DNA of 64,000 nucleotides from Spirosoma fluviale (GTDB lineage Bacteria > Bacteroidota > Bacteroidia > Cytophagales > Spirosomataceae). Below the pieces are notes generated by a model. That model did not search any database, was not told the DNA's origin, and saw nothing but the letters and a program-made list of their open reading frames with translations. This document shows, one piece after another, positions 1 to 64,000 of the stretch (position 1 is the first letter of the stretch; each line of letters opens with the position of its first letter). The stretch lies in the NCBI GenBank assembly GCA_945901025.1, contig CAMDJW010000015.1, forward strand, positions 1 to 64,000, in the 5' to 3' direction. A program made the translations under genes and the position numbers.

Positions 1-462
1 ATGGGAAAGGATAAGATTCTTAAGACGATTGAAATTAAAAACCGACGGGCTTCCTTTGAATATACATTCATTGATACGTTTACGGCGGGCATGGTTTTGA
101 TGGGCACTGAGATTAAGTGTATCCGTCAGGGAAAGGCAAATTTGACGGACTCTTATTGCTTATTTTTTCAGGGGGAGTTGTTTGTTCGCAACATGCATAT
201 TTCTAAATATGATGAGGGAACTCATTTTAATCATGACCCGCTTCGAGATCGAAAATTATTATTATCTAAAAGGGAATTAGGGAAGTTGCAGAAGGAATTA
301 AAGAATGTGGGTTTGACCATTATACCCACTCGCTTATTTATTTCGGACAATGGCTATGCGAAATTGAATTTTGCATTGGCCAAAGGAAAGAAGTCTTTTG
401 ATAAACGGGATGACATCAAGGAAAAAGATGTGAAGCGCGAAATGGATCGTTCCCTTAGTTAG
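1..462 (+). CDS. smpB: SsrA-binding protein SmpB
   Basis: SmpB binds tmRNA and brings it to stalled ribosomes for trans-translation in the cytoplasm. The 153-residue protein has the usual family length (about 150-160). It shows the conserved core motif GTEIKCIRQGKANL near residues 36-49, the segment FVRNMHISKYDEG, and a lysine-rich C-terminal tail (AKGKKSFDKRDDIKEKD) that in the family enters the empty mRNA channel. The ATG is the first base of the window, so the promoter and any upstream partner are not visible. Its stop overlaps the stop of the convergent hemJ by 8 bases. Confidence 0.95.
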   Translation: MGKDKILKTIEIKNRRASFEYTFIDTFTAGMVLMGTEIKCIRQGKANLTDSYCLFFQGELFVRNMHISKYDEGTHFNHDPLRDRKLLLSKRELGKLQKELKNVGLTIIPTRLFISDNGYAKLNFALAKGKKSFDKRDDIKEKDVKREMDRSLS

Positions 463-1012
463 ATTTTTCTCTAATTTTTTTCACGATTTTCACGGCTGAC
501 ATGATGGCGATGGCAAAGGCAACAAAGCCCAATAGTCCATATACCCAATCAAACGTATTTTTGGCTACTACGATAAATACGACTGCGACAAGCAGTATGG
601 TCGCAATTTCATTAAATAGTCTCAGTTGGTTTCCGGAAAGAATGAAATTTTGATGTCTGAATGAAATAATGAGGTGTCTACAATAGAAGTGATAGATCGT
701 CACACAAAGGACAAAGGTTAATTTCAGATGTAACCAGGGTTGCTGGCCAAAAGTATCCCACCAAACCAAATAGATGAGTGAAATTCCTGAAATCCAGGTG
801 AGCCAAAGTGCCGGTATCATGATGGCATTAAAAAGAATTTTCTCCATTTTCTCGAACTGTTTGGAAAGAATGGTTTTTTCTAATTCGGGTTTATCTTGAG
901 CTTCAGCGTGGTAAACGAGTAAACGTGGCAGGTAGAAAAGTCCAGCAAACCACGAGGTGACTAGAATGATGTGCACCGACTTTAACGTTTGGTAGAGTGC
1001 TGCGTCGCTCAT
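455..1012 (-). CDS. hemJ: HemJ-type protoporphyrinogen IX oxidase (CopD/UPF0093 family)
   Basis: Predicted inner-membrane enzyme that oxidises protoporphyrinogen IX to protoporphyrin IX in haem synthesis. The 185-residue protein has about four to five membrane segments. It carries the HemJ hallmarks: a histidine in the first helix (KSVHIILVTSWFAGLFYLPR), the segment HLKLTFV before the third helix, and LRLFNE before the fourth. Its ATG overlaps the TGA of the upstream glycosyltransferase (ATGA), so the two are translationally coupled. HemJ assignment rests on family motifs; a general CopD-like membrane protein is the alternative. Confidence 0.85.
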   Translation of the reverse strand: MSDAALYQTLKSVHIILVTSWFAGLFYLPRLLVYHAEAQDKPELEKTILSKQFEKMEKILFNAIMIPALWLTWISGISLIYLVWWDTFGQQPWLHLKLTFVLCVTIYHFYCRHLIISFRHQNFILSGNQLRLFNEIATILLVAVVFIVVAKNTFDWVYGLLGFVAFAIAIMSAVKIVKKIREKSN

Positions 1013-1788
1013 GATGCTCGGTGATATCGGTTAAATAAGCTATTTATTTTGAGTTGGATTACGCCAAAAATCGCTTCTTTGAAGATGTTGGCGGACATTT
1101 TGCTCGTACCTTTTGTTCGGTCGGTAAAAATGATGGGTACCTCTATTATGTTGAACTTATATTTCCAAGTAGTGAATTTCATTTCTACTTGGAATGCGTA
1201 GCCAATAAATTTGATTTGATCTAGGGGGATTGTTTCTAGCACCTTTTTTCGGTAGCAAACGAAACCTGCGGTAGCGTCTTGAATGGGCATACCGGTAATG
1301 AATCGAACATAAAATCCGGCGAAATAGGACATTAATACTCGGCCCATGGGCCAATTCACCACATTGACCCCGTTTATATAGCGAGACCCGATGGACATGT
1401 CGGCGGATAAGGCGTGTTCGGGATCAATTTTTTCGGATTTCAAATCCTCGGGACTTGCGCAGGCGTAAAACAAACGGATAAGGTCTTCAGGATTATGTGA
1501 AAAATCGGCATCCATTTCAAAGATGAAATCATAATGGTTTTCAATGGACCATTTAAATCCTGTGATATAGGCGGTTCCTAGTCCCATTTTCCCTTTTCTT
1601 TCGATGAGAAAAATACGGGAAGCATTTTCTTTTTGAACTAATTTGACCGCATTTGCCGTACCGTCCGGGGAACCATCATCGACGATTAAAACATTGAAAT
1701 GCGGTTTCAGGCTCAACACCTTTTCGATGATGGCTGTGATGTTTTCGATTTCGTTGTAGGTCGGGATAATGACTATCCTGTTATTCAT
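1009..1788 (-). CDS. Polyprenol-phosphate mannosyltransferase-like family 2 glycosyltransferase
   Basis: Family 2 glycosyltransferase of the dolichol-phosphate mannose synthase (DPM1) type, expected to move a sugar from a nucleotide sugar to a polyprenyl phosphate at the inner face of the membrane. The 259 residues show the GT-A start IVIIPTYNE, the nucleotide-binding VDDGSPDGT, and the metal-binding EMDADFSHNPEDL. There is no C-terminal membrane domain of the kind seen in longer DPM1 or GtrB proteins. It overlaps tag by 8 bases upstream and hemJ by 4 downstream, so tag-DPM1-hemJ look co-transcribed. The exact sugar cannot be read from the sequence. Confidence 0.88.
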   Translation of the reverse strand: MNNRIVIIPTYNEIENITAIIEKVLSLKPHFNVLIVDDGSPDGTANAVKLVQKENASRIFLIERKGKMGLGTAYITGFKWSIENHYDFIFEMDADFSHNPEDLIRLFYACASPEDLKSEKIDPEHALSADMSIGSRYINGVNVVNWPMGRVLMSYFAGFYVRFITGMPIQDATAGFVCYRKKVLETIPLDQIKFIGYAFQVEMKFTTWKYKFNIIEVPIIFTDRTKGTSKMSANIFKEAIFGVIQLKINSLFNRYHRAS

Positions 1789-2356
1789 GGTTGTTTTTTG
1801 GGTGACAAAAGCAATCTAATGTGTGATCTATGGTCATTCCAGAGGCTTGCATAAAAGAATAATAGATGGTTGGGCCGACAAATCGGAAACCATGTTTCTT
1901 AAGTGATTTACTCATGTTCTCGGAAATTTCGGTACTGACAGGTAAATCTTTTAGGCTATGGAAATGGTTTAGGATGGGATTAAAGTCCACAAATTCCCAA
2001 ATATATCGATCAAAGCTACCAAATTTTTCCTGAATTTTCATGAAGGCGATGGCATTCGTTTTTACGGATTGTATTTTGAGTCGATTTCGAATAATGTTAG
2101 GGTTTAACGTTGCTTCGTTTTGTTTTTCTTCTGTCCAATGGGCCAGTTTGGTGTAGTCGAAATTTTCGAATTGAGCTCTAAAATGGATTCTTTTTCTTAA
2201 AATCGTAATCCAACTTAACCCCGATTGAAATCCTTCGAGGCTTAAGAGTTCAAAAAGTGATTGGTCGTCATGCATTTCGTTTCCCCATTCTACATCATGG
2301 TAATCTTGGTAAAGGGTGTCATTTGAACACCAAGCACATCTTATTTGATCGGGCAT
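1781..2356 (-). CDS. tag: DNA-3-methyladenine glycosylase I
   Basis: Base-excision repair enzyme that removes 3-methyladenine from DNA. The 191-residue length is typical. The zinc snap seen in E. coli Tag (Cys4, His17, His175, Cys179) has equivalents here: Cys7 and His20 have the same spacing of 13, and the C-terminal motif DHTLDC gives His and Cys four apart. The block FELLSLEGFQSGLSW, which carries the pocket glutamate, is present. It is the first gene of a three-gene overlapping unit with the glycosyltransferase and hemJ. Confidence 0.94.
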   Translation of the reverse strand: MPDQIRCAWCSNDTLYQDYHDVEWGNEMHDDQSLFELLSLEGFQSGLSWITILRKRIHFRAQFENFDYTKLAHWTEEKQNEATLNPNIIRNRLKIQSVKTNAIAFMKIQEKFGSFDRYIWEFVDFNPILNHFHSLKDLPVSTEISENMSKSLKKHGFRFVGPTIYYSFMQASGMTIDHTLDCFCHPKNNHE

Positions 2357-2484
2357 TTCTTTTTTATTGATGAGGCAATTAGCTTAGATTTTTCGAGAAA
2401 TGGAACTATTTACCTGATCATTTTAAATTTTATCAGGATGTTGATTAAATAGAAATACGGTTTTTTTATTCGTAATAATTCGTT

Positions 2485-2492
2485 TAGCTTTG
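2485..2492 (+). promoter_or_regulatory. Probable promoter -7 element for the cobalamin-regulated receptor
   Basis: TAGCTTTG matches the Bacteroidota -7 consensus TAnnTTTG and lies just before the riboswitch, putting the start of transcription near 2498. No clean TTTG -33 element is seen; only a T-run around 2461-2467. Confidence 0.45.
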
Positions 2493-2497
2493 CGATA

Positions 2498-2672
2498 GTT
2501 TAGGGTGTGTGCTTCTTTTCAATAAGGGGTAAACACATAATAGGGAAGCTAGTTGAAATCTAGCACTGTCCCCGCAACTGTAAATTTTTGTAATGCTTTT
2601 CTAATAGACCACTGGGCAACTGGGAAGGTAAGAAAGGTAATAAAAATGAGTCAGGAGACCTGCCTTAAATGA
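2498..2672 (+). ncRNA. Cobalamin (adenosylcobalamin-class) riboswitch
   Basis: The leader contains the conserved cobalamin aptamer blocks in order: TAATAGGGAAG (2539-2549), a short stem around GAAATC (2555-2560), the B12-box-adjacent ACTGTCCCCGCAACTGTAA (2565-2583), and the core GAGTCAGGAGACCTGCC (2648-2664). The blocks and spacing are diagnostic of the class. It sits on the same strand as, and about 70 bases before, a BtuB-like receptor gene, which is the classical target. Binding of cobalamin is expected to lower receptor expression. I could not identify the expression platform in 2673-2734: there is no U-rich terminator, so control of translation is more likely. Confidence 0.93.
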
Positions 2673-2734
2673 TACTTAATCTTGGACTACGGAGGATGGG
2701 CTGAGGTTGAGCGTTCGATTTATTTCCATTTTTT

Positions 2735-4834
2735 ATGGCCCTGAAATGGGCATTTTGTATGTTTTCTGTTAAAAAAGTGCAAGTTTTTGCACGGGTTTCT
2801 GTTGCTTTTTTGCTACACTATAGTTCTGTATGGGCTGTTGCTTTTATGCTACAGTCTGGTTCTGTATTGGCTAACACGTTTATGCTAAAGCCTAGTTATG
2901 CTTTTTCGAGTGATTCCCATTCGACTCCTCCCACTGATCTATTAAGAAGAGACACGGTAACAATTTTAGAGGAAGTGGAAGTCTCCGCGCCAAAATTGGC
3001 GGGGAAGTTGGCCCGCACGGGCAAAGTCCTAACACGCATTACCGCGGAACAAATACGTGCGAGTTTGGGCAAAAGTTTGGGTGAGTTGTTGCAGGAGCAG
3101 GTGGGGATCTCGGTCGTAGGCGCGCGCAGCGCGCCGGGTTCAAACCAAGAAATTTACGTAAGAGGCGCAAATACTGGCCACGTATTATTGTTGATGGATG
3201 GATTCCCATTAAATGACCCATCCCATATTAGCCAAGTGATGGATTGGAATTTAATTAATTTGGCCAACATCCAAAAAATTGAAATTATAAAAGGGGGACA
3301 ATCCACTTTATACGGCTCCGATGCAATGTCGGCCGTCATTAATTTAGTCAGCAAGAAGTCCGATAAAGACGTGACGAATGGGTCATTATTGGTTCAGGGA
3401 GGAGGATTTGGAACGTATGCGACACAAGTCCAAGTCAATACGCGTTTGGCAAAAAATCGGTTTGGAATTTCTTTGCAGAATTATTCTACCGATGGTTTTT
3501 CTGCTGCTAAGGATAGTGTAAAAAAGGGTGAAAATGATGGGATGCGCCAACAATCACTTTCGGCCACTTGGTCCAGGCCCATCGGAAAAAGGTCGTTGAT
3601 CGACGTGAATTATCAAGCCTTATTTTACCAAGGAAATTTGGATGCGGGGCCATTGATGGATGATCGGGATTATACGTCAAAAGCTAAATCTAATTCCATT
3701 CGAGTTCAATGGCAATATCAGCTAAAGCATGGGGATCTTTTTGTTCGAGGTTTTCAAGATGTAATTGATCGAGTTTTTCGAAATGATTCCACGTATATTC
3801 CGTTAAACGCTTGGTCTAATTATAGTGAATCTACCTATAAGGGCGTCAATCAAGGGGCTGAGGCCTATTTAAAGGGAACGATTTTAAACCAAATCGACTA
3901 TGTTTTGGGGGCTGAATATAAAAATCAAGCGACTCAACAATCTGATTTCTCGGTGAGCGCCTACGGTCGGTATGATTCTCCCAAATTAGCTGAAAGCATT
4001 GCAAATCAATCTATTTTTGGTACTTATTTGACCATTCAAAAAGAATGGAATTCAAATGTAGGGGTTGAAATTGGCGGCCGATGGAATCGCCAATCTACTT
4101 TTGGGGATTTTTCTACGGTCAATGTAAATCCCTATTGGAAATACTCGAAATCTGGCAAAGCCTTTTTTAATTATTATACGAGCTTTAAAACTCCATCCTT
4201 GTATCAATTATTTTCTCCTTATGGGAATTTGGCCCTAAGGCCGGAGCAAGGAAAAACCTTTGAATTAGGGCTAGAACAAAGTATGGGTAATTTCCATGCT
4301 CGATTAGTCAGTTTTCAAAATGAGGTAAAAGATGGAATCGTATTCCAATCAATCTCAGTGGAGCCTTATGGGAAATATGGAAATGTGTCCCAGCAAAATA
4401 CTCGAGGCATAGAGGCGGAGTTGAGTTTTACAAAAAAGAAGTGGACAGGAAATGTTTCATATACGTATTTAAGTGGGACCATGTTTAATAAATTTGATGG
4501 GAAAGATTCTACTTATTCGTCTTTAATTAGGCGGCCTACGAATCAATGGCAAGCTCGAGTTATTTTCACCGCCAATTCAAAATTGAATTTTTCATTCATG
4601 GCGCAGTTTGTTGGCGACCGCAAGGATTATTTTTTTGATGAATCCACTTACTCAACTGTCCCGAAAGTCTTAAAAAATTATCTTTGGACAGAACTGCAAG
4701 GAGGGTATCAAATTAGCAAAAACTTGAATGCATCGCTCATGGTTAAAAATCTCCTGGGCCAAGAAATCGTTGAGTTATACGGGTACTCAGGACAAGGAAG
4801 AAATATTCAAGCGAGTTTGTTTTGGAAGTTTTAA
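2735..4834 (+). CDS. BtuB-like TonB-dependent outer-membrane receptor (cobalamin uptake)
   Basis: Outer-membrane beta-barrel receptor predicted to import cobalamin or a corrinoid using TonB energy. Residues about 72-85 hold a TonB-box-like stretch (DTVTILEEVEVSA). A plug domain follows to about residue 210, with EIYVRGANTG and GGQSTLYGSDAMSAVINLVSKK typical of the family, then a roughly 490-residue barrel ending in aromatic ASLFWKF. The cobalamin riboswitch directly upstream supports the substrate. The start is uncertain: ATG at 2759 (MFSVKKVQVF) gives a better signal-peptide start than ATG at 2735. The signal region contains three 12-residue repeats (2801-2908). No btuCDF genes lie nearby. 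Confidence 0.9.
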   Translation: MALKWAFCMFSVKKVQVFARVSVAFLLHYSSVWAVAFMLQSGSVLANTFMLKPSYAFSSDSHSTPPTDLLRRDTVTILEEVEVSAPKLAGKLARTGKVLTRITAEQIRASLGKSLGELLQEQVGISVVGARSAPGSNQEIYVRGANTGHVLLLMDGFPLNDPSHISQVMDWNLINLANIQKIEIIKGGQSTLYGSDAMSAVINLVSKKSDKDVTNGSLLVQGGGFGTYATQVQVNTRLAKNRFGISLQNYSTDGFSAAKDSVKKGENDGMRQQSLSATWSRPIGKRSLIDVNYQALFYQGNLDAGPLMDDRDYTSKAKSNSIRVQWQYQLKHGDLFVRGFQDVIDRVFRNDSTYIPLNAWSNYSESTYKGVNQGAEAYLKGTILNQIDYVLGAEYKNQATQQSDFSVSAYGRYDSPKLAESIANQSIFGTYLTIQKEWNSNVGVEIGGRWNRQSTFGDFSTVNVNPYWKYSKSGKAFFNYYTSFKTPSLYQLFSPYGNLALRPEQGKTFELGLEQSMGNFHARLVSFQNEVKDGIVFQSISVEPYGKYGNVSQQNTRGIEAELSFTKKKWTGNVSYTYLSGTMFNKFDGKDSTYSSLIRRPTNQWQARVIFTANSKLNFSFMAQFVGDRKDYFFDESTYSTVPKVLKNYLWTELQGGYQISKNLNASLMVKNLLGQEIVELYGYSGQGRNIQASLFWKF
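2801..2908 (+). repeat. Three tandem 36-bp repeats inside the receptor signal region
   Basis: Units run 2801-2836, 2837-2872 and 2873-2908. By direct comparison units 1 and 2 match at 31 of 36 positions and units 2 and 3 at about 22 of 36. They keep the reading frame and encode hydrophobic 12-mers (VAFLLHYSSVWA, VAFMLQSGSVLA, NTFMLKPSYAFS), which lengthen the signal peptide or repeat its end. Confidence 0.8.
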
Positions 4835-4839
4835 GGATG

Positions 4840-4871
4840 ATTGGGGGGAGAGATTTCATTTCCTCCCCAAT
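4840..4871. terminator. Possible bidirectional hairpin between convergent genes
   Basis: ATTGGGG at 4840-4846 pairs with CCCCAAT at 4865-4871, with extra GA/TC pairs inside. It lies just after the receptor stop and before the end of the convergent DUF4833 gene. No T-run follows on either strand, so it is a weak terminator candidate at best. Confidence 0.35.
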
Positions 4872-4910
4872 GCATTTGATGGCAATAATGAAAAATTTAT
4901 TGAGTAGGAA

Positions 4911-5447
4911 TTAAGGCTTAAAACGTTCATAAACGTCTTTATTGGTCATTTCATCCTTCCCAAACAATTCGATATAATTCACAGATGGGGTAAAGCCTGA
5001 CTCATCAACACTGACAAAAACACGTTCTAAAATCTGAAGTTTCCCGTTGATCGGAAAAAGGGCGATCGCTTGATTTTTGGCATTCAATTTGACCACAAAT
5101 TTACGCTTTCGGTAGGCTAAAAAATACCCTTCGAAGCTATTGACTTCATCTTTGATTTTATTGGTATATAAGCCATAGGCCAGCGTTCTTTGAATTAAAT
5201 TCAATTCTTCTTTTTGACCTTGATCTGCATAGCGAATCCAATAAGTATGAACGGGCTGATTGGGATTCAGGGATTTATTGGCTAAAATATTAGCATCATA
5301 AATCACGGTATTGGCGTTTGAGCTTCTTTGTATATAAAAAAGCCGGTTGGCCGATGCTGGTGGGATTGGAAAACGCTCCGTAGGAAATGCAACTGCGCTT
5401 TGGTAACACCAAAGGCAAGAAAACATAATCAAGAACGAACGTATCAT
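4911..5447 (-). CDS. DUF4833-type exported protein of unknown function
   Basis: A 178-residue protein with an N-terminal signal peptide (about residues 1-20, ending SAVAFP), so probably periplasmic or surface-exposed. The blocks NRLFYIQRSSNANTVIYDAN and THIS-like YWIRYADQGQKEELN resemble the DUF4833 family as I remember it; no function is known for that family. It follows fabI with a 6-base gap on the same strand and is probably co-transcribed with it, which could point to an envelope or lipid role, but nothing in the protein shows one. Confidence 0.7.
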   Translation of the reverse strand: MIRSFLIMFSCLWCYQSAVAFPTERFPIPPASANRLFYIQRSSNANTVIYDANILANKSLNPNQPVHTYWIRYADQGQKEELNLIQRTLAYGLYTNKIKDEVNSFEGYFLAYRKRKFVVKLNAKNQAIALFPINGKLQILERVFVSVDESGFTPSVNYIELFGKDEMTNKDVYERFKP

Positions 5448-5453
5448 GTGGTA

Positions 5454-6275
5454 TTATTTTAAGCCTTGTTCCATTTTTTCCACGATTTCCTCCGAAATAC
5501 CAACGCAAGAAAATCCTCCATCATGGAAAAGATTTTGCATCGTTACTTTTTTAGTTAAATCAGAAAATAAGGTAATCACATAATCGGCACAATCATCGGC
5601 GGTTGCATTGCCCAAAGGTGACATTTGGTTTGCATATTCATAAAAAGCATTGAAACCACTAATTCCGGTTCCAGCCGTTGTTTTTGTTGGCGATTGAGAA
5701 ACGGTATTCACACGAACACCTTTGGCTTTGCCAAAATGATATCCGTAAGAACGAGCAATAGATTCTAACATCGCTTTTGCTTGCGCCATATCGGTATAAT
5801 CCGGGAATGATCGTTGGGCTGCGATGTAAGAAAGAGCTACCACAGAACCTCCTTGTGCAATCGCATCTTTTTTCTGAGCCACTTGCAGCATTTTATGAAA
5901 AGATAAAGCTGAAACGTCAAGTGATTTTAGGAACCATTCGTAGTTCAAATCGCTATATTCACGGCCTTTCCGGATGTTGGTACTCATGCCGATGGAATGC
6001 AAAACAAAGTCGACAGGACCTCCTAAGAATTCCAAGGACTCATCATACAGGTTTTCTAATTCCTCAATGGACGTGGCGTCTGCTCCGATGATCTTGGCAC
6101 CGGTTTCTTCAGCTAATTTATTGATTTCGCCCATACGCATGGCTAAGGGAGCATTTGTTAATGTGAAGGTTGCGCCTTCTTCGTGTGCTCTTTGAGCAAT
6201 TTTCCAAGCAATAGAATCTTCATTTAATGCTCCTGAAATAATACCTCGTTTCCCTTTTAATAAGCCGTACGCCAT
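5454..6275 (-). CDS. fabI: Enoyl-[acyl-carrier-protein] reductase (NADH), FabI
   Basis: Catalyses the last reduction of each fatty-acid elongation cycle, using NADH on trans-2-enoyl-ACP. The 273-residue short-chain dehydrogenase shows the FabI-specific cofactor start GIISGALNEDSIAW, HSIGMS, and the catalytic pair Tyr160 and Lys167 with the additional Tyr150 (LSYIAAQRSFPDYTDMAQAKA). The spacing is the same as Tyr146/Tyr156/Lys163 in E. coli. The loop SQSPTKTTAGTGI replaces the E. coli substrate-loop sequence. The gene leads a two-gene unit with the DUF4833 protein and is divergent from the rimP operon. Confidence 0.96.
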   Translation of the reverse strand: MAYGLLKGKRGIISGALNEDSIAWKIAQRAHEEGATFTLTNAPLAMRMGEINKLAEETGAKIIGADATSIEELENLYDESLEFLGGPVDFVLHSIGMSTNIRKGREYSDLNYEWFLKSLDVSALSFHKMLQVAQKKDAIAQGGSVVALSYIAAQRSFPDYTDMAQAKAMLESIARSYGYHFGKAKGVRVNTVSQSPTKTTAGTGISGFNAFYEYANQMSPLGNATADDCADYVITLFSDLTKKVTMQNLFHDGGFSCVGISEEIVEKMEQGLK

Positions 6276-6386
6276 AGTGTAATAATTTTCTGGTGGAATC
6301 TTGTGATTTTGACATGCAATTAACGAATTTTTTCTTAAAAAGTGAGCAACATTTTGTGGGTAAAAGGGGTGATATTGGATAATTTA

Positions 6387-6416
6387 TTGGTATTTTGAAA
6401 TATTTACGTATCTTTG
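6387..6416 (+). promoter_or_regulatory. Probable promoter of the rimP-nusA-infB operon
   Basis: TATCTTTG at 6409-6416 is an exact match to TAnnTTTG. TTGG at 6387-6390, 18 bases upstream, can serve as the -33 element. The start of transcription is expected near 6423. Confidence 0.6.
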
Positions 6417-6437
6417 CGTTTGTAATTTGAGAAATGA

Positions 6438-6463
6438 AGAGGGGTTTTAATCCCTCTTTTTGT
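6438..6463 (+). promoter_or_regulatory. Leader hairpin with U-run before rimP (possible attenuator)
   Basis: AGAGGG (6438-6443) pairs with CCCTCT (6452-6457) across an 8-base loop and is followed by TTTTTG. The structure lies between the promoter and the rimP ATG and looks like a short intrinsic terminator. It may attenuate the operon, or it may simply be a stable leader stem. Confidence 0.45.
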
Positions 6464-6480
6464 TTTCTAGCCCTAGAGAG

Positions 6481-6957
6481 ATGAGTGATTTGAATCAAAA
6501 AATTAAAGTTTGGATTGATGAATATGTGGGGAAAGGGCCTATTTTTTTGGTTTACTTACAAGTAACAATAGGCGCTAGGAGAACGTTAATTTCTATATTA
6601 TTGGATACTGAGGAGGGGGTGACGATCGAAGAATGCGCATTATTGAGCAGGAAGTTGGGTCATCATATGGAGGAGAATGAATGGATTGAGGAGGCTTATA
6701 ATTTAGAGGTTTCTTCACCTGGTTTAGATTATCCATTGACCCATGGCTGGCAGTTTAAGAAGAATGTAGGCCGACAAATTAAAGTGTGGTTAGTGGGGGA
6801 GGATCCGGTCGTAGGAGTTTTAATGGGTTATACGGATGTGGCGGTGGAAGTTTTGTTAGAAAAAATGGTGAAGCATAAAAAAGTAGTTGCCAAAGAATCT
6901 TCGTGGATACAATTGGCGGCAGTAGATAAAATAAAAGTACAGGTAACATTTCAATAA
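6481..6957 (+). CDS. rimP: Ribosome maturation factor RimP
   Basis: RimP is needed for maturation of the 30S ribosomal subunit. The 158-residue protein has the usual size. The motifs EEAYNLEVSSPGLDYPL and the upstream GVTIEECALLSRKLG are characteristic of the N-terminal domain, and a small SH3-like C-terminal domain follows. A longer frame opens at TTG 6460, inside the leader hairpin; the ATG at 6481 (MSDLNQKIKV) is the better start. nusA begins 18 bases after its stop and infB follows, the conserved rimP-nusA-infB order. Confidence 0.93.
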   Translation: MSDLNQKIKVWIDEYVGKGPIFLVYLQVTIGARRTLISILLDTEEGVTIEECALLSRKLGHHMEENEWIEEAYNLEVSSPGLDYPLTHGWQFKKNVGRQIKVWLVGEDPVVGVLMGYTDVAVEVLLEKMVKHKKVVAKESSWIQLAAVDKIKVQVTFQ

Positions 6958-6975
6958 AAAAACGTAAAGATAGCA

Positions 6976-8223
6976 ATGAACAGTGTTGAATTAATTTCGT
7001 CATTTTCGGACTTTGCTCGAGATAAGAACATTGACAAACCGACGATGATTTCTGTTTTGGAGGAAGTTTTCAGAACGATGATTCGTAAGAAATTTGGATC
7101 AGATGAGAATTTTAATGTCATTATCAATCCTGAGAGTGGTGATTTGGAGATGTGGCGAACTCGGGAGATTGTTGACGATAACTCGGAAGACATCTGGGAT
7201 TTTGATAAAATTCCTTTGGCAGAGGCTAAATTAATCGAGCCCGATTTTGAAATTGGAGAAGAGGTAGCTGAGTTGATTAAGCTGGAGGACTTTGGTCGTC
7301 GGGTAGTTCAAACGGCTCGTCAAACTTTGATTCAGAAAATTAAAGATATAGAGAAGGAGAGTTTGTATGATAAGTACAAGGATTTGGTTGGCGAGTTAGT
7401 GACTTCGGAGGTATATCAAATTTTAGGTCGAGAGTTAATTTTATTGGACAATGATGACAATGAATTGATTTTGCCTAAGACAGAGATGATTTCAAAAGAT
7501 CGTTTCAAAAAGGGAGAGACAATTCGTGCGATTATTCACAAAGTGGAAATGGCGAATGGAACACCTAGAATTATATTATCTCGGATTTCTCCGGTATTTT
7601 TGGAGCGTTTATTTGAGCAAGAGATTCCTGAAATTTATGACGGAACGATCTCGATTCGCAAGATTGTGCGTGAGCCGGGCGAGCGTGCTAAAGTAGCCGT
7701 TGAGTCTTATGATGACCGAATTGATCCAGTTGGAGCTTGTGTAGGTATGAAAGGTTCTCGGATACATGGAATTGTTCGTGAATTGCAGAATGAAAATATA
7801 GATGTAATTAATTTTACAGAAAATTTAGAGTTGTTAGTGGCACGTACCTTAAGTCCTGCGAAGTTGAATTCGATGACGATCGACAAGGAGCGCCGACGTA
7901 TTTCCGTATTTTTGAATTCTGACCAAGTGTCTATGGCGATTGGTCGAGGTGGACAAAACATTAAATTAGCAGGTAAATTAGTCGGTTATGAAATAGATGT
8001 CTTCCGCGATGTGCCCAAAGATGAGTTGGATGATGAGGATGTTGAATTGTCAGAATTCTCAAATGAGATTGAGGCATGGGTATTGGCAGAGCTTCATAAA
8101 ATTGGTTTAGATACGGCTAAGCAAGTATTAGCTTTATCTAAAGAAGAATTAGAGCGTAGAACAGAATTAGAGGAAGAGACGATTGAGGATATTTTATCTA
8201 TTTTACGTTCTGAGTTTGAATAG
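6976..8223 (+). CDS. nusA: Transcription termination/antitermination protein NusA
   Basis: NusA binds RNA polymerase and modulates pausing, termination and antitermination. The 415 residues comprise an N-terminal polymerase-binding domain (MNSVELISSFSDFARDK onward), an S1 domain around residues 130-200, and two KH domains with GACVGMKGSRIHGIVREL and SMAIGRGGQNIKLAGKL. A short acidic C-terminal region with helix-hairpin-helix-like repeats (residues about 355-415) replaces the two longer repeats of E. coli NusA. It is the second gene of the rimP-nusA-infB operon, 44 bases before infB. Confidence 0.96.
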   Translation: MNSVELISSFSDFARDKNIDKPTMISVLEEVFRTMIRKKFGSDENFNVIINPESGDLEMWRTREIVDDNSEDIWDFDKIPLAEAKLIEPDFEIGEEVAELIKLEDFGRRVVQTARQTLIQKIKDIEKESLYDKYKDLVGELVTSEVYQILGRELILLDNDDNELILPKTEMISKDRFKKGETIRAIIHKVEMANGTPRIILSRISPVFLERLFEQEIPEIYDGTISIRKIVREPGERAKVAVESYDDRIDPVGACVGMKGSRIHGIVRELQNENIDVINFTENLELLVARTLSPAKLNSMTIDKERRRISVFLNSDQVSMAIGRGGQNIKLAGKLVGYEIDVFRDVPKDELDDEDVELSEFSNEIEAWVLAELHKIGLDTAKQVLALSKEELERRTELEEETIEDILSILRSEFE

Positions 8224-8267
8224 GGTTTAGATTAAATTTGATTTATTACATAGTATTTTAATTTTTT

Positions 8268-11054
8268 ATGGCAGAAGAAAAGACAATGCGGTTAAGCCTT
8301 GTAGCAAAACAAATAAACGTGGGAACGTCTACGATCCTTCAGTTTCTTTCTGCTAAGGGCCATAAAGTCGACAACAATCCGAATGCGAAATTAAATTTCG
8401 AGCAATTGACTTTATTGGCCAATGAATTTGGCGCTAACCAACTTTTGGAAACTCAAGAGGTAGTAAAGCCTGTGGAGGTAGTGGCCGAAATTCCGGTAGC
8501 AGAACCGATCATTGAGAAGGTTCCTGAGCCTATTGTAGAGGAGAAAAAGCCTGAACCGGCGCCTGCTGCTGTTGTGGAGGAACCCGTTGTGGAAATTCCC
8601 GTTATTGAGGTTCCTAAGGCAGAGGCTCCTGTGGTGGAGGAATCGAAAGAGGAACAGAAGCCAATAGGTTTAAAGGTTTTAGGTAAAATAGAATTAGATA
8701 AAAAGGGACATCAGGTGGCTCCTAAGCCAGCACCTAAGCCAGTGGCTGAGGTGAAGAAATCTGAGCCAATCCCGGTTGATAATGCTGAGGAAGCAATTGT
8801 CGATAAAGTGGTTGAGGAGCCTGTGAAGGACGTTGCCCCAACGATAGACCCTATTACAGCGGATCCAGAAATAATCGATATTCAATTAATTGAAGCTAGA
8901 GGAGAGACTTTACGAGGTCTAACCGTTTTAGGTAAAATTGAATTGCCAGTTGAAAATGATCGTTCAGGCGGTGGGCATAAGCACAAGCGTAAGCGAATTA
9001 TTAAGGAGGAGAAAAAACCATTAGCTAATGATAACGGAAATCGTCCTGCACCTGCTGGTGGAAACACTCAGAACAAGGGAAAAGATTTTGGTAAAAAACT
9101 AGCAGTAGCTGCTCCGGGAGCTAAGCCTCTTTCAAAAGAGGAGCTGTCTGACAAAGATATTCAGGAGCAAATTAAGGCTACGATGGCACGTCTACAAGGC
9201 GCGTCGGCGAAGCAAAGTTTTGGTGCTGAGAAAAGAAAAGAGAAGCGTAAAGGACGTGCAGAGGCAGAGGAGGCACGTTTGATGGCTGAGGATGAAGAAG
9301 CAAAAGTTTTAAAAGTAACTGAATTTATTTCGGCAAGTGACTTGGCTTCATTGATGGATGTATCTGTTAATGAGGTGATTTCGACGTGTATGAGTTTGGG
9401 GATGTTTGTGTCGATCAACCAGCGTTTGGATGCGGAGGCTATTACGGTCATTGCGGATGAATTTGGTTTTGAGGTAAGTTTTGTGTCTGCGGAAGAAGAG
9501 ATTGATGCGGTTGAAGTTGAAGATTTACCAGAAGATTTATTGCCACGGGCGCCGATTGTCACCATCATGGGACACGTTGACCACGGTAAGACATCTTTGT
9601 TGGATTACATCAGAAGAGCGAAAGTAGCGGCTGGAGAGGCTGGAGGGATCACCCAACATATTGGTGCGTACTCTGTGGAGACTGATTCAGGTAAAAAAGT
9701 GACGTTTTTAGATACACCAGGTCACGAGGCTTTTACAGCTATGCGTGCACGTGGGGCTAAGGTCACTGATATTGTGATCATTGTAATTGCAGCGGATGAT
9801 TCGGTCATGCCACAAACGAAGGAGGCAATTAATCATGCGATGGTGGCTGGAGTTCCAATCATTTTTGCTTTTTCTAAAGTGGATAAGGATGGGGCTAATA
9901 CGGACAAGGTGCGTGAAGAGTTGGCGGCCATGAATATGTTGGTGGAAGACTGGGGTGGAAAATACCAAAGTCAAGAAATTTCATCTAAATCTGGTTTAGG
10001 TATTAATGATTTATTGGAAAAAGTATTGTTAGAAGCTGAATTGCTTGAATTAACGGCTAACCCAAATAAAAAGGGAGTTGGCACGGTGATTGAGGCAGAA
10101 TTAGATAAGGGTCGCGGGTATGTGACTACTTTGTTGATTCAGGCGGGTACATTGAAAATAGGTGATATGATGTTGGCGGGCGATAATTATGGTCGTGTAA
10201 AAGCGATGTTTGATCATTATGGTCAAAAAATTAAGAAGGCGGGTCCTTCGACGCCAGTCCAAGTATTAGGTTTGAATGGAGCGCCACAAGCGGGAGATAA
10301 ATTATTGTGTTTAGAAAATGAGCGTGAGGCGCGTGAGATTGCCAATAAAAGAGAGCAAATTTTACGTGAGCAAACCTTGCGTACGCGTAAGCATATTACT
10401 TTAGAGGAGATCGGTCGTCGGAAGGCGATTGGTACTTTTAGAGAATTAAACGTTATTGTTAAGGGTGACGTGGATGGTTCTGTGGAGGCCTTGTCGGATT
10501 CATTGATGAAGTTGTCGACGGAGGAAGTCCAAGTGCGCATTATTCACAAAGGGGTGGGTCAGGTTTCTGAGTCTGATGTGGCGTTAGCGTCTACTTCGGA
10601 TGCCGTGATCATTGCATTCCAAGTTCGTCCTTCTCAAAATGCGAGGAAGTTAGCGGAGACAGAGCAAATTGAAATCAGGAATTATTCCATCATCTATCAG
10701 GCCATTGACGAAATCAAGGCCGCGATGGAGGGTATGTTGGCGCCAACGTTCGAAGAGGTCGTCACATCGAATATTGAAGTAAGAGATGTATTTAAAATCA
10801 CGAAAATTGGTACGGTGGCTGGATGTTATGTCCTAGACGGAACGGTTAAGCGTGCACATAAAATTAGAGTGATTCGTGATTTCGTGGTCATCCACGATGG
10901 AGAGATATCGGCCTTGAAGAGATTTAAGGATGATGTACAGGAAGTCAAATTTGGCTATGAGTGCGGTCTGTCTGTGAAGAACTTCAATGATTTAGAGGTG
11001 GGAGATAATTTAGAGTGCTACGAAATGAAGGAAGTAAAACGTACGTTGAAATAA
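8268..11054 (+). CDS. infB: Translation initiation factor IF-2
   Basis: GTPase that places initiator tRNA on the 30S subunit. The 928-residue protein has an N-terminal helix-turn region (about 1-55), a long Pro/Glu/Val-rich low-complexity stretch (about 60-300), a second IF2_N domain near 345-405, and the GTPase core with G1 GHVDHGKT at 435-442, DTPGHEAF, and SKVD. Domains II, III and the C-terminal fMet-tRNA domain follow. The motif VLGKIEL occurs twice in the extension (134-143 and 217-226 including flanks), the second before a basic patch [10 protein letters not shown] strong terminator follows at 11074. Confidence 0.97.
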
Positions 11055-11073
11055 AGATTAACGTGATAAAAGG

Positions 11074-11106
11074 AAAAGGCCAAATCATCGATTTGGCCTT
11101 TTTTGT
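11074..11106 (+). terminator. Intrinsic terminator of the rimP-nusA-infB operon
   Basis: AAGGCCAAAT (11076-11085) and ATTTGGCCTT (11091-11100) form a perfect 10-bp stem around CATCG, followed by TTTTGTTTTTT. It is 20 bases after the infB stop. Confidence 0.92.
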
Positions 11107-11240
11107 TTTTTGGCTCATGTCAACAATGACAATCTGTTGATATAATTTATATTAAGTATCGTTTTTAAGAAAATTATGGATAGGCCAATAAACCTATGTA
11201 TGAGGCTTAAAGATTCTTCGATAAATAGGTTATATAATTC

Positions 11241-12371
11241 TTAGCTTAAAAGTTCCTTTAAGTTTACTGATTTAAAGAAGACAATGAGTAAGGACACAAA
11301 AATCCCAATGAACATAGCGCCGATAGTAATTAGGCTTCGCTTAGGTTTTGTTCTTGATAAAGGAACTCGGGCTGGTTCCAATACTTTAAATATGGGAGTT
11401 TCTTTTTGAACTCGTATTTGCGCCTCACTTAATTGAGTTGTTAGGCTTGAATACAGATTAAAAGCTAGATCTACTTCATATTGTAACTTTTTCTCTTGTG
11501 TTTTTGCCACATTTAAAAATCTATTTCGGTTTTGATCTTTGTAATTTGAAAAAGTAAATAATGCCTGATCGTAGCGTTTTCTAGCTTCATCTTGCCTAGA
11601 AGTTAAAAAAATCATTTCCTTTCTTACTTTTTCTGTTCGGTAGTTGACAATATATCGGGTCAATTGATTATGAACTAAACTAGTTAGGTTTGCAGCTATA
11701 ACTGGATTTTGGAGGGTACACGTTATAGTCAGGAACATTGTTTTTTTGTCTACCTCTACTTTAATGTAGCTTTTTAATTTATTTAAAATATGCGCTTCTT
11801 TTAAGTCGATGTTGATAAAATCTATGGGTTGTCCTGGGGATGAGGGAATATTTAAGTCTTTTAAATCGGTATCAGACAATTGTTTTTTTGCTCTTTCCTC
11901 CTCTAGTTTTTCACTGTCATATAATTTTATGGGCGCATTTGATTGATGTTCTTTAAGGTATTCTTTTAAAACTTGCCATTTTTTAATTTTTGGATTATAA
12001 ATTTTGGCATTGATTAACTCTTGAAGAAATGGAATACTTTCTACAATATTAGGATACATAGCAGGTTGAATCGCATCTGTTCCCGTTGCGCCACCAATAT
12101 TAATTCCAGCTAATCCAGCTAATGAAGATAATCCACCCAATCCACCCCCTCCACCTGATTTGCTATCAGCGGATTCAGGTACCATTTTCACAGAGGCTTC
12201 ATATTCATTATTTAAAGTCAGCGAGTATAAAGCTCCTAAAATTGCAAAAAGTAAGGCTGTTATGGCAATAACAAATTTATACTTCAATAGCGCACGCCAA
12301 ATTTCTCCAAAATTGATTGAAATTTCGTCGTCTTCAACTTGCTTCGTAATCGGATTTTCGTTCTTTGACAT
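11241..12371 (-). CDS. Wzz/GumC-like polysaccharide chain-length or co-polymerase protein
   Basis: Inner-membrane protein expected to work with an outer-membrane export channel in making or exporting a surface polysaccharide. Of 376 residues, about 30-52 form the first membrane helix (KFVIAITALLFAILGALYSL). A large periplasmic part follows, with a glycine-rich stretch GGGGGLGGLSSLAGLAG and a coiled-coil-like region near 235-320. A second helix sits near 345-365, after the PxxP-type motif RVPLSRTKPKRSL typical of Wzz. There is no C-terminal tyrosine kinase. It begins 5 bases after the wza-like gene, so the two form an operon. Confidence 0.88.
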   Translation of the reverse strand: MSKNENPITKQVEDDEISINFGEIWRALLKYKFVIAITALLFAILGALYSLTLNNEYEASVKMVPESADSKSGGGGGLGGLSSLAGLAGINIGGATGTDAIQPAMYPNIVESIPFLQELINAKIYNPKIKKWQVLKEYLKEHQSNAPIKLYDSEKLEEERAKKQLSDTDLKDLNIPSSPGQPIDFINIDLKEAHILNKLKSYIKVEVDKKTMFLTITCTLQNPVIAANLTSLVHNQLTRYIVNYRTEKVRKEMIFLTSRQDEARKRYDQALFTFSNYKDQNRNRFLNVAKTQEKKLQYEVDLAFNLYSSLTTQLSEAQIRVQKETPIFKVLEPARVPLSRTKPKRSLITIGAMFIGIFVSLLIVFFKSVNLKELLS

Positions 12372-12376
12372 GAAAT

Positions 12377-14986
12377 TTATTTGGGTAAATTATTAACTAA
12401 AGTAATGATGGCAAAAGAAACGGACACTAAACTTGATGCCAATCCTATCGCTTCTGCTGCTGTCAAGCCCTTTTTAGCATTTTTAGGAATCTCTGGAATA
12501 ACAATTTCTGCTCCTGGATTTATTTTAGGGTATTTTTTAAAAATTAGAAATCTTTTAATTTGATTAGACACTCCATTTGCATAGGTGATATAGGTAAGTT
12601 TTTTATTTGCATCTTCAGAATACCCACCTGCCTCTGCTATATAATCCCTTAGGCTAAATTCTTCTTTATAGGAAACAGCTAATGGGTTTTGAACCCCGCC
12701 CGTTAGTTTTATGGTTTGCAAAAGTCTTGGAATCGTTAATTGGTCTCCAGCCATTAATTGAAGATTTTCTTGAGATTCTGGATTTTTAAGTATTTCTTTT
12801 AAATTAACTCCAACCGTTGTAGAATCTCTAAATAGTTTAGCGCCCTCTAAATACCCTTCTACCCTTAATCCCCCAGCTCTCAGTATTATATCAGAAATTC
12901 TCTGTTTATTGTTTTGAATGGCATAGCTTCCTGGATAATTAACCATACCTAATATTTTAACTGATCTTTGTTCCTCATAATTGGGTGCTCTACGAATAGA
13001 AATTATGTCAAAAGGCTTCAATTCCATTTGAGATCCTTCATTATTAAGTTTTAGATTTCCATCAATATCAAACGTAATAATTTCAATTTTATTCGTTAAT
13101 ATATTCCCACTACCATGATTAATGATTCTTCTGGCCAATTCTAGGTTGGAAAAACTGGCAGATTCTTTAAATCCTTTAGCTAGTAAAATCAAATCACCCA
13201 CTTTCATCCCCTCTTTGAAATCAAACTCTCCAGGCTCATTAACTTCACCTAAAATATTGACAAATCTTTTCTCCCTTAGATTTAATATGGAATAAACATT
13301 TAAAACGTCTTCTCTTTGTAAATTAATGTCAGCCACTTCTCCTCTTAAAATTTTACCGAGGTCAATCGATAAGACTTCTGGATCAAAATTTTCCTTTCTT
13401 CTGGTTAAGGTAGCCCGACTCATAAACGCATCTTCCCTCAAGCCTTCTGCTTTTTTAATTAATTCTTTAATACTTGCGAGACCTGTTTCTAAGGCGTACA
13501 TGCCTGGCCTAAATACAGCGCCTTGTACCTCTACTTTATTTTCATAACGCTCGATAATGGCTCCAATGGAATATTTATCTCCATTTTGAGGTAAAAATGA
13601 GCCCACCTCTTCTTGTGTTATATTTAACAACTTTAATTCCCTCGAGGTATTTCTTCGAACATTGATCATGTAAGTATAGGCTTTCTCTGTAAAGCCGCCA
13701 GCAAATCTTAGGACATCTTTAAATGTTTCACCTTTAATGGATTCAAAAATCATGGGGCGCTTCACCTCTCCCGACATTTCAATTCGGTTTTCATAATCTG
13801 TTACCCGGATAATATCTTGATCTTGTAAGTGAATATTGTCCTTCTGATCTGCCCTTAAAAGAAAATCATATAAGTCTAACGTTCTAATAACTTTGTTTCC
13901 TCTAATGACCCGAATATTTCGATAGGAACCATTATTGCTAGGCCCACCGGCTAAATATAATGCATTAAATACAGTGGATAGCGAGGATACGGTGTACGTT
14001 CCTGGCAATTTAACCTCTCCAGTTAGAGTAACTTTAATACTTCTCACATTTCCCAAAGTAACTTGTGCAGATGATCCGCTTCCTGGTTTATTTAAACCTT
14101 GATAAAGCTGTCGTAAACGACTAATAATCCTAACAGTCGCCTCATCTACTGTTAACCCATTGATATAGATAGGTCCTAAATTTAAAATTTTAACCGTCCC
14201 TTCTGGGCTTATTTTTACTTTGAAATTATCTAATACATCTCCAAAAATATGAATGTCTAATTCATCATCAGGACCTAATTGATAACTTTTGGGAGTGGCA
14301 ATGCGCATGTCAGGCTCAAAAGTTAAATTGTCATTGTTGAATAAATCAGCGCCAAATATTTTTTTATCTAAAAACTTAGAAATCCGTAATTGTAGTTTAT
14401 TGTATTCTAAAACCAAACTATCATTATATATATCTAGCGGATAGGTTAAAAGTTTTCGCTCTTCTAAAGTCAAAGGCAATTCTTTTTCGTTTCCATTCTC
14501 ATCATATAAAAAATCTAATTTTTTGGGTAAGCCTGTAAGAGGGTCAATGATTGTATTTTTATTAAACAAGGTGTTGTTATTCGACTTTAAACTTTGATCA
14601 GTCATTTTCTTCTTACTTAAATTTTTTGATCCAGTTCTCGATTTATTGGTTGCACCTTTTGAAGGAGACAAGACGTTTTCATCATTTTGATTATTTTTGG
14701 AGTATGGATCATTATCCTCTGAAGCCGAGATACGCTCTCTCATTTTTGCAATGTCTGCTGCTGTGTATCCCTGTGCTTTGGCAGCCTTTTCAATTTGCGC
14801 TTCTGTTAGCCCACTCGACTGTGCTCTTTCTAAAAATAAAGCAATCTCATCATCCGTTAAATCATCAACATTTTTTTTTGCACCCGTGGTTTGAGCCATC
14901 GAAATGCTCGCTATTAGGGTAAAAATTAAAACAAGTGAAAGGAATATAGGACGTAAAACGCTATTCGAAAATTTCATATTATTCAT
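12377..14986 (-). CDS. Wza-like polysaccharide export protein with SLBB repeats
   Basis: Predicted outer-membrane export channel for an exopolysaccharide or capsule. Of 869 residues, the first about 30 are a signal peptide. Residues about 38-95 hold an unusual helical segment (DDEIALFLERAQSSG, then AKAQGYTAADIAKMRERI). A Poly_export domain follows near 235-310 (YQLGPDDELDIHIFG), then about six SLBB-like units, each marked by a G-x-V-x-x-P-G pattern (such as LTGEVKLPGTY, MSGEVKRPMIF, ILGEVNEPGEF, ILGMVNYPGSY). A C-terminal membrane helix lies near residues 845-865. It is the first gene of a two-gene unit with the Wzz-like gene. ATG codons at 14986 and 14977 are both possible starts. Confidence 0.9.
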   Translation of the reverse strand: MNNMKFSNSVLRPIFLSLVLIFTLIASISMAQTTGAKKNVDDLTDDEIALFLERAQSSGLTEAQIEKAAKAQGYTAADIAKMRERISASEDNDPYSKNNQNDENVLSPSKGATNKSRTGSKNLSKKKMTDQSLKSNNNTLFNKNTIIDPLTGLPKKLDFLYDENGNEKELPLTLEERKLLTYPLDIYNDSLVLEYNKLQLRISKFLDKKIFGADLFNNDNLTFEPDMRIATPKSYQLGPDDELDIHIFGDVLDNFKVKISPEGTVKILNLGPIYINGLTVDEATVRIISRLRQLYQGLNKPGSGSSAQVTLGNVRSIKVTLTGEVKLPGTYTVSSLSTVFNALYLAGGPSNNGSYRNIRVIRGNKVIRTLDLYDFLLRADQKDNIHLQDQDIIRVTDYENRIEMSGEVKRPMIFESIKGETFKDVLRFAGGFTEKAYTYMINVRRNTSRELKLLNITQEEVGSFLPQNGDKYSIGAIIERYENKVEVQGAVFRPGMYALETGLASIKELIKKAEGLREDAFMSRATLTRRKENFDPEVLSIDLGKILRGEVADINLQREDVLNVYSILNLREKRFVNILGEVNEPGEFDFKEGMKVGDLILLAKGFKESASFSNLELARRIINHGSGNILTNKIEIITFDIDGNLKLNNEGSQMELKPFDIISIRRAPNYEEQRSVKILGMVNYPGSYAIQNNKQRISDIILRAGGLRVEGYLEGAKLFRDSTTVGVNLKEILKNPESQENLQLMAGDQLTIPRLLQTIKLTGGVQNPLAVSYKEEFSLRDYIAEAGGYSEDANKKLTYITYANGVSNQIKRFLIFKKYPKINPGAEIVIPEIPKNAKKGLTAAEAIGLASSLVSVSFAIITLVNNLPK

Positions 14987-15006
14987 GAATGGGTATAAAA
15001 TACAGG

Positions 15007-15014
15007 CAAATTTA
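15007..15014 (-). promoter_or_regulatory. Possible -7 promoter element of the wza-wzz unit
   Basis: On the minus strand this reads TAAATTTG, an exact TAnnTTTG match 20 bases before the wza-like ATG. No matching TTTG -33 element is visible at the usual distance. Confidence 0.4.
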
Positions 15015-15075
15015 TTAATTTTTTTGTTCTTGTCCCTATTTCGCGGGCCAACTATTTATTCTAAGGCTACATGTT

Positions 15076-16131
15076 TTAAAATTTAGGGCAAGATAAAGTA
15101 CGCTTGATTTTTAAGAATGGTTTTTTGATAGATATGTCTAAGTCAAATAAGTAGGCAATCGATATTTCATGAGCTCCTCCTGAGGGTAATCCTAAATTGG
15201 AAATGGTCATGTCATACGAATAGCCAATGGAATAATTATCCTGCCTATATCCCAATAAAGCAACAAATGCCTCCCTTGTAGAAGCATTACGGCTATTCTT
15301 CAAAGGTATTCCCCGGTACCATGCACCAATCACTAATGGAGATAAGGTCAAATAAGCCCCCAAATCCATTTGATCAAAGGTTCCTTGATGTTTATAATGC
15401 ATCACTGGACTAATACTCTTTTCCCTATTTCGCTCACTCGCGGAATTTTGCTCATAATAGGAATCCTCAAATAAAATTTTCGTTCCTAATTGAACACTAT
15501 ATTTAGTATGTAAAATATCATTGCTACCACTTATCAAGGACTTATTTGGGGCATTTAAGTGATGCGCCGAAACCCCTAACCAAGTGTTTTTTAAATTAAA
15601 TAAAGCCCCCACCGATAAATCTACATAATTTACATTGGGTTTAAATTGGCTCAATATCGGATCCGTTGACGTACCTAAACTCCCCCCACTCACCAATGAA
15701 CTTACTTGGTCCCCAAATACCAAACTCGAATAATCAATTCCTTTACTCACAAAAGCACCCTCCATGCCAAATGAAACGGAACTTTCAGGCGCTAAAGTCA
15801 AATGATACGCATACTGAAGCCCTAATGTGGTCGTCTTTAAATTGGAAAATTGTTTGTCTGTCGTAGCGATAAACCCAAATCCACTATTGATGCTAGCCAC
15901 ACTTACATCAGCCGTTAAAGCTGAAAATTGATAATTAGCAGTCAAATTTGGCCACTGATTTCGGTGATTGAAATTAACTTTGGAAATTTGGCTAACTCCT
16001 GCAAAAGCTGGAGAAATTAATAAGGGTGCCGCGTAAAATTGTGACAAAGCAGCATCCTGTCCACGAACAACCTTAGGGCTCAAGGTAAGGGTACATAAAC
16101 ATGAAAAAATCAAAGCGATTTTTCTCATCAT
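15076..16131 (-). CDS. PorP/SprF family type IX secretion outer-membrane protein
   Basis: A 351-residue beta-barrel-like protein with a signal peptide (about 1-24, ending VVRGQDA). The start DAALSQFYAAPLLISPAFAG, followed by NHRNQWPNL, is the signature of the PorP/SprF family. These proteins help the type IX secretion system deliver or anchor substrates with type B C-terminal sorting domains. The divergent neighbour at 16218 carries such a domain, so the two are probably a secretion partner and its cargo. The rest of the secretion machinery is outside the window. Confidence 0.92.
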   Translation of the reverse strand: MMRKIALIFSCLCTLTLSPKVVRGQDAALSQFYAAPLLISPAFAGVSQISKVNFNHRNQWPNLTANYQFSALTADVSVASINSGFGFIATTDKQFSNLKTTTLGLQYAYHLTLAPESSVSFGMEGAFVSKGIDYSSLVFGDQVSSLVSGGSLGTSTDPILSQFKPNVNYVDLSVGALFNLKNTWLGVSAHHLNAPNKSLISGSNDILHTKYSVQLGTKILFEDSYYEQNSASERNREKSISPVMHYKHQGTFDQMDLGAYLTLSPLVIGAWYRGIPLKNSRNASTREAFVALLGYRQDNYSIGYSYDMTISNLGLPSGGAHEISIAYLFDLDISIKKPFLKIKRTLSCPKF

Positions 16132-16217
16132 TTTGCGCTTAGCCCCGCAATTTAACGCTTAGCTTTTCAAAAACCAATAAAATGACTTAATTTGTGTCGC
16201 TTAATCATTTTTACACC

Positions 16218-19055
16218 ATGCTGCGTAAATTTCTTTTCCTGCTCTTTTGGTTATTGATTAGTCATATTTCTTTTAGTCAAATTATCATTCGGAATAATTG
16301 CATTACTCAATGTGCCAATTGCACATTAAGTACTTCACCTGACTTGGCAACAGTGTTTGATTGGGCTGTGGACATGCCCGCGGGAACCAATTATTTTTGG
16401 GATTTTGGTGAGCCTGGGTCGCCTACCAACACATCTACGCTTCGTACGGGTTCCCATCAATATTGCACTCCCGGCGTTAAAACAGTGACTTTGACTTTGG
16501 TCAATGGAACTTCGACGACCAAGAATGTTAAGAAGTTCACGGTAGGTCAGCTTCCTTATATATATTTAGGAAAGGATGATAAAGACACCACAAAGACCAT
16601 TTGCGATGGCCAATTCGTAGAACTGAATGCATTTGGGAAGGTAGGAAAACCTAATTATCCGATTGATGTATTGTGGTATCCTAGTGGAAAAACGACGGAT
16701 ACCATTAAGGTTCGTGATTCCGGATGTTATTCAGTTCAAATTACAGACCGCGTGTCTGGCTGCACAGCCGAAGCCAAAATGCAAATTAAAATTTGTGGGG
16801 AACGTGATCCTGATAAAAACATATCGAAATTTACAAAGGCATGGGCTTTTGGAGATGGAGCATCTATTTTATTTACCGGTTCACCGGATAACCCGACTTT
16901 AGTCACCAGCAAAATTAGTGCACCTAATGGGGTAGCTAAAATGGAAGATCCAAGTATTTCAAATGGACTGATTTTTTATACAGATGGCCAAAAGGTTTTT
17001 GATAAGTCCAATAACCCCATCGATCCTACCAAAATTTTAAATGGCGATCCCACAAATTCCCAAGGCGTCACCATCATTCCTAAGTCGACGTGCAAGGGAT
17101 GCCAATCCGAATACTACGTGTTCACCCTCAGTAAAAATGCGAAAGGAGAAAATTTAATTTTTTACAGCATCGTGGACATGAAAATGAATAAAGGCAAAGG
17201 CGGAATCTCTGTTTTAAATGATACACTAAGTCCCGTTCCTACGACTTCCAGAATTTTAGCTACCGAAGGGGGGGGAGGTTTTTATTGGCTTGTCACCCAA
17301 GATGCAGATCCTTTGGCTACGTCAACGACCACCCGAATTTTTAAAGTGTCTCCTTCTGGGATTTCAGCGCCGATTGTCACTAAATCGGGAACGGTAATTT
17401 CTGCGGCCGCAGGGTTAACTGGCAATACCAAAATCTCATCGCCAAACTCGACTAAATTGGCCATAACGATTCCAGGACCGCCGACCAATAAAGTCGATAT
17501 TTATGATTACGATAAAGCGACGGGAAAATCGACTTTGTCGTTTACCCTGGATTTAGGAGTAAGTCCGCCCACTTTATATGGAGTTGAATTTTCCTCCAAT
17601 GACAGTGTGCTTTATATTTCCATGCAAGGAGATGGAGGTTCAATCCCTTCTCAAATTTTGCAATTTGATATTTCCAGTAAAAATGCGGTCAAAACATTAG
17701 CGAGTAAACAAGTAATCTATTCCGGCTCTGAAAAGGTAGGGGCACTGCAAATAGATCCAATCAATCATGCGATTATTTTTGCCGCTTTTCAGGGCAGTAA
17801 TATTCTTGGGAAAATTAATGGGTTAAATAACCTAGTGACTGCCAAAGGTGACACCAATATTATGGCTAAATTTACCCGAAATGGATTTGGTGTGGATTCA
17901 TTAGGGAAAGCGATCACTTTGCCTTCGGGGGCGACGAGCCAATTAGGATTGCCGCCTACGATTCCTTTTCCGATTACTCCCCAAAACCCTCCCTCCATCA
18001 CGCAAACGTGTGAGGGCACTACTTTTAAATTTACGGTTTCTCAAAAACTTTGTGATCCATTAAACAATGATCGGATTGATTGGAAAATTTATCAAACGAC
18101 ATTGAGCCCATTTCCAGAGCCGATAACGGGTATTTTGGTTCCGCTAGATACCAAGGAGCTTATTCATTCTTATACAGGCGCAGAACTAAAATATGATTTT
18201 GCCACATCTGACAAATATGTCATCACCGCAGCCATTACTAATAGTTGCGTGAAGGCCTATTTGATGGATGCGCAGCAATTTGATATTGTGGTTTTGAAGC
18301 CAGTTACTTTGGACTCAGAATACAATCGAATTTGTAAAACCGATGCAAAAATTAGTCTTACTAAATCTCCCGTTTCTAAGAATCTGAGTTATGTTTGGAG
18401 CAATAGGGATAAAACACCCACTGCCACGTTTAAATCACCAGGAGGAGATTTGTCGTTGGTTCTTTCTGATACTGCGACTAAATGTTCGGTAAAAGTGTCC
18501 ACCAAAGTTAATTTCTTAGAAAATAGGTATGTGATGCCCCCAAAAGACTTTTCTATTTGCATGGACAGCCCGATTCCATTTCCAATCCAATTGAATTCAA
18601 GTATGAAAGACTTAAAATTCAAATGGACAGGACCTTCGATGACATTAGCTGACACAACCAATAAAATTTTAGTCAAAATCAGCGGGAATTACCTAGTAAA
18701 AATCACCGATAAAGATAATTGTGTTCTGAATAATACGTTTCCCGTTTCTGATAAATGTGAGCCCATCATCATTGCACCTAGTATTTTTACACCCAATGGG
18801 GATGGCAAAAATGATTATTTTTCACCTTTACCTAAAGTCGCCAAACGCGTAGAAATTTTAAGTTTGCAAATTTTTAACCGTTGGGGTGAAATGATATTTT
18901 CCAAATCCGGATCCTCCGATCTTCAATGGGATGGGAAATCAAATGGGATAAGAGTACCTCAAGATTCCTATGCTTGGGTTGTTCAATATAAGGCTGTTGA
19001 TTTTCCAGAAAAAGGTATTCAGACCATTCGAGGTGCGGTCATTGTCGCTTATTAA
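16218..19055 (+). CDS. Large secreted protein with PKD-like domain and type IX type B C-terminal sorting domain
   Basis: A 945-residue exported, probably surface-bound protein. It has a signal peptide (MLRKFLFLLFWLLISHISFS), a PKD-like domain near residues 49-110 (AGTNYFWDFGEPGSP), a beta-propeller-like central part (about 200-600), further Ig-like segments, and a gliding-motility-type C-terminal domain at about 852-945. That domain starts APSIFTPNGDGKNDYF and contains LQIFNRWGEMIF, hallmarks of type B type IX sorting signals. The longer frame opens with GTG at 16194, but ATG 16218 gives a proper signal peptide. It is divergent from a PorP-like gene, its likely secretion partner. The ligand or function of the exposed part is unknown. 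Confidence 0.9.
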   Translation: MLRKFLFLLFWLLISHISFSQIIIRNNCITQCANCTLSTSPDLATVFDWAVDMPAGTNYFWDFGEPGSPTNTSTLRTGSHQYCTPGVKTVTLTLVNGTSTTKNVKKFTVGQLPYIYLGKDDKDTTKTICDGQFVELNAFGKVGKPNYPIDVLWYPSGKTTDTIKVRDSGCYSVQITDRVSGCTAEAKMQIKICGERDPDKNISKFTKAWAFGDGASILFTGSPDNPTLVTSKISAPNGVAKMEDPSISNGLIFYTDGQKVFDKSNNPIDPTKILNGDPTNSQGVTIIPKSTCKGCQSEYYVFTLSKNAKGENLIFYSIVDMKMNKGKGGISVLNDTLSPVPTTSRILATEGGGGFYWLVTQDADPLATSTTTRIFKVSPSGISAPIVTKSGTVISAAAGLTGNTKISSPNSTKLAITIPGPPTNKVDIYDYDKATGKSTLSFTLDLGVSPPTLYGVEFSSNDSVLYISMQGDGGSIPSQILQFDISSKNAVKTLASKQVIYSGSEKVGALQIDPINHAIIFAAFQGSNILGKINGLNNLVTAKGDTNIMAKFTRNGFGVDSLGKAITLPSGATSQLGLPPTIPFPITPQNPPSITQTCEGTTFKFTVSQKLCDPLNNDRIDWKIYQTTLSPFPEPITGILVPLDTKELIHSYTGAELKYDFATSDKYVITAAITNSCVKAYLMDAQQFDIVVLKPVTLDSEYNRICKTDAKISLTKSPVSKNLSYVWSNRDKTPTATFKSPGGDLSLVLSDTATKCSVKVSTKVNFLENRYVMPPKDFSICMDSPIPFPIQLNSSMKDLKFKWTGPSMTLADTTNKILVKISGNYLVKITDKDNCVLNNTFPVSDKCEPIIIAPSIFTPNGDGKNDYFSPLPKVAKRVEILSLQIFNRWGEMIFSKSGSSDLQWDGKSNGIRVPQDSYAWVVQYKAVDFPEKGIQTIRGAVIVAY

Positions 19056-19107
19056 CTAACTGACCGTATAATAAATACATGTCCTTTAAATAATTTTTCG
19101 CTCATTT

Positions 19108-19137
19108 TTTGAAGTCCTACGGTTAATATTAGTTTTG
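19108..19137 (+). promoter_or_regulatory. Probable promoter of the PEGA-domain gene pair
   Basis: TTTG at 19108-19111 and TAGTTTTG at 19130-19137 are separated by 18 bases, a full match to the Bacteroidota -33/-7 arrangement. The start of transcription is expected near 19144, about 20 bases before the ATG. Confidence 0.65.
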
Positions 19138-19163
19138 AGTTTAGACGGCTAAAAATCAATCGT

Positions 19164-19448
19164 ATGAAATTACAACTTATTGCATTTGTTTTTTCCTTTT
19201 TATTCTTGAGTTCCTATATACCTGTTTCCACATTGCCTAATAAAGAACTTAAAGTTGCAATTAGCTCTGTTCCAGAGGGAGCCGATGTTCTTTTAAATGC
19301 TTTTTTTATTGGCAAAACTCCTTTAACTCTTTCGATCGATACTAAATCTAGTAATTTTATTTATGTGAGTAAGGTTGGATTTGTTGGACAAAGAATCACT
19401 TTAGATGGGAAGCAAACTGAAATTAAAGTAAAACTCGTTAAGGAATGA
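19164..19448 (+). CDS. Small exported PEGA-domain protein
   Basis: A 94-residue protein with an N-terminal hydrophobic signal (about 1-22) and a single PEGA domain (residues about 31-90). The domain is recognised by SSVPEGADVLLNAFFIGKTP followed by VSKVGFVG. PEGA domains are found in surface and periplasmic proteins of many bacteria and have no single known function. There is no lipobox cysteine. Its stop overlaps the ATG of the next small ORF (ATGA), so the two are translated together from the promoter at 19108-19137. Confidence 0.8.
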   Translation: MKLQLIAFVFSFLFLSSYIPVSTLPNKELKVAISSVPEGADVLLNAFFIGKTPLTLSIDTKSSNFIYVSKVGFVGQRITLDGKQTEIKVKLVKE

Positions 19449-19690
19449 AAATAACCTTTTTAACTCGTTTGTTGGCCTACTGGCAAGGAAACAAAGTGGT
19501 TACACTTTATTCTACGTCAAATAGTCGAGTATATACAACGATTGCCTTCAAAACGAAAGACCAATGGATTTGTCAATTCCCTATTTTTGATAAAGAATGG
19601 GAATATATTTCGATAACCCTCTTAACAGATGGTAGCTTGAAATTTACCGATTCGAAATTTGAAAATGCTGGAATAAATCGTTGGCGCTAA
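19445..19690 (+). CDS. Small protein of unknown function, coupled to the PEGA gene
   Basis: I do not recognise this 81-residue protein. It has no signal peptide or membrane segment, contains several aromatic and beta-prone stretches (KVVTLYSTSNSRVYTTIAF), and looks like a small cytoplasmic beta-rich fold. Support for it being real comes from its ATGA overlap with the PEGA gene, a full-length frame that fills the space up to the convergent PurF-like gene (whose last base is 19691), and normal-looking codon use. Confidence 0.6.
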   Translation: MKITFLTRLLAYWQGNKVVTLYSTSNSRVYTTIAFKTKDQWICQFPIFDKEWEYISITLLTDGSLKFTDSKFENAGINRWR

Positions 19691-21607
19691 TTAATATGCC
19701 CTTACTTCTACTCCCTTCATAAAATTCACAAAGGCTTTGTTGACCACTTGGTTGCCGCCGGGAGTAGGGAAATTTCCAGTAAAATACCAATCACCTAAGT
19801 GATTCGGGCATGCCACATTTAAATTTTGCACGGTTTGATAAATCACCGAAACTTCGGCTTGAAGATGTTTGGGTTTGACAATCTCAGCAATCTTATTTGA
19901 AATTTCTTCGTTAGTAAATGGCTCATAAATAGCCTTGACAAAATTCTCTGAAGTTGCAGTACCATTTTCTAAGGCCACCAAACATTTCAAGTTAACTTCA
20001 TCTAAAATATTTTCAAGCCCTCTTTCTTTTAACAATTCCAAGGCTGCTCTAAAGGCAACAAAATCCTTCATTTTCGACATATCAATGCCATAGCAATCGG
20101 GATACCTGATTTGAGGCGCTGAGGAAACGATCACAATTTTCTTGGGAGAAAGTTTATCCAAAAGACTCAATATACTTTTTTCTAAGGTGGTTCCTCGGAC
20201 AATGGAATCATCGATTAACACCACTGAATCGACACCTTTGTTGATAACTTCATAGGTCGTATCATATACATGCGAGACCATGTCGTCTCGTTGGTCGTCA
20301 CTCGCTATAAAAGTTCGAACCTTCACATTTTTGGAAATAAGTTTTTCGACTCGAGGCCTAAATGTCAATAATTCCTCTAATTCCTCCTCGAACAAAATAC
20401 CATCCATGATGGCTTTCTTTCTTTCTTTGGCTAAATGATCTTCTAGGCCATCTATCATGCCTAGAAATGCAGTTTCAGCGGTATTGGGGATATAAGAAAA
20501 AACCGTGTTTTTTAAATCGTGGTTTACTTCGTCTAAAATTTGTGGAATTAATAATTGGCCTAGTTTTTTACGCTCATGGTAAATATCAGGATCTGATCCT
20601 CTGGAGAAATAAATTCGCTCAAACGAACATGATTTTTGTTCTAGTCGGTCTATAAAAGCTGCCTCCTTTACGGATCCATCCATCGCTATCACGAGTGCAT
20701 GACCAGGAGTTACTTCTTTGATTTCTGAATATTCGCAGTCAAATGACGTTTTAATGGCTTGCTTTTCTGAGGCAACCACCACGACTTCATCGTCGATGTA
20801 ATAAAAAGCTGGACGAATTCCCGCAGGATCTCTTGCGACAAAAGCCGATCCAAATCCCGTCATGCCGACCATCGCGTAACCTCCGTCAAAATCTTTACAT
20901 GATCGTTCTAGAACACGCATTAAATCAATTTTTTCTGCCAGGATATCCGATAGCTCAGGATTTTCGTATTTGTCGCGGTACTTTAAAAATTGTCTTTGGT
21001 TTTCTTCATCCAAAAAATGACCAATTTTTTCCATCACGGTGACGGTATCCACTTTTTCTTTTGGGTGCTGTCCCAAGGAGACTAATTTGTCAAACAAATC
21101 ATCCACATTGGTCATGTTGAAATTTCCTGCCATCACTAAATTCCGTGAACGCCAGTTGTTTTGACGCAACATCGGATGGCAATTTTCAATCTCATTTTGG
21201 CCATGGGTACCATAACGCAAGTGACCTAGGAGCACTTCACCCGTAAATGCTACATTATCTTGCCACCAAACCGCATCTTTTGAGGCATCGATGCCCGTAT
21301 CGCGTTTGGTTTCTTTGGCTAACTTATGTGCTTTCTTGAATTTCTTATCTATTTTTCCGAAAATATCGGAAACAGCTTCGGGTTCCACAGATCTATACCG
21401 ACTGATATACCGATGACCCGGTTTTACATTGATTTTGATGTTGGCAACCCCCGCTCCATCTTGCCCCCGATTTACTTGCTTTTCCATCATCAAATACAAC
21501 TTTTTAAGGCCGTACATGGGGTTGTTATATTTATCCAAATAGTACTGAAATGGCTTACGTAATCGGATTAGGGCTATTCCGCATTCGTGCTTAATGGAAT
21601 CAGACAT
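19691..21607 (-). CDS. Enlarged PurF-like amidophosphoribosyltransferase family protein
   Basis: A 638-residue protein combining an N-terminal class II glutamine amidotransferase domain with a C-terminal phosphoribosyltransferase domain. The likely nucleophile is Cys9 (HECGIALIRL). The PRPP-binding loop VVLIDDSIVRGTTLEKS is intact near residues 460-476. PurF starts purine synthesis from PRPP and glutamine, but it is normally about 470-510 residues, so this is the longer form known in Bacteroidota, with inserts such as YLDKYNNPMYGLKK near the start and a long C-terminal tail. Whether it is the only PurF or a paralogue cannot be decided here. Confidence 0.8.
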   Translation of the reverse strand: MSDSIKHECGIALIRLRKPFQYYLDKYNNPMYGLKKLYLMMEKQVNRGQDGAGVANIKINVKPGHRYISRYRSVEPEAVSDIFGKIDKKFKKAHKLAKETKRDTGIDASKDAVWWQDNVAFTGEVLLGHLRYGTHGQNEIENCHPMLRQNNWRSRNLVMAGNFNMTNVDDLFDKLVSLGQHPKEKVDTVTVMEKIGHFLDEENQRQFLKYRDKYENPELSDILAEKIDLMRVLERSCKDFDGGYAMVGMTGFGSAFVARDPAGIRPAFYYIDDEVVVVASEKQAIKTSFDCEYSEIKEVTPGHALVIAMDGSVKEAAFIDRLEQKSCSFERIYFSRGSDPDIYHERKKLGQLLIPQILDEVNHDLKNTVFSYIPNTAETAFLGMIDGLEDHLAKERKKAIMDGILFEEELEELLTFRPRVEKLISKNVKVRTFIASDDQRDDMVSHVYDTTYEVINKGVDSVVLIDDSIVRGTTLEKSILSLLDKLSPKKIVIVSSAPQIRYPDCYGIDMSKMKDFVAFRAALELLKERGLENILDEVNLKCLVALENGTATSENFVKAIYEPFTNEEISNKIAEIVKPKHLQAEVSVIYQTVQNLNVACPNHLGDWYFTGNFPTPGGNQVVNKAFVNFMKGVEVRAY

Positions 21608-21702
21608 TAGATATTTTTTCTAGGAGAAGAATTCGTTTCAAAATCAAGTCAAAATTAGGGAATTATTAGGGAAGCCAAGCGTTAATTTTACATTTTTTTA
21701 AT

Positions 21703-23181
21703 CTATAAATTCCAAAAATTAAAAATAAGATTTGTAGCAATTAAACATAAGATTATACCAACAGCTATTAAGCCAAAAACCCACATATTTTTTTCAATGA
21801 TTATTTCTTGATTTAGATCCGATTTTTTAAAATAAATGTAAAAGGGGATTTTTAAATAATAGAATACCGATAAGGCTGTGGCAAAAATGGCGACACCTAA
21901 TAAAGCAATGGGCGCCATGTTGGAATGCGCTTGAATCGATTCCCAGAGCAATGAAAAATAGGTGATTTTAGCCAGGAAAGTTCCTGCTGGCGGAAGCCCG
22001 ATGAGTGCAATAAAACCAACTAATAATAAAAGCGATTTAATGGGTTGCGATTTTGACAAACCTTTCCATTCGTCTAAATGATCTACATAATCCATATCAT
22101 TTTCAGCTTGATTTTCTGCCAAAAAGAATACTAAAATGGTGCTCAAGCCATACGTTAAGCCATAAAATAATAATGCTTCCGTAGCTTCTTTGGCTGGAGA
22201 AAGCCAAACCATAGCCATAAATCCCCCATGTGCAATGCTAGAATACGCAAGTAAACGCTTGGTATTTGTCTGTCTTATAGCCCCTAAATTTCCTATTAAA
22301 AGGGTTAAAATAGCCAATGCTGCAATATACATACTCATATCAGTGGGTATGAAATGGATCATTCGGATCCCTAACCAGGTCACGGCAATTTTAGGGGCAA
22401 TCGATATCCAAGCCATCCAGGGCGCCGACAACGTTTCTAGAACATCAGGACTCCAAGGATGGAGCGGCGCCCATGACATTTTAAAGAGTAAAGCGCAGGA
22501 AATAAGGGCCAAACTTAGGCCAATAAAGAGTGGATCTGCCGATGAAAAAATGCGTGTGAATGCTGGGTTGCTAAAGGACATCGTACCGGAAAGCCCATAC
22601 ATAAGCGAAATTCCATAGAGAAATATGGCGGATGTCGCCATGCCAAAAAGTACATAGGGCAACGCTGCTCGCGCACCTTCGGAATCTTTTCGAATGCCGA
22701 CCAACAAATAAGTGCCCAAGGACATTAATTCAATCGACAAAAATAAGCTGAGCCAATGGTTGCTGATTCCAGTTAAAAGGGATCCAGATAAAATGCTGAA
22801 AAATCCTATTTGTTCTTCTATACTTAATTTTTTTCCAGTTATTTGGCTGACCAGTAAGATTAAAAACCCCAAAGCTAAAATCAATAAATTGATCGCATTG
22901 CTGGCAGGTGTAATCCAAAATAAAGAGAAGGAGGCAAAGCCATGATGGCCATTTTGGAGTCTTTGAAAGGCTAAGGCTAAAACAAATAACAAGCCTAGTA
23001 ATGAGATGAAGTAACGCCAAGAAGAACTGGATTTTTCAGATTTTCCGTGAATAAATAACTCGGCAAAAATTCCCAGAACCAGCAATCCCATGACTAATAA
23101 TTCAGGAAGCATCAGTGAAAAACCCTGAACAACTAGGTCCAATTTTTGGGATAATCCAGCAAGGGTTTCAGCAGAAAACAT
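21703..23181 (-). CDS. nuoN: NADH-quinone oxidoreductase subunit N
   Basis: One of the three antiporter-like membrane subunits of respiratory complex I. The 492-residue protein has about 13-14 membrane helices and the proton-channel signatures LSIELMSLGTYLLVG and KMSWAPLHPWSPDV, with the key lysine and the helix-breaking proline. The frame opens at TTG 23187, but ATG 23181 (MFSAETLAGLS) is the better start. It begins only 8 bases after the uvrA stop and appears to be read through from it. No other complex I subunit is in the window. Confidence 0.93.
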   Translation of the reverse strand: MFSAETLAGLSQKLDLVVQGFSLMLPELLVMGLLVLGIFAELFIHGKSEKSSSSWRYFISLLGLLFVLALAFQRLQNGHHGFASFSLFWITPASNAINLLILALGFLILLVSQITGKKLSIEEQIGFFSILSGSLLTGISNHWLSLFLSIELMSLGTYLLVGIRKDSEGARAALPYVLFGMATSAIFLYGISLMYGLSGTMSFSNPAFTRIFSSADPLFIGLSLALISCALLFKMSWAPLHPWSPDVLETLSAPWMAWISIAPKIAVTWLGIRMIHFIPTDMSMYIAALAILTLLIGNLGAIRQTNTKRLLAYSSIAHGGFMAMVWLSPAKEATEALLFYGLTYGLSTILVFFLAENQAENDMDYVDHLDEWKGLSKSQPIKSLLLLVGFIALIGLPPAGTFLAKITYFSLLWESIQAHSNMAPIALLGVAIFATALSVFYYLKIPFYIYFKKSDLNQEIIIEKNMWVFGLIAVGIILCLIATNLIFNFWNL

Positions 23182-23189
23182 GTTCAAAT

Positions 23190-26045
23190 TTAGTGTTTTT
23201 TGGCAGGTATTTTTTGACTTAAGTAAAAAGCCGTAGGATTATTTATTAAATGAATCATTTCTTCAGGGCTCCCCTCAAAGCTTAAATGTCCTCCTTGTTC
23301 TCCTCCCTCCGGGCCTAAATCGATGATGTGATCGGCACATTTTATGACTTCCATATTATGTTCAATGATCACCACGGTATCCCCTTGCTCCACTAAATCG
23401 TTTAGGGCCTTCAGTAACTTTTTAATGTCATGAAAATGTAAACCAGTCGTAGGTTCATCAAAAATAAACAAGGTTTTTCCTTTATTCGAATTGCCCTTGC
23501 CTAAAAAACTAGCCAGTTTGACACGTTGGGCTTCCCCGCCAGAAAGCGAATTTGAGGACTGTCCCAATTTAATGTAACCGAGACCTACTTGGAATAGGGG
23601 ATCAATTTTTTCTGCAATTCTAGGTAATTTATCGCGAAAGAAGGGTATACTTTCCTCGACAGTCATGTCCAAAATTTCAGCAATGTTTTTGTCTTGGAAG
23701 GTAACCTCTAAAACTTCTTGTTTGAAGCGACGGCCTGCACACGACTCACAAGTAAGCTTGATGTCGGCCATAAACTGCATTTCAATCGTTATTTCGCCTT
23801 CTCCTTGGCACGTTTCACAGCGGCCACCTTCTACATTAAAAGAAAAATGTGCGGGTTTATATCCTCGAGATTTCGCCATTGGCAACTCGGAATAAAGTAA
23901 GCGAATGGCATCATATGCTTTTATATAGGTGATCGGATTGGATCTGGACGACTTCCCGATGGGTTGTTGGTCCACCATTTCCACCCCCGAAATTTTCTGT
24001 AAACTTCCCTTTATTTCCCTAAACCTCCCCGTTTCTTCGGTGCCTAACTGGAGATTTCTCAACAAAGCAGGATATAAAATTTTTCTAATCAGTGTCGATT
24101 TTCCTGACCCACTCACACCCGTCACCACGGTCATAATGCCCAATGGAATTTTGACATCTAAATTTTTCAGATTGTTTTCTTGTGCCCCCGTAATTTCGAT
24201 GTGGGCTAACGCTTTTCTTCTAATCGCCGGAATATCAATTTGGTCCGCCCCATTTAAAAAACGAAGGGTATGGCTATCCGTTATCTTATCCGCCAATGCA
24301 TCTGCTAGATTTCCTTGGAAGATTAGTTGGCCCCCATGCCTTCCCGCCTCGGGACCGATGTCAATAATCTGGTCTGCAGCACGCATAATTTCTTCTTCGT
24401 GCTCAACCACAATAACAGTGTTGCCCATTTTTTTCAACATGTCCAAAACGGAAATGAGTCTTTCTGTGTCACGCGGATGTAAACCAATGCTGGGTTCATC
24501 CAAAATATACATGGAACCCACCAACGCGCTTCCCAGTGAAGTGGCTAATTTGATGCGTTGAAACTCACCGCCTGATAAGCTAGAACTAAGTCTATTCAGA
24601 GTTAAATAACCCAAGCCCACCCGATTCATGTAGTCTAGACGGTTATTAATTTCAATCAATATTCTTTTGGCAATCGATTGATCATGGGCACTTAAATCTA
24701 GCGTATCAAAAAATGCTTTTACTTTTGAAATCGGCCAAAGCACCAAGTCGATAATCGATGTATTGTGAATTTTAACATAGGCCGCATCTCCCCTCAATCT
24801 TGATCCTTGGCATTCAGGGCATGTTGTTTTTCCTCGGTAGCGGGATAACATGACCCGATATTGAATTTTATAGGTCTCTTTCTCCAGGTGTTCAAAAAAT
24901 TGAGTTAAACCAGAAAAATATTTATTGCCTTTCCAAAGCAATTTTTTCTCGCTGTCAGAAAGATCTTTGTAGGGTCTATGAATTGGGAAATCAAAATGTA
25001 TTCCATTTCGCAATAGTGGATGTAGCCACTCACTCATTCGTTCACTTCTCCAGGGTGCGATGGCCCCCTCATACACGGATAAATCATGATCCGGTATGAC
25101 TAAATCAGGATCTAGGCCAAGGACTTTTCCGTAGCCTTCGCAGTTTTTACAAGCACCGTAAGGATTATTGAAAGAGAATAAATTTAAGCTAGGTTCTTCA
25201 AAAGCGATACCATCTAACTCAAATTTATTGGAAAATATTTTTCGTTTTTGGCCGTCAATTTCGATCCAACAAACACCTTCGCCTTCGAAATAGGCTGTTT
25301 GAACCGAATCGCCTAGTCTAAATATCGTTTCCTCATCTTCAGGCTGGCTGATTAATCGGTCGATCAGTATGGCAATTTCAGTGGGCTTTTTACTCAGCGA
25401 TTTCAATTGATTTGCATCCTCAATGAGCTCTTCCAAGTCAATGATTTCCTCCTCAAATTTTAATCTAGTATATCCTTTTTGAATTAATAGTTCGCATTCG
25501 TCCTTCAACGTTCTTTCCGTCTGCGAAATTAAAGGAGCTAATATGAGCACTTTTTTTTGTGCATGTGTTCCCACCCAATCCACAATCGTCGAAACAGAAT
25601 CTTTTTTTACTTCCTTGCCTGACGTAGGTGAATATGTTTTCCCAATGCGGGCAAATAATAATTTTAAATAGTCGTAGATTTCTGTGCTGGACCCGACGGT
25701 CGAACGAGGATTTTTGGTGTTTACTTTTTGCTCAATCGCAATGGCCGGAGACACTCCTTTAATATAATCTACTGCTGGTTTCTCCATCCTTCCTAAGAAT
25801 TGGCGCGCATAAGAATTTAGACTCTCGACATACATTCGTTGGCCCTCCGCAAATAACGTATCAAAGGCCAATGATGATTTACCAGATCCAGAAAGTCCAG
25901 TAATGACAACAAATTGATTTCTAGGAATAGCTACATCCACATTTTTCAAATTGTGGACACGAGCACCTTTAATTATGATGTGTGTTTTCGGGTCGAGATT
26001 TTCGATGGCCGACGGGCTTGCGATACCCGTTTTAATATCATTCAT
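23190..26045 (-). CDS. uvrA: Excinuclease ABC subunit A
   Basis: DNA-damage recognition ATPase of nucleotide excision repair. The 951-residue length is normal. Two ABC modules are visible. The first Walker A is GLSGSGKSS at residues 50-58, the second GVSGSGKST near 640, each with an LSGGE signature (SSSLSGGEFQRIKLAT and NSLSGGEAQRVKLAS). Zinc sites are present as CKNCEGYG/CPECQGSR in module one and CETC-(19)-CESC in module two. nuoN follows directly. The upstream 155 bases hold no clear promoter. Confidence 0.97.
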   Translation of the reverse strand: MNDIKTGIASPSAIENLDPKTHIIIKGARVHNLKNVDVAIPRNQFVVITGLSGSGKSSLAFDTLFAEGQRMYVESLNSYARQFLGRMEKPAVDYIKGVSPAIAIEQKVNTKNPRSTVGSSTEIYDYLKLLFARIGKTYSPTSGKEVKKDSVSTIVDWVGTHAQKKVLILAPLISQTERTLKDECELLIQKGYTRLKFEEEIIDLEELIEDANQLKSLSKKPTEIAILIDRLISQPEDEETIFRLGDSVQTAYFEGEGVCWIEIDGQKRKIFSNKFELDGIAFEEPSLNLFSFNNPYGACKNCEGYGKVLGLDPDLVIPDHDLSVYEGAIAPWRSERMSEWLHPLLRNGIHFDFPIHRPYKDLSDSEKKLLWKGNKYFSGLTQFFEHLEKETYKIQYRVMLSRYRGKTTCPECQGSRLRGDAAYVKIHNTSIIDLVLWPISKVKAFFDTLDLSAHDQSIAKRILIEINNRLDYMNRVGLGYLTLNRLSSSLSGGEFQRIKLATSLGSALVGSMYILDEPSIGLHPRDTERLISVLDMLKKMGNTVIVVEHEEEIMRAADQIIDIGPEAGRHGGQLIFQGNLADALADKITDSHTLRFLNGADQIDIPAIRRKALAHIEITGAQENNLKNLDVKIPLGIMTVVTGVSGSGKSTLIRKILYPALLRNLQLGTEETGRFREIKGSLQKISGVEMVDQQPIGKSSRSNPITYIKAYDAIRLLYSELPMAKSRGYKPAHFSFNVEGGRCETCQGEGEITIEMQFMADIKLTCESCAGRRFKQEVLEVTFQDKNIAEILDMTVEESIPFFRDKLPRIAEKIDPLFQVGLGYIKLGQSSNSLSGGEAQRVKLASFLGKGNSNKGKTLFIFDEPTTGLHFHDIKKLLKALNDLVEQGDTVVIIEHNMEVIKCADHIIDLGPEGGEQGGHLSFEGSPEEMIHLINNPTAFYLSQKIPAKKH

Positions 26046-26200
26046 AGGACAAAAATAAACCTTTTAACTTGATAAAAATTATCAATGGATAGATTTTTAA
26101 AATCCCTTTTTCTATGTGATATTTGAGTTGCGATTTGTAGCTTTACTAAATTTCAAAATAAGCCTAATGTATAGGCAAATTATGGATTAATTTTTTTATC

Positions 26201-26791
26201 ATGAACAAGATAGCAGCACTCATTTTATTTTCATTTTTGGCTTATACGCCTGCATTATTCGCACAAGATCCAATCGTGATTAAAGAGGAGGGGGCAAGAG
26301 GCGATTTGGATATAGAGCCGGATGTTAGTGAGCTTAGTTTTAGGGAGCGTTTACATTTCGGTGGAGGTATTTCAGGTTTGAGTTTTGGAAATCCTACGAG
26401 TATAGGTATTTCACCTATGGCAGGTTATTTACTCGCAAAGAATACGATATTGGGCCTTGGGATGACCTATCAGTATTATTCGATAAGCTATCAGGGTTTT
26501 AAAGCGACCAGTAATTTATTAGGAGAAAGGATTTTTGTACGCCAACAAATTCCTGCCTTGTCCGCTTTGATTGGTCAGGGTTATTTAACGGCGCAGTTGG
26601 AAAATTTCAACAATATGTCTCCAGGTACCACAGGAGGATATTCAAATCCATTTTTAGTGGGCATTGGAATTGGTTCAAGAATCGGTATTAATTTATCCCT
26701 CATGTACGATTTAAATTACTCAGAAACTTCAGGAAAGCAATCCCCTTATGGCTCTGCTTTCGTAGTTCAGGTAGGTGGATTTTTCTTTTAA
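26201..26791 (+). CDS. Predicted small outer-membrane beta-barrel protein
   Basis: A 196-residue protein of unknown function. It has a signal peptide (about 1-21, ending ALFAQD), a short acidic segment, and then alternating beta strands (LGLGMTYQYYSISYQGF, INLSLMYDLNYSE) ending in the aromatic QVGGFFF. A terminal phenylalanine is typical of outer-membrane barrels. The size and strand pattern suggest an 8-stranded barrel, but the ligand is unknown. It lies alone between uvrA (divergent) and nrdB. Confidence 0.72.
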   Translation: MNKIAALILFSFLAYTPALFAQDPIVIKEEGARGDLDIEPDVSELSFRERLHFGGGISGLSFGNPTSIGISPMAGYLLAKNTILGLGMTYQYYSISYQGFKATSNLLGERIFVRQQIPALSALIGQGYLTAQLENFNNMSPGTTGGYSNPFLVGIGIGSRIGINLSLMYDLNYSETSGKQSPYGSAFVVQVGGFFF

Positions 26792-26816
26792 TTTTTTTTT
26801 GCTTTTTTTTAAACAA

Positions 26817-26845
26817 TTTGACAAGAAATCAGTCTTGTATATCGG
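26817..26845 (+). promoter_or_regulatory. Possible nrdB promoter
   Basis: TTTG at 26817-26820 is followed after 17 bases by TATATCGG (26838-26845), which differs from TAnnTTTG at two positions. It is a weak candidate located 38 bases before the nrdB ATG. Confidence 0.3.
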
Positions 26846-26882
26846 TAAGAATTTCATAAATTCGAATTCATTTTATTAACAT

Positions 26883-27863
26883 ATGTCTACATCTACTTTT
26901 GCAGAACCTTTATTGGTTGAAGATCCTAATCGTTTCGTTTTATTTCCTATAAGACATGACGATATTTGGCAGTTTTATAAGAAAGCGGAAGCGTCCTTTT
27001 GGACTGCGGAAGAAATTGATTTACAACAGGATTTAGCTGACTGGAAAAAAATGAATGACGGCGAGCGTCATTTTATTTCTCATGTTTTGGCATTTTTTGC
27101 TGCATCAGATGGAATTGTTAATGAAAATTTAGCCAATAACTTTTTGAAAGAAGTTCAATATGCAGAGGCTAAATGTTTTTATGGTTTCCAAATCATGATG
27201 GAAAACATTCATTCAGAAACATATTCATTGTTGATTGACTCTTATATCAACGACCCAAAAGAAAAAGATCATTTGCTTCGTGCGATTGAAACCATTGATT
27301 GCGTGAAGAAGAAAGCAGATTGGGCATTGAAATGGATCGAGAGTGATAGTTTTGTAGAGCGGTTGATTTCATTTGCTGCGGTAGAGGGAATTTTCTTCTC
27401 AGGTAGTTTTTGTTCTATATTTTGGTTGAAAAAGCGTGGTTTAATGCCAGGCTTATCCTTCTCCAACGAGTTGATTTCTCGTGATGAAGGTTTGCATTGT
27501 GATTTTGCTTGTTTGTTATACACAGAGCACATTAAAAATAAAATTTCTCAAGAACGCATTTATGAGATCATTTTGAATGCAGTAGAGATTGAAAAAGAAT
27601 TTGTAACGGTGGCTCTTCCTGTTTCATTGATCGGGATGAATGCTGAATTAATGTGTCAATACATTGAATTTGTTGCAGATCGGTTATTGATTTCTTTGGG
27701 TTGTAAGAAAAACTACAATGCAGTTAATCCATTTGACTTTATGGAAATGATTTCATTGCAGGGGAAAACAAATTTCTTTGAGAAGCGCGTCGCTGAATAT
27801 CAAAAATCGGGAGTTATGTCAGATAAAGAATCGATGTCTTTCTCCTTGGACGAAGATTTTTAA
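26883..27863 (+). CDS. nrdB: Class Ia ribonucleotide reductase, beta (radical) subunit
   Basis: Holds the di-iron/tyrosyl radical cofactor needed to reduce ribonucleotides. All ligands are visible: Asp76, Glu107, His110, Glu168, Glu202 and His205, with the radical tyrosine at Tyr114 (spacing as Tyr122 and His118 in E. coli). The C-terminal tail FSLDEDF matches the peptide that docks on NrdA. The 326-residue length is normal. nrdA is not in the window, so the two subunits are encoded apart. A terminator follows at 27883. Confidence 0.96.
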
Positions 27864-27882
27864 ATCTAAACCTATTTATGTT

Positions 27883-27916
27883 AAATGCCTTGATGAGAAT
27901 CAGGGCATTTTTTTTG
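27883..27916 (+). terminator. Intrinsic terminator of nrdB
   Basis: AAATGCCTTGAT (27883-27894) pairs with ATCAGGGCATTT (27899-27910) around GAGA, followed by a run of T. It lies 19 bases after the nrdB stop. Confidence 0.88.
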
Positions 27917-27924
27917 CCGTATAC

Positions 27925-28506
27925 CTACCAGCGTTCAAGGACCATGGGCAAAGAAAGTCCAATGATGATGCCAGAAATGACGAGAATAAAATAGGTTAAT
28001 TTGATTTTAAATAATTCAATCAGGATGTTGGAAAAGAATAGTATAGAAGCTACGACAATTATCTGGGCGAATTCCAAACCTATATTAAAGGCAAACAATG
28101 GGGTTAAAATTGAACTTTCTTGGCCCAACAAGCTTTGTAAATAATTTGAAAACCCTAATCCATGGATTAAACCAAAAATTGAGACCAGAATAAATTTACG
28201 TCTCGACAATTTCGTTGATTTTATTTTGGTTTCCTTAAAATTTAAATTGGAGAAAGCGGAAAATAAAATGGTACAAGGAATTAAAAATTCAATCCAGTTT
28301 TGTGAGAAGTTAATCCAATGTAACGTGGCTAAGGCTAAGGTCAACGAATGACCCAGGGTAAAAGCGGTGATTAAAAGTAAGAGTTTTTTTGCGTCATAGA
28401 ATTTATAAATACACGTGATGGATAAAATGAATAGCAAGTGGTCTAAAGCCTGAATATTCAAGATATGCTGAAATCCTAGAATCAGATAGCTGTTAAATGT
28501 GGACAT
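27925..28506 (-). CDS. HupE/UreJ family membrane protein (possible nickel/cobalt permease)
   Basis: A 193-residue integral membrane protein with about six helices. It has the family motifs LDHLLFILS, TAFTLGHSLTLAL, FGLIHGLGFS and FNIGLEFAQ, with conserved histidines that in HupE/UreJ relatives are linked to nickel or cobalt uptake. No urease or hydrogenase genes occur in the window, so the metal and its user are unknown; many members of this shorter subgroup are uncharacterised. It stands alone, convergent with nrdB and divergent from the GMC oxidoreductase. Confidence 0.82.
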   Translation of the reverse strand: MSTFNSYLILGFQHILNIQALDHLLFILSITCIYKFYDAKKLLLLITAFTLGHSLTLALATLHWINFSQNWIEFLIPCTILFSAFSNLNFKETKIKSTKLSRRKFILVSIFGLIHGLGFSNYLQSLLGQESSILTPLFAFNIGLEFAQIIVVASILFFSNILIELFKIKLTYFILVISGIIIGLSLPMVLERW

Positions 28507-28566
28507 ATATGACGTAATTTTCCCTAAAAATATTGAAATTTAAAGAATAAATTTAAAAAATCTTAA

Positions 28567-30168
28567 ATGAGGTCATTTGATTACATCATTGTAGGTGCGG
28601 GTACCGCAGGTTGCGTGCTGGCAAATCGGCTTACAGAAAACCCTTTGATCCAAGTCTTATTAGTGGAGGCGGGTATGGACAGCCGGGATCCTAGAATTTT
28701 TACTCCTTCTTCATACCCTTTATTAAATGGGACCTACATGAATTGGAACTTTTTTACAGAACCTCAGAAAAAATTAGGGGGACGTCGGATATATCAGCCG
28801 CGAGGCAAGGCGATGGGTGGAAGTAGTGCCATTAATTGCATGGCCTATATTCGTGGGAACAAGGCTGATTTTCAAAATTGGGAATCTATGGGTTGTGGCG
28901 GTTGGTCGTATGCCGACATGCTTCCGTATTTCAAAAAGTCAGAAAATAATCTAGATATCCACAATGAATTTCATGGCCAAGGTGGCCCATTAACCGTTTC
29001 TAATCCAAGCCAAAATACCATTTTTGGTCAGGCATTTATCGAAGCATGTGGCTCAGTTGGAATACCCAAAAACACCGATTTTAATGGCGCTAGTCAAATA
29101 GGTGCGGGTATGTTTCAGTTTGCCATTGCTGATGGCCAACGAGTTACCGGCGCTAGTGCTTTTATCAATCCGATTTTAAAAAGAAAAAATTTAAAGGTAA
29201 TAAGCCAATTCCACGTCACTAATTTGGTGATCGAAGGCGATCAAGTTAAAGGCATTGAAGGGCATTTGAAAAATGAGAAATCGAGTACTATTTTTAGAGC
29301 AGACCAAGATGTTATTCTATCTGCAGGTTCTTTTCAGAGTCCACAAATTATGATGTTGGCCGGCATAGGGGATGCTGATTATTTGAAGTCATTTGGGATC
29401 GAGAATAAAGTTAATCTTCCTGGTGTTGGCAAAAATTTGTCGGATCATGTTTTTGTCAACATGCATGCGGAAGCTAAAACGCAGCGCGCATCTTTTAATG
29501 CAGCCATTTCCGTCCCTAATTTTCTTACCTATGTGACTAAAAAGAAAGGACCCCTTTCAGCGAGTCCTTTAGAAGGTTGTGCATTTTATGATTCGGTGAA
29601 TCAGTCTGACCGACCGGATTTACAATTTCACTTTTCTTCCGCATGGTCATTATATATGTACGATTACAAAAAAATGCCTGTTGACGACGGATTTACTTGC
29701 TTGCCTACTTTATTGAAACCCGAAAGTCGAGGTTATGTAGGCTTGCACTCAAAATCACCTTGGGATGCACCCAAAATTGACCCTCAATATTTAACTGATT
29801 CTGAAGGAAAGGATTTAGCCACATTGAAAAGAGGCGTCAAATTAGCGCATCAAATTTTATTATCTTCTGAATTTGATCACCTTAGATTAGGCAATACATT
29901 GCCATATCCTTCCGGTGAGCTGACGGAGGAACTGATCGAAAAACACATTGAAAGGGCAACAGAATGCGTTTATCATCCCATTGGAACTTGTAAAATGGGC
30001 AATGATTCGAATGCGGTTACAGATCCAAAAACACTTCGTGTCAAGGGCATCAATGGCTTGCGCGTCATCGATGCCTCCATCATGCCTGACTTAGTTTCAG
30101 GAAATACAAATTCCATCGTGATGGCCATTGGCGAAAAAGGTTCTGATTTAATCTTAAATAATTATTAA
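28567..30168 (+). CDS. GMC family oxidoreductase (choline dehydrogenase-like)
   Basis: FAD-dependent alcohol oxidase or dehydrogenase, 533 residues. It has the N-terminal FAD fold DYIIVGAGTAGCVLANRL, the GMC signature GKAMGGSSAINCMAYIRG, and the C-terminal catalytic histidine in CVYHPIGTCKMG, followed by GNTNSIVMAIGEKGSDL. Length and motifs resemble BetA-type choline dehydrogenase, but no betB, betT or other osmoprotectant gene is nearby, so the substrate could be another primary alcohol. The downstream NTF2-like gene follows after 27 bases. Confidence 0.88.
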   Translation: MRSFDYIIVGAGTAGCVLANRLTENPLIQVLLVEAGMDSRDPRIFTPSSYPLLNGTYMNWNFFTEPQKKLGGRRIYQPRGKAMGGSSAINCMAYIRGNKADFQNWESMGCGGWSYADMLPYFKKSENNLDIHNEFHGQGGPLTVSNPSQNTIFGQAFIEACGSVGIPKNTDFNGASQIGAGMFQFAIADGQRVTGASAFINPILKRKNLKVISQFHVTNLVIEGDQVKGIEGHLKNEKSSTIFRADQDVILSAGSFQSPQIMMLAGIGDADYLKSFGIENKVNLPGVGKNLSDHVFVNMHAEAKTQRASFNAAISVPNFLTYVTKKKGPLSASPLEGCAFYDSVNQSDRPDLQFHFSSAWSLYMYDYKKMPVDDGFTCLPTLLKPESRGYVGLHSKSPWDAPKIDPQYLTDSEGKDLATLKRGVKLAHQILLSSEFDHLRLGNTLPYPSGELTEELIEKHIERATECVYHPIGTCKMGNDSNAVTDPKTLRVKGINGLRVIDASIMPDLVSGNTNSIVMAIGEKGSDLILNNY

Positions 30169-30195
30169 TTTGCACACCTAATAAATAAACATACT

Positions 30196-30630
30196 ATGAA
30201 AAAAATCATTTTAATTTTAACTACCCTTGTTATGGCGGTAACCGCAAAAGCACAAAAAGCTACTGTAGAATCTTTACGCGAAGCTGAATTAAGCCGCTTT
30301 AAGGTCATGATTGGGCAGGATGAAGCTGGATTAAATGCAGTATTACATGCGGATTTAATTTACAATCATTCCAATGCGCTTACGGATAATAAAGCATCCT
30401 ATGTAGGTTCTATTGTTTCTAAGAAAACGATTTATGCTTCCATTGAATCTGAAGAATTAACGCCACGGTTATATGGTAAATTTGGTATAATTACGGGTAT
30501 CGTTAAGGTTAAAAATCAAGCTAAGGACGGCTCATTTACCTATAATCACCTTAAATATACCGATGTTTGGATTTTTCAGGATAAGAGATGGCAAATGCTT
30601 TCTTGGCAATCAACGAAAATTCCTAACTAA
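30196..30630 (+). CDS. Exported NTF2-like (DUF4440-type) protein
   Basis: A 144-residue protein with a signal peptide (about 1-19, ending AKA) and a SnoaL/NTF2-like cone fold, suggested by the start EAELSRFKVMIGQDEAGLNAVLHADLIYNHSN-like pattern, with KSYV replaced by KASYVGSI, and the C-terminal DVWIFQDKRWQMLSWQST. Such proteins bind small ligands or act as isomerases; the function here is not evident. It overlaps the convergent bioA stop by 8 bases. A distant relative sits at 48279-48704. Confidence 0.75.
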   Translation: MKKIILILTTLVMAVTAKAQKATVESLREAELSRFKVMIGQDEAGLNAVLHADLIYNHSNALTDNKASYVGSIVSKKTIYASIESEELTPRLYGKFGIITGIVKVKNQAKDGSFTYNHLKYTDVWIFQDKRWQMLSWQSTKIPN

Positions 30631-31915
30631 TTGTAGCGGCAAAATTTTCGATTTCAAGATAAATTTTGGCTAATTCCGAAGGCTTAATGCAATAGGGAGG
30701 CAAGATATATAAGGTATTACCCAGGGGTCTCAAAAGGATCCCTTTTTTTATGAAGTGGTCATAAGCTTTTCCTCGGATCGGATTCAAATAACCATCTTTT
30801 TCGGGGGTGTCTATTTCGCAGGCTACAATCGTTCCACGGCAACGAATATTTCTAATGACGGGATGATCTTGTAATTTATTTTTCCATTCGGCATGACTTT
30901 CTTGGATGGCAGCTATTTGGGACCAAGTTTCTGTTTTTTCCATTAGATCCATACTCGCGTTCGCTGCTGCGCAGGCGAGGGGATTCGCAGTGAACGAATG
31001 GGAATGGAAAAGGGTCTTCTTTCGATCTGATGAAAGAAAAGAATCAAATAAAGGATTCGAGCAAACGGTAACACCCAACGCCATCATGCCACCTGTTAAA
31101 CCTTTTGACAAGCAAACGATATCCGGTTTTTGTTGTAAATAGTCCATGGCAAACCATTTGCCAGTACGCCCAAAACCCGTCATGATTTCATCAGAAATGC
31201 TGATCAATCCCCCATTTTTTGTGAGTGAAATGATCTTATCTAAGGTTTCAGCCGCATACATATTCATGCCACCGGCACCTTGAATAAGTGGCTCGAAAAT
31301 GATGGCTGCATATCCTTCAGCATGTTTTAATTTAGCCTCTAATGCTTCTAGGCACTGCGATTCATTTTTTGGATTAGGAATAAATTCCACCTCAAAAAGC
31401 ATGTCTTGGAAAGGTGCATTGAAGGAACTAGGCGCCCCCAAACTCATAGCCCCAAACGTATCTCCATGGTAAGCATCTTCAAACGCGATAATTTTCCTTC
31501 GCTTTTGATTGCCTTGGTTATGAAAGAATTGTAAGGCCATTTTTATGGCGACCTCGACCGCTGTAGACCCATTATCCGAGTAAAATACTTTTTTGAAGTT
31601 GGCAGGCAAGTGACTTAATAACCGTTCGGCTAAGCGAATCGCAGGCTCATGTGTAAAACCTGCAAAAATGACTTGTTCTAATTTGAGCGCCTGTTCATAT
31701 ACTTTTTGGGCCATATAAACATTCGAATGCCCGTGTAAATTTACCCACCAAGAAGCTATGGCATCGATGTATTGATTACCGTCCTCATCATATAAATATA
31801 CTCCTTCACCACGTACGATGGCAATCGATGAAGGCTCGATAAAATGTTGTGTAAATGGATGCCAAACAACTTTTTTATCTCTTTCTGATAGACTAATTTG
31901 AGATGGATTTGGCAT
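30623..31915 (-). CDS. bioA: Adenosylmethionine-8-amino-7-oxononanoate aminotransferase
   Basis: PLP-dependent transaminase that makes 7,8-diaminopelargonate, the third-to-last step of biotin synthesis. The 430-residue protein shows VVWHPFTQ near the N-terminus (the BioA-specific substrate motif), YLYDEDGNQYIDAIASWWVNLHGH, and the PLP lysine in CLSKGLTGG. It overlaps bioD by 23 bases, which in turn overlaps bioF, giving the operon order bioF-bioD-bioA, the order of use in the pathway apart from a swap of the last two. Confidence 0.95.
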   Translation of the reverse strand: MPNPSQISLSERDKKVVWHPFTQHFIEPSSIAIVRGEGVYLYDEDGNQYIDAIASWWVNLHGHSNVYMAQKVYEQALKLEQVIFAGFTHEPAIRLAERLLSHLPANFKKVFYSDNGSTAVEVAIKMALQFFHNQGNQKRRKIIAFEDAYHGDTFGAMSLGAPSSFNAPFQDMLFEVEFIPNPKNESQCLEALEAKLKHAEGYAAIIFEPLIQGAGGMNMYAAETLDKIISLTKNGGLISISDEIMTGFGRTGKWFAMDYLQQKPDIVCLSKGLTGGMMALGVTVCSNPLFDSFLSSDRKKTLFHSHSFTANPLACAAANASMDLMEKTETWSQIAAIQESHAEWKNKLQDHPVIRNIRCRGTIVACEIDTPEKDGYLNPIRGKAYDHFIKKGILLRPLGNTLYILPPYCIKPSELAKIYLEIENFAATIS

Positions 31916-32504
31916 ATTTTATAATGGTTTCTGGCGTAATTTCTTCTTCCTGCTGGACACGCAAAACTACGGGTAATTGCGTATACTTTAAAATGAATTT
32001 TTCTCCAGATGGATTTGAAGGTCCATTGAAGACAATTCCCAAGATGGGAACATGGTTATCCTTCAGTATTTGATAGGTTAGCAAGGTATGATTGATGCTA
32101 CCTAAATAATTTTTACTGACCAAAAGTACAGGTAGACCTAGTTTTTTTATCAGATCTAAATTTGTTTGATGGTCGTTGATAGGTACGAGAATTCCTCCTG
32201 CCAATTCCACAATCAATGAATTGTGGGTTTGAGGCAATTGTATTTTTTCTAAGTCAATGGTAACGCCATCGATCTCTGCAGCCGTATGCGGAGAAAGCGG
32301 TTGGCTTAATACATAGCTAGAATCCCAAACCTTTACATTCGGCAATTGGGTCATTTTTTTTATAAATAAAGCATCCGCTTCCTCCGGATTTCCGGATTGA
32401 ATCGGCTTCCAGTAGTCGGCCTGAAGCGCTTGAGTAAAGATGGCTGATATGAGCGTTTTGCCAATTTCAGTTCCAATCCCAGCAACAATAAATGATTTAT
32501 TCAT
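31893..32504 (-). CDS. bioD: Dethiobiotin synthetase
   Basis: ATP-dependent carboxylase that closes the ureido ring of dethiobiotin. The 203-residue protein begins with the modified P-loop GIGTEIGKTL, has WKPIQSG (a substrate lysine region) and VELAGGILVPIND, the usual BioD motifs. It overlaps bioA by 23 bases and bioF by 8, so translation of the three is coupled. Confidence 0.94.
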   Translation of the reverse strand: MNKSFIVAGIGTEIGKTLISAIFTQALQADYWKPIQSGNPEEADALFIKKMTQLPNVKVWDSSYVLSQPLSPHTAAEIDGVTIDLEKIQLPQTHNSLIVELAGGILVPINDHQTNLDLIKKLGLPVLLVSKNYLGSINHTLLTYQILKDNHVPILGIVFNGPSNPSGEKFILKYTQLPVVLRVQQEEEITPETIIKYAKSISN

Positions 32505-33636
32505 GGGTTTCCATGGTTTTTATAAGAGCCAAAATATCTTCTTTTTTGGTCAAACTGTTGAGCGTAATGCGAATTCTTTCTTCTCCTTTTGGGACCGTGG
32601 GATATACAATGGCTTTCACTGCAAATCCTGCTTTTTGAAGCTCTGATGCTTTCTTTTTCACAAGCTGGTTGCCCGAGATGAAAAAGGTTTGAATCGCCGT
32701 TTTACTTGGCCCCCAGTGGCTTGACTTCGAATGTTGAACAAAAAAATCAATGTTTTCTTTTAATTTTTTTCGTAGGTCAAACTGAGTTTTCAACAATTCC
32801 AATGTCGAGGATAAGCTCGATATATGGTGGGGGCTTGGGGCCGTCGAGTAAATAAAGGGTCTGGCAAAATTGATTAAAAAATCGATTAATGTTTGTGAGC
32901 CTAGAACGACTGCACCTGCATTTCCCCAAGCTTTTCCAAAGGTAATAACCCGAGCAAATATCTCTTTTTCGATGCCCATTTCTACCGCTAACCCATTTCC
33001 CTCAGGTCCATATACTCCACCGGCATGGGCTTCATCCAGGATTATTTCTGCGTTGTATTTATTTTTTAAATGGACTAATTCTCTCAAAGGTGCCAGGTCG
33101 CCATCCATGGAATATACGGATTCTACCACAATCCATTTGGGTGTTTCGATGGGATAATCACTTAATGATTTTTCTAAATCGGCTAAGTCATTATGGGCAA
33201 ATATCTTGCGTTCAGCTTTTGATAAGCGTAAACCGTCGATTAAACTTGCGTGCAATAATTGATCGCAAAATACGACTTGATCTTTTTGAGCGATGGAAGA
33301 GATTAAGCCGACATTGGCATCGTATCCACTGCTAAACAATAAAGATGCTTCAGCTTGATGAAACTCAGCACATTTTCTTTCAAATTGTTCTACCTGAACG
33401 GATTGTCCTGAAATCAATCTAGAGCCAGTCGAGCCATTGATAGCATTCAAATTGGATTTTAATTGATTGAAATCGGCTTCAATTTTATCAGCAAGAGATT
33501 GATTCTTAGCTAGTCCCAAATAATCATTGGAGCAAAAATCAATCAAATGATTCGCAGAAATTAGTGATCGAACAAGGCCATTTTCTTGTCGCTCCAATAG
33601 CTGATTATGTAAAATTTGCTGGTGAGATTTCATCAT
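32497..33636 (-). CDS. bioF: 8-amino-7-oxononanoate synthase
   Basis: PLP enzyme that joins pimeloyl thioester with alanine at the start of the conserved biotin pathway. The protein (379 residues) shows SNDYLGLA, NGSTGSRLISG, LDEAHAGGVYG, and the PLP lysine in TFGKAWGNAG. The frame opens with TTG at 33651, but the ATG pair at 33636/33633 (MMKSHQQ) is better. It is the first gene of bioF-bioD-bioA. bioB, and any bioC/bioH-type gene for making the pimeloyl part, are absent from the window. No BirA operator is recognisable upstream. Confidence 0.94.
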   Translation of the reverse strand: MMKSHQQILHNQLLERQENGLVRSLISANHLIDFCSNDYLGLAKNQSLADKIEADFNQLKSNLNAINGSTGSRLISGQSVQVEQFERKCAEFHQAEASLLFSSGYDANVGLISSIAQKDQVVFCDQLLHASLIDGLRLSKAERKIFAHNDLADLEKSLSDYPIETPKWIVVESVYSMDGDLAPLRELVHLKNKYNAEIILDEAHAGGVYGPEGNGLAVEMGIEKEIFARVITFGKAWGNAGAVVLGSQTLIDFLINFARPFIYSTAPSPHHISSLSSTLELLKTQFDLRKKLKENIDFFVQHSKSSHWGPSKTAIQTFFISGNQLVKKKASELQKAGFAVKAIVYPTVPKGEERIRITLNSLTKKEDILALIKTMETHE

Positions 33637-33950
33637 GTAATTCAAATGCAAATTACGAATTTTAGGTTGACATGGCGTGCATTACCCATAGATTCCATCG
33701 AAATTGATTAAGTAATTGATAATTTCCATTAAAAATGATGAAAAATGTTTGACAATCTAATATATGTAATGTATTATTGTACTGTGTTTCAATGTCGTAA
33801 GCACCTCAATAAAAACAATCCCAGTTCATTTCAATCTTTTTTTCATCATCTGATCCACTTTTTGTGATTTGATATAATGTTTCAAAGATGGTCTTTTGAT
33901 CAGAAATTAGGTTTGTTAAATCAAAATAAGAATATTCATTTCACCATTTT
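33637..33950 (+). other. Non-coding region between bioF and rho, with probable long rho leader
   Basis: This 314-base AT-rich stretch contains no credible ORF or RNA gene. It must hold the bioF promoter on the minus strand, where I see no good match, and the rho promoter on the plus strand. If the candidate at 33748-33779 is right, rho has a leader of about 165 bases, which would suit the autoregulation known for rho in other bacteria. Confidence 0.5.
33748..33779 (+). promoter_or_regulatory. Possible rho promoter
   Basis: TTTG at 33748-33751 and TATTATTG at 33772-33779 (one mismatch to TAnnTTTG) are 20 bases apart. The start of transcription would be near 33786. Confidence 0.35.
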
Positions 33951-35546
33951 ATGGAAGAAAAACCTATCAAGAAAGTAAAAACAGTCGCAGAAGAATTGCC
34001 TACTAATGATCGTCCTAAGCGTCAAAGAATTCAAAAATCTACGGAAGAACCAGCTTTAGCACCGATGCCTAGCTCAACTATTGAGCCTGAAATTAGCGTA
34101 AGTGATGCTGCTCCAGTGCTTGTAGAAACTAAACCAGAGCCAAGCTCAGAGGTAAAACCTGCTAGGCCTGCAAAGAATTTTCGTCCACGCCAAGAGCGCC
34201 AACAACCTGAAGTGGAAGAGGCGCCGATTGAATACGATGCGATTGCTCCCAATGAAGATGAGGTGGTGGATACATCATTTATCACAAATAATGACAATGT
34301 GGTGGACTCCAAGGTTTCCCCGACGGATGCGCCAGTTGATTTAGATAAACTTCCCAAAGAAGAGGCACAAACGCAATCTCCTCAGCAATTTAAGCCTAGG
34401 TCAAATTACAATCAGATCATCAAAGAGTTAGATGGTTTGATCGACAATGAGGGTGTTCTTGAAATCATGCAAGAGGGTGGTTATGGTTTTATGCGTTCTT
34501 CCGATTATAATTATTTAGCTTCTCCTGATGATATTTATGTGTCTCCTTCTCAAATCAAAATGTTTGGTTTGAAGACAGGCGATACTATTTTAGGTAAAAT
34601 TCGTCCACCCAAAGAAGGCGAAAAATACTTTGCCTTATTGAAAGTAGAATCCGTGAATGGGAAGACGACGGACGAAATTCGTGACCGCATCAACTTTGAA
34701 TACTTGACGCCACTTTTTCCTGAGGAGAAATTAAATCTATCTACGTCGGCAGATAATTATTCAACTCGGATTTTAGATTTATTTGCGCCAATAGGCAAGG
34801 GCCAGCGTGGAATGATCGTAGCTCAGCCCAAAACGGGTAAAACGGTTTTATTGAAGGACATAGCCAATGCTATTTCTCGAAATCACCCTGAAGTATATTT
34901 GATCATTTTGTTGATCGATGAAAGACCTGAAGAAGTTACAGATATGCAACGTTCAGTACGTGCAGAAGTTATTTCGTCCACCTTTGATGAACAAGCGGAG
35001 CGTCACGTTAAAGTGGCCAGCATTGTATTAGAAAAGGCAAAAAGAATGGTGGAATGTGGACATGATGTGGTTATCTTGTTGGATTCAATCACTCGATTAG
35101 CCCGTGCCTATAACACCGTAGTTCCTTCTTCTGGTAAAATATTATCTGGGGGTGTGGATGCAAACGCTTTACATAAGCCAAAGCGTTTCTTTGGTGCAGC
35201 CAGAAATGTCGAAAATGGAGGTTCATTAACGATTATTGCCACTGCCTTAACGGAAACGGGTAGTAAAATGGACGAAGTAATTTTCGAAGAATTTAAAGGA
35301 ACAGGTAACATGGAATTGCAGTTGGATCGTAAACTGTCCAATCGCCGTGTTTATCCAGCCATCGATATTACTGCTTCGGGTACGCGTCGTGAAGATTTAT
35401 TAATGGATCCTGCGGTACTTCAGCGCGTGTGGATTTTACGCAAGCACATGTCTGATATGAATTCTGTGGAGGCTATGGAGTTTTTACAGCAACAGTTGAA
35501 AGGGACAAGAACGAATGAAGAGTTTCTTGCTTCGATGAATCGATAA
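33951..35546 (+). CDS. rho: Transcription termination factor Rho
   Basis: Hexameric RNA helicase that ends transcription. The 531-residue protein is longer than E. coli Rho (419) because of a Pro/Glu-rich, probably disordered extension at about residues 1-160. The cold-shock-type RNA-binding domain follows at about 168-237 ([20 protein letters not shown]). The ATPase core has the P-loop AQPKTGKT near 290-298, [16 protein letters not shown], and the Q/R-loop region [12 protein letters not shown]-terminal motifs are intact. It ends facing the thiolase gene, with two hairpins between them. Confidence 0.97.
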
Positions 35547-35552
35547 AAGGTC

Positions 35553-35585
35553 AAAAAAAAGTCTTTGAATGTGTTTCAAAGACTT
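35553..35585 (-). terminator. Terminator of the fadN-fadA unit (minus strand)
   Basis: AAGTCTTTGAA (35559-35569) pairs perfectly with TTCAAAGACTT (35575-35585). On the minus strand the stem is followed by eight T (the A-run 35553-35560), so it ends transcription coming from the thiolase gene. Confidence 0.8.
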
Positions 35586-35600
35586 TATATTCTTATTCTA

Positions 35601-35631
35601 AATAGACGTCCATTTGACGTCTATTTTTTTT
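35601..35631 (+). terminator. Terminator of rho (plus strand)
   Basis: AATAGACGTC (35601-35610) and GACGTCTATT (35616-35625) form a perfect 10-bp stem followed by a T-run up to 35630. It lies 54 bases after the rho stop and overlaps the end of the thiolase gene region. Confidence 0.88.
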
Positions 35632-36805
35632 AAAGCAATTCGTAAATACCTGCCACTCCTTGGCCACCACCCACACAGGCGGTCACCATTCCATATTTTT
35701 TATTGCGCCGACGAAGTTCATGGAAAAGCTGAATCGATAATTTCGCACCCGAACAACCCAGTGGATGTCCCAAAGCTATCGCTCCTCCGTTGACATTTAC
35801 TTTTTCTTGATCGATGCCTAAGGTTTTGATGACGGCCAAAGACTGTGCCGCAAAGGCCTCATTCAATTCAATCAAATCTATATCCTCCAATTGTAAACCC
35901 GCTTTTTTCAAGGCGATTGGAATCGCTTCCACTGGCCCGATACCCATAAGACTCGGTTCCACACCTGCAGCTGCATAACTGAGCATTTTGGCGATGGGCT
36001 TCAACTTATATTGTTCCACAAATTTTTCTGAAACCACAAGCACAAAGGCCGCACCATCAGAAGTTTGTGATGCATTTCCAGCGGTTACTGAACCGTCCAT
36101 GGCAAATACCGGTTTCAATTTCCCTAAGGCCTCTAAAGTCGTGTCGGCACGGGGACCTTCGTCCTGAGAAACCACCCATTCGCGTGTTTTTTTCGTACCT
36201 GATTTGGCATCAAAATAATTCTCGGAAACTTTCACGGGAACAATTTGGTCTGTAAATAAGCCTGCTTTCTGTGCTGCTAAGGCTTTTTGATGGGACGCGA
36301 ATGAAAAAGCATCTTGCTCTTCCCTAGTCACATTGTATTTTTTACTTACTTCCTCCGCCGTCAATCCCATCCCAATGTAATAATCAGGGTGCTCATTGGC
36401 GATTCCGTAATTCAAAACCGTTTTATGACCCATCATCGGCAACATCGTCATCGATTCCGTTCCTCCGGCAATAATACAATCCGCCATACCTGAGGCTACT
36501 TTGGCAGAAGCCAATGCAATGGCTTCCAATCCTGAGCCGCAATAGCGATTGATGATAAATCCGGGAACACTTTTTGGGAGTGCCAATAAAGAAATGTAGC
36601 GCGCCATTTGCATGCCTTGCTCCGCTTCTGGAATCGCATTTCCCACGATTAAATCGTCGACTAATGCCGGGTCCACCGAAGGAACCTGCGCCATTAAATG
36701 TTTAATCACTTCCGCCGCCAAATCATCCGGCCGCATGGTGCGAAATCCTCCCCGATTGGCCTTAGCCACCGCCGTACGATAACCAGCTATTATGTATGCA
36801 TTCAT
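35630..36805 (-). CDS. fadA: Acetyl-CoA acyltransferase (3-ketoacyl-CoA thiolase)
   Basis: Thiolase that cleaves 3-ketoacyl-CoA in fatty-acid beta-oxidation. The 391-residue protein has the catalytic residues Cys89 (NRYCGSGLEAIALA), His347 (GGAIALGHPLGCSGA) and Cys377 (VTACVGGGQG). It follows the fused hydratase/dehydrogenase gene by 12 bases on the same strand. This pairing favours a catabolic thiolase over a biosynthetic acetoacetyl-CoA thiolase. Confidence 0.93.
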   Translation of the reverse strand: MNAYIIAGYRTAVAKANRGGFRTMRPDDLAAEVIKHLMAQVPSVDPALVDDLIVGNAIPEAEQGMQMARYISLLALPKSVPGFIINRYCGSGLEAIALASAKVASGMADCIIAGGTESMTMLPMMGHKTVLNYGIANEHPDYYIGMGLTAEEVSKKYNVTREEQDAFSFASHQKALAAQKAGLFTDQIVPVKVSENYFDAKSGTKKTREWVVSQDEGPRADTTLEALGKLKPVFAMDGSVTAGNASQTSDGAAFVLVVSEKFVEQYKLKPIAKMLSYAAAGVEPSLMGIGPVEAIPIALKKAGLQLEDIDLIELNEAFAAQSLAVIKTLGIDQEKVNVNGGAIALGHPLGCSGAKLSIQLFHELRRRNKKYGMVTACVGGGQGVAGIYELL

Positions 36806-36817
36806 GTTCGTAATTGA

Positions 36818-39223
36818 TTAATTTCTTAAAGGTTTTCCGCCACTTAATAGGCTTCCGATTCTGTCCATGGTTTTTTGTTCTCCAGTCAACGATAAAAATG
36901 CTTCGCGCTCAAGATCCAATAAATATTGTTCGGTGACTTGTTGGGGTGCATCTAAATCACCACCACAAATAGCAAAAGCTAATTTATTGGCAATCAAGGC
37001 ATCGTGTTCCGAAATATATCGGCCCATCAACATCCCCTGAATTCCTGCTTTGAATAAAGCCAAACCTTGCTTGCCCTCCACCCACACATCGCTTCGGCGA
37101 TTTTTTTGTACATATCCAGCCTCTGCTAACAAGATGGCTTCTTTTTTCGCCTCACTAATGACTTGGCTTCGGTTTAATACAATGCGATCCTGAGTTCGTA
37201 AATAGTTCATTTCAAGCGCCTCATGTGCGGAAGTACTTACTTTTGCTGTCGCAATATTCATGAAGGCTTGTTGGAGTCGGTTCAACTCCACATCCCCCGT
37301 TCTCCGAGCATCTCCCATTCTCAATGCCATCTCTTTCGTTCCTCCACCCGCTGGGATTAAACCTACACCCACTTCCACTAAACCCATATACAACTCTGAA
37401 TGGGCAACGATTTTATCCGCATGTAAATTGATTTCGCAACCACCACCTAAAGCTAAGGTATGGGGCGCTACCACCACCGGAATGCTGGAATAGCGAACGC
37501 GCATCATGGATTCTTGGAACGTGGCAATCATCTGGTTCACCTCGTCGAATTTCTTCTCGATGCCAAACATGTATAACATGCCTAAATTCGCACCTGCCGA
37601 AAAAGCTTCGTTGGATTCATTTCCAATGACCAAACCACGAAAATCTTTTTCCGCCGTTTCAATGGCATAGGCAAGTCCTTCGAGGACACCTTGGCCCATC
37701 GTATTCATTTTTGAATGGAATTCTAAGCCCACAATGCCATCCCCTAAATCGATGATGTGCGCATCGTCATTTTTAAATACCGTATTAGTCGGTTTTAATA
37801 TTTGTAAAGAAATTTGCTTTTCTTGGCCTGGAATGATTTGATAGCTTTTGCTAGCTAAGTCATAATAAAGACGTTTTCCCCCTTCGGTTTTGTAGAAAGT
37901 TGAGTGGCCGAGGGCCAACATCTCACTGACCCATGGCGCTGGAGATAAGCCTAATTCAGCCATCATCGCATTCGCCTTTTCCACGCCAATCGCATCCCAA
38001 GTTTCAAATACGCCCATTTCCCAACCAAAACCTGCACAAATAGCTTGGTCAATTTTCACCAAATCATCTGCGATTTCAGGTACGCGATTCGACGCGTAGC
38101 GGAAACCGTCTAAGATTGTTTTGCGGTAAAACTCACCGGCTAAATCCTGTCCTGCCAATAGAAGCGCGAAGCGATCAGCTAATTGGTCTACCGCTTTCGA
38201 GCGTTCCAGCGTTTCAAAGGAAACACGTTGGGTCGCCCGATATTCAAAGGTCTGTAAATCCAAACTTAAGATGACGGTTTTGCCCGTTGAGTCTTTCGTC
38301 TTTTTATAAAATCCTTGGCCGGTTTTATCGCCAAGCCATTTGTTGTCCATTAATTTTTGCATCATTGAAGGCAATTCGAAAATTGACTTGCTTTCATCAT
38401 CAGTTAACGCCGCATTCAAATTATTTGCGACATGAACGGTGGTATCTAAACCGACCACATCGGAAAGCCGGAAGGTGCCTGATTTCGGTCGGCCTACGAC
38501 TTTAGAGGTCAATTTATCCACTTGCTCTACACTTAATCCTAATTCTTCCACCACTTTCATCGTCTGCATCATGGAATAAACACCGATGCGGTTGGCAATA
38601 AATGCCGGGGTATCTTTACAAAGGACCGTTGCTTTTCCTAATTGCGTTTCGCCATAGGCCAATAAAAATTCAATTACGGCCGGATCCGTTTTTGGAGTCG
38701 GTATGATTTCTAATAAACGTAAATAACGGGGAGGATTAAAGAAGTGAGTTCCGCAAAAATGAGCTTGAAAATCTGCTGAACGGCCTTCCGCCATTAAATG
38801 AATGGGTATTCCAGAGGTATTGGAGGTGATTAAAGTTCCTTCTTTCCTGAATTGCTCCACGCGATCATATAAAGATCTTTTGATGGCCAAATTCTCTACG
38901 ACCACTTCCATGATCCAATCAGCATCTACGATTCCAGACAAATTATCATCAAAATTTCCTAATTGGATATTAGCCGCAAATCCGGCTTGGTATAAAGAGG
39001 CAGGTTTCGATTTTAATGTTTGTTGGAATGCAAGATTTACAATCCTATTCTTCACCAAAGGGCTTTCAAGAGATAAACCCTTCGCTTCTTCTTCTGCATT
39101 CAATTCTTTTGGCGCTATGTCTAAAAGAAGTACCTGTACCCCAATATTTGCGAAATGACAGGCTATACGTGAGCCCATGATTCCTGAGCCTAGTATGGCT
39201 ACTTTTTTAATTGAACGATTCAT
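36818..39223 (-). CDS. fadN: 3-hydroxyacyl-CoA dehydrogenase/enoyl-CoA hydratase fusion, FadN-type
   Basis: Bifunctional beta-oxidation enzyme of 801 residues. The N-terminal part is the NAD-dependent dehydrogenase: VAILGSGIMGSRIACHFA at residues 8-25, catalytic-region HFFNPPRYLRLLEIIPT near 160. The C-terminal part (about 490-700) is a crotonase fold with NTMGQGVLEGL and LALGGGCEINLHADKI. This domain order is the reverse of E. coli FadB and matches Bacillus FadN (YusL). fadA follows after 12 bases, as in the Bacillus fadNA order. No acyl-CoA dehydrogenase (fadE) follows inside this unit; the next event is the terminator at 35553. Confidence 0.92.
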   Translation of the reverse strand: MNRSIKKVAILGSGIMGSRIACHFANIGVQVLLLDIAPKELNAEEEAKGLSLESPLVKNRIVNLAFQQTLKSKPASLYQAGFAANIQLGNFDDNLSGIVDADWIMEVVVENLAIKRSLYDRVEQFRKEGTLITSNTSGIPIHLMAEGRSADFQAHFCGTHFFNPPRYLRLLEIIPTPKTDPAVIEFLLAYGETQLGKATVLCKDTPAFIANRIGVYSMMQTMKVVEELGLSVEQVDKLTSKVVGRPKSGTFRLSDVVGLDTTVHVANNLNAALTDDESKSIFELPSMMQKLMDNKWLGDKTGQGFYKKTKDSTGKTVILSLDLQTFEYRATQRVSFETLERSKAVDQLADRFALLLAGQDLAGEFYRKTILDGFRYASNRVPEIADDLVKIDQAICAGFGWEMGVFETWDAIGVEKANAMMAELGLSPAPWVSEMLALGHSTFYKTEGGKRLYYDLASKSYQIIPGQEKQISLQILKPTNTVFKNDDAHIIDLGDGIVGLEFHSKMNTMGQGVLEGLAYAIETAEKDFRGLVIGNESNEAFSAGANLGMLYMFGIEKKFDEVNQMIATFQESMMRVRYSSIPVVVAPHTLALGGGCEINLHADKIVAHSELYMGLVEVGVGLIPAGGGTKEMALRMGDARRTGDVELNRLQQAFMNIATAKVSTSAHEALEMNYLRTQDRIVLNRSQVISEAKKEAILLAEAGYVQKNRRSDVWVEGKQGLALFKAGIQGMLMGRYISEHDALIANKLAFAICGGDLDAPQQVTEQYLLDLEREAFLSLTGEQKTMDRIGSLLSGGKPLRN

Positions 39224-39426
39224 CAGAAATGATATTTGTTTTTACTAGTTTAATTAGGTTAACTCGCATTGGTTTTCGCAGAATAATTGTTTTGGAAACC
39301 CAAGAAGTAAATATAAATAAAATTTAAAGTGTTATGCAAGCATACTAAATTAAATTTTACAAAACACAATCAAAATCATAAACGCCAAAAATTATGGCAA
39401 TGAACGATTAAAAAATGAGTCTGAAT

Positions 39427-42306
39427 TTACGCGTTTTCCACGTAGCTCGAAATCGGCTCGCAAGCACAAACCAAATTACGATCTCCATAAGCTGAGTCTA
39501 TTCTAGAGACGGTTGGCCAGAATTTTGCCGACTTCACATATGGCAAAGGAAATACCGCTTTTTCTCTTGAATAAGGGCGATTCCACTCACCGATTAAAAC
39601 AATGTTTTGCGTATGCGGTGCATTTTTCAACACATTATTTAGTTTGTCGGCGCTTCCATTTTCCACTTCTCTAATTTCTTCCCGGATACTCAATAAGGCA
39701 TCACAAAAACGATCTAATTCGTCTTTGTTTTCTGATTCTGTCGGTTCGATCATCAGCGTGCCAGCCACTGGAAATGATAGGGTAGGAGCATGGAAACCAT
39801 AATCCATTAAACGTTTCGCAATGTCTTCAGCCTCTACGCCAGCAGAAATTTTAAAGGGTCTGCAATCGACAATCATCTCATGCGCGCAACGGCCTTGAGA
39901 ACCTGTATATAGAATTGGGAATTCTTTTTCCAATCGTGCTTTGATATAATTAGCATTTAAAATCGCTGTTTCCGTAGCCCTTGTCAATCCTTCTCCTCCC
40001 ATCATGGCAATGTATGCGTATGAGATCGCTAAAATACTGGCAGATCCTACTGGCGCAGCTGAAACTGCTCCATGCGATTCTGCAGCAACAGAATCAGTCA
40101 TTACGTGACCAGGTAAAAATGGGACTAATTGTTTCGCGACGCCAATGGGCCCCATTCCAGGTCCACCCCCTCCGTGAGGAATACAAAAAGTCTTATGTAA
40201 ATTTAAGTGACATACATCGGCACCGATCGTCGATGGGGATGTTAATCCCACCTGAGCATTCATATTAGCACCATCCATGTACACTTGTCCGCCAAAATCA
40301 TGAATCATTTGGCAAATTTCCTGAATGGCTTCTTCAAACACCCCATGGGTACTCGGATATGTGACCATTAAACAGGCCAAATTATCTTTGTGCTCTTCCG
40401 CCTTGGCGCGTAAGTCGGCCATATCGATGTTGCCATGGGCATCACAGGAAGTTACGACCACTTTCATGCCCGCCATCACGGCCGAGGCTGGATTTGTTCC
40501 ATGTGCCGAGGAAGGAATTAAAGCAATATTTCGATGCGAATCACCTCTCGAAGCATGATAAGCACGGATTACCATTAAACCCGCATACTCACCTTGGGCT
40601 CCTGAGTTTGGTTGCATCGACATGGCCGCAAAACGGGTAATTTCACATAGCCAATCGTTTAATTCCATGATTAATCGTTGGTACCCTCGCGTCTGATCCC
40701 CCGGTGCAAATGGATGAATTTTTCCAAGTTCAGGCCAAGTCACAGGAATCATTTCAGTCGTCGCATTCAATTTCATCGTACATGAACCTAAGGAAATCAT
40801 GGAATGCACCATGGATAAATCTTTGGATTCTAAGGACTTTAAATAACGCAACATTCCATGTTCGGAATGGTATTTATGAAATACTTCATGTGTCATGAAT
40901 GAGCTCTTACGAGTCAAAGAAGCAGGAATTTGCCAAGCGACCGTTAATTCATCCCCTCCGATGCCATGGTTTTTGGCTCTTTGGAAAAAGGCTAAAATAG
41001 CGACCACCTCATCTTCTGAACTTGTTTCGTCAAGGTTGATGCTCAATTTACTTGGGTCATTTTTAAAGTACCTAAAGTTTCTTTGGGCTTCCTCCGCATA
41101 GGCTCTAATTTCTTCCGTTAACTCTCCTGTCTGAACAGTTAGGGTGTCAAAATGCTGAGTATTCTCTAGGGTAAAGCCTAATTTTTTAAGTCCGGCGGCC
41201 AACAATTCCGTCAATCCATACATTTTTCCAGCGATATTTTTCAATCCTTCTGGTCCATGGTAAATGGCATAGGCTGCTGCCATGATGGATAAAAGTACTT
41301 GGGCCGTACAAATATTGGAAGTCGCTTTTTCTCTACGAATATGTTGTTCGCGGGTTTGCAAGGCCATTCTTAAGGCACGATTTCCTTCTGAATCTACGGA
41401 AACCCCAATGATCCTTCCCGGAATACTTCTCTTGTATTTTTCTTTTGTGGCAAAAAATGCGGCATGCGGTCCACCAAATCCCATAGGAACTCCAAATCGT
41501 TGGGAACAACCCACCACGACATCAGCGCCCCATTCTCCCGGAGGAGTTAATAAAGTAAGAGCTAAAAGATCCGCCGCTACGACCACTTGGACATCGTTTT
41601 CTTTCGCTGCTTCCACTAAATTTTTATAATCAAACACTTCGCCATTGGCCGCAGGATATTGCAATAACATTCCAAAAAATTTCGTGTCTGTTACATCGAT
41701 GGCTTGATGATTCCCGACAATAATTTCAATGCCGATAGGTTCAGCACGGGTTTTTAATAGGTCGATCGTTTGAGGTAAACAAAGGGAAGAAACAAAAAAT
41801 GCATCACCCTTATCGGATGATTTTTGACCAAACAACATCGTCATCGCTTCTGCGGCAGCTGTTCCTTCGTCGAGCAAAGAGGCATTAGCTAATTCCATGC
41901 CAGTCAGGTCGATGATCAATGTTTGGTAGTTCAATAACATCTCTAACCTTCCTTGCGCAATTTCCGCTTGGTAGGGGGTGTAAGCTGTATACCATGCCGG
42001 ATTTTCTAAAATATTTCTCAGAATAACCGTGGGTGTAATCGTGTCATAATAGCCTAAACCTATGTGACTTTTAAATATCTTATTTTGCCCCATGATTTGT
42101 TTAAAATCCCGTAAAAACTCAAACTCAGTTTTAGGATTTGGTAAACGTAATTCACGTTCCAAACGGATTTTAGCAGGGACAGTTTGATCGATGAGTGTCG
42201 CAAGACTATTGACTCCAATAGTTTTTAACATCGCATCTAAATCCTTAGGATTTGAATTATTATGTCTCAATGAAAAATCTTCTCGGTATTTGAAATTTGG
42301 GTGCAT
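39427..42306 (-). CDS. gcvP: Glycine dehydrogenase (decarboxylating), P-protein
   Basis: PLP-dependent decarboxylase of the glycine cleavage system. The protein (959 residues) is a full-length single-chain P-protein: both halves are present, with the PLP lysine in [20 protein letters not shown] near residue 703 and the N-terminal half with [18 protein letters not shown]. The frame opens at TTG 42342, but ATG 42306 ([16 protein letters not shown]) gives the usual start and length. gcvT and gcvH are not in the window. The glycine that the operon at 53604-59510 may produce could be consumed here. Confidence 0.96.
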
Positions 42307-42339
42307 AGTTGATTGCGGGAATTTTGTTGAAAAACTTGA

Positions 42340-42347
42340 CAAAAATA
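42340..42347 (-). promoter_or_regulatory. Possible -7 promoter element of gcvP
   Basis: On the minus strand this reads TATTTTTG, an exact TAnnTTTG match 33 bases before the chosen ATG of gcvP. The alternative TTG start would overlap it, which supports the ATG. No clear -33 element. Confidence 0.4.
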
Positions 42348-42398
42348 ATCTTTTTTTAGGGATTTATTTTTCAATTATTAACTTCGCCTTCCCAAAAA

Positions 42399-44009
42399 AT
42401 GTTTTACAAAATGAAAAAATCAACAATCTATGTATTAGCCCTAATTTTAGTGGCTAAATTAATTCCAACAATTGTGTTGGCCCAAGGAAATCCAGTACCA
42501 TTTGCATATAGTATTAAGGCGGAGGACTTAAAAAAGCACTTGACATTTTTAGCTTCTGATAGCTTGAAAGGTAGAAATACAGGTTCAGCCGAGCAAAAAG
42601 TGGCAGCTAATTATATTGCTGATCATTTTAAGAAGGTAGGTTTAGCACCCGTCCAAGGAAGTTATTTTCAAAAGGTAGGCTTAGCAAATCGTTCATGGTC
42701 AACTGTTTCATTTTCTTCCCGAGGAAAAAATTATGAATACATGGACCAATTTATGGCAACTGCTTTGGCACCCGTGGCTGCAAATTCAAAATTTTCTGCG
42801 GTTTTTGCAGGCTTTGGTGTCGAGCAAGGAGCTTATTCAGATTTTAGCCAATTAAAAGCAAAAGGCGCTATTGTTATTGCATTTGAAGGTGAGGCGAAAG
42901 ATGAATCTGGAAATTATGTGCTGTCTGGCACGAAGGATCCTTCTATTTTCGGCAAAGGAGATGGTTGGAAAGAAAAATTAAAAAGATCTCAGGCTGCAGG
43001 TGCTAAAGGCTTGATTTTAATTTCATCAAAGTCTGATAAAGATTTTGGAAGTGATTTGCGTCAACGTCAAATCATGATGAAGCGGTTTGGTAATGAACGT
43101 ATGGTCTTTACAGATCAAGAAGCTGCCGCGAATGAGGCGCCTGTATTAATGGTTTCTGCTGCTGTGGCTGCTGAAATGTTAGGAACTACTGTAACCGAAT
43201 TATTAGCTTTTAAATCGGATTTGGTACGCCAGAAAAAATCAGTATCCTCTAAGTTTAAGCCAGCGCCTATCAATTTAACGATTGAAAGAACTGAAAAACC
43301 CGTGGATACGTACAATGTGGTTGGCTTTTTAGAGGGGGCAGATAAAAAGGATGAGGTAGTTGTTATCACAGCGCATTATGATCATATCGGGGTTTCTGCC
43401 GATGGAAAAATTAACAATGGAGCGAATGATGATGGTTCGGGTACTGTGACTGTGATGCAAGTAGCGGAGGCCTTTGGTCGGGCTGCTGCGGCTGGTAACA
43501 AACCGCGCAGAAGTATATTGTTTATGACGGTGACTGGGGAAGAAAAGGAATTATTGGGTTCTGAATATTATTCCAATCACCCTTTGTTTCCATTGGAAAA
43601 TACGGTTTGTGATTTAAATATTGACATGACGGGACGCCGTGATGAGGGACATGAAGGAAAGCCAGATTATATATATGTGATTGGATCAGATAAATTGTCA
43701 TCTCAATTACATGATGTGCTTTTAGAGCAAAACAAAAAACACATGGGATTGGATTTAGATTTTACATTCAATGATCCGAATGATCCAAATCGTTTTTATT
43801 ACCGTTCAGACCATTATAGTTTTGCCAAGAAAAAAATCCCCGTAGCATTTTTCTTTAATGGGGTTCATGAAGATTACCATCAGCCGGGCGATGATGTCGA
43901 AAAAATTGATTTTGACCAAGTTCAGAAAATAGGCCGATTGGTATTTTATATGGCTTGGGATATTACAAATCGCAATGAACGATTAAAGGTTGATTCAAAT
44001 AAGCCTTAA
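42399..44009 (+). CDS. Exported M28 family metallopeptidase with PA-like insert
   Basis: Secreted zinc aminopeptidase-like protein of 536 residues. It has a signal peptide (to about residue 29, ending IVLAQ), a PA-type domain around residues 130-260, and the M28 catalytic core: HYDHIG near 326 and NGANDDGSGT (zinc ligands His and Asp), TGEEKELLGSEYY (catalytic and ligand glutamates), NIDMTGR, and a late histidine in NGVHEDYHQPGDD. It probably degrades peptides in the periplasm or outside. The ATG at 42411 (MKKSTIYVL) is an alternative start. A terminator follows at 44030. Confidence 0.9.
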   Translation: MFYKMKKSTIYVLALILVAKLIPTIVLAQGNPVPFAYSIKAEDLKKHLTFLASDSLKGRNTGSAEQKVAANYIADHFKKVGLAPVQGSYFQKVGLANRSWSTVSFSSRGKNYEYMDQFMATALAPVAANSKFSAVFAGFGVEQGAYSDFSQLKAKGAIVIAFEGEAKDESGNYVLSGTKDPSIFGKGDGWKEKLKRSQAAGAKGLILISSKSDKDFGSDLRQRQIMMKRFGNERMVFTDQEAAANEAPVLMVSAAVAAEMLGTTVTELLAFKSDLVRQKKSVSSKFKPAPINLTIERTEKPVDTYNVVGFLEGADKKDEVVVITAHYDHIGVSADGKINNGANDDGSGTVTVMQVAEAFGRAAAAGNKPRRSILFMTVTGEEKELLGSEYYSNHPLFPLENTVCDLNIDMTGRRDEGHEGKPDYIYVIGSDKLSSQLHDVLLEQNKKHMGLDLDFTFNDPNDPNRFYYRSDHYSFAKKKIPVAFFFNGVHEDYHQPGDDVEKIDFDQVQKIGRLVFYMAWDITNRNERLKVDSNKP

Positions 44010-44029
44010 AGAATTTCTATTGTAAGTGT

Positions 44030-44068
44030 ATAGCGTTTGGCGAGAAATTTGTCAAACGCTATTTTTTT
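44030..44068 (+). terminator. Intrinsic terminator of the M28 peptidase gene
   Basis: ATAGCGTTTG (44030-44039) pairs with CAAACGCTAT (44053-44062), followed by TTTTTT. The 3' arm covers the stop codon of the convergent DUF4954 gene. Confidence 0.88.
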
Positions 44069-46248
44069 ATCATGGCCAGTAAACCTTTTAATTTGAGATT
44101 GAAGCTGTTTGATTTCTCTTTGGCATCAGCAATAAATTCATTTTCATGGATGGGCCCTATGACCTTTTCCATCTCTTCTTCGCTTCCAAACATAGCTAAT
44201 CGGAAGGGATCTTTAAAATCTTTTGCCCTAGAATTCTCAATTCCCGCAGTTAAAAATTCCGACATATCCATGGCTTTTCCAAGCCATTTTTGAATAAATA
44301 CAGGGCTGTTGACAGGCTGGTCAATCACTTGCATCAAACCATTGAGGGCATTTTCAAATTTTTGATCATAGTAAAGCGATGCTTGTTTTTCATAAATTGC
44401 ATGTACCTGAGTCCATCGATTTATTTGTCCTATTTTAATGTTATTTCTCAAGTCAGATACAACACCCGCTGGGATAATTTGACCACCTATGTTATCCCAT
44501 TTTTGTATCGCAGTGGCATTTTCAAGGGTATTATGTAAAAGGTCTAGGGGAGCTTTATTAGGATTTCTCTCCATGGTTGCGAGCCATTCTTTAGCTGCAT
44601 GATAAAATAATAAATCATTGAAGATTTGATAGGCTCGGTGGCATTTCGCTACCCTTGTTTTTCGTTTTGAATTTTCAATATTTTCCGCATAAATGGCTAA
44701 GGGATTGTTGGCATTTTCAGGGTCCAATAACCACGATTTTCCTAAGGCCATGGATTTTTCTTTGGAGAGATTAGGCTCCAATGTATTTCCCACCCAAAAT
44801 TCCATCCGTTTGATCCCTTCCAAAATTTCAGAAACGGTATCTGGCGCCAAAAAATCATATTCTAGCAACATATTTTTGTCGGTGCGAACATCTCTTTTGT
44901 CGAATTTCCATGCATTTCTAGCTAATGCATACATATTATATTGAAACCAATAACCGGCGATAATCAATAATCCCCCGGTGGCTTCATCGTTGCCCAACAA
45001 AGAAAAGGGCATGGGATTGTGAATTTCAGCCGGGTAATTTCCCTTTGAAATTAAGTTGAAAGATGCGAATTTAGAATTATGCTTTAGCGCAACGGCCAAG
45101 CCTGGCCAAAATCCTCGGCCCGCCTGCAATTCACCATCGGCCCCTCTCGAATTATGGTTAGATCCTAATGTGGCTCCTGCGGCCATATTGCTTTGACCTT
45201 TAATCACAGAGGCACATAAAAATGAATTGTTATGATGCTGCTCATGGGCAGGGAAAATCAAGGAGTTTAACACTTCGCAACAAGAAATAGTGGAGTTGCT
45301 ACCCAGAAACGAATTGATGAGTCGGGCGCCATATTTCAACTGTGAATGCGCCTCTAATATAAAACGAACGGCTTTGACTCCGTAAAAAATTCGGCAACCT
45401 TCATGAATGATTCCATTGACAATTTCACAGCCTTCCCCTATTTGCGTGGAGGCATGCGGGAATGATAAAATGGTCAGATTTTTTAGTTTATTGGCTCCTT
45501 TAATGTAAGTGTCGGAACCCATGTTGACGTCTTTAATGATGCCCGTGTTTTTTATCACCGTACGGTCGCCGATTTGTCCATAGAAACCACGTTCGCTTGA
45601 AAATTCGGCTTTAGTCATCTCTAAATATCTGCGCTGTAATTCTGAATCTTCCCGATCTTGCATCCATAAATAGGCGTCTGCTGGGCGCATACCAATGAAC
45701 GGCACCACTTTTCTTCCGCCATTTTCATTGCCTAATTCCAACCAAATTCGAATGCGTTCATCTTCTCCATCCTTCACATTTCCATTCCCAAATTTGGCGG
45801 TTGACGTCGTCGCTAATTCATTTACTTGAAGAATCATTACTTCGTTGCCCATTTGATAATGCGAAAGTAAATTGACCCGATCGATGGCCACATTATCACC
45901 AAAATCACTAGAAATAATCGTGCTATTGTAAAGACCTACCGGCATGCGCAGGTTTTTGAATTCGAGGTAGCAACTCTCTAAAATACCGATTCGATTAATG
46001 CCAAAAAATCGACAGTTTTTGACTAAGTATGGATTGAATCCTTCTTTTACGTGGATAGCATCCCAGCTTTCGGCTTGATTTAAATTAGCCTCCAATATTT
46101 CAATTTCTTTCGTAGACAATGCCCGAAAATCAGATGAATTAATATTTTTTAATCGATGGTCAAACTCGGATTGCCCTTTTTTTAAATATTCTTGAGGAAC
46201 AAAATTATATCCTAGATCGGACAATGGCTTTTTATCGATTCGATTCAT
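44059..46248 (-). CDS. DUF4954 protein with hexapeptide-like beta-helix
   Basis: A 729-residue cytoplasmic-looking protein (no signal, no membrane segment). Residues about 80-420 read as imperfect hexapeptide repeats of a left-handed beta-helix (IGDRTVIKNTGIIKD, IGEGCEIVNGIIHEGCRI). They end in a block with AHEQHHNNSFLCASVIKGQ, MAAGATLGSNHNSRGADGE and WPGLAVALKHNSKF. The rest is a helical C-terminal half. I recognise this as the DUF4954 family; similar folds occur in sugar nucleotidyltransferases and acyltransferases, but no catalytic domain of those is evident. It overlaps the upstream VOC gene by 4 bases (ATGA), so the two may share a pathway. Confidence 0.78.
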   Translation of the reverse strand: MNRIDKKPLSDLGYNFVPQEYLKKGQSEFDHRLKNINSSDFRALSTKEIEILEANLNQAESWDAIHVKEGFNPYLVKNCRFFGINRIGILESCYLEFKNLRMPVGLYNSTIISSDFGDNVAIDRVNLLSHYQMGNEVMILQVNELATTSTAKFGNGNVKDGEDERIRIWLELGNENGGRKVVPFIGMRPADAYLWMQDREDSELQRRYLEMTKAEFSSERGFYGQIGDRTVIKNTGIIKDVNMGSDTYIKGANKLKNLTILSFPHASTQIGEGCEIVNGIIHEGCRIFYGVKAVRFILEAHSQLKYGARLINSFLGSNSTISCCEVLNSLIFPAHEQHHNNSFLCASVIKGQSNMAAGATLGSNHNSRGADGELQAGRGFWPGLAVALKHNSKFASFNLISKGNYPAEIHNPMPFSLLGNDEATGGLLIIAGYWFQYNMYALARNAWKFDKRDVRTDKNMLLEYDFLAPDTVSEILEGIKRMEFWVGNTLEPNLSKEKSMALGKSWLLDPENANNPLAIYAENIENSKRKTRVAKCHRAYQIFNDLLFYHAAKEWLATMERNPNKAPLDLLHNTLENATAIQKWDNIGGQIIPAGVVSDLRNNIKIGQINRWTQVHAIYEKQASLYYDQKFENALNGLMQVIDQPVNSPVFIQKWLGKAMDMSEFLTAGIENSRAKDFKDPFRLAMFGSEEEMEKVIGPIHENEFIADAKEKSNSFNLKLKGLLAMIKK

Positions 46249-46640
46249 ATTTCATAAAATTCAATGGGCAAATCGTCCGGATCAGCGATGAAAGTAAATT
46301 TTTTACCTGTGAATTCATCGATACGAATGGGCTCAGAACTGATGTTTTCCGCGGTTAATTGTTGGACCGTTTCTTCAATATTTTTCACTTGGAATGCCAA
46401 ATGCCTTAATCCACAGGCCTCAGGCCTAGAAGGTCTTTTAGGTGGATTGGGAAATGAAAATAGTTCGATGATGTACTGTTGACCGAGCGCCAAATCTAAT
46501 TTGTAAGAATCTCGGGTTTCTCGGTATACTTCTCGGACAACGCTAAGGCCTAATTTTTCAGTATAGAATTTTTTTGAAATTGCGTAATCACTGCAAATAA
46601 TGGCAATGTGATGCACGGAGCTTATTCCTAAATTTCCCAT
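46245..46640 (-). CDS. VOC family (glyoxalase/dioxygenase fold) protein, YaeR-like
   Basis: A 131-residue single-domain metalloprotein. Two beta-alpha-beta-beta-beta modules are visible: SSVHHIAIICSDYAISKKFY and GLRHLAFQVKNIEE. The likely metal ligands are the histidines of HHIAI and GLRHLAF, the glutamate of IIELFSF, and the terminal glutamate of DLPIEFYEI. The block REVYRETRDSYKLDLAL marks the YaeR/GloA2-like group, whose substrate is unknown. Its stop overlaps the DUF4954 start. Confidence 0.85.
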   Translation of the reverse strand: MGNLGISSVHHIAIICSDYAISKKFYTEKLGLSVVREVYRETRDSYKLDLALGQQYIIELFSFPNPPKRPSRPEACGLRHLAFQVKNIEETVQQLTAENISSEPIRIDEFTGKKFTFIADPDDLPIEFYEI

Positions 46641-46728
46641 GAATGGATTTTAAAAAGCTTGTTTTTCAATGAAAACAGAATCATACAGGAACCTTTTAAT
46701 TGATACATATTTTGGCAGATTGAAGGTA

Positions 46729-46736
46729 CAAAAATA
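46729..46736 (-). promoter_or_regulatory. Possible -7 promoter element of the VOC-DUF4954 unit
   Basis: On the minus strand this reads TATTTTTG (exact TAnnTTTG). It lies about 90 bases before the VOC start, giving a leader of about 80 bases. No -33 match was found. Confidence 0.38.
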
Positions 46737-46770
46737 CGTAAAATATTGCCGTTTTGTAATTGATTTTAAA

Positions 46771-48279
46771 TTAAAAAGGATAAATAATTTCCTTTTTAAT
46801 TTCCCTGTTGATTAGCATTTTTGAGTTTGAATTTCTCAATTTTTCCCCTAATTTTTTGGCTAAAAATTGGCCTTTATCTGGGTTGAGATTAAATAAATTA
46901 TTTTTCTCTGATAGGTCGGTGCGGGTATTATACAATTCAAAATGTTGGTCCTTGTGGAAAAATATAAGTTTCCAGTCTCCTTGGCGAATCGCACTGAAGG
47001 GTTGGACATCTGGGGATCCATTGGTCCTCATGTGTGGGTGATGCCAGGTCAAAAATCGATTTTGATTCGAATTTTTCCTTTGGATGATGGGAACTAGCGA
47101 AAGACCATCCACATGCTGTATTTTACCCTTAGGCTTAATGTTGGAAAGTTGGAGTATACTCGGAAAAATATCATCCACAATAATATTCTCATGATTGACA
47201 CTTCCTTTTTTTCCTATGCCTGACAGGACAAATGGAATTCGTAAACCTCCTTCATAACCAGAGGTTTTCCCACTTCTCAGTGGAGTATTGTAGGTATTTC
47301 TTCCATTTTTGCCTCTACCTACATCGGTCAGTCCACCGTTGTCCGAAAGGAAGACGATCACGGTATTTTCGGTTAATTTATTTTCGTCTAAATAATCGAT
47401 CCAGTCGCCTAAACTCTTGTCCATTCCTTCTACCAACGAGGCGTATTTAGCTTCTGTGCTATCAATTCCAAGGTCATAATAATGTTGGACAAATCGCTTA
47501 TCCGCTTGGATAGGCGTGTGTACCGCATAATTTGAAAACAGTAAAAAGAATGGTTTGGGATGGATTAAAACCGAATCCATCACGCGCATTGTTTCTTGGG
47601 TTAATGCTTCAGTCAGGTGAATATCTTTTCCCCAAAAGCGATTGAGATGAGGTACTGCTCGGATATCGTTGGGTGCCCCATTTGTTTTATTTCCAAAATT
47701 TTGAAGTCCAGAATAGCTAGCGGGCTGGCCAGCCGCTGAACCCCCAATATTAATTTGAAACCCATGCAAGGTAGGATTCTCACCGGGACTTCCATAGGCG
47801 CCAAAATGTGCCTTTCCAGCATGAATCGTTGCATAGCCATTTACTGATAAGATGCTAGCAATGCTCGTCGCATGAATACTATTTTTATTCTCGTATGGAC
47901 TTAACCCGTTCATATTCCAGGCAGGCACATCAAATTTGGGATCTCCTCCTTCCTCCGGATTTTTGTCTTTTTGGAAAGTCCAGGAAGTAACTTTATGGGA
48001 AAGAGCATTCATTCCAGTGAGTAAAGAAACGCGAGTCGGTGTACAGTTTTGATTCGCATAGGCGTGCGTGAACTTAACTCCTCGGGCAGCTAATTTTTCC
48101 AAATTAGGTGTTCGGTATAAAGAATTCCAAGGCGTTTTTTGGTCGGCAAATGGGAGGGATAGATCTTGCCAACCGAGATCATCGACTAAAAAGATGAGGA
48201 AATTTTTGGGTTTTTGTTTTTCGGCGAACAGAGAAAAGCTGTATAAAAACGCCCCTAGTAACAGGATTTTTTTCATCAT
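46771..48279 (-). CDS. Exported type I sulfatase
   Basis: Formylglycine-dependent sulfatase, expected in the periplasm or at the surface, of 502 residues. It has a signal peptide (MMKKILLLGAFLYSFSLFA), the metal-binding pair in LVDDLGWQD, and the maturation motif Cys79-Thr-Pro-Thr-Arg83 (NQNCTPTRVSLLTG), where Cys79 would be oxidised to formylglycine. Lysine/histidine in HAGKAHFG and Asp-Asn in LSDNGG complete the site. The frame could extend to 48357, but ATG 48279 overlaps the upstream stop as TAATG and begins the signal peptide. The maturation enzyme is not in the window. Substrate unknown; a sulfated polysaccharide is possible. Confidence 0.92.
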   Translation of the reverse strand: MMKKILLLGAFLYSFSLFAEKQKPKNFLIFLVDDLGWQDLSLPFADQKTPWNSLYRTPNLEKLAARGVKFTHAYANQNCTPTRVSLLTGMNALSHKVTSWTFQKDKNPEEGGDPKFDVPAWNMNGLSPYENKNSIHATSIASILSVNGYATIHAGKAHFGAYGSPGENPTLHGFQINIGGSAAGQPASYSGLQNFGNKTNGAPNDIRAVPHLNRFWGKDIHLTEALTQETMRVMDSVLIHPKPFFLLFSNYAVHTPIQADKRFVQHYYDLGIDSTEAKYASLVEGMDKSLGDWIDYLDENKLTENTVIVFLSDNGGLTDVGRGKNGRNTYNTPLRSGKTSGYEGGLRIPFVLSGIGKKGSVNHENIIVDDIFPSILQLSNIKPKGKIQHVDGLSLVPIIQRKNSNQNRFLTWHHPHMRTNGSPDVQPFSAIRQGDWKLIFFHKDQHFELYNTRTDLSEKNNLFNLNPDKGQFLAKKLGEKLRNSNSKMLINREIKKEIIYPF

Positions 48280-48704
48280 TATTTCATGGGGGTTGAGTGC
48301 ATTAACTCCATTCGCCAGCGACCTTTTTCTTTTCGTAAAATAGCTGATTCGAGCCATTTTATGGTTGTATTTCTAGTTTTTGATGTTATTTCCGCTTTGT
48401 TTTTATAATAAACCCAAGCCCGATTTTTCTCTATTTTAGTCTCAATGAAATCGAACGAATTTAGCCTCAAGTAACCTTCTGGTTTGGGCCTGCTTATCTT
48501 GTTAGCCAGCGTGTCAATCGTCCAAATTTCTCCGTTTTCTAACAGAATAAATCCATCTAAAACTTCCGCTTTCATTTGAGGAATGTTGGCTACACTTAAT
48601 GCATCAAAAAAGCGATTGATTACTTGTTGGACTTCTACTTTTTCTGTCGTTTGGGCAAAAGAAAATTGGGTATAAAGAAGAAAGATTAAGGCTATTTTTT
48701 TCAT
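48279..48704 (-). CDS. Exported NTF2-like (SnoaL-type) protein
   Basis: A 141-residue protein with a signal peptide (MKKIALIFLLYTQFSFA) and an NTF2-like cone fold (VEVQQVINRFFDALSVAN at the start, GRWRMELMHSTP at the end). Sequence in the middle differs greatly from the NTF2-like protein at 30196. It begins 4 bases after the PhyH stop and its stop codon overlaps the sulfatase start (TAATG), so it is the middle gene of a three-gene operon. Function unknown. Confidence 0.75.
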   Translation of the reverse strand: MKKIALIFLLYTQFSFAQTTEKVEVQQVINRFFDALSVANIPQMKAEVLDGFILLENGEIWTIDTLANKISRPKPEGYLRLNSFDFIETKIEKNRAWVYYKNKAEITSKTRNTTIKWLESAILRKEKGRWRMELMHSTPMK

Positions 48705-48708
48705 TTAA

Positions 48709-49656
48709 TTATAGCTTACTCGCTAAAAACCTTAGAATCTTGGGTAGTTTAATGTGGTTGTTTATAGCATATAAACTTCCTCTTGTTCTCACTAGCTGTG
48801 CATTGTTACCATTAAAGTTTTGCTCGGCTATTTTGCCTGTTTTAATATCTACTAAATTTCTTCTAATAAATAATTCCTTGGTCACCATATTGGATAGCAT
48901 TGGTGTGTAGTAAATGCAGTTCTCAAAATAATAATGGGTCACCTGTGAATACCTGGTGCTTTTGGGATCCTCTACTGGACTTCCTCCATGTATAATATTA
49001 GAAGACCAAATCAGCGTATCTCCTTTTTTTGCCAAAAACTTTTTCTTTTTATAGGAACTCTTTTCCATTAAATCTTCCATAAATGTCTCGTACTCAGGAT
49101 AGTTTTCATATGAAGTATCCTCGGTAGTATTTTTGAAATCAGAAAAATTATATTCTGGATTTCGATGTGATCCTGGATAATAGAACAAAGGGCCATTCTC
49201 TTCCGTTATATCTTCTAGAGCGACCCATACGCCACACATGTATCTAGCAGGTAAGGAACTGAAATGTAAGGTGTCGGAATGTGCTTTTTGTTGGGTCCCA
49301 ACTTTAAAATTTAGTGTTTGAAAGGGCACAGGCTCTCTTTCGTATAACATTTTTAGCGTGTCCATGATTTTAGGGTGACAAGCTAATTCTTTAATAGGAT
49401 CAGAATATTGCCATAGATCTTGGATTCGAATGTTATTTCTGAACGTCTGAATAGGGAAATTTTCATTAAATCCTTTTTCATTCATTTCCGATTTAATTTT
49501 ATCAATTAACTCATTTGAAAAAACATTAGAAAGCACAATGAAGCCATTTTCATAATATTCTGAAGCCAATTTTTTATCCTGTACAGATATATTTTTAGTT
49601 TTAATGATATCCGAAAAAAATGGGGATTCTACCCATGGTAAATTCATCTGAGACAT
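48709..49656 (-). CDS. Phytanoyl-CoA dioxygenase (PhyH) family oxygenase
   Basis: Fe(II)/2-oxoglutarate-type oxygenase of 315 residues. The iron triad is visible: the HxD pair in QKAHSDTLHF near residues 126-128 and the distal histidine in IIHGGSPVEDP near 222, followed by an arginine that could bind 2-oxoglutarate. The segment ITEENGPLFYYPGSHRNPEY is typical of PhyH proteins. Members hydroxylate very varied small molecules, so the substrate is open. The frame opens at TTG 49683, but that lies inside the promoter; ATG 49656 (MSQMNLPW) is better. First gene of the operon with the NTF2-like gene and sulfatase. Confidence 0.86.
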   Translation of the reverse strand: MSQMNLPWVESPFFSDIIKTKNISVQDKKLASEYYENGFIVLSNVFSNELIDKIKSEMNEKGFNENFPIQTFRNNIRIQDLWQYSDPIKELACHPKIMDTLKMLYEREPVPFQTLNFKVGTQQKAHSDTLHFSSLPARYMCGVWVALEDITEENGPLFYYPGSHRNPEYNFSDFKNTTEDTSYENYPEYETFMEDLMEKSSYKKKKFLAKKGDTLIWSSNIIHGGSPVEDPKSTRYSQVTHYYFENCIYYTPMLSNMVTKELFIRRNLVDIKTGKIAEQNFNGNNAQLVRTRGSLYAINNHIKLPKILRFLASKL

Positions 49657-49680
49657 ATTAATTTCATTTTGAATAATTTC

Positions 49681-49688
49681 CAAATATA
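49681..49688 (-). promoter_or_regulatory. Probable -7 promoter element of the PhyH-NTF2-sulfatase operon
   Basis: On the minus strand this reads TATATTTG, an exact TAnnTTTG. It predicts a start near 49675, about 20 bases before ATG 49656. No good -33 element. Confidence 0.5.
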
Positions 49689-49735
49689 AGAGAATCCAAT
49701 TATTTATTTAACTTAGATTTTCAAAACTTATTTAC

Positions 49736-50662
49736 ATGCAAAGACGCGACTTCCTTCAATCTTCAATTTTAGCTTCAGGTTTGACATCTATTTCTGGAGC
49801 GAATCCAATCATCGCCAAACCGGCTTTAGAACCAAAAATAAAACTAAGCGTTTCCAGTTATTCGTATTGGCATTTCAAGGGAGAGCAATTTCCAATTGAA
49901 AAGGTTATTGACGATGCGGCTGCTTTGGGTTTAGAAGGGATTGATATTTTGCACAGACAAATGAAAAGTGAGGATAATGCCTATATGCAAAATATTAAAA
50001 AACATGCATTTCTGAACGGCATCGCCTTGACTTGCTTGTCGATTCATCAGGGTTTCGTGACTCCAGATAAAGCTGAATTGAAAAAGCATGTGGATCATAC
50101 GATTCATTGCATTGAATTGGCCTATAAGATGGGAATTCCTTGTTTGCGCTTAAATACGGGCCGCTGGAATACCATCAAATCGTTTGATGATTTAATGAAA
50201 AATAGGGGCATTGAACCCATTTTACCAGGCTATACAGAAACAGATGGATATAAATGGTGCGTGGAAGGTATTCAACAATGTTTAGCTAAGGCTGAAGAAT
50301 GTGGTGTATTACTCGCTTTGGAGAATCACTGGGGGCTGGGTTCCACTCCGGAAGGAATGTTAAAAATACACGAAACAGTTAATTCCCCATGGCTTGGTCT
50401 TCTCATGGATACCGGTAATTTCTTGGAAGAGCCCTACGATAAACTAGAGAAAATTGCTTCGAAAACAAGTTTTGTTCAAGCCAAAACGTATTATGGTGGT
50501 GGCGAATGGTATTCTCTTGAACTTGATTATAAGCGTATTATTCAAATTTTAAAGAAGGTGAATTACCAAGGCTATATTTCCATTGAATTTGAGGGGAAAG
50601 AAGCTGCGTCCACCGGCGTTCGTAAAAGCGTGGAACTGCTTAGAAAGGCTTTGGCCTCATAA
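49736..50662 (+). CDS. Tat-exported sugar phosphate isomerase/epimerase family (TIM barrel) protein
   Basis: A 308-residue xylose-isomerase-like TIM-barrel (AP_endonuc_2) protein. It carries a twin-arginine signal (RRDFLQSSILASGLTSISGA), so it folds before export to the periplasm. Metal-binding residues are suggested by ALENHWGLGS, LLMDTGNF, and ISIEFEGKEA. The family acts on sugars or inositols; the substrate is not evident. It is divergent from the PhyH operon, and its stop overlaps the LolA-like gene by 6 bases. Confidence 0.85.
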   Translation: MQRRDFLQSSILASGLTSISGANPIIAKPALEPKIKLSVSSYSYWHFKGEQFPIEKVIDDAAALGLEGIDILHRQMKSEDNAYMQNIKKHAFLNGIALTCLSIHQGFVTPDKAELKKHVDHTIHCIELAYKMGIPCLRLNTGRWNTIKSFDDLMKNRGIEPILPGYTETDGYKWCVEGIQQCLAKAEECGVLLALENHWGLGSTPEGMLKIHETVNSPWLGLLMDTGNFLEEPYDKLEKIASKTSFVQAKTYYGGGEWYSLELDYKRIIQILKKVNYQGYISIEFEGKEAASTGVRKSVELLRKALAS

Positions 50663-51313
50663 TGCGTTGATGTTGTAATTGGAAAACTGAATATTGATTT
50701 TTCCAGTTTTACTCACATTTTTGGGTTCTTCAGGCGAGGCAGACCGATTGATATCGACCACGACACCTTTGGGAATTTTGAATTTTTTCACATCCACAGA
50801 AAAGGTTAATTCATCTGGAAGACCATATTCTTTTTGTTTCCCATATTGGTAATCTGCGACTACGGTTCCATTCGTCCGAGTGGTAATTTGAGATTTTAAG
50901 ATCAATACTTCGTCAGTGTCTACCCATATTTTAGCTAGCACAATTTCGCCAGCATCATTGCTAGGTAATAGGGTAATTGATTCGGTTTTGATTTTTTGGA
51001 CGACCTCGTAACCCGTAAAAATAGCGGTATAACTCGCTTTGTTTTTCAGCATAATCGCCAAGTCAGTGAAGCCTTTTTTAGGTAAAATGGCTATCCCTTG
51101 CGTTTTCATTTTGATCTCATCCGGCTGCTTAAATTCTATTTTAGCTTTCACGGGTAGAATTTTAATTAAGGGGATATCGGATTTGATTCTTGCGTCTACG
51201 GTATAGTTTTTGACGCGGTTCATGTGGCTAATGACGGATGCGACGGTTTTGTTGGCATCCTGACCCAAAACCATATTGGACACACAAAGCAATAAAAATA
51301 GTCGGAGCATCAT
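50657..51313 (-). CDS. Exported LolA-like outer-membrane lipoprotein-sorting-type protein
   Basis: A 218-residue protein with a signal peptide (about 1-17, ending MVLGQD). Its half-barrel pattern (DARIKSDIPLIKILPVKAKIEFKQPDEIKMK) resembles the LolA/LolB superfamily. It is probably a periplasmic lipid-binding protein rather than true LolA, as it is the third gene of an ABC transporter unit: its start overlaps the permease stop by 4 bases. That arrangement suggests a link to the transporter's cargo. Confidence 0.7.
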   Translation of the reverse strand: MMLRLFLLLCVSNMVLGQDANKTVASVISHMNRVKNYTVDARIKSDIPLIKILPVKAKIEFKQPDEIKMKTQGIAILPKKGFTDLAIMLKNKASYTAIFTGYEVVQKIKTESITLLPSNDAGEIVLAKIWVDTDEVLILKSQITTRTNGTVVADYQYGKQKEYGLPDELTFSVDVKKFKIPKGVVVDINRSASPEEPKNVSKTGKINIQFSNYNINAL

Positions 51314-52155
51314 GCGGTTATATCTTTTTTATTGAACACATAAATCGAAATGGAAATCAAAAGAACGTTGTGAATGAACAAAATTAAGATGGAGTTTTTG
51401 ATGTCTTGAATCGGGAGCGGATCTTCAAAAAACGAACGCCAAGAAGCCATGTGGGTAGTCAGTAAAAAAGGCCTTACGGAATCAAATACATGGACGTCTA
51501 GCGTCCCAATGATAGTAAATAAAAGAATAATGGACATGGTGGTCACGATCGGTCCGATCGAATTATCGGTAAAACAAGACAGGCAAATGGATAAAGAACT
51601 GACGGTAAAAAGCGCTAAAAAGGCGACTAAAAATCCACCTAAATAACGCCAATTGACATCCGCCTCTTGCAAAATCACCAATCCATCACTATTTAAAACC
51701 ATTAAATCACCGGTTCCAAATAACATTTTTCCCATGATGACCGACATAAATCCCAGCCAAATAATCACAATTAAGGTGTAAATTCCTCCTGCGATAAATT
51801 TCGAAAGGAGCAAAGAAGTTCTGGAAATCGGTTGGGTTAACAACATGCGAATGGTTCCCATGGCGGCTTCTCCAGAAACTAAATCGCCCGTCACGAGTGC
51901 GATCAATAATGGGATTTGGACAATCAGCATTTGAAGAATAATGAAAGCAACTAAGTTCCCATTTAACACATTTCCTTCAAAGCTTAGCGTCTGTTCAAAA
52001 GACGAGGTGACAAACGAAATGACGGACATGCCATCTGATTTTAAGGCGAATAAGATGACGCCCACTAATACAGTTATTGCGGCAATGCCCAAATAACTTC
52101 TTGGCTTAAGAGCGATTTTAATTACTTCGTTATAAATGCTTTTGATGAAAATCAT
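51310..52155 (-). CDS. ABC-2 type transporter permease
   Basis: A 281-residue inner-membrane protein with about six membrane helices and the ABC-2 motif SGEAAMGTIRMLLTQPISRTS between helices 2 and 3. It overlaps the ATPase gene by 4 bases upstream and the LolA-like gene by 4 downstream. It forms an exporter with the ATPase; the cargo is unknown. Confidence 0.88.
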   Translation of the reverse strand: MIFIKSIYNEVIKIALKPRSYLGIAAITVLVGVILFALKSDGMSVISFVTSSFEQTLSFEGNVLNGNLVAFIILQMLIVQIPLLIALVTGDLVSGEAAMGTIRMLLTQPISRTSLLLSKFIAGGIYTLIVIIWLGFMSVIMGKMLFGTGDLMVLNSDGLVILQEADVNWRYLGGFLVAFLALFTVSSLSICLSCFTDNSIGPIVTTMSIILLFTIIGTLDVHVFDSVRPFLLTTHMASWRSFFEDPLPIQDIKNSILILFIHNVLLISISIYVFNKKDITA

Positions 52156-53063
52156 GCGTTGACCATTTTAATGAAATAATCCTCTAATTTTCGTTTCGCC
52201 TCGATGGAAAAAATACCAATTCCCGCATGGACTAGGTCTTTGTTTAACTCGCTAATCTTAGATTTTTCCATGGGTAATTCAATGCTTGTCTCATTGATGT
52301 CCGTTATGTGGATGTTTGGATATTGACTCATGATCAGCGCTTTCGATTTATCTTTATCGGAAACTTCTAATCTGACCACTAAATCTTCATTGTTCATTAA
52401 TGCCTTTACATCCCCTTCCACGACTGAAACTCCTTTGTTGATAATCACCATTCGGTTACAAATGATTTCTATTTCGGCCAAATTATGGGAAGATAAAATC
52501 ACCGTTTTATGCTGTTCATTCTTTAATCGAAGGATTAAATTTCGGATGTCAATGATCCCTTGAGGATCTAAACCGGTAGTGGGCTCATCCAATACAATCA
52601 GATCTGGATTGTGCAATAATGTCTGTGCGATGCCCAACCTTTGCTTCATTCCGTGCGAGAAACTTGAGAATTTATCTTGTTCTCGGCCCCCAAGTCCCAC
52701 AAAATCGAGCATCTTGTAAATTTCTTTTTTGCCAACGGACACGCGGGAGAGTCTAGAAAAAATTTCTAAATTTTTATAGGCGGATAGATATTTGTAGAAA
52801 TCGGGCTTTTCAATAATGCTTCCGGTCCGAGATAAAATCTCATTTCGATCTGTGAAAATGGATTTTCCAAATATTTTAATGGTTCCCGAGTCGGGTTTAA
52901 TGAGGGAAAGCATGCATCTGATCGTCGTGCTTTTTCCGGCTCCATTAGGACCTAAAAAACCATAAACATCTCCTTGGTTGACATGAAAACTTACATTTTT
53001 GATGGCTTCAAAATGTCCAAATTTTTTTGTCAAAGATTGGATTTCAATAATACGTTCGGACAT
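52152..53063 (-). CDS. ABC transporter ATP-binding protein
   Basis: A 303-residue ATPase of the drug/copper/gliding-type exporter family. It has Walker A GPNGAGKST near residues 38-46, the signature FSHGMKQRLGIAQ, and Walker B LIVLDEPTTGLDP, followed by a C-terminal extension of about 80 residues. It is the first gene of the three-gene ABC unit. No clean promoter was seen in the 55 bases before the cupin gene. Confidence 0.92.
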   Translation of the reverse strand: MSERIIEIQSLTKKFGHFEAIKNVSFHVNQGDVYGFLGPNGAGKSTTIRCMLSLIKPDSGTIKIFGKSIFTDRNEILSRTGSIIEKPDFYKYLSAYKNLEIFSRLSRVSVGKKEIYKMLDFVGLGGREQDKFSSFSHGMKQRLGIAQTLLHNPDLIVLDEPTTGLDPQGIIDIRNLILRLKNEQHKTVILSSHNLAEIEIICNRMVIINKGVSVVEGDVKALMNNEDLVVRLEVSDKDKSKALIMSQYPNIHITDINETSIELPMEKSKISELNKDLVHAGIGIFSIEAKRKLEDYFIKMVNA

Positions 53064-53118
53064 AATTGGGGCAAAAAACTATTTAATAAACTCCAAAAGC
53101 AATAAAAAGTTCAATCTT

Positions 53119-53451
53119 TTAAAGGAAATCATCACGCCGAGGGCTGAATACGTCAATTAATTCACCCTCCTCCAAGCATACCGCCCCATGAATCTCGCCA
53201 GTGGGGACAAAATACACATCGCCAGCCTCTAAAATCGATTTCTCTGAACCTATGGTAATTTCGAATTTGCCTTTTGAAACATAGGATGCTTGCGTATGCG
53301 GATGGTGGTGTAAGGTTCCAATGGCATGTTGGTCAAAACCCACTTTTACGATCATCATGGATTCATTTTGTGCCATTACTTTCCTTCTTATTCCGTCTCC
53401 TAATTCGATCCAATCCACCAATGCGTCCTCTATGAGTTTTTCTGATTTCAT
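53119..53451 (-). CDS. Cupin-domain protein
   Basis: A 110-residue single cupin. It shows HHHPHTQASYVSKGKFEITIG and a second motif GDVYFVPTGEIHGAVCLEEGE, giving the usual metal-binding histidines. Such small cupins are metal-dependent enzymes (for example KdgF-like) or ligand sensors; there is no DNA-binding domain. It is divergent from the permease gene of the glutamylation operon at a distance of about 150 bases, which may link the two. Confidence 0.85.
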   Translation of the reverse strand: MKSEKLIEDALVDWIELGDGIRRKVMAQNESMMIVKVGFDQHAIGTLHHHPHTQASYVSKGKFEITIGSEKSILEAGDVYFVPTGEIHGAVCLEEGELIDVFSPRRDDFL

Positions 53452-53603
53452 TATAAAATTTATTTTGAAGGAATTAGGTTTGATTTTCCCAAAAATGCAT
53501 TCAATTCTTTAATATTTATTTAAATTCGTTTTAAAGAATGAGAGGTCTTGTTGATTTTAAATTTTAACTTTTATTCGACAAGCCATTTTAAATTTACTTT
53601 TGA

Positions 53604-54947
53604 ATGCAAGATAATTCAAGCGAAAGTGACAATCAAGCACATTTGAAAAAAGTACTTAGTCCTTTAATGTTATGGGGACTCGGGGTAGGTTATGTCATTT
53701 CCGGCATGTATTTCGGTTGGAATTTAGGTTTAAAAGAGGGCGGAACGCTGGGTTTGGCCATTGCCACTGGCATTGTCATTGTGCTTTATGCTTGCTTTAG
53801 TTTCTCCTATGCGGAATTAGCTTGTGCTATTCCAAAGGCTGGTGGGGTTTTTGATTATGCCAATAAAGCCTTTGGGGATCATGTAGGATTCATGGCAGGC
53901 ATCGCCCAAATGATCGAATTTATTTTTGCACCGCCCGCTATTGCCTTTGGAATTGGTGCCTATTTTAATCTATTTTTCCCTGATATACCCATCCTTTGGA
54001 TTTCCTTATCGGCCTATTTTATCTTCACCGCTTTAAATATATATGGGGTAAAAGCCGCGGCAACTTTTGAATTATGGATTACCATCATTGCTGTGGTGGA
54101 AATTTTAATTTTTGCGGGGGTTACCTTGCCCCATTTCAAATGGGCCAATATGCAGCAAAATGCATGGCCTAATGGTTGGTTTGGTGTTATTGCCGCTTTA
54201 CCCTTTGCCATTTGGTTTTTCTTGGGCATTGAGGGATTGGCCAATGTAGCCGAAGAGGCAAAAAATCCTCAAAAAGATATTCAACGAGGTTTTGGTTCTG
54301 CATTGTTCACCCTAGTGATTTTATGTGTGTTGGTATTTGTCGCTGCCATTGGGGTAGGGGGTTGGGAAGCGATTGTTTTTAAAAATGGCCTATCCGGTGA
54401 AACCTCAGACTCGCCGCTTCCATTAGCCATGGGTCAAATTGTGGGCGCTAATTCTTTGCTTTTTCATTTACTGCTGACCGTGGGTCTTTTTGGTTTAATT
54501 GCTTCTTTTCATGGATTGATTTTGGCGGCGGGTAGATCTACTTATGAGTTTGGTTTTAAAGGTTTTGCTCCTCGTTTTTTAGGAAAATTACATCCTAGAT
54601 TTTTGACGCCAACCAACGCCCTTTTGTTCAATATGGGAATTGGTATTCTGGCATTATTGACCAATAAAACAGCCGAAATTATTACGATTTCCGTGATGGG
54701 AGCTTTGACGCTTTATTTTATCGCCATGCTTTCATTGCTTCGCTTGCGTAAAAATGAACCGCATTTACCCCGACCTTTCTCCGTACCACTGTACCCTTGG
54801 ACGCCGATTTGCTCCTTAATTATTTCTGGAGGAGCGTTCGTTCTAATCGCGTACAATAATTCAAATTTGTTTTTTATTTATGCAGGGATCATCCAAATTT
54901 GCTTCCTTCTATTTAAATTGTTTGTTCCAAAAAAACCTGTTTTATGA
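53604..54947 (+). CDS. Ethanolamine permease-type amino acid transporter
   Basis: Inner-membrane APC-superfamily transporter, 447 residues, about 12 helices. The start LMLWGLGVGYVISGMYFGWN followed by LKEGGTLGLAIATG is characteristic of the ethanolamine permease subfamily. It is the first gene of five tightly packed genes; its stop overlaps the ligase gene by 4 bases (ATGATGA). The second-half motifs NVAEEAKNPQKDIQRG and AAGRSTYEFG are usual for the family. A TACTTTTG at 53595-53602 sits just 1 base before the ATG and cannot act as the promoter of this start. Confidence 0.85.
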   Translation: MQDNSSESDNQAHLKKVLSPLMLWGLGVGYVISGMYFGWNLGLKEGGTLGLAIATGIVIVLYACFSFSYAELACAIPKAGGVFDYANKAFGDHVGFMAGIAQMIEFIFAPPAIAFGIGAYFNLFFPDIPILWISLSAYFIFTALNIYGVKAAATFELWITIIAVVEILIFAGVTLPHFKWANMQQNAWPNGWFGVIAALPFAIWFFLGIEGLANVAEEAKNPQKDIQRGFGSALFTLVILCVLVFVAAIGVGGWEAIVFKNGLSGETSDSPLPLAMGQIVGANSLLFHLLLTVGLFGLIASFHGLILAAGRSTYEFGFKGFAPRFLGKLHPRFLTPTNALLFNMGIGILALLTNKTAEIITISVMGALTLYFIAMLSLLRLRKNEPHLPRPFSVPLYPWTPICSLIISGGAFVLIAYNNSNLFFIYAGIIQICFLLFKLFVPKKPVL

Positions 54948-56302
54948 TGACTGAAAATCAAATCCTTGATTATGTGCGGGAGCATCCAGACCAACGAGTT
55001 AAAGTCGCGTTGGTGGATATTGATGGTGTTTTAAGAGGAAAGTACATTAGCACCGATAAGTTTTTGTCCGTGGTCCAATCTGAAATGGGATTTTGTAACG
55101 TGGTCTTTGGTTGGGACATGGCCGATGTGGCCTACGAAAATTCTCAGTATACGGGTTGGCATTCTGGTTATCCAGACGCCCCAGCCCGCATAAATTTGTC
55201 TTCCTTTCGAATGATTTCTTGGGAAAATAATGTCCCCTTTTTCCTCTGTGAATTAATGGATTCACCGAAAAATAGCGCGGCTGTTTGTCCCCGAAATGTA
55301 TTGAAAAAGGTGATTACCCAAGCGCAAAATGCGGGATTTGTGCCTTTCTTTAGTCAAGAGTTTGAGTGGTTTAATTTTGAAGAAACACCGGCATCTGTCC
55401 ACGATAAAAATTTCCAAAACCTAAAGCCATTGAGCCCAGGGATGTTTGGTTACTCCATTTTAAGAAGCACATTGCGCAACGATTTTTTTAACTCTTTATT
55501 TTCAGATTTAAGTTCATTTGGGATACCCTTAGAAGGTTTGCATACCGAAACGGGTCCTGGAGTTTATGAAGCTGCGATCGCTTATTCCGGTATTTTGGAG
55601 GCAGCAGATCGGGCTGTTTTGTTCAAGTCATCTGTGAAAGAGTTGGCCTACAAACAAGGAATCATGGCCACTTTTATGGCTAAATGGGATGAGAATTTAC
55701 CCGGTTGTAGTGGTCATGTGCACCAAAGTCTTTGGGACAAAGAGGCAGCTAAAAATTTATTTTTTGATGAAAAAGATGCGCAGGGAATGAGTCAAACCAT
55801 GCGGCATTATATCGCAGGCCAACTACATTGTTTGCCTGTCATCTTACCATTGTTGGCCCCCACCATCAATTCATATAAGCGATTAGTAGAAGGTGCCTGG
55901 GCTCCCACTACTTTAACATGGGCCGTCGACAATCGAACCGTTGCTTTGCGCGCATTGCCCGGTAGTAAAAAAGCAACCCGACTAGAAACTCGGGTTGTGG
56001 GTTCAGATGTGAATCCCTATTTAGCCATGGCCGCATGTTTAGCCAGTGGCTTGTACGGAATAAAACATCAATTAGCTTTGCAAGAACCGACGGTAGGAAA
56101 TGGATATGCAGATGAGTCGCACGGTCGATTACCGGGAAATTTGCAAAAGGCCACAGAGGCCATGAAGCATTCGCCGATTGCCCAGGAATTATTTGGTGAA
56201 GCGTTTGTAAGCCATTTTGTGGCTTCTAGGGAATGGGAATGGCAGCAGTATGGCCGAGTAGTCAGTGATTGGGAAAAAAGAAGGTATTTTGAAATAATTT
56301 AA
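54944..56302 (+). CDS. Glutamine-synthetase-family gamma-glutamyl-amine ligase
   Basis: ATP-dependent ligase of 452 residues with a glutamine synthetase fold. It has the beta-grasp start (KVALVDIDGVLRGKYIS) and the catalytic-domain blocks ETGPGVYEAAI, GCSGHVHQSLWD, WAPTTLTWAVDNRTVALR, and RLETRVVGSDVNPYLAMAA. In true glutamine synthetase the corresponding segment is GSGMHVHQS and RIEFR. The sequence and context place it with the GlnA-like enzymes that glutamylate amines (PuuA, IpuC, Streptomyces GlnA4), which add L-glutamate to the amino group of the substrate. It follows the ethanolamine-type permease, so ethanolamine is the most likely substrate. Confidence 0.86.
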   Translation: MMTENQILDYVREHPDQRVKVALVDIDGVLRGKYISTDKFLSVVQSEMGFCNVVFGWDMADVAYENSQYTGWHSGYPDAPARINLSSFRMISWENNVPFFLCELMDSPKNSAAVCPRNVLKKVITQAQNAGFVPFFSQEFEWFNFEETPASVHDKNFQNLKPLSPGMFGYSILRSTLRNDFFNSLFSDLSSFGIPLEGLHTETGPGVYEAAIAYSGILEAADRAVLFKSSVKELAYKQGIMATFMAKWDENLPGCSGHVHQSLWDKEAAKNLFFDEKDAQGMSQTMRHYIAGQLHCLPVILPLLAPTINSYKRLVEGAWAPTTLTWAVDNRTVALRALPGSKKATRLETRVVGSDVNPYLAMAACLASGLYGIKHQLALQEPTVGNGYADESHGRLPGNLQKATEAMKHSPIAQELFGEAFVSHFVASREWEWQQYGRVVSDWEKRRYFEII

Positions 56303-56303
56303 G

Positions 56304-57452
56304 ATGGATTTTAATCAAGTAAGACAATTTAATTTCCCAACCATCATTCGGTTTGGGGCTGGTGCCGTAAAAGAATTAGCACCCTATTTAAAAAATCAGG
56401 GTTTCTCAAAACCGTTGATCGTTACCGATCCGGTGATTGCGGAACTCCCGTTTTTCAAAAACATTTGTGCCGATTTACGAGGTGCTGGGGTCTCAGTGGA
56501 AGTATTTTCTGCGATTCATAAAAATCCGGTTAAGTCAGATGTGTATGCCGGAACGGCTGTTTGGGATGCCACTCATCGCGATTGTTTGATCGGAATTGGC
56601 GGTGGTGCGGCTTTGGATGTGGCTAGGGCGATTGTACTCCAAGTAAATCATCGGGAGGATTTGTTTGTCTATGATGATTTGATTGGTGGAGATGTCTATG
56701 TGACCAACGATGTGCCGCATTTTATCACGATACCAACCACCTCAGGAACCGGAAGTGAGGTAGGTCGATCCGCCATCATTGCGGATGATGAAACGCATCA
56801 AAAAAAGATTTTATTTTCCCCCAAGCTATTAGCGAAAATTGTTTTTGCTGATCCGCTCTTGACCATGGAATTACCTGCTTTTGTTACGGCAGCTACGGGA
56901 ATGGATGCTTTGACTCATAATATGGAGGCTTATTTGGCCAAGAATTATCATCCCATGTGTGATGGAATTGCCTTAGAGGGAATGCGCTTAGTCGCTGAAT
57001 CTTTAGTGGATGCGGTACGTCAGCCGGATTTAAATGCTAGGTCCAAAATGTTGTTAGCCTCCATGATGGGTGCCATCGCATTCCAAAAAGGTTTAGGGGT
57101 GGTTCATTCATTAGCTCACCCGCTTTCTTCTTTATTAGATACGCACCATGGTTTAGCCAATGCGGTCAATATCCCGTATGGTATGCGATTTAACATCGCG
57201 GGATTTGAAGATCGTTTTGCTCGCATGGCCCAAACACTGGGATTGAAGTCGGAATCCGGGGAGTCGGTGGTTCAATATCTTTTTGACTTGAATTCACAAG
57301 TAGGCATCCCTCACCGACTAAGAGAAATTCAGGTGAAAGAGGAACATTTAGACACCTTGGCGGCTTTGGCTTTCGCAGATTTTGCACATCCCAATAACCC
57401 TAAGCCTGTATCCCAAGCAGATTTTAGAGCGTTGTATGCAGAGGCTTTATAG
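56304..57452 (+). CDS. Iron-containing alcohol dehydrogenase
   Basis: A 382-residue class III (Fe-type) alcohol dehydrogenase. It has the cofactor motif GIGGGAALDVARAI, TIPTTSGTGSEVGRSAI, and the metal site: Asp and His in ATGMDALTHNMEAY and the histidines in VVHSLAHPLSSLLDTHHGLANA. It starts 1 base after the ligase stop. In this setting it would oxidise the free hydroxyl of gamma-glutamyl-ethanolamide to the aldehyde. Confidence 0.9.
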   Translation: MDFNQVRQFNFPTIIRFGAGAVKELAPYLKNQGFSKPLIVTDPVIAELPFFKNICADLRGAGVSVEVFSAIHKNPVKSDVYAGTAVWDATHRDCLIGIGGGAALDVARAIVLQVNHREDLFVYDDLIGGDVYVTNDVPHFITIPTTSGTGSEVGRSAIIADDETHQKKILFSPKLLAKIVFADPLLTMELPAFVTAATGMDALTHNMEAYLAKNYHPMCDGIALEGMRLVAESLVDAVRQPDLNARSKMLLASMMGAIAFQKGLGVVHSLAHPLSSLLDTHHGLANAVNIPYGMRFNIAGFEDRFARMAQTLGLKSESGESVVQYLFDLNSQVGIPHRLREIQVKEEHLDTLAALAFADFAHPNNPKPVSQADFRALYAEAL

Positions 57453-57455
57453 GAT

Positions 57456-58142
57456 ATGAAACGAATTGGAATTACCACTTCTGATACAAACTTTCAAAAT
57501 TATCCAAATTGGATTGCTGGTGAAGGGGTGGAAATTATACAACTTTCATATACAGAAAAAAACACACAGGATTTCGATTCTTGCGATGGTTTTGTATTGA
57601 CTGGGGGCATCGATGTACATCCGCAATTTTACCAAAATGCAAGGGTAGATTACCCTAACACGACCGTATTTAGTGAGGCGCGGGATCTTTTTGAAATTCA
57701 AGTTTTTGAATTTGCGCGCCAACAAAATAAACCGGTGTTGGCTATTTGCCGTGGGTTGCAATTGGTCAATATTGCTTTAGGTGGAAACTTAATTCAGGAC
57801 CTTCAGGAAAATGGTTTTGAAAATCATAGAAAAGGTTCTGAGGGGGATAGAGAACACAAAATCGAGGTCAAACCGGGAACATTGTTGGCACAAATTTCTG
57901 GGGTCCAACACGGTTTTGTGAATTCAGCTCATCACCAGGGCTTAGACCAAATCGCTGATGAACTTAACGTTTCTGCTTTTTCAGAAGACGGGGTCGTCGA
58001 GGCGATTGAATATAAGGATGCCAATAAACCGTTTTTATTAGCCGTTCAGTGGCATCCGGAGCGGATGCAAATACCGGCTACCAACGTAGCTTTTTCTCAA
58101 AATATACGCAGCGCTTTTATGGAAGCCATGCTTAAAAATTAA
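57456..58142 (+). CDS. Gamma-glutamyl amide hydrolase, class I glutamine amidotransferase (PuuD-like)
   Basis: A 228-residue hydrolase of the peptidase C26 family. The nucleophile is Cys98 in AICRGLQLVNIALGG, and the histidine-glutamate pair is in AVQWHPERM near residue 205. It lacks any synthetase or ammonia-channel partner, as in PuuD, which removes the gamma-glutamyl group from glutamyl-GABA. It begins 3 bases after the dehydrogenase gene and 0 bases before the aldehyde dehydrogenase, so it would release the final product and recycle glutamate. Confidence 0.88.
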   Translation: MKRIGITTSDTNFQNYPNWIAGEGVEIIQLSYTEKNTQDFDSCDGFVLTGGIDVHPQFYQNARVDYPNTTVFSEARDLFEIQVFEFARQQNKPVLAICRGLQLVNIALGGNLIQDLQENGFENHRKGSEGDREHKIEVKPGTLLAQISGVQHGFVNSAHHQGLDQIADELNVSAFSEDGVVEAIEYKDANKPFLLAVQWHPERMQIPATNVAFSQNIRSAFMEAMLKN

Positions 58143-59510
58143 ATGATGAATATTATCAATCCCGCCACAGAAGAAATTATCACCACAATCCAAGAGGACA
58201 ACGAGACTAGTTTGTCATTGAAAATGGAACGATTAAAAAAATCTGCCAAACAATGGGCAGCTGTTCCGGTTCAAACCCGAGCGGAAATTCTGGAGAAATT
58301 TGTGTCTTTACTCAAGGAAAACATCGAAGAGCTAGCGGCTATTTTGACGTCAGAAATGGGCAAGCCCTTGCAACAAAGTAGAAATGAAATCAATGGCGCT
58401 GGGGCAAAGGCTACGTGGTTAGCGCAACACGCGACCCAATATTTGTCGGAGGAAATCATGTCGGTTTCTGATCAGATGACAGAAAAAATTGTGCATGAGC
58501 CTTTGGGCATTATCTGCAATATCTCGGCCTGGAATTATCCCTATAATGTAGGAGTCAATATTTTTGTACCTGCATTGTTGGCGGGAAATGCAGTCATGTA
58601 CAAACCTTCTGAATATGCCACTTTAACAGGGATTCAGATAGGAAAGTATTTGGTGGAGGCAGGTGTGCCGGAGGATGTATTCCAAGTGGCCATTGGGGAG
58701 GGAGAAGTAGGCAGGGCTTTATTAGACATGCCTTTTAATGGATATTATTTTACAGGATCGTATCAAACTGGTCAAAAAATTTATCAGCAGGTGGCCAAAA
58801 AAATGGTTCCATGCGTGCTCGAATTAGGAGGAAAAGATCCTGTTTATGTAGCGGATGATGTGGTGGATGTGGCAGGAGCTGCGGCTGGTATTGCGGATGG
58901 TGCCTTTTATAACAATGGACAAAGTTGTTGTTCTGTGGAGCGCATTTATGTGCAATCTGCAATATATGATGTATTTGTGGAGGCTTTTGTGGCTGAAGTT
59001 AACTCGTGGAAAATGGGCTCGCCTACGGAGGATGGTGTTTATATTACTGTGCTAAGCCGCGGGGCCCAACTGGAAGTTCTTGAAAATCAAGTGGCTGATG
59101 CGGTTGCCAAGGGAGCGCAGGTTTTAGTAGGAGGGAAGCGTGTAAACCAAAAGGGTCATTATTTCGAACCTACCGTTCTTGTCAATGTAACCCATGAAAT
59201 GGCGGTGATGCGAGAAGAAAGTTTTGGTCCCATCATTGGAATCATGCGCGTTGAACATGACGCGGAGGCGGTTGCTTTGATGAATGATACGGATTATGGC
59301 TTAACGGCTGGTGTTTATTCAGCGAGCCAACAAAGAGCTGAAACCATGTTAGCACAAATAGATGCAGGATCTGGATATTGGAATTGTTGTGATCGGGTGA
59401 GTGCTGCTTTGCCTTGGAGTGGTCGTGGTCACTCGGGTTTTGGCTCTACACTTTCTGAGGTGGGTTTGAGGGCCTTTACAAAACCTAAGGCCTATCATTT
59501 AAGAAAATAA
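58143..59510 (+). CDS. NAD(P)-dependent aldehyde dehydrogenase
   Basis: A 455-residue aldehyde dehydrogenase. The catalytic cysteine is in NNGQSCCSVERIYV (about residue 262), the general-base glutamate in LELGGKDP (about 228), and the cofactor region FTGSYQTGQKI is intact. It would oxidise the gamma-glutamyl-aminoacetaldehyde to gamma-glutamyl-glycine. It begins immediately after the hydrolase stop and is the last gene of the operon; a hairpin follows at 59512. Confidence 0.92.
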   Translation: MMNIINPATEEIITTIQEDNETSLSLKMERLKKSAKQWAAVPVQTRAEILEKFVSLLKENIEELAAILTSEMGKPLQQSRNEINGAGAKATWLAQHATQYLSEEIMSVSDQMTEKIVHEPLGIICNISAWNYPYNVGVNIFVPALLAGNAVMYKPSEYATLTGIQIGKYLVEAGVPEDVFQVAIGEGEVGRALLDMPFNGYYFTGSYQTGQKIYQQVAKKMVPCVLELGGKDPVYVADDVVDVAGAAAGIADGAFYNNGQSCCSVERIYVQSAIYDVFVEAFVAEVNSWKMGSPTEDGVYITVLSRGAQLEVLENQVADAVAKGAQVLVGGKRVNQKGHYFEPTVLVNVTHEMAVMREESFGPIIGIMRVEHDAEAVALMNDTDYGLTAGVYSASQQRAETMLAQIDAGSGYWNCCDRVSAALPWSGRGHSGFGSTLSEVGLRAFTKPKAYHLRK

Positions 59511-59541
59511 AAAAGAACGTGAGAATTCTCCCACGTTCTTT
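59506..59541 (-). terminator. Terminator of the haem c protein gene (minus strand), also close to the operon end
   Basis: AAAGAACGTG (59512-59521) pairs with CACGTTCTTT (59532-59541). On the minus strand the stem is followed by a T-rich tail. On the plus strand only ATCATCC precedes T-rich sequence, so it would act weakly for the aldehyde dehydrogenase gene. Confidence 0.75.
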
Positions 59542-59553
59542 ATCATCCATTTT

Positions 59554-61473
59554 TTATTTCTGTGCGTTAATCCAAGCCGCTAGTTTTTTAACATCGGCTC
59601 TAGGGAGATGGCTCATTGGGGGCATAGGCGTTGCAAAATCAGGCCAATTCGATGGCTTAGGCGCAATGATTAACGCTTCAATTTGCGCATTGGTATAATT
59701 TCGTTTCGCCACTTCTGTGTAAGCTGGACCCACTGCTCTTTCTTTGACTTTATGGCAAGCTAAGCACGTGTGTTTCGTCAAAAGTGCTTGCGCTTCTTTA
59801 TCTGAAATGATTTGTGTTTTGGTGATTTTGGGACCTGCTTCTTTGGTTTGATTATCAGGAGTATTGGCTTCTTTACCCGCATCTATTTTCTCTTTGGCCG
59901 CTTTAGGTTTTGGAGTTACTAATGGAATATTTGCTTTCGATCCATTGGGAATCGTGTTCAACGTATAAAAAGCTGAACCATGCAAAAGTGGTAATGCCTC
60001 CGTATTGGATAGTATTCCCTCTGGCTTGATGGTGTGAATGTAACCTTCTCTAAGGCCGTCCACAACAATTCGAACTTTAAGTCCATCTTCTGAAACTTGC
60101 GCACCGCGAACAGGATTTTCTTTTTGGTTGACCATCGGGCTTCCATACACGGGATGATATTTATAGATGTAGCTACTGACATCATAGTTGTTTACATCGG
60201 CGGCCAATTTTTTATTGACCGGTAGCGTAAACTCAATTTCAAATCCATCGGGCATTGCACGAACGGCTTTCATTTCAAAAGGAGTTTTTCCTGAGTAGAC
60301 CAATCGTTCTAAGCCAAAATCTTCTTTTCCAATGGAACCCCAACCGCGATTCGTGCCTCCTACAAACAGGTTTTTGTCAGATCCAAAGGCCATTCTAAGC
60401 ACTCCAGACCTAAATCCAGATACAAATTCAAAAGAGGCACCTTGGAATCGGCCATTCACTTTTTCCAAAAATACCCGAGCAATTTTTGACATTCCTTGGT
60501 CGCCAACAAACAATTGGCCCGAGAATGGTCCAAAAGCACCATTGGTTTCATCCGGAATAATTTCAGAGGTCGATATGCCTAGCACGCCATGCGGCAACCA
60601 AACAGCCGGTGATTTAATACCAAGATTTGGAAGTGATTTGCCCATTTCATAAATGGTGGTCATTGGCTTAGCCTCATTTTCTACATGTTCAGGTTTAACG
60701 AGCGGGTTATCTCTTGGGTCTACTTTTTCAAAAACCATTTCTTTTCTCATTTTCACCGGAGACTCTGGTCGGTCTGCCCACTTTAAAGAGGCAGGATGTC
60801 CCATGAAATTTCCTTTTTCGATGTGTGAAATGAACCCTGAACCCTGCCAATCTCCTTGGTTATCGCCATAGAATAATTCTCCATTGATCATACCAAGACC
60901 ACAGGGTGAGCGCATTCCAGCAGCAAACGGTTCCATTTTTCCGTCGGGGCTAATTTTCATTGCCCAGCCACGCCATGGAACGAGTGATTTTCCTGCCCAC
61001 CAATCGGTGTTACCAAAACCCACGTTACCTGTTACGTAAAATGAGCCGTCTGGACCCACCTTAGGTCCGTAGGAATATTCATGGTAATGACCAGAAATAG
61101 GCCATGAGTAAACGGTTTCATAGCGTTCTGCTTTTCCATCTCCATTTTTGTCGACCAATCTTGTCAACTCTCCCCTTTGTGCACAATACAAGAAACCATC
61201 TAAATAGGTTAATCCTAAAATTTCATGCAAGCCTGATGCGAATTTTCTGAAATTTGGACGTGGACTCGATGGGTTTTCGATGATGTAAACATCCCCTCTT
61301 CTGGTGGAAACGGCTATATCGCCGTTGGGTAAAAGCGCTAAACCACCCACTTCCAAAACTAAACCTTCGGGCGCTGGGATGCGCGCGATTTTGTAATAGT
61401 CGCTCTCAGTAGGGTTTTGAGCGAAAGTCATCGTTGAGATGACCAATAATAAGATTACATATATATTTTTCAT
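59554..61473 (-). CDS. Exported beta-propeller protein with C-terminal cytochrome c domain
   Basis: A 639-residue exported protein. It has a signal peptide (MKNIYVILLLVISTMTFAQ), a propeller-like region of about 400 residues related to PQQ/sugar dehydrogenase-like proteins (LVLEVGGLALLPNGDIAVSTRRGD, GLTYLDGFLYCAQRGELTRLVDKNGDGKAERYE), a linker rich in Lys/Pro/Ala, and a C-terminal haem c domain with CLACH and a methionine ligand region MPPMSHLP. The frame opens at TTG 61497, which overlaps the DUF1080 gene; ATG 61473 is chosen. It follows the DUF1080 gene by 17 bases. It could be a periplasmic or outer-membrane oxidoreductase. Confidence 0.85.
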   Translation of the reverse strand: MKNIYVILLLVISTMTFAQNPTESDYYKIARIPAPEGLVLEVGGLALLPNGDIAVSTRRGDVYIIENPSSPRPNFRKFASGLHEILGLTYLDGFLYCAQRGELTRLVDKNGDGKAERYETVYSWPISGHYHEYSYGPKVGPDGSFYVTGNVGFGNTDWWAGKSLVPWRGWAMKISPDGKMEPFAAGMRSPCGLGMINGELFYGDNQGDWQGSGFISHIEKGNFMGHPASLKWADRPESPVKMRKEMVFEKVDPRDNPLVKPEHVENEAKPMTTIYEMGKSLPNLGIKSPAVWLPHGVLGISTSEIIPDETNGAFGPFSGQLFVGDQGMSKIARVFLEKVNGRFQGASFEFVSGFRSGVLRMAFGSDKNLFVGGTNRGWGSIGKEDFGLERLVYSGKTPFEMKAVRAMPDGFEIEFTLPVNKKLAADVNNYDVSSYIYKYHPVYGSPMVNQKENPVRGAQVSEDGLKVRIVVDGLREGYIHTIKPEGILSNTEALPLLHGSAFYTLNTIPNGSKANIPLVTPKPKAAKEKIDAGKEANTPDNQTKEAGPKITKTQIISDKEAQALLTKHTCLACHKVKERAVGPAYTEVAKRNYTNAQIEALIIAPKPSNWPDFATPMPPMSHLPRADVKKLAAWINAQK

Positions 61474-61490
61474 TTCTTTAAATTCTATGG

Positions 61491-63284
61491 TTACCAAAGG
61501 ATTGAATATTGTACTTTTTCTGTGGCCGGAAGCGTCAAAACTTTATTGAATCCACTGCCTTCAATACTTGCGCCAACGGCCTTAATGTAATAGGATTTGC
61601 CATCTAAGGCATATAAGTTATCCCCCATTTCTTTAATTTCTGAAGACATTCCTATTCTAATTTTTTGTCCCGCTGCAGGATTTTTTATATTGATATTTCT
61701 TTCTAAATATTTATGATCGATGATGCGGATTTTGTCTTCCACATCAGATCCATATATTTCATATAGAAAGGTCGGTAGATCTTGGTCATCCATTACATAT
61801 CCTTTTGTTTTGAAATTAGCAGCAGGATCGGGTTGATTCTCAAGAGAAATTAGGTTTTGAACCATGAGAGGTACATTAGGTAGATATAGAACCGCACCTC
61901 TTGGCCTTGAAGAACCATCACCTCGGCTATCCCACATCGGTGTCGTATTTAAAAAATCACCTTTCCAGATTTGGGCGATCGAGCCATTTTCCAAATCGTA
62001 GGTATAATGTAAGTTGGAAGGATTACCTACGTTGACAGCATGCGCCATTCTTCTACCTCTTTTTCCGTTTTTCATCAAGTCGACAAATGACCTGAAAACA
62101 ATCGGTTCTTTGGCGTCCAATAAAATAGGGTCGTCGGAAGAGGATCCCAAATAGGAGCCCAAACTATGGTAGGCCGTTGTTCTGAATTCGGGGCCTTTGA
62201 CCCAAAATCCTAGTTTATTTCCTACACTCTTTTTTGTTTTTATGAGGGTGATTTGAAGGTCAACTTTCCCTTCGGGTAGGTCAATAACTTCTGTTTTGCG
62301 GCGGTTATTTTCCTCATTTTCTTCCTTGAAAATTTCTTTGCCATTGATGGTAATCCAATGTTTTCCTGCAATTTCAAATTCGATTTGATGCTTGCCTGCT
62401 TTCGGTATATTTAAGCTTGTTTTAAATATTTCGGCGTAATGAAAAGGCTTGGAGCTTACGTCCCAAGTTAATTTTTCGGAAACTCCACTCACATCTGGTT
62501 TTTTAGAAATAAACTCTTGGATGGATTTGAAATTGCCATAATATACTTGATAGTTTACTGGCCCCATAGTGGCAGGGATTGAACCTAAATCGGTTACTGT
62601 TAAATTACGAAAAGCGACAGCACCATGGTCACCTTGAATCATGAAAGGCCCTTTTGCTACCTCTATTTCTGAAATAGGACCGCCTGTTGGCCCCGTTAAT
62701 TCCACATTTTCATGAATGATCATGCCGTTCAATTTGACCGAAATTACTTTGGCATTTGCGATTTTTTTCCCTTGTGCATCGAATCGAGGTGCTTGGAATG
62801 ACACTTCCATTTTTTGCCAAAGTCCAGGTGAGAGACATGCGTTGACTCTTGGGGCATGTCCTTCGTATAAATATTCTTTGGGATTAAATTTTCTTCGCTT
62901 ATAAATACCTCCACAGTCTCCGGTATTTGGGTTTTTTACACCCCAAGAATCCATGAGTTGGAGTTCATAGCGACCTTGAAGATAAAAGCCAGAGTTTGAA
63001 TGTGTCGCCATCATAAATTCGAAGGTGGCATCAAAATCCCCATATTCTTTGTTGGAGACCAAATTTGATCTATTTTCTTTATTGGGCAAATTGACTAATA
63101 TTCCGCTACCCGGTTCTATGCTTAAGACTTCCGGTTTATTGAGGTCGGCTTGGGCATCGGATGCGATTTGCCAATTATTTTTTCCTGTGTTCTTCCAAAA
63201 AGAGAGGTCAGAAAATGAAATGGGACTTTGTGCATGAATGGCAAATGGGAGTAAGAGGACGAAGGTCCACCGTAATTTTTTCAT
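61491..63284 (-). CDS. Exported DUF1080 protein (3-keto-disaccharide hydrolase-like domain)
   Basis: A 597-residue exported protein with a signal peptide (about 1-18, ending AIHAQSP). Residues about 20-230 form a DUF1080 concanavalin-like domain (GDFDATFEFMMATHSNSGFYLQGRYELQLMDSWG, GIYKRRKFNPKE). A PA14-like or carbohydrate-binding region follows (HQIEFEIAGKHWITINGKEIF). The C-terminal part is not recognised. DUF1080 domains are linked to 3-keto-glucoside hydrolysis in some proteins, which would fit with the haem c partner, but that is inference. Promoter candidate at 63315. Confidence 0.82.
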   Translation of the reverse strand: MKKLRWTFVLLLPFAIHAQSPISFSDLSFWKNTGKNNWQIASDAQADLNKPEVLSIEPGSGILVNLPNKENRSNLVSNKEYGDFDATFEFMMATHSNSGFYLQGRYELQLMDSWGVKNPNTGDCGGIYKRRKFNPKEYLYEGHAPRVNACLSPGLWQKMEVSFQAPRFDAQGKKIANAKVISVKLNGMIIHENVELTGPTGGPISEIEVAKGPFMIQGDHGAVAFRNLTVTDLGSIPATMGPVNYQVYYGNFKSIQEFISKKPDVSGVSEKLTWDVSSKPFHYAEIFKTSLNIPKAGKHQIEFEIAGKHWITINGKEIFKEENEENNRRKTEVIDLPEGKVDLQITLIKTKKSVGNKLGFWVKGPEFRTTAYHSLGSYLGSSSDDPILLDAKEPIVFRSFVDLMKNGKRGRRMAHAVNVGNPSNLHYTYDLENGSIAQIWKGDFLNTTPMWDSRGDGSSRPRGAVLYLPNVPLMVQNLISLENQPDPAANFKTKGYVMDDQDLPTFLYEIYGSDVEDKIRIIDHKYLERNINIKNPAAGQKIRIGMSSEIKEMGDNLYALDGKSYYIKAVGASIEGSGFNKVLTLPATEKVQYSILW

Positions 63285-63314
63285 TGAGTAAATGGAGTAG
63301 TTTAAATTAATTTT

Positions 63315-63322
63315 TAAAGATA
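63315..63322 (-). promoter_or_regulatory. Possible -7 promoter element of the DUF1080-haem c unit
   Basis: On the minus strand this reads TATCTTTA, one mismatch to TAnnTTTG, and lies about 30 bases before the ATG. No clear -33 element. Confidence 0.35.
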
Positions 63323-63403
63323 GTTCAAATTTTATAAAATATAAATCGGGCCTATGTGAAAGGTTTTTATAAATGTATTTTTATCTTGCGAAAACCTTTT
63401 ACC

Positions 63404-64000
63404 ATGAAAATTCTATACACTATTTTTGTCTTGGGGATATCCCAATTCATTTTTGCTCAGAGTCAATCTGTTCCCAAAGTTTTTCTAAAAGATGTCTTAA
63501 TATTCCCATTAGGTGCTTCTGTTAATCCGCGTTTATTAGACGAAAATGTTACGTATAGGGAACGAACAGGTTCTGAATTTTCAAGTGTGACGGCTGAAAA
63601 TCACATGAAAATGATGAATGTGCATCCTGGGGCTGATCGTTTTGATTTTGTGTTAGGGGATGAAATTGTCGCATTTGCTAAAAACAGGAAACAACGAATT
63701 CATGGCCATACCCTCGTTTGGCATAACCAGGTACCTCAGTGGATGAAGGATTTTCAGGGCGATCAGGTAGCCTGGGAAAATATGTTGAAGAATCATATTC
63801 AAACTGTGGTGGCCCATTATAAGGGTAAGGTGGCTGGCTGGGATGTGGTAAATGAGTCTTTTTTGGATGATGGCAGTTTGCGTCCCACCATTTGGTCGGA
63901 TCATATTCCTGATTATATCGCTAAAAGTTTTCTTTGGGCACACGAAGCAGATCCGAATGTTCTTCTTTTTTACAATGATTATGGACAAGATGGAAAGCCC
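63404..64000 (+). CDS. Endo-1,4-beta-xylanase, GH10, truncated by the window end
   Basis: Secreted glycosyl hydrolase whose first 199 codons are inside the window, open to the last base. The reading frame starts at ATG 63404 with a signal peptide (MKILYTIFVLGISQFIFAQ). It shows the GH10 core: FSSVTAENHMKMMNVHP, RIHGHTLVWHNQVPQWM, and WDVVNE with the acid/base Glu151, then FYNDYG. GH10 enzymes cut xylan. The nucleophile glutamate and the end of the gene lie beyond 64000. It is divergent from the DUF1080 gene. Confidence 0.9.
   Translation, partial: MKILYTIFVLGISQFIFAQSQSVPKVFLKDVLIFPLGASVNPRLLDENVTYRERTGSEFSSVTAENHMKMMNVHPGADRFDFVLGDEIVAFAKNRKQRIHGHTLVWHNQVPQWMKDFQGDQVAWENMLKNHIQTVVAHYKGKVAGWDVVNESFLDDGSLRPTIWSDHIPDYIAKSFLWAHEADPNVLLFYNDYGQDGKP

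Follow-up and report, generated by a model that had tools for sequence, protein, structure and literature searches.

A five-gene operon of the freshwater bacterium Spirosoma fluviale very likely serves to take up ethanolamine and break it down to glycine by a route independent of adenosylcobalamin. We regard it as the Bacteroidota variant of a known gamma-glutamylation pathway, with partly different enzymes. From gene content and order, conservation, kept catalytic residues, co-occurrence and phylogeny, all directly observed, we infer the substrate and cofactor, each of the reactions and the role in physiology.

The operon and its predicted reactions

The window (the whole stretch of 64,000 nucleotides that was analysed) carries five open reading frames on the plus strand at 53604-59510. 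Each starts with ATG, and they are separated by a 4-base overlap and then gaps of 1, 3 and 0 bases; our ORF coordinates agree exactly with the original prediction of five genes with this spacing. The first ORF (53604..54947; 447 aa) encodes an Eat-type permease of the APC superfamily. It scores 414 bits against the ethanolamine permease model TIGR00908, above the NCBI cut-off of 381.75, which bears out the predicted resemblance to ethanolamine permeases, and it would take up ethanolamine.

The second ORF (54944..56302; 452 aa) matches Gln-synt_C (PF00120, 328.6 bits). The catalytic residues of glutamine synthetase are kept, but in our alignment the position of the ammonium-binding Glu327 holds Trp, both here and in all 28 window-type rows; in E. 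coli PuuA it is Tyr. Given this Trp and scores below every NCBIfam glutamine synthetase or GlnA cut-off, the protein is a glutamine-synthetase-like ligase other than glutamine synthetase itself. As a proposed gamma-glutamylethanolamide synthetase it would use ATP to join glutamate and ethanolamine.

The product would be oxidized to gamma-glutamyl-aminoacetaldehyde in an NAD(P)+-dependent reaction by the iron-type alcohol dehydrogenase encoded at 56304..57452 (382 aa; PF00465 and PF25137), a proposed gamma-glutamylethanolamide dehydrogenase. Its residues Asp201, His205, His268 and His282 align with positions of FucO that we take to be metal ligands. The enzyme is nearer to the dehydrogenases of published-type ligase-ALDH-FeADH operons (38.8-44.2% identity) than to E. 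coli FucO or EutG (31-32%); these two are the sole outside rows of our ADH tree, in which branches are long. The aldehyde dehydrogenase (ALDH) at 58143..59510 (455 aa; PF00171, 433.6 bits), with the Cys of GQSC and the Glu of LELGG aligned with E. coli PuuC, would act as a gamma-glutamyl-aminoacetaldehyde dehydrogenase and yield gamma-glutamylglycine. An alcohol and an aldehyde dehydrogenase thus share one operon; a point against the proposed roles is that their best NCBIfam names, both below cut-off, are 4-hydroxybutyrate dehydrogenase and succinic semialdehyde dehydrogenase, respectively. Between them lies a PuuD-like hydrolase of the class-I glutamine-amidotransferase fold (57456..58142; 228 aa; Peptidase_C26, PF07722, 180.2 bits), in which the Cys of AICRG and the His and Glu of QWHPE align with E. 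coli PuuD. We propose it as a putative gamma-glutamylglycine hydrolase, which would release glycine and recycle glutamate. In loci L034 and L111 it is fused with the ALDH into one ORF. Taken together, these reactions would draw on the head groups of membrane lipids as a source of nitrogen and carbon. The suggested passage of glycine to gcvP (PF02347, 631.7 bits; 39427-42342, minus strand) is possible but has no specific support; the gene is indeed in the window, outside the operon and about 11 kb from it.

A hairpin with a 13-pair stem (59512..59541, listed on the minus strand) occupies the interval between the operon end and a convergent gene, but is weak evidence for a terminator, because the region holds seven terminator-like sites against 9.7 in shuffled sequence. 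Sigma-70-like promoter matches in the region are likewise at shuffle level (16 against 14.2), and we assign no promoter. A small cupin gene diverges from the operon (53119..53451, minus strand; Cupin_2, PF07883, 45.8 bits); among the 12 nearest named loci nine have it next to the operon, and the 68 others never do, so that it is genus-limited and ruled out as a conserved regulator, and its membership of the system is doubtful. Among the 18 largest neighbour clusters of 88 loci no regulator common across genera was found.

Conservation and the partners of the permease

The search for the same gene order across Bacteroidota that the original prediction had called for recovered the complete set of five genes, with order and strand unchanged, at 53 of the 80 named loci; counting a permease fragment at the edge of the L076 contig would make it 54. 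In two of the 53 (L081 and L093) the ligase and ADH genes are more than 500 bases apart. This linkage is beyond chance. Where the ADH locus is without a ligase (18 genomes), a ligase of 67-72% identity is encoded elsewhere in every case, and in a sample of 395 Bacteroidota genomes all eight that carry the ADH also have the ligase at 62% identity or more. Plasmids show a similar association: among the 15 matches to the Fe-ADH listed of 27, 11 have a glutamine-synthetase-like ligase within about 2 kb, and of the 12 plasmid records examined from these one has no ligase beside the Fe-ADH.

EutBC performs adenosylcobalamin lyase chemistry. The original prediction noted that eutB is missing from the window; a profile search for EutB (PF06751) gave no match anywhere in the assembly, which is 98.56% complete. 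Permease relatives (E <= 1e-90) occur in 19 of the 395 genomes and fall into two groups. Eight are 43-46% identical to the window permease and all eight genomes encode EutB, with the permease adjoining EutB in seven (loci L188-L194); the other 11 are 58-100% identical and none of their genomes encodes EutB. With kinship ignored, the probability that 19 permease genomes divide this cleanly is 1 in 75582, although the absence of EutB from the 11 taken alone is unremarkable (chance 0.71). All 11 have a gamma-glutamyl ligase, eight of the window type and three (G064, G158 and G190) of a type with 33-34% identity. In the permease tree the partners of both ligase types form one clade and the EutB-linked permeases another (support 100/100). 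The best 15 of 17 plasmid records of permease relatives are annotated 'eat: ethanolamine permease', and one such record that was examined has the order eutB-eutC-eat. Operons of this eutBC-eat kind share the permease family with the Spirosoma operon but have no ligase, and their permeases belong to the separate clade. These relationships suggest that window-type permeases may carry ethanolamine, but identity between them and the closest EutB-linked permeases is no higher than 43-46%. The predicted pathway logic is upheld by the gene set and the lack of EutB, and the comparative evidence points to ethanolamine.

Ligase ancestry and competing substrates

Our ligase tree has 56 rows, with plasmid (P) rows added and ten window-type rows, two B rows and E. 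coli GlnA left out. Window-type ligases group with B and P rows (100/99); the published-type ligases (5dm3, presumably the Chromohalobacter enzyme, 11zs, L175, L182 and L185) group with C and D rows (100/100), and the window ligase is not among them. Support for window-type ligases as a single clade is 61/98 with the P rows and 98/94 without. The substrate is unreadable from the ligase alone, because plasmid members of its clade (48-49% identity) adjoin spermidine/putrescine-type ABC genes and an aminotransferase, and Bacteroidota members have other partners. One partner protein of the sister ligases, c2, gave no PDB match in a profile search and only weak Pfam APH matches (four of 14 members, best E 0.0081).

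The same chemistry might act on L-alaninol, 3-aminopropanol or a similar natural amino alcohol, with ethanolamine a minor substrate. The ligase is 38.9% identical to a plasmid gene product annotated ipuC (gamma-glutamylisopropylamide synthetase), about as near as to the ethanolamine-type ligases L053 and L054 (36%), and nothing in the sequence fixes the chain length. The TIGR00908 assignment and the EutB-linked relatives of the permease speak against this, as does the absence from the Spirosoma operon of the cytochrome P450 and ferredoxin genes that neighbour ipuC, and we consider it unlikely. Polyamine catabolism through gamma-glutamylputrescine is less probable still. The E. coli Puu pathway shares the ligase fold, a PuuC-like ALDH and the PuuD-like hydrolase, the polyamine-type ABC genes lie beside the plasmid relatives, and the gamma-glutamylputrescine synthetase model is matched, but at 193.5 bits against a cut-off of 650. 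Moreover, the permease is outside the polyamine families, and the Puu pathway uses the PuuB oxidase and has no alcohol dehydrogenase, whereas the Spirosoma operon has the Fe-ADH and neither the PuuB-like oxidase nor the aminotransferase that a diamine requires, in the five genes or in annotated ORF neighbours within about 3 kb. We set this route aside on these grounds. An ordinary glutamine synthetase beside unrelated dehydrogenases would explain the PF00120 fold; we discard it as next to impossible in view of the Trp at Glu327, the low GlnA scores, two separate ordinary glutamine synthetase genes in the genome and a gene order kept across genera.

Known pathways and implications

Vetting et al. 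2015 reportedly described an operon for ethanolamine gamma-glutamylation in Chromohalobacter salexigens and Agrobacterium. That operon is cited, and the layout of its Phaeobacter MED193 counterpart described, in PMC10132767; the layout matches four Paracoccus plasmid records (TRAP genes-ligase-ALDH-FeADH). Ligase, ALDH, dehydrogenase and inferred steps correspond to those of the Spirosoma operon. The latter differs in having an Eat-type permease in place of a TRAP transporter, a C26 hydrolase in place of an N-formylglutamate amidohydrolase, which belongs to a different family, and a ligase from a separate clade. The Streptomyces GlnA4 cluster (PMC6529630) resembles the operon in its permease, putatively for ethanolamine or amino acids, its glutamylating ligase, ALDH and amidotransferase and in its proposed products, glycine and glutamate, but has a short-chain dehydrogenase rather than an Fe-ADH and its own repressor, EpuRI. 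Similar in make-up is the cluster of G064 and G158 (33-34% ligase, short-chain dehydrogenase, ALDH, amidotransferase-fold protein and Eat-type permease). GlnA4, compared with the window ligase through the description of its cluster, holds as a functional analogy but not as an orthologue, because the window ligase lies outside the published-type clade. Nor is the route itself novel: it is published for Chromohalobacter, Agrobacterium, Phaeobacter and Streptomyces, but no description from Bacteroidota was found in the open-access literature, a scope that misses most subscription journals.

Whether the Bacteroidota assembled ethanolamine gamma-glutamylation separately seems to us evenly poised. 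In that scenario the ligase, which belongs to another branch of the glutamine synthetase superfamily, would have been brought together with a permease of the Eat type, an Fe-ADH and a C26 hydrolase, and specificity for forming the ethanolamine amide would have arisen at least twice. The Bacteroidota sister ligases would, in such a history, be those partnered by a kinase-like and a HAD protein.

Ethanolamine comes from the degradation of cell membranes and is set free in any place where this happens. If the operon does serve ethanolamine use, neither vitamin B12 nor a microcompartment would be needed for many soil and freshwater Bacteroidota to exploit the compound, and the annotation 'glutamine synthetase' would conceal this ability. 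Across comparable clusters Eat occurs with EutBC, with the window-type ligase and with the short-chain-dehydrogenase type; one transporter family would then be paired with three chemistries.

The operon and its genome

Re-reading of the window sequence bore out the five open reading frames and the spacing of the original prediction, all on the plus strand at 53604-59510. They encode a permease, which scores over the curated ethanolamine-permease cut-off, a ligase of the Gln-synt_C family, an Fe-type alcohol dehydrogenase (ADH), a hydrolase of the Peptidase_C26 family and an aldehyde dehydrogenase (ALDH). The assembly containing the window (2.64 Mb, 32 contigs, 98.56% complete) gave no match anywhere to EutB, the ethanolamine ammonia-lyase marker. 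Two further regions of this assembly match glutamine synthetase, and ammonia assimilation is therefore independent of the operon ligase.

Downstream of the operon is a minus-strand pair, 59554-61497 and 61491-63284. To judge by sequence, the first product has a CxxCH of c-type cytochrome kind near the C-terminus, and the second is predicted to be large and secreted. The second gene adjoins the operon in seven named genus-level loci.

An ADH scan gave 483 confirmed relatives, the best 80 of which were retained as loci. At 53 of these 80 the whole set of five recurs with order and strand unchanged, a conserved arrangement for which the original prediction had proposed looking; the number is 54 if a permease fragment is counted. 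Across the 54, identities to the window proteins are 60-97% for the permease, 61-97% for the ligase, 76-99% for the ADH, 40-95% for the hydrolase and 53-94% for the ALDH. Hosts among the 80 include Pedobacter, Emticicia, Terrimonas, Ilyomonas, Rhodocytophaga and one Leadbetterella MAG. At 18 of the 80 loci no ligase was seen near the ADH, and each of these 18 genomes carries it elsewhere at 67-72% identity. At two loci, L034 (8543-10642) and L111 (8154-10241), the hydrolase and ALDH form one frame of about 695-699 residues, possibly a sequencing error.

The ADH (E <= 1e-100) is present in 33 of 200 genomes of the window's own family, 18 of them, the window included, from its own genus; presence is thus patchy even among relatives. 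Cytophagales MAGs make up the closest named relatives, and several of them go by other names; isolate names (e.g. lake samples) suggest that they are freshwater organisms. Near-identical relatives bear names as far apart as Spirosoma fluviale, Sphingobacterium thalpophilum, Chitinophaga pinensis and Bifidobacterium breve, which makes the labels of these MAGs unreliable.

Permease and dehydrogenase as guides to the substrate

One sample of 395 Bacteroidota genomes was searched for the permease (E <= 1e-90; 19 genomes), EutB (12 genomes) and the ADH (E <= 1e-120; eight genomes). An identity gap splits the 19 permease genomes into eight at 43-46% and 11 at 58-100% to the window permease; EutB is present in all eight of the former and in none of the latter. 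The permease adjoins EutB in seven of the eight (L188-L194), the two being on separate contigs in the other, G371, and four of the 12 EutB genomes are without such a permease. The 11 comprise the eight ADH genomes and G064, G158 and G190, whose ligases are 33-34% identical to that of the window. In G064 and G158 this ligase is clustered with a window-like permease and with genes for a short-chain dehydrogenase, ALDH and amidotransferase-fold protein, matching the gene set reported for Streptomyces; G190 has its permease and ligase on separate contigs. In the permease tree those accompanying both kinds of ligase are intermixed in one clade, and the EutB-linked permeases form another. Taken alone, the lack of EutB in all 11 would be expected by chance with a probability of 0.71 and is uninformative; what carries weight in the permease evidence is the split within one transporter family.

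The window ADH gave 27 matches at E <= 1e-70 in 72,556 plasmid records. Neighbourhoods were examined for 12 of the best 15, the other three being Paracoccus denitrificans records: a glutamine-synthetase-like ligase lies within about 2 kb in 11, and the twelfth, a Mesorhizobium record, carries the hydrolase and ALDH near the ADH, without an adjoining ligase. Four of the Paracoccus plasmid records examined have the order TRAP transporter, ligase, ALDH and Fe-ADH, the layout described for Phaeobacter grown on phosphorylethanolamine (PMC10132767). The window ADH is 38.8-44.2% identical to ADHs of this kind, compared with 32.0% for FucO and 30.8% for EutG of E. coli. That the operon has an alcohol dehydrogenase, and neither an amine oxidase nor an aminotransferase, speaks for an amino alcohol and against a rival diamine such as putrescine.

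Ligase residues and ancestry

The window ligase retains, in E. coli GlnA numbering, Glu129, Glu131, Glu212, Glu220, His269, His271, Arg321, Arg339, Arg344, Arg355, Glu357 and Arg359, which we take to be catalytic in glutamine synthetase. Position 327, presumably ammonium-binding as glutamate, is Glu in GlnA only among the aligned rows; it is Trp in every row of groups A, B and C, Phe in the D rows and both PDB rows, and Tyr in PuuA, the E. coli gamma-glutamylputrescine ligase. In trees the window type groups with Bacteroidota (B) rows and proteobacterial plasmid ligases, and the C and D rows form a separate clade with PDB chains 5dm3 and 11zs.

The plasmid ligases, 45-49% identical to that of the window, have varied neighbours. 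Those of a Legionella lytica plasmid (L171; ALDH, Fe-ADH and an amidotransferase annotated as GMP synthase) and a Photobacterium plasmid (L180; ALDH and Fe-ADH) are 46-48% identical, in a proteobacterial cluster of similar content and different gene order. Polyamine-type ABC transporters and an aminotransferase adjoin some others, and a Rhizobium relative lies beside an ALDH and a GMC oxidoreductase. The substrate is therefore to be read from the operon partners, not from ligase ancestry.

A further 33 genomes of the sample have a ligase at 53-61% identity and no ADH match, six of them also with EutB. At all 15 loci examined from these (L041-L052, L065-L067) two genes come after the ligase on its strand, one for a protein of about 346 residues with only weak APH-kinase similarity and one for a HAD-IIA phosphatase (TIGR01460).

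Relation to the published pathway

In the published route ethanolamine is converted to gamma-glutamylethanolamide, an aldehyde, gamma-glutamylglycine and finally glycine and glutamate (PMC6529630, PMC10132767). GlnA4 was shown to be a gamma-glutamylethanolamide synthetase, with the later steps proposed (PMC6529630); the route is cited as demonstrated in Chromohalobacter and Agrobacterium, and operon induction was shown in Phaeobacter (PMC10132767). We found no report of the route in Bacteroidota in the open-access literature searched, and other print may hold one.

The permease split, the ADH relatives and the operon partners support the ethanolamine reading originally put forward. Ethanolamine is very probably the operon's main substrate, although each enzymatic step is one that we infer. 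The operon is a known pathway in new form: the presumed enzymatic steps leave the chemistry unchanged, and the parts that differ are an Eat-type permease, a C26 hydrolase and a ligase of another branch.
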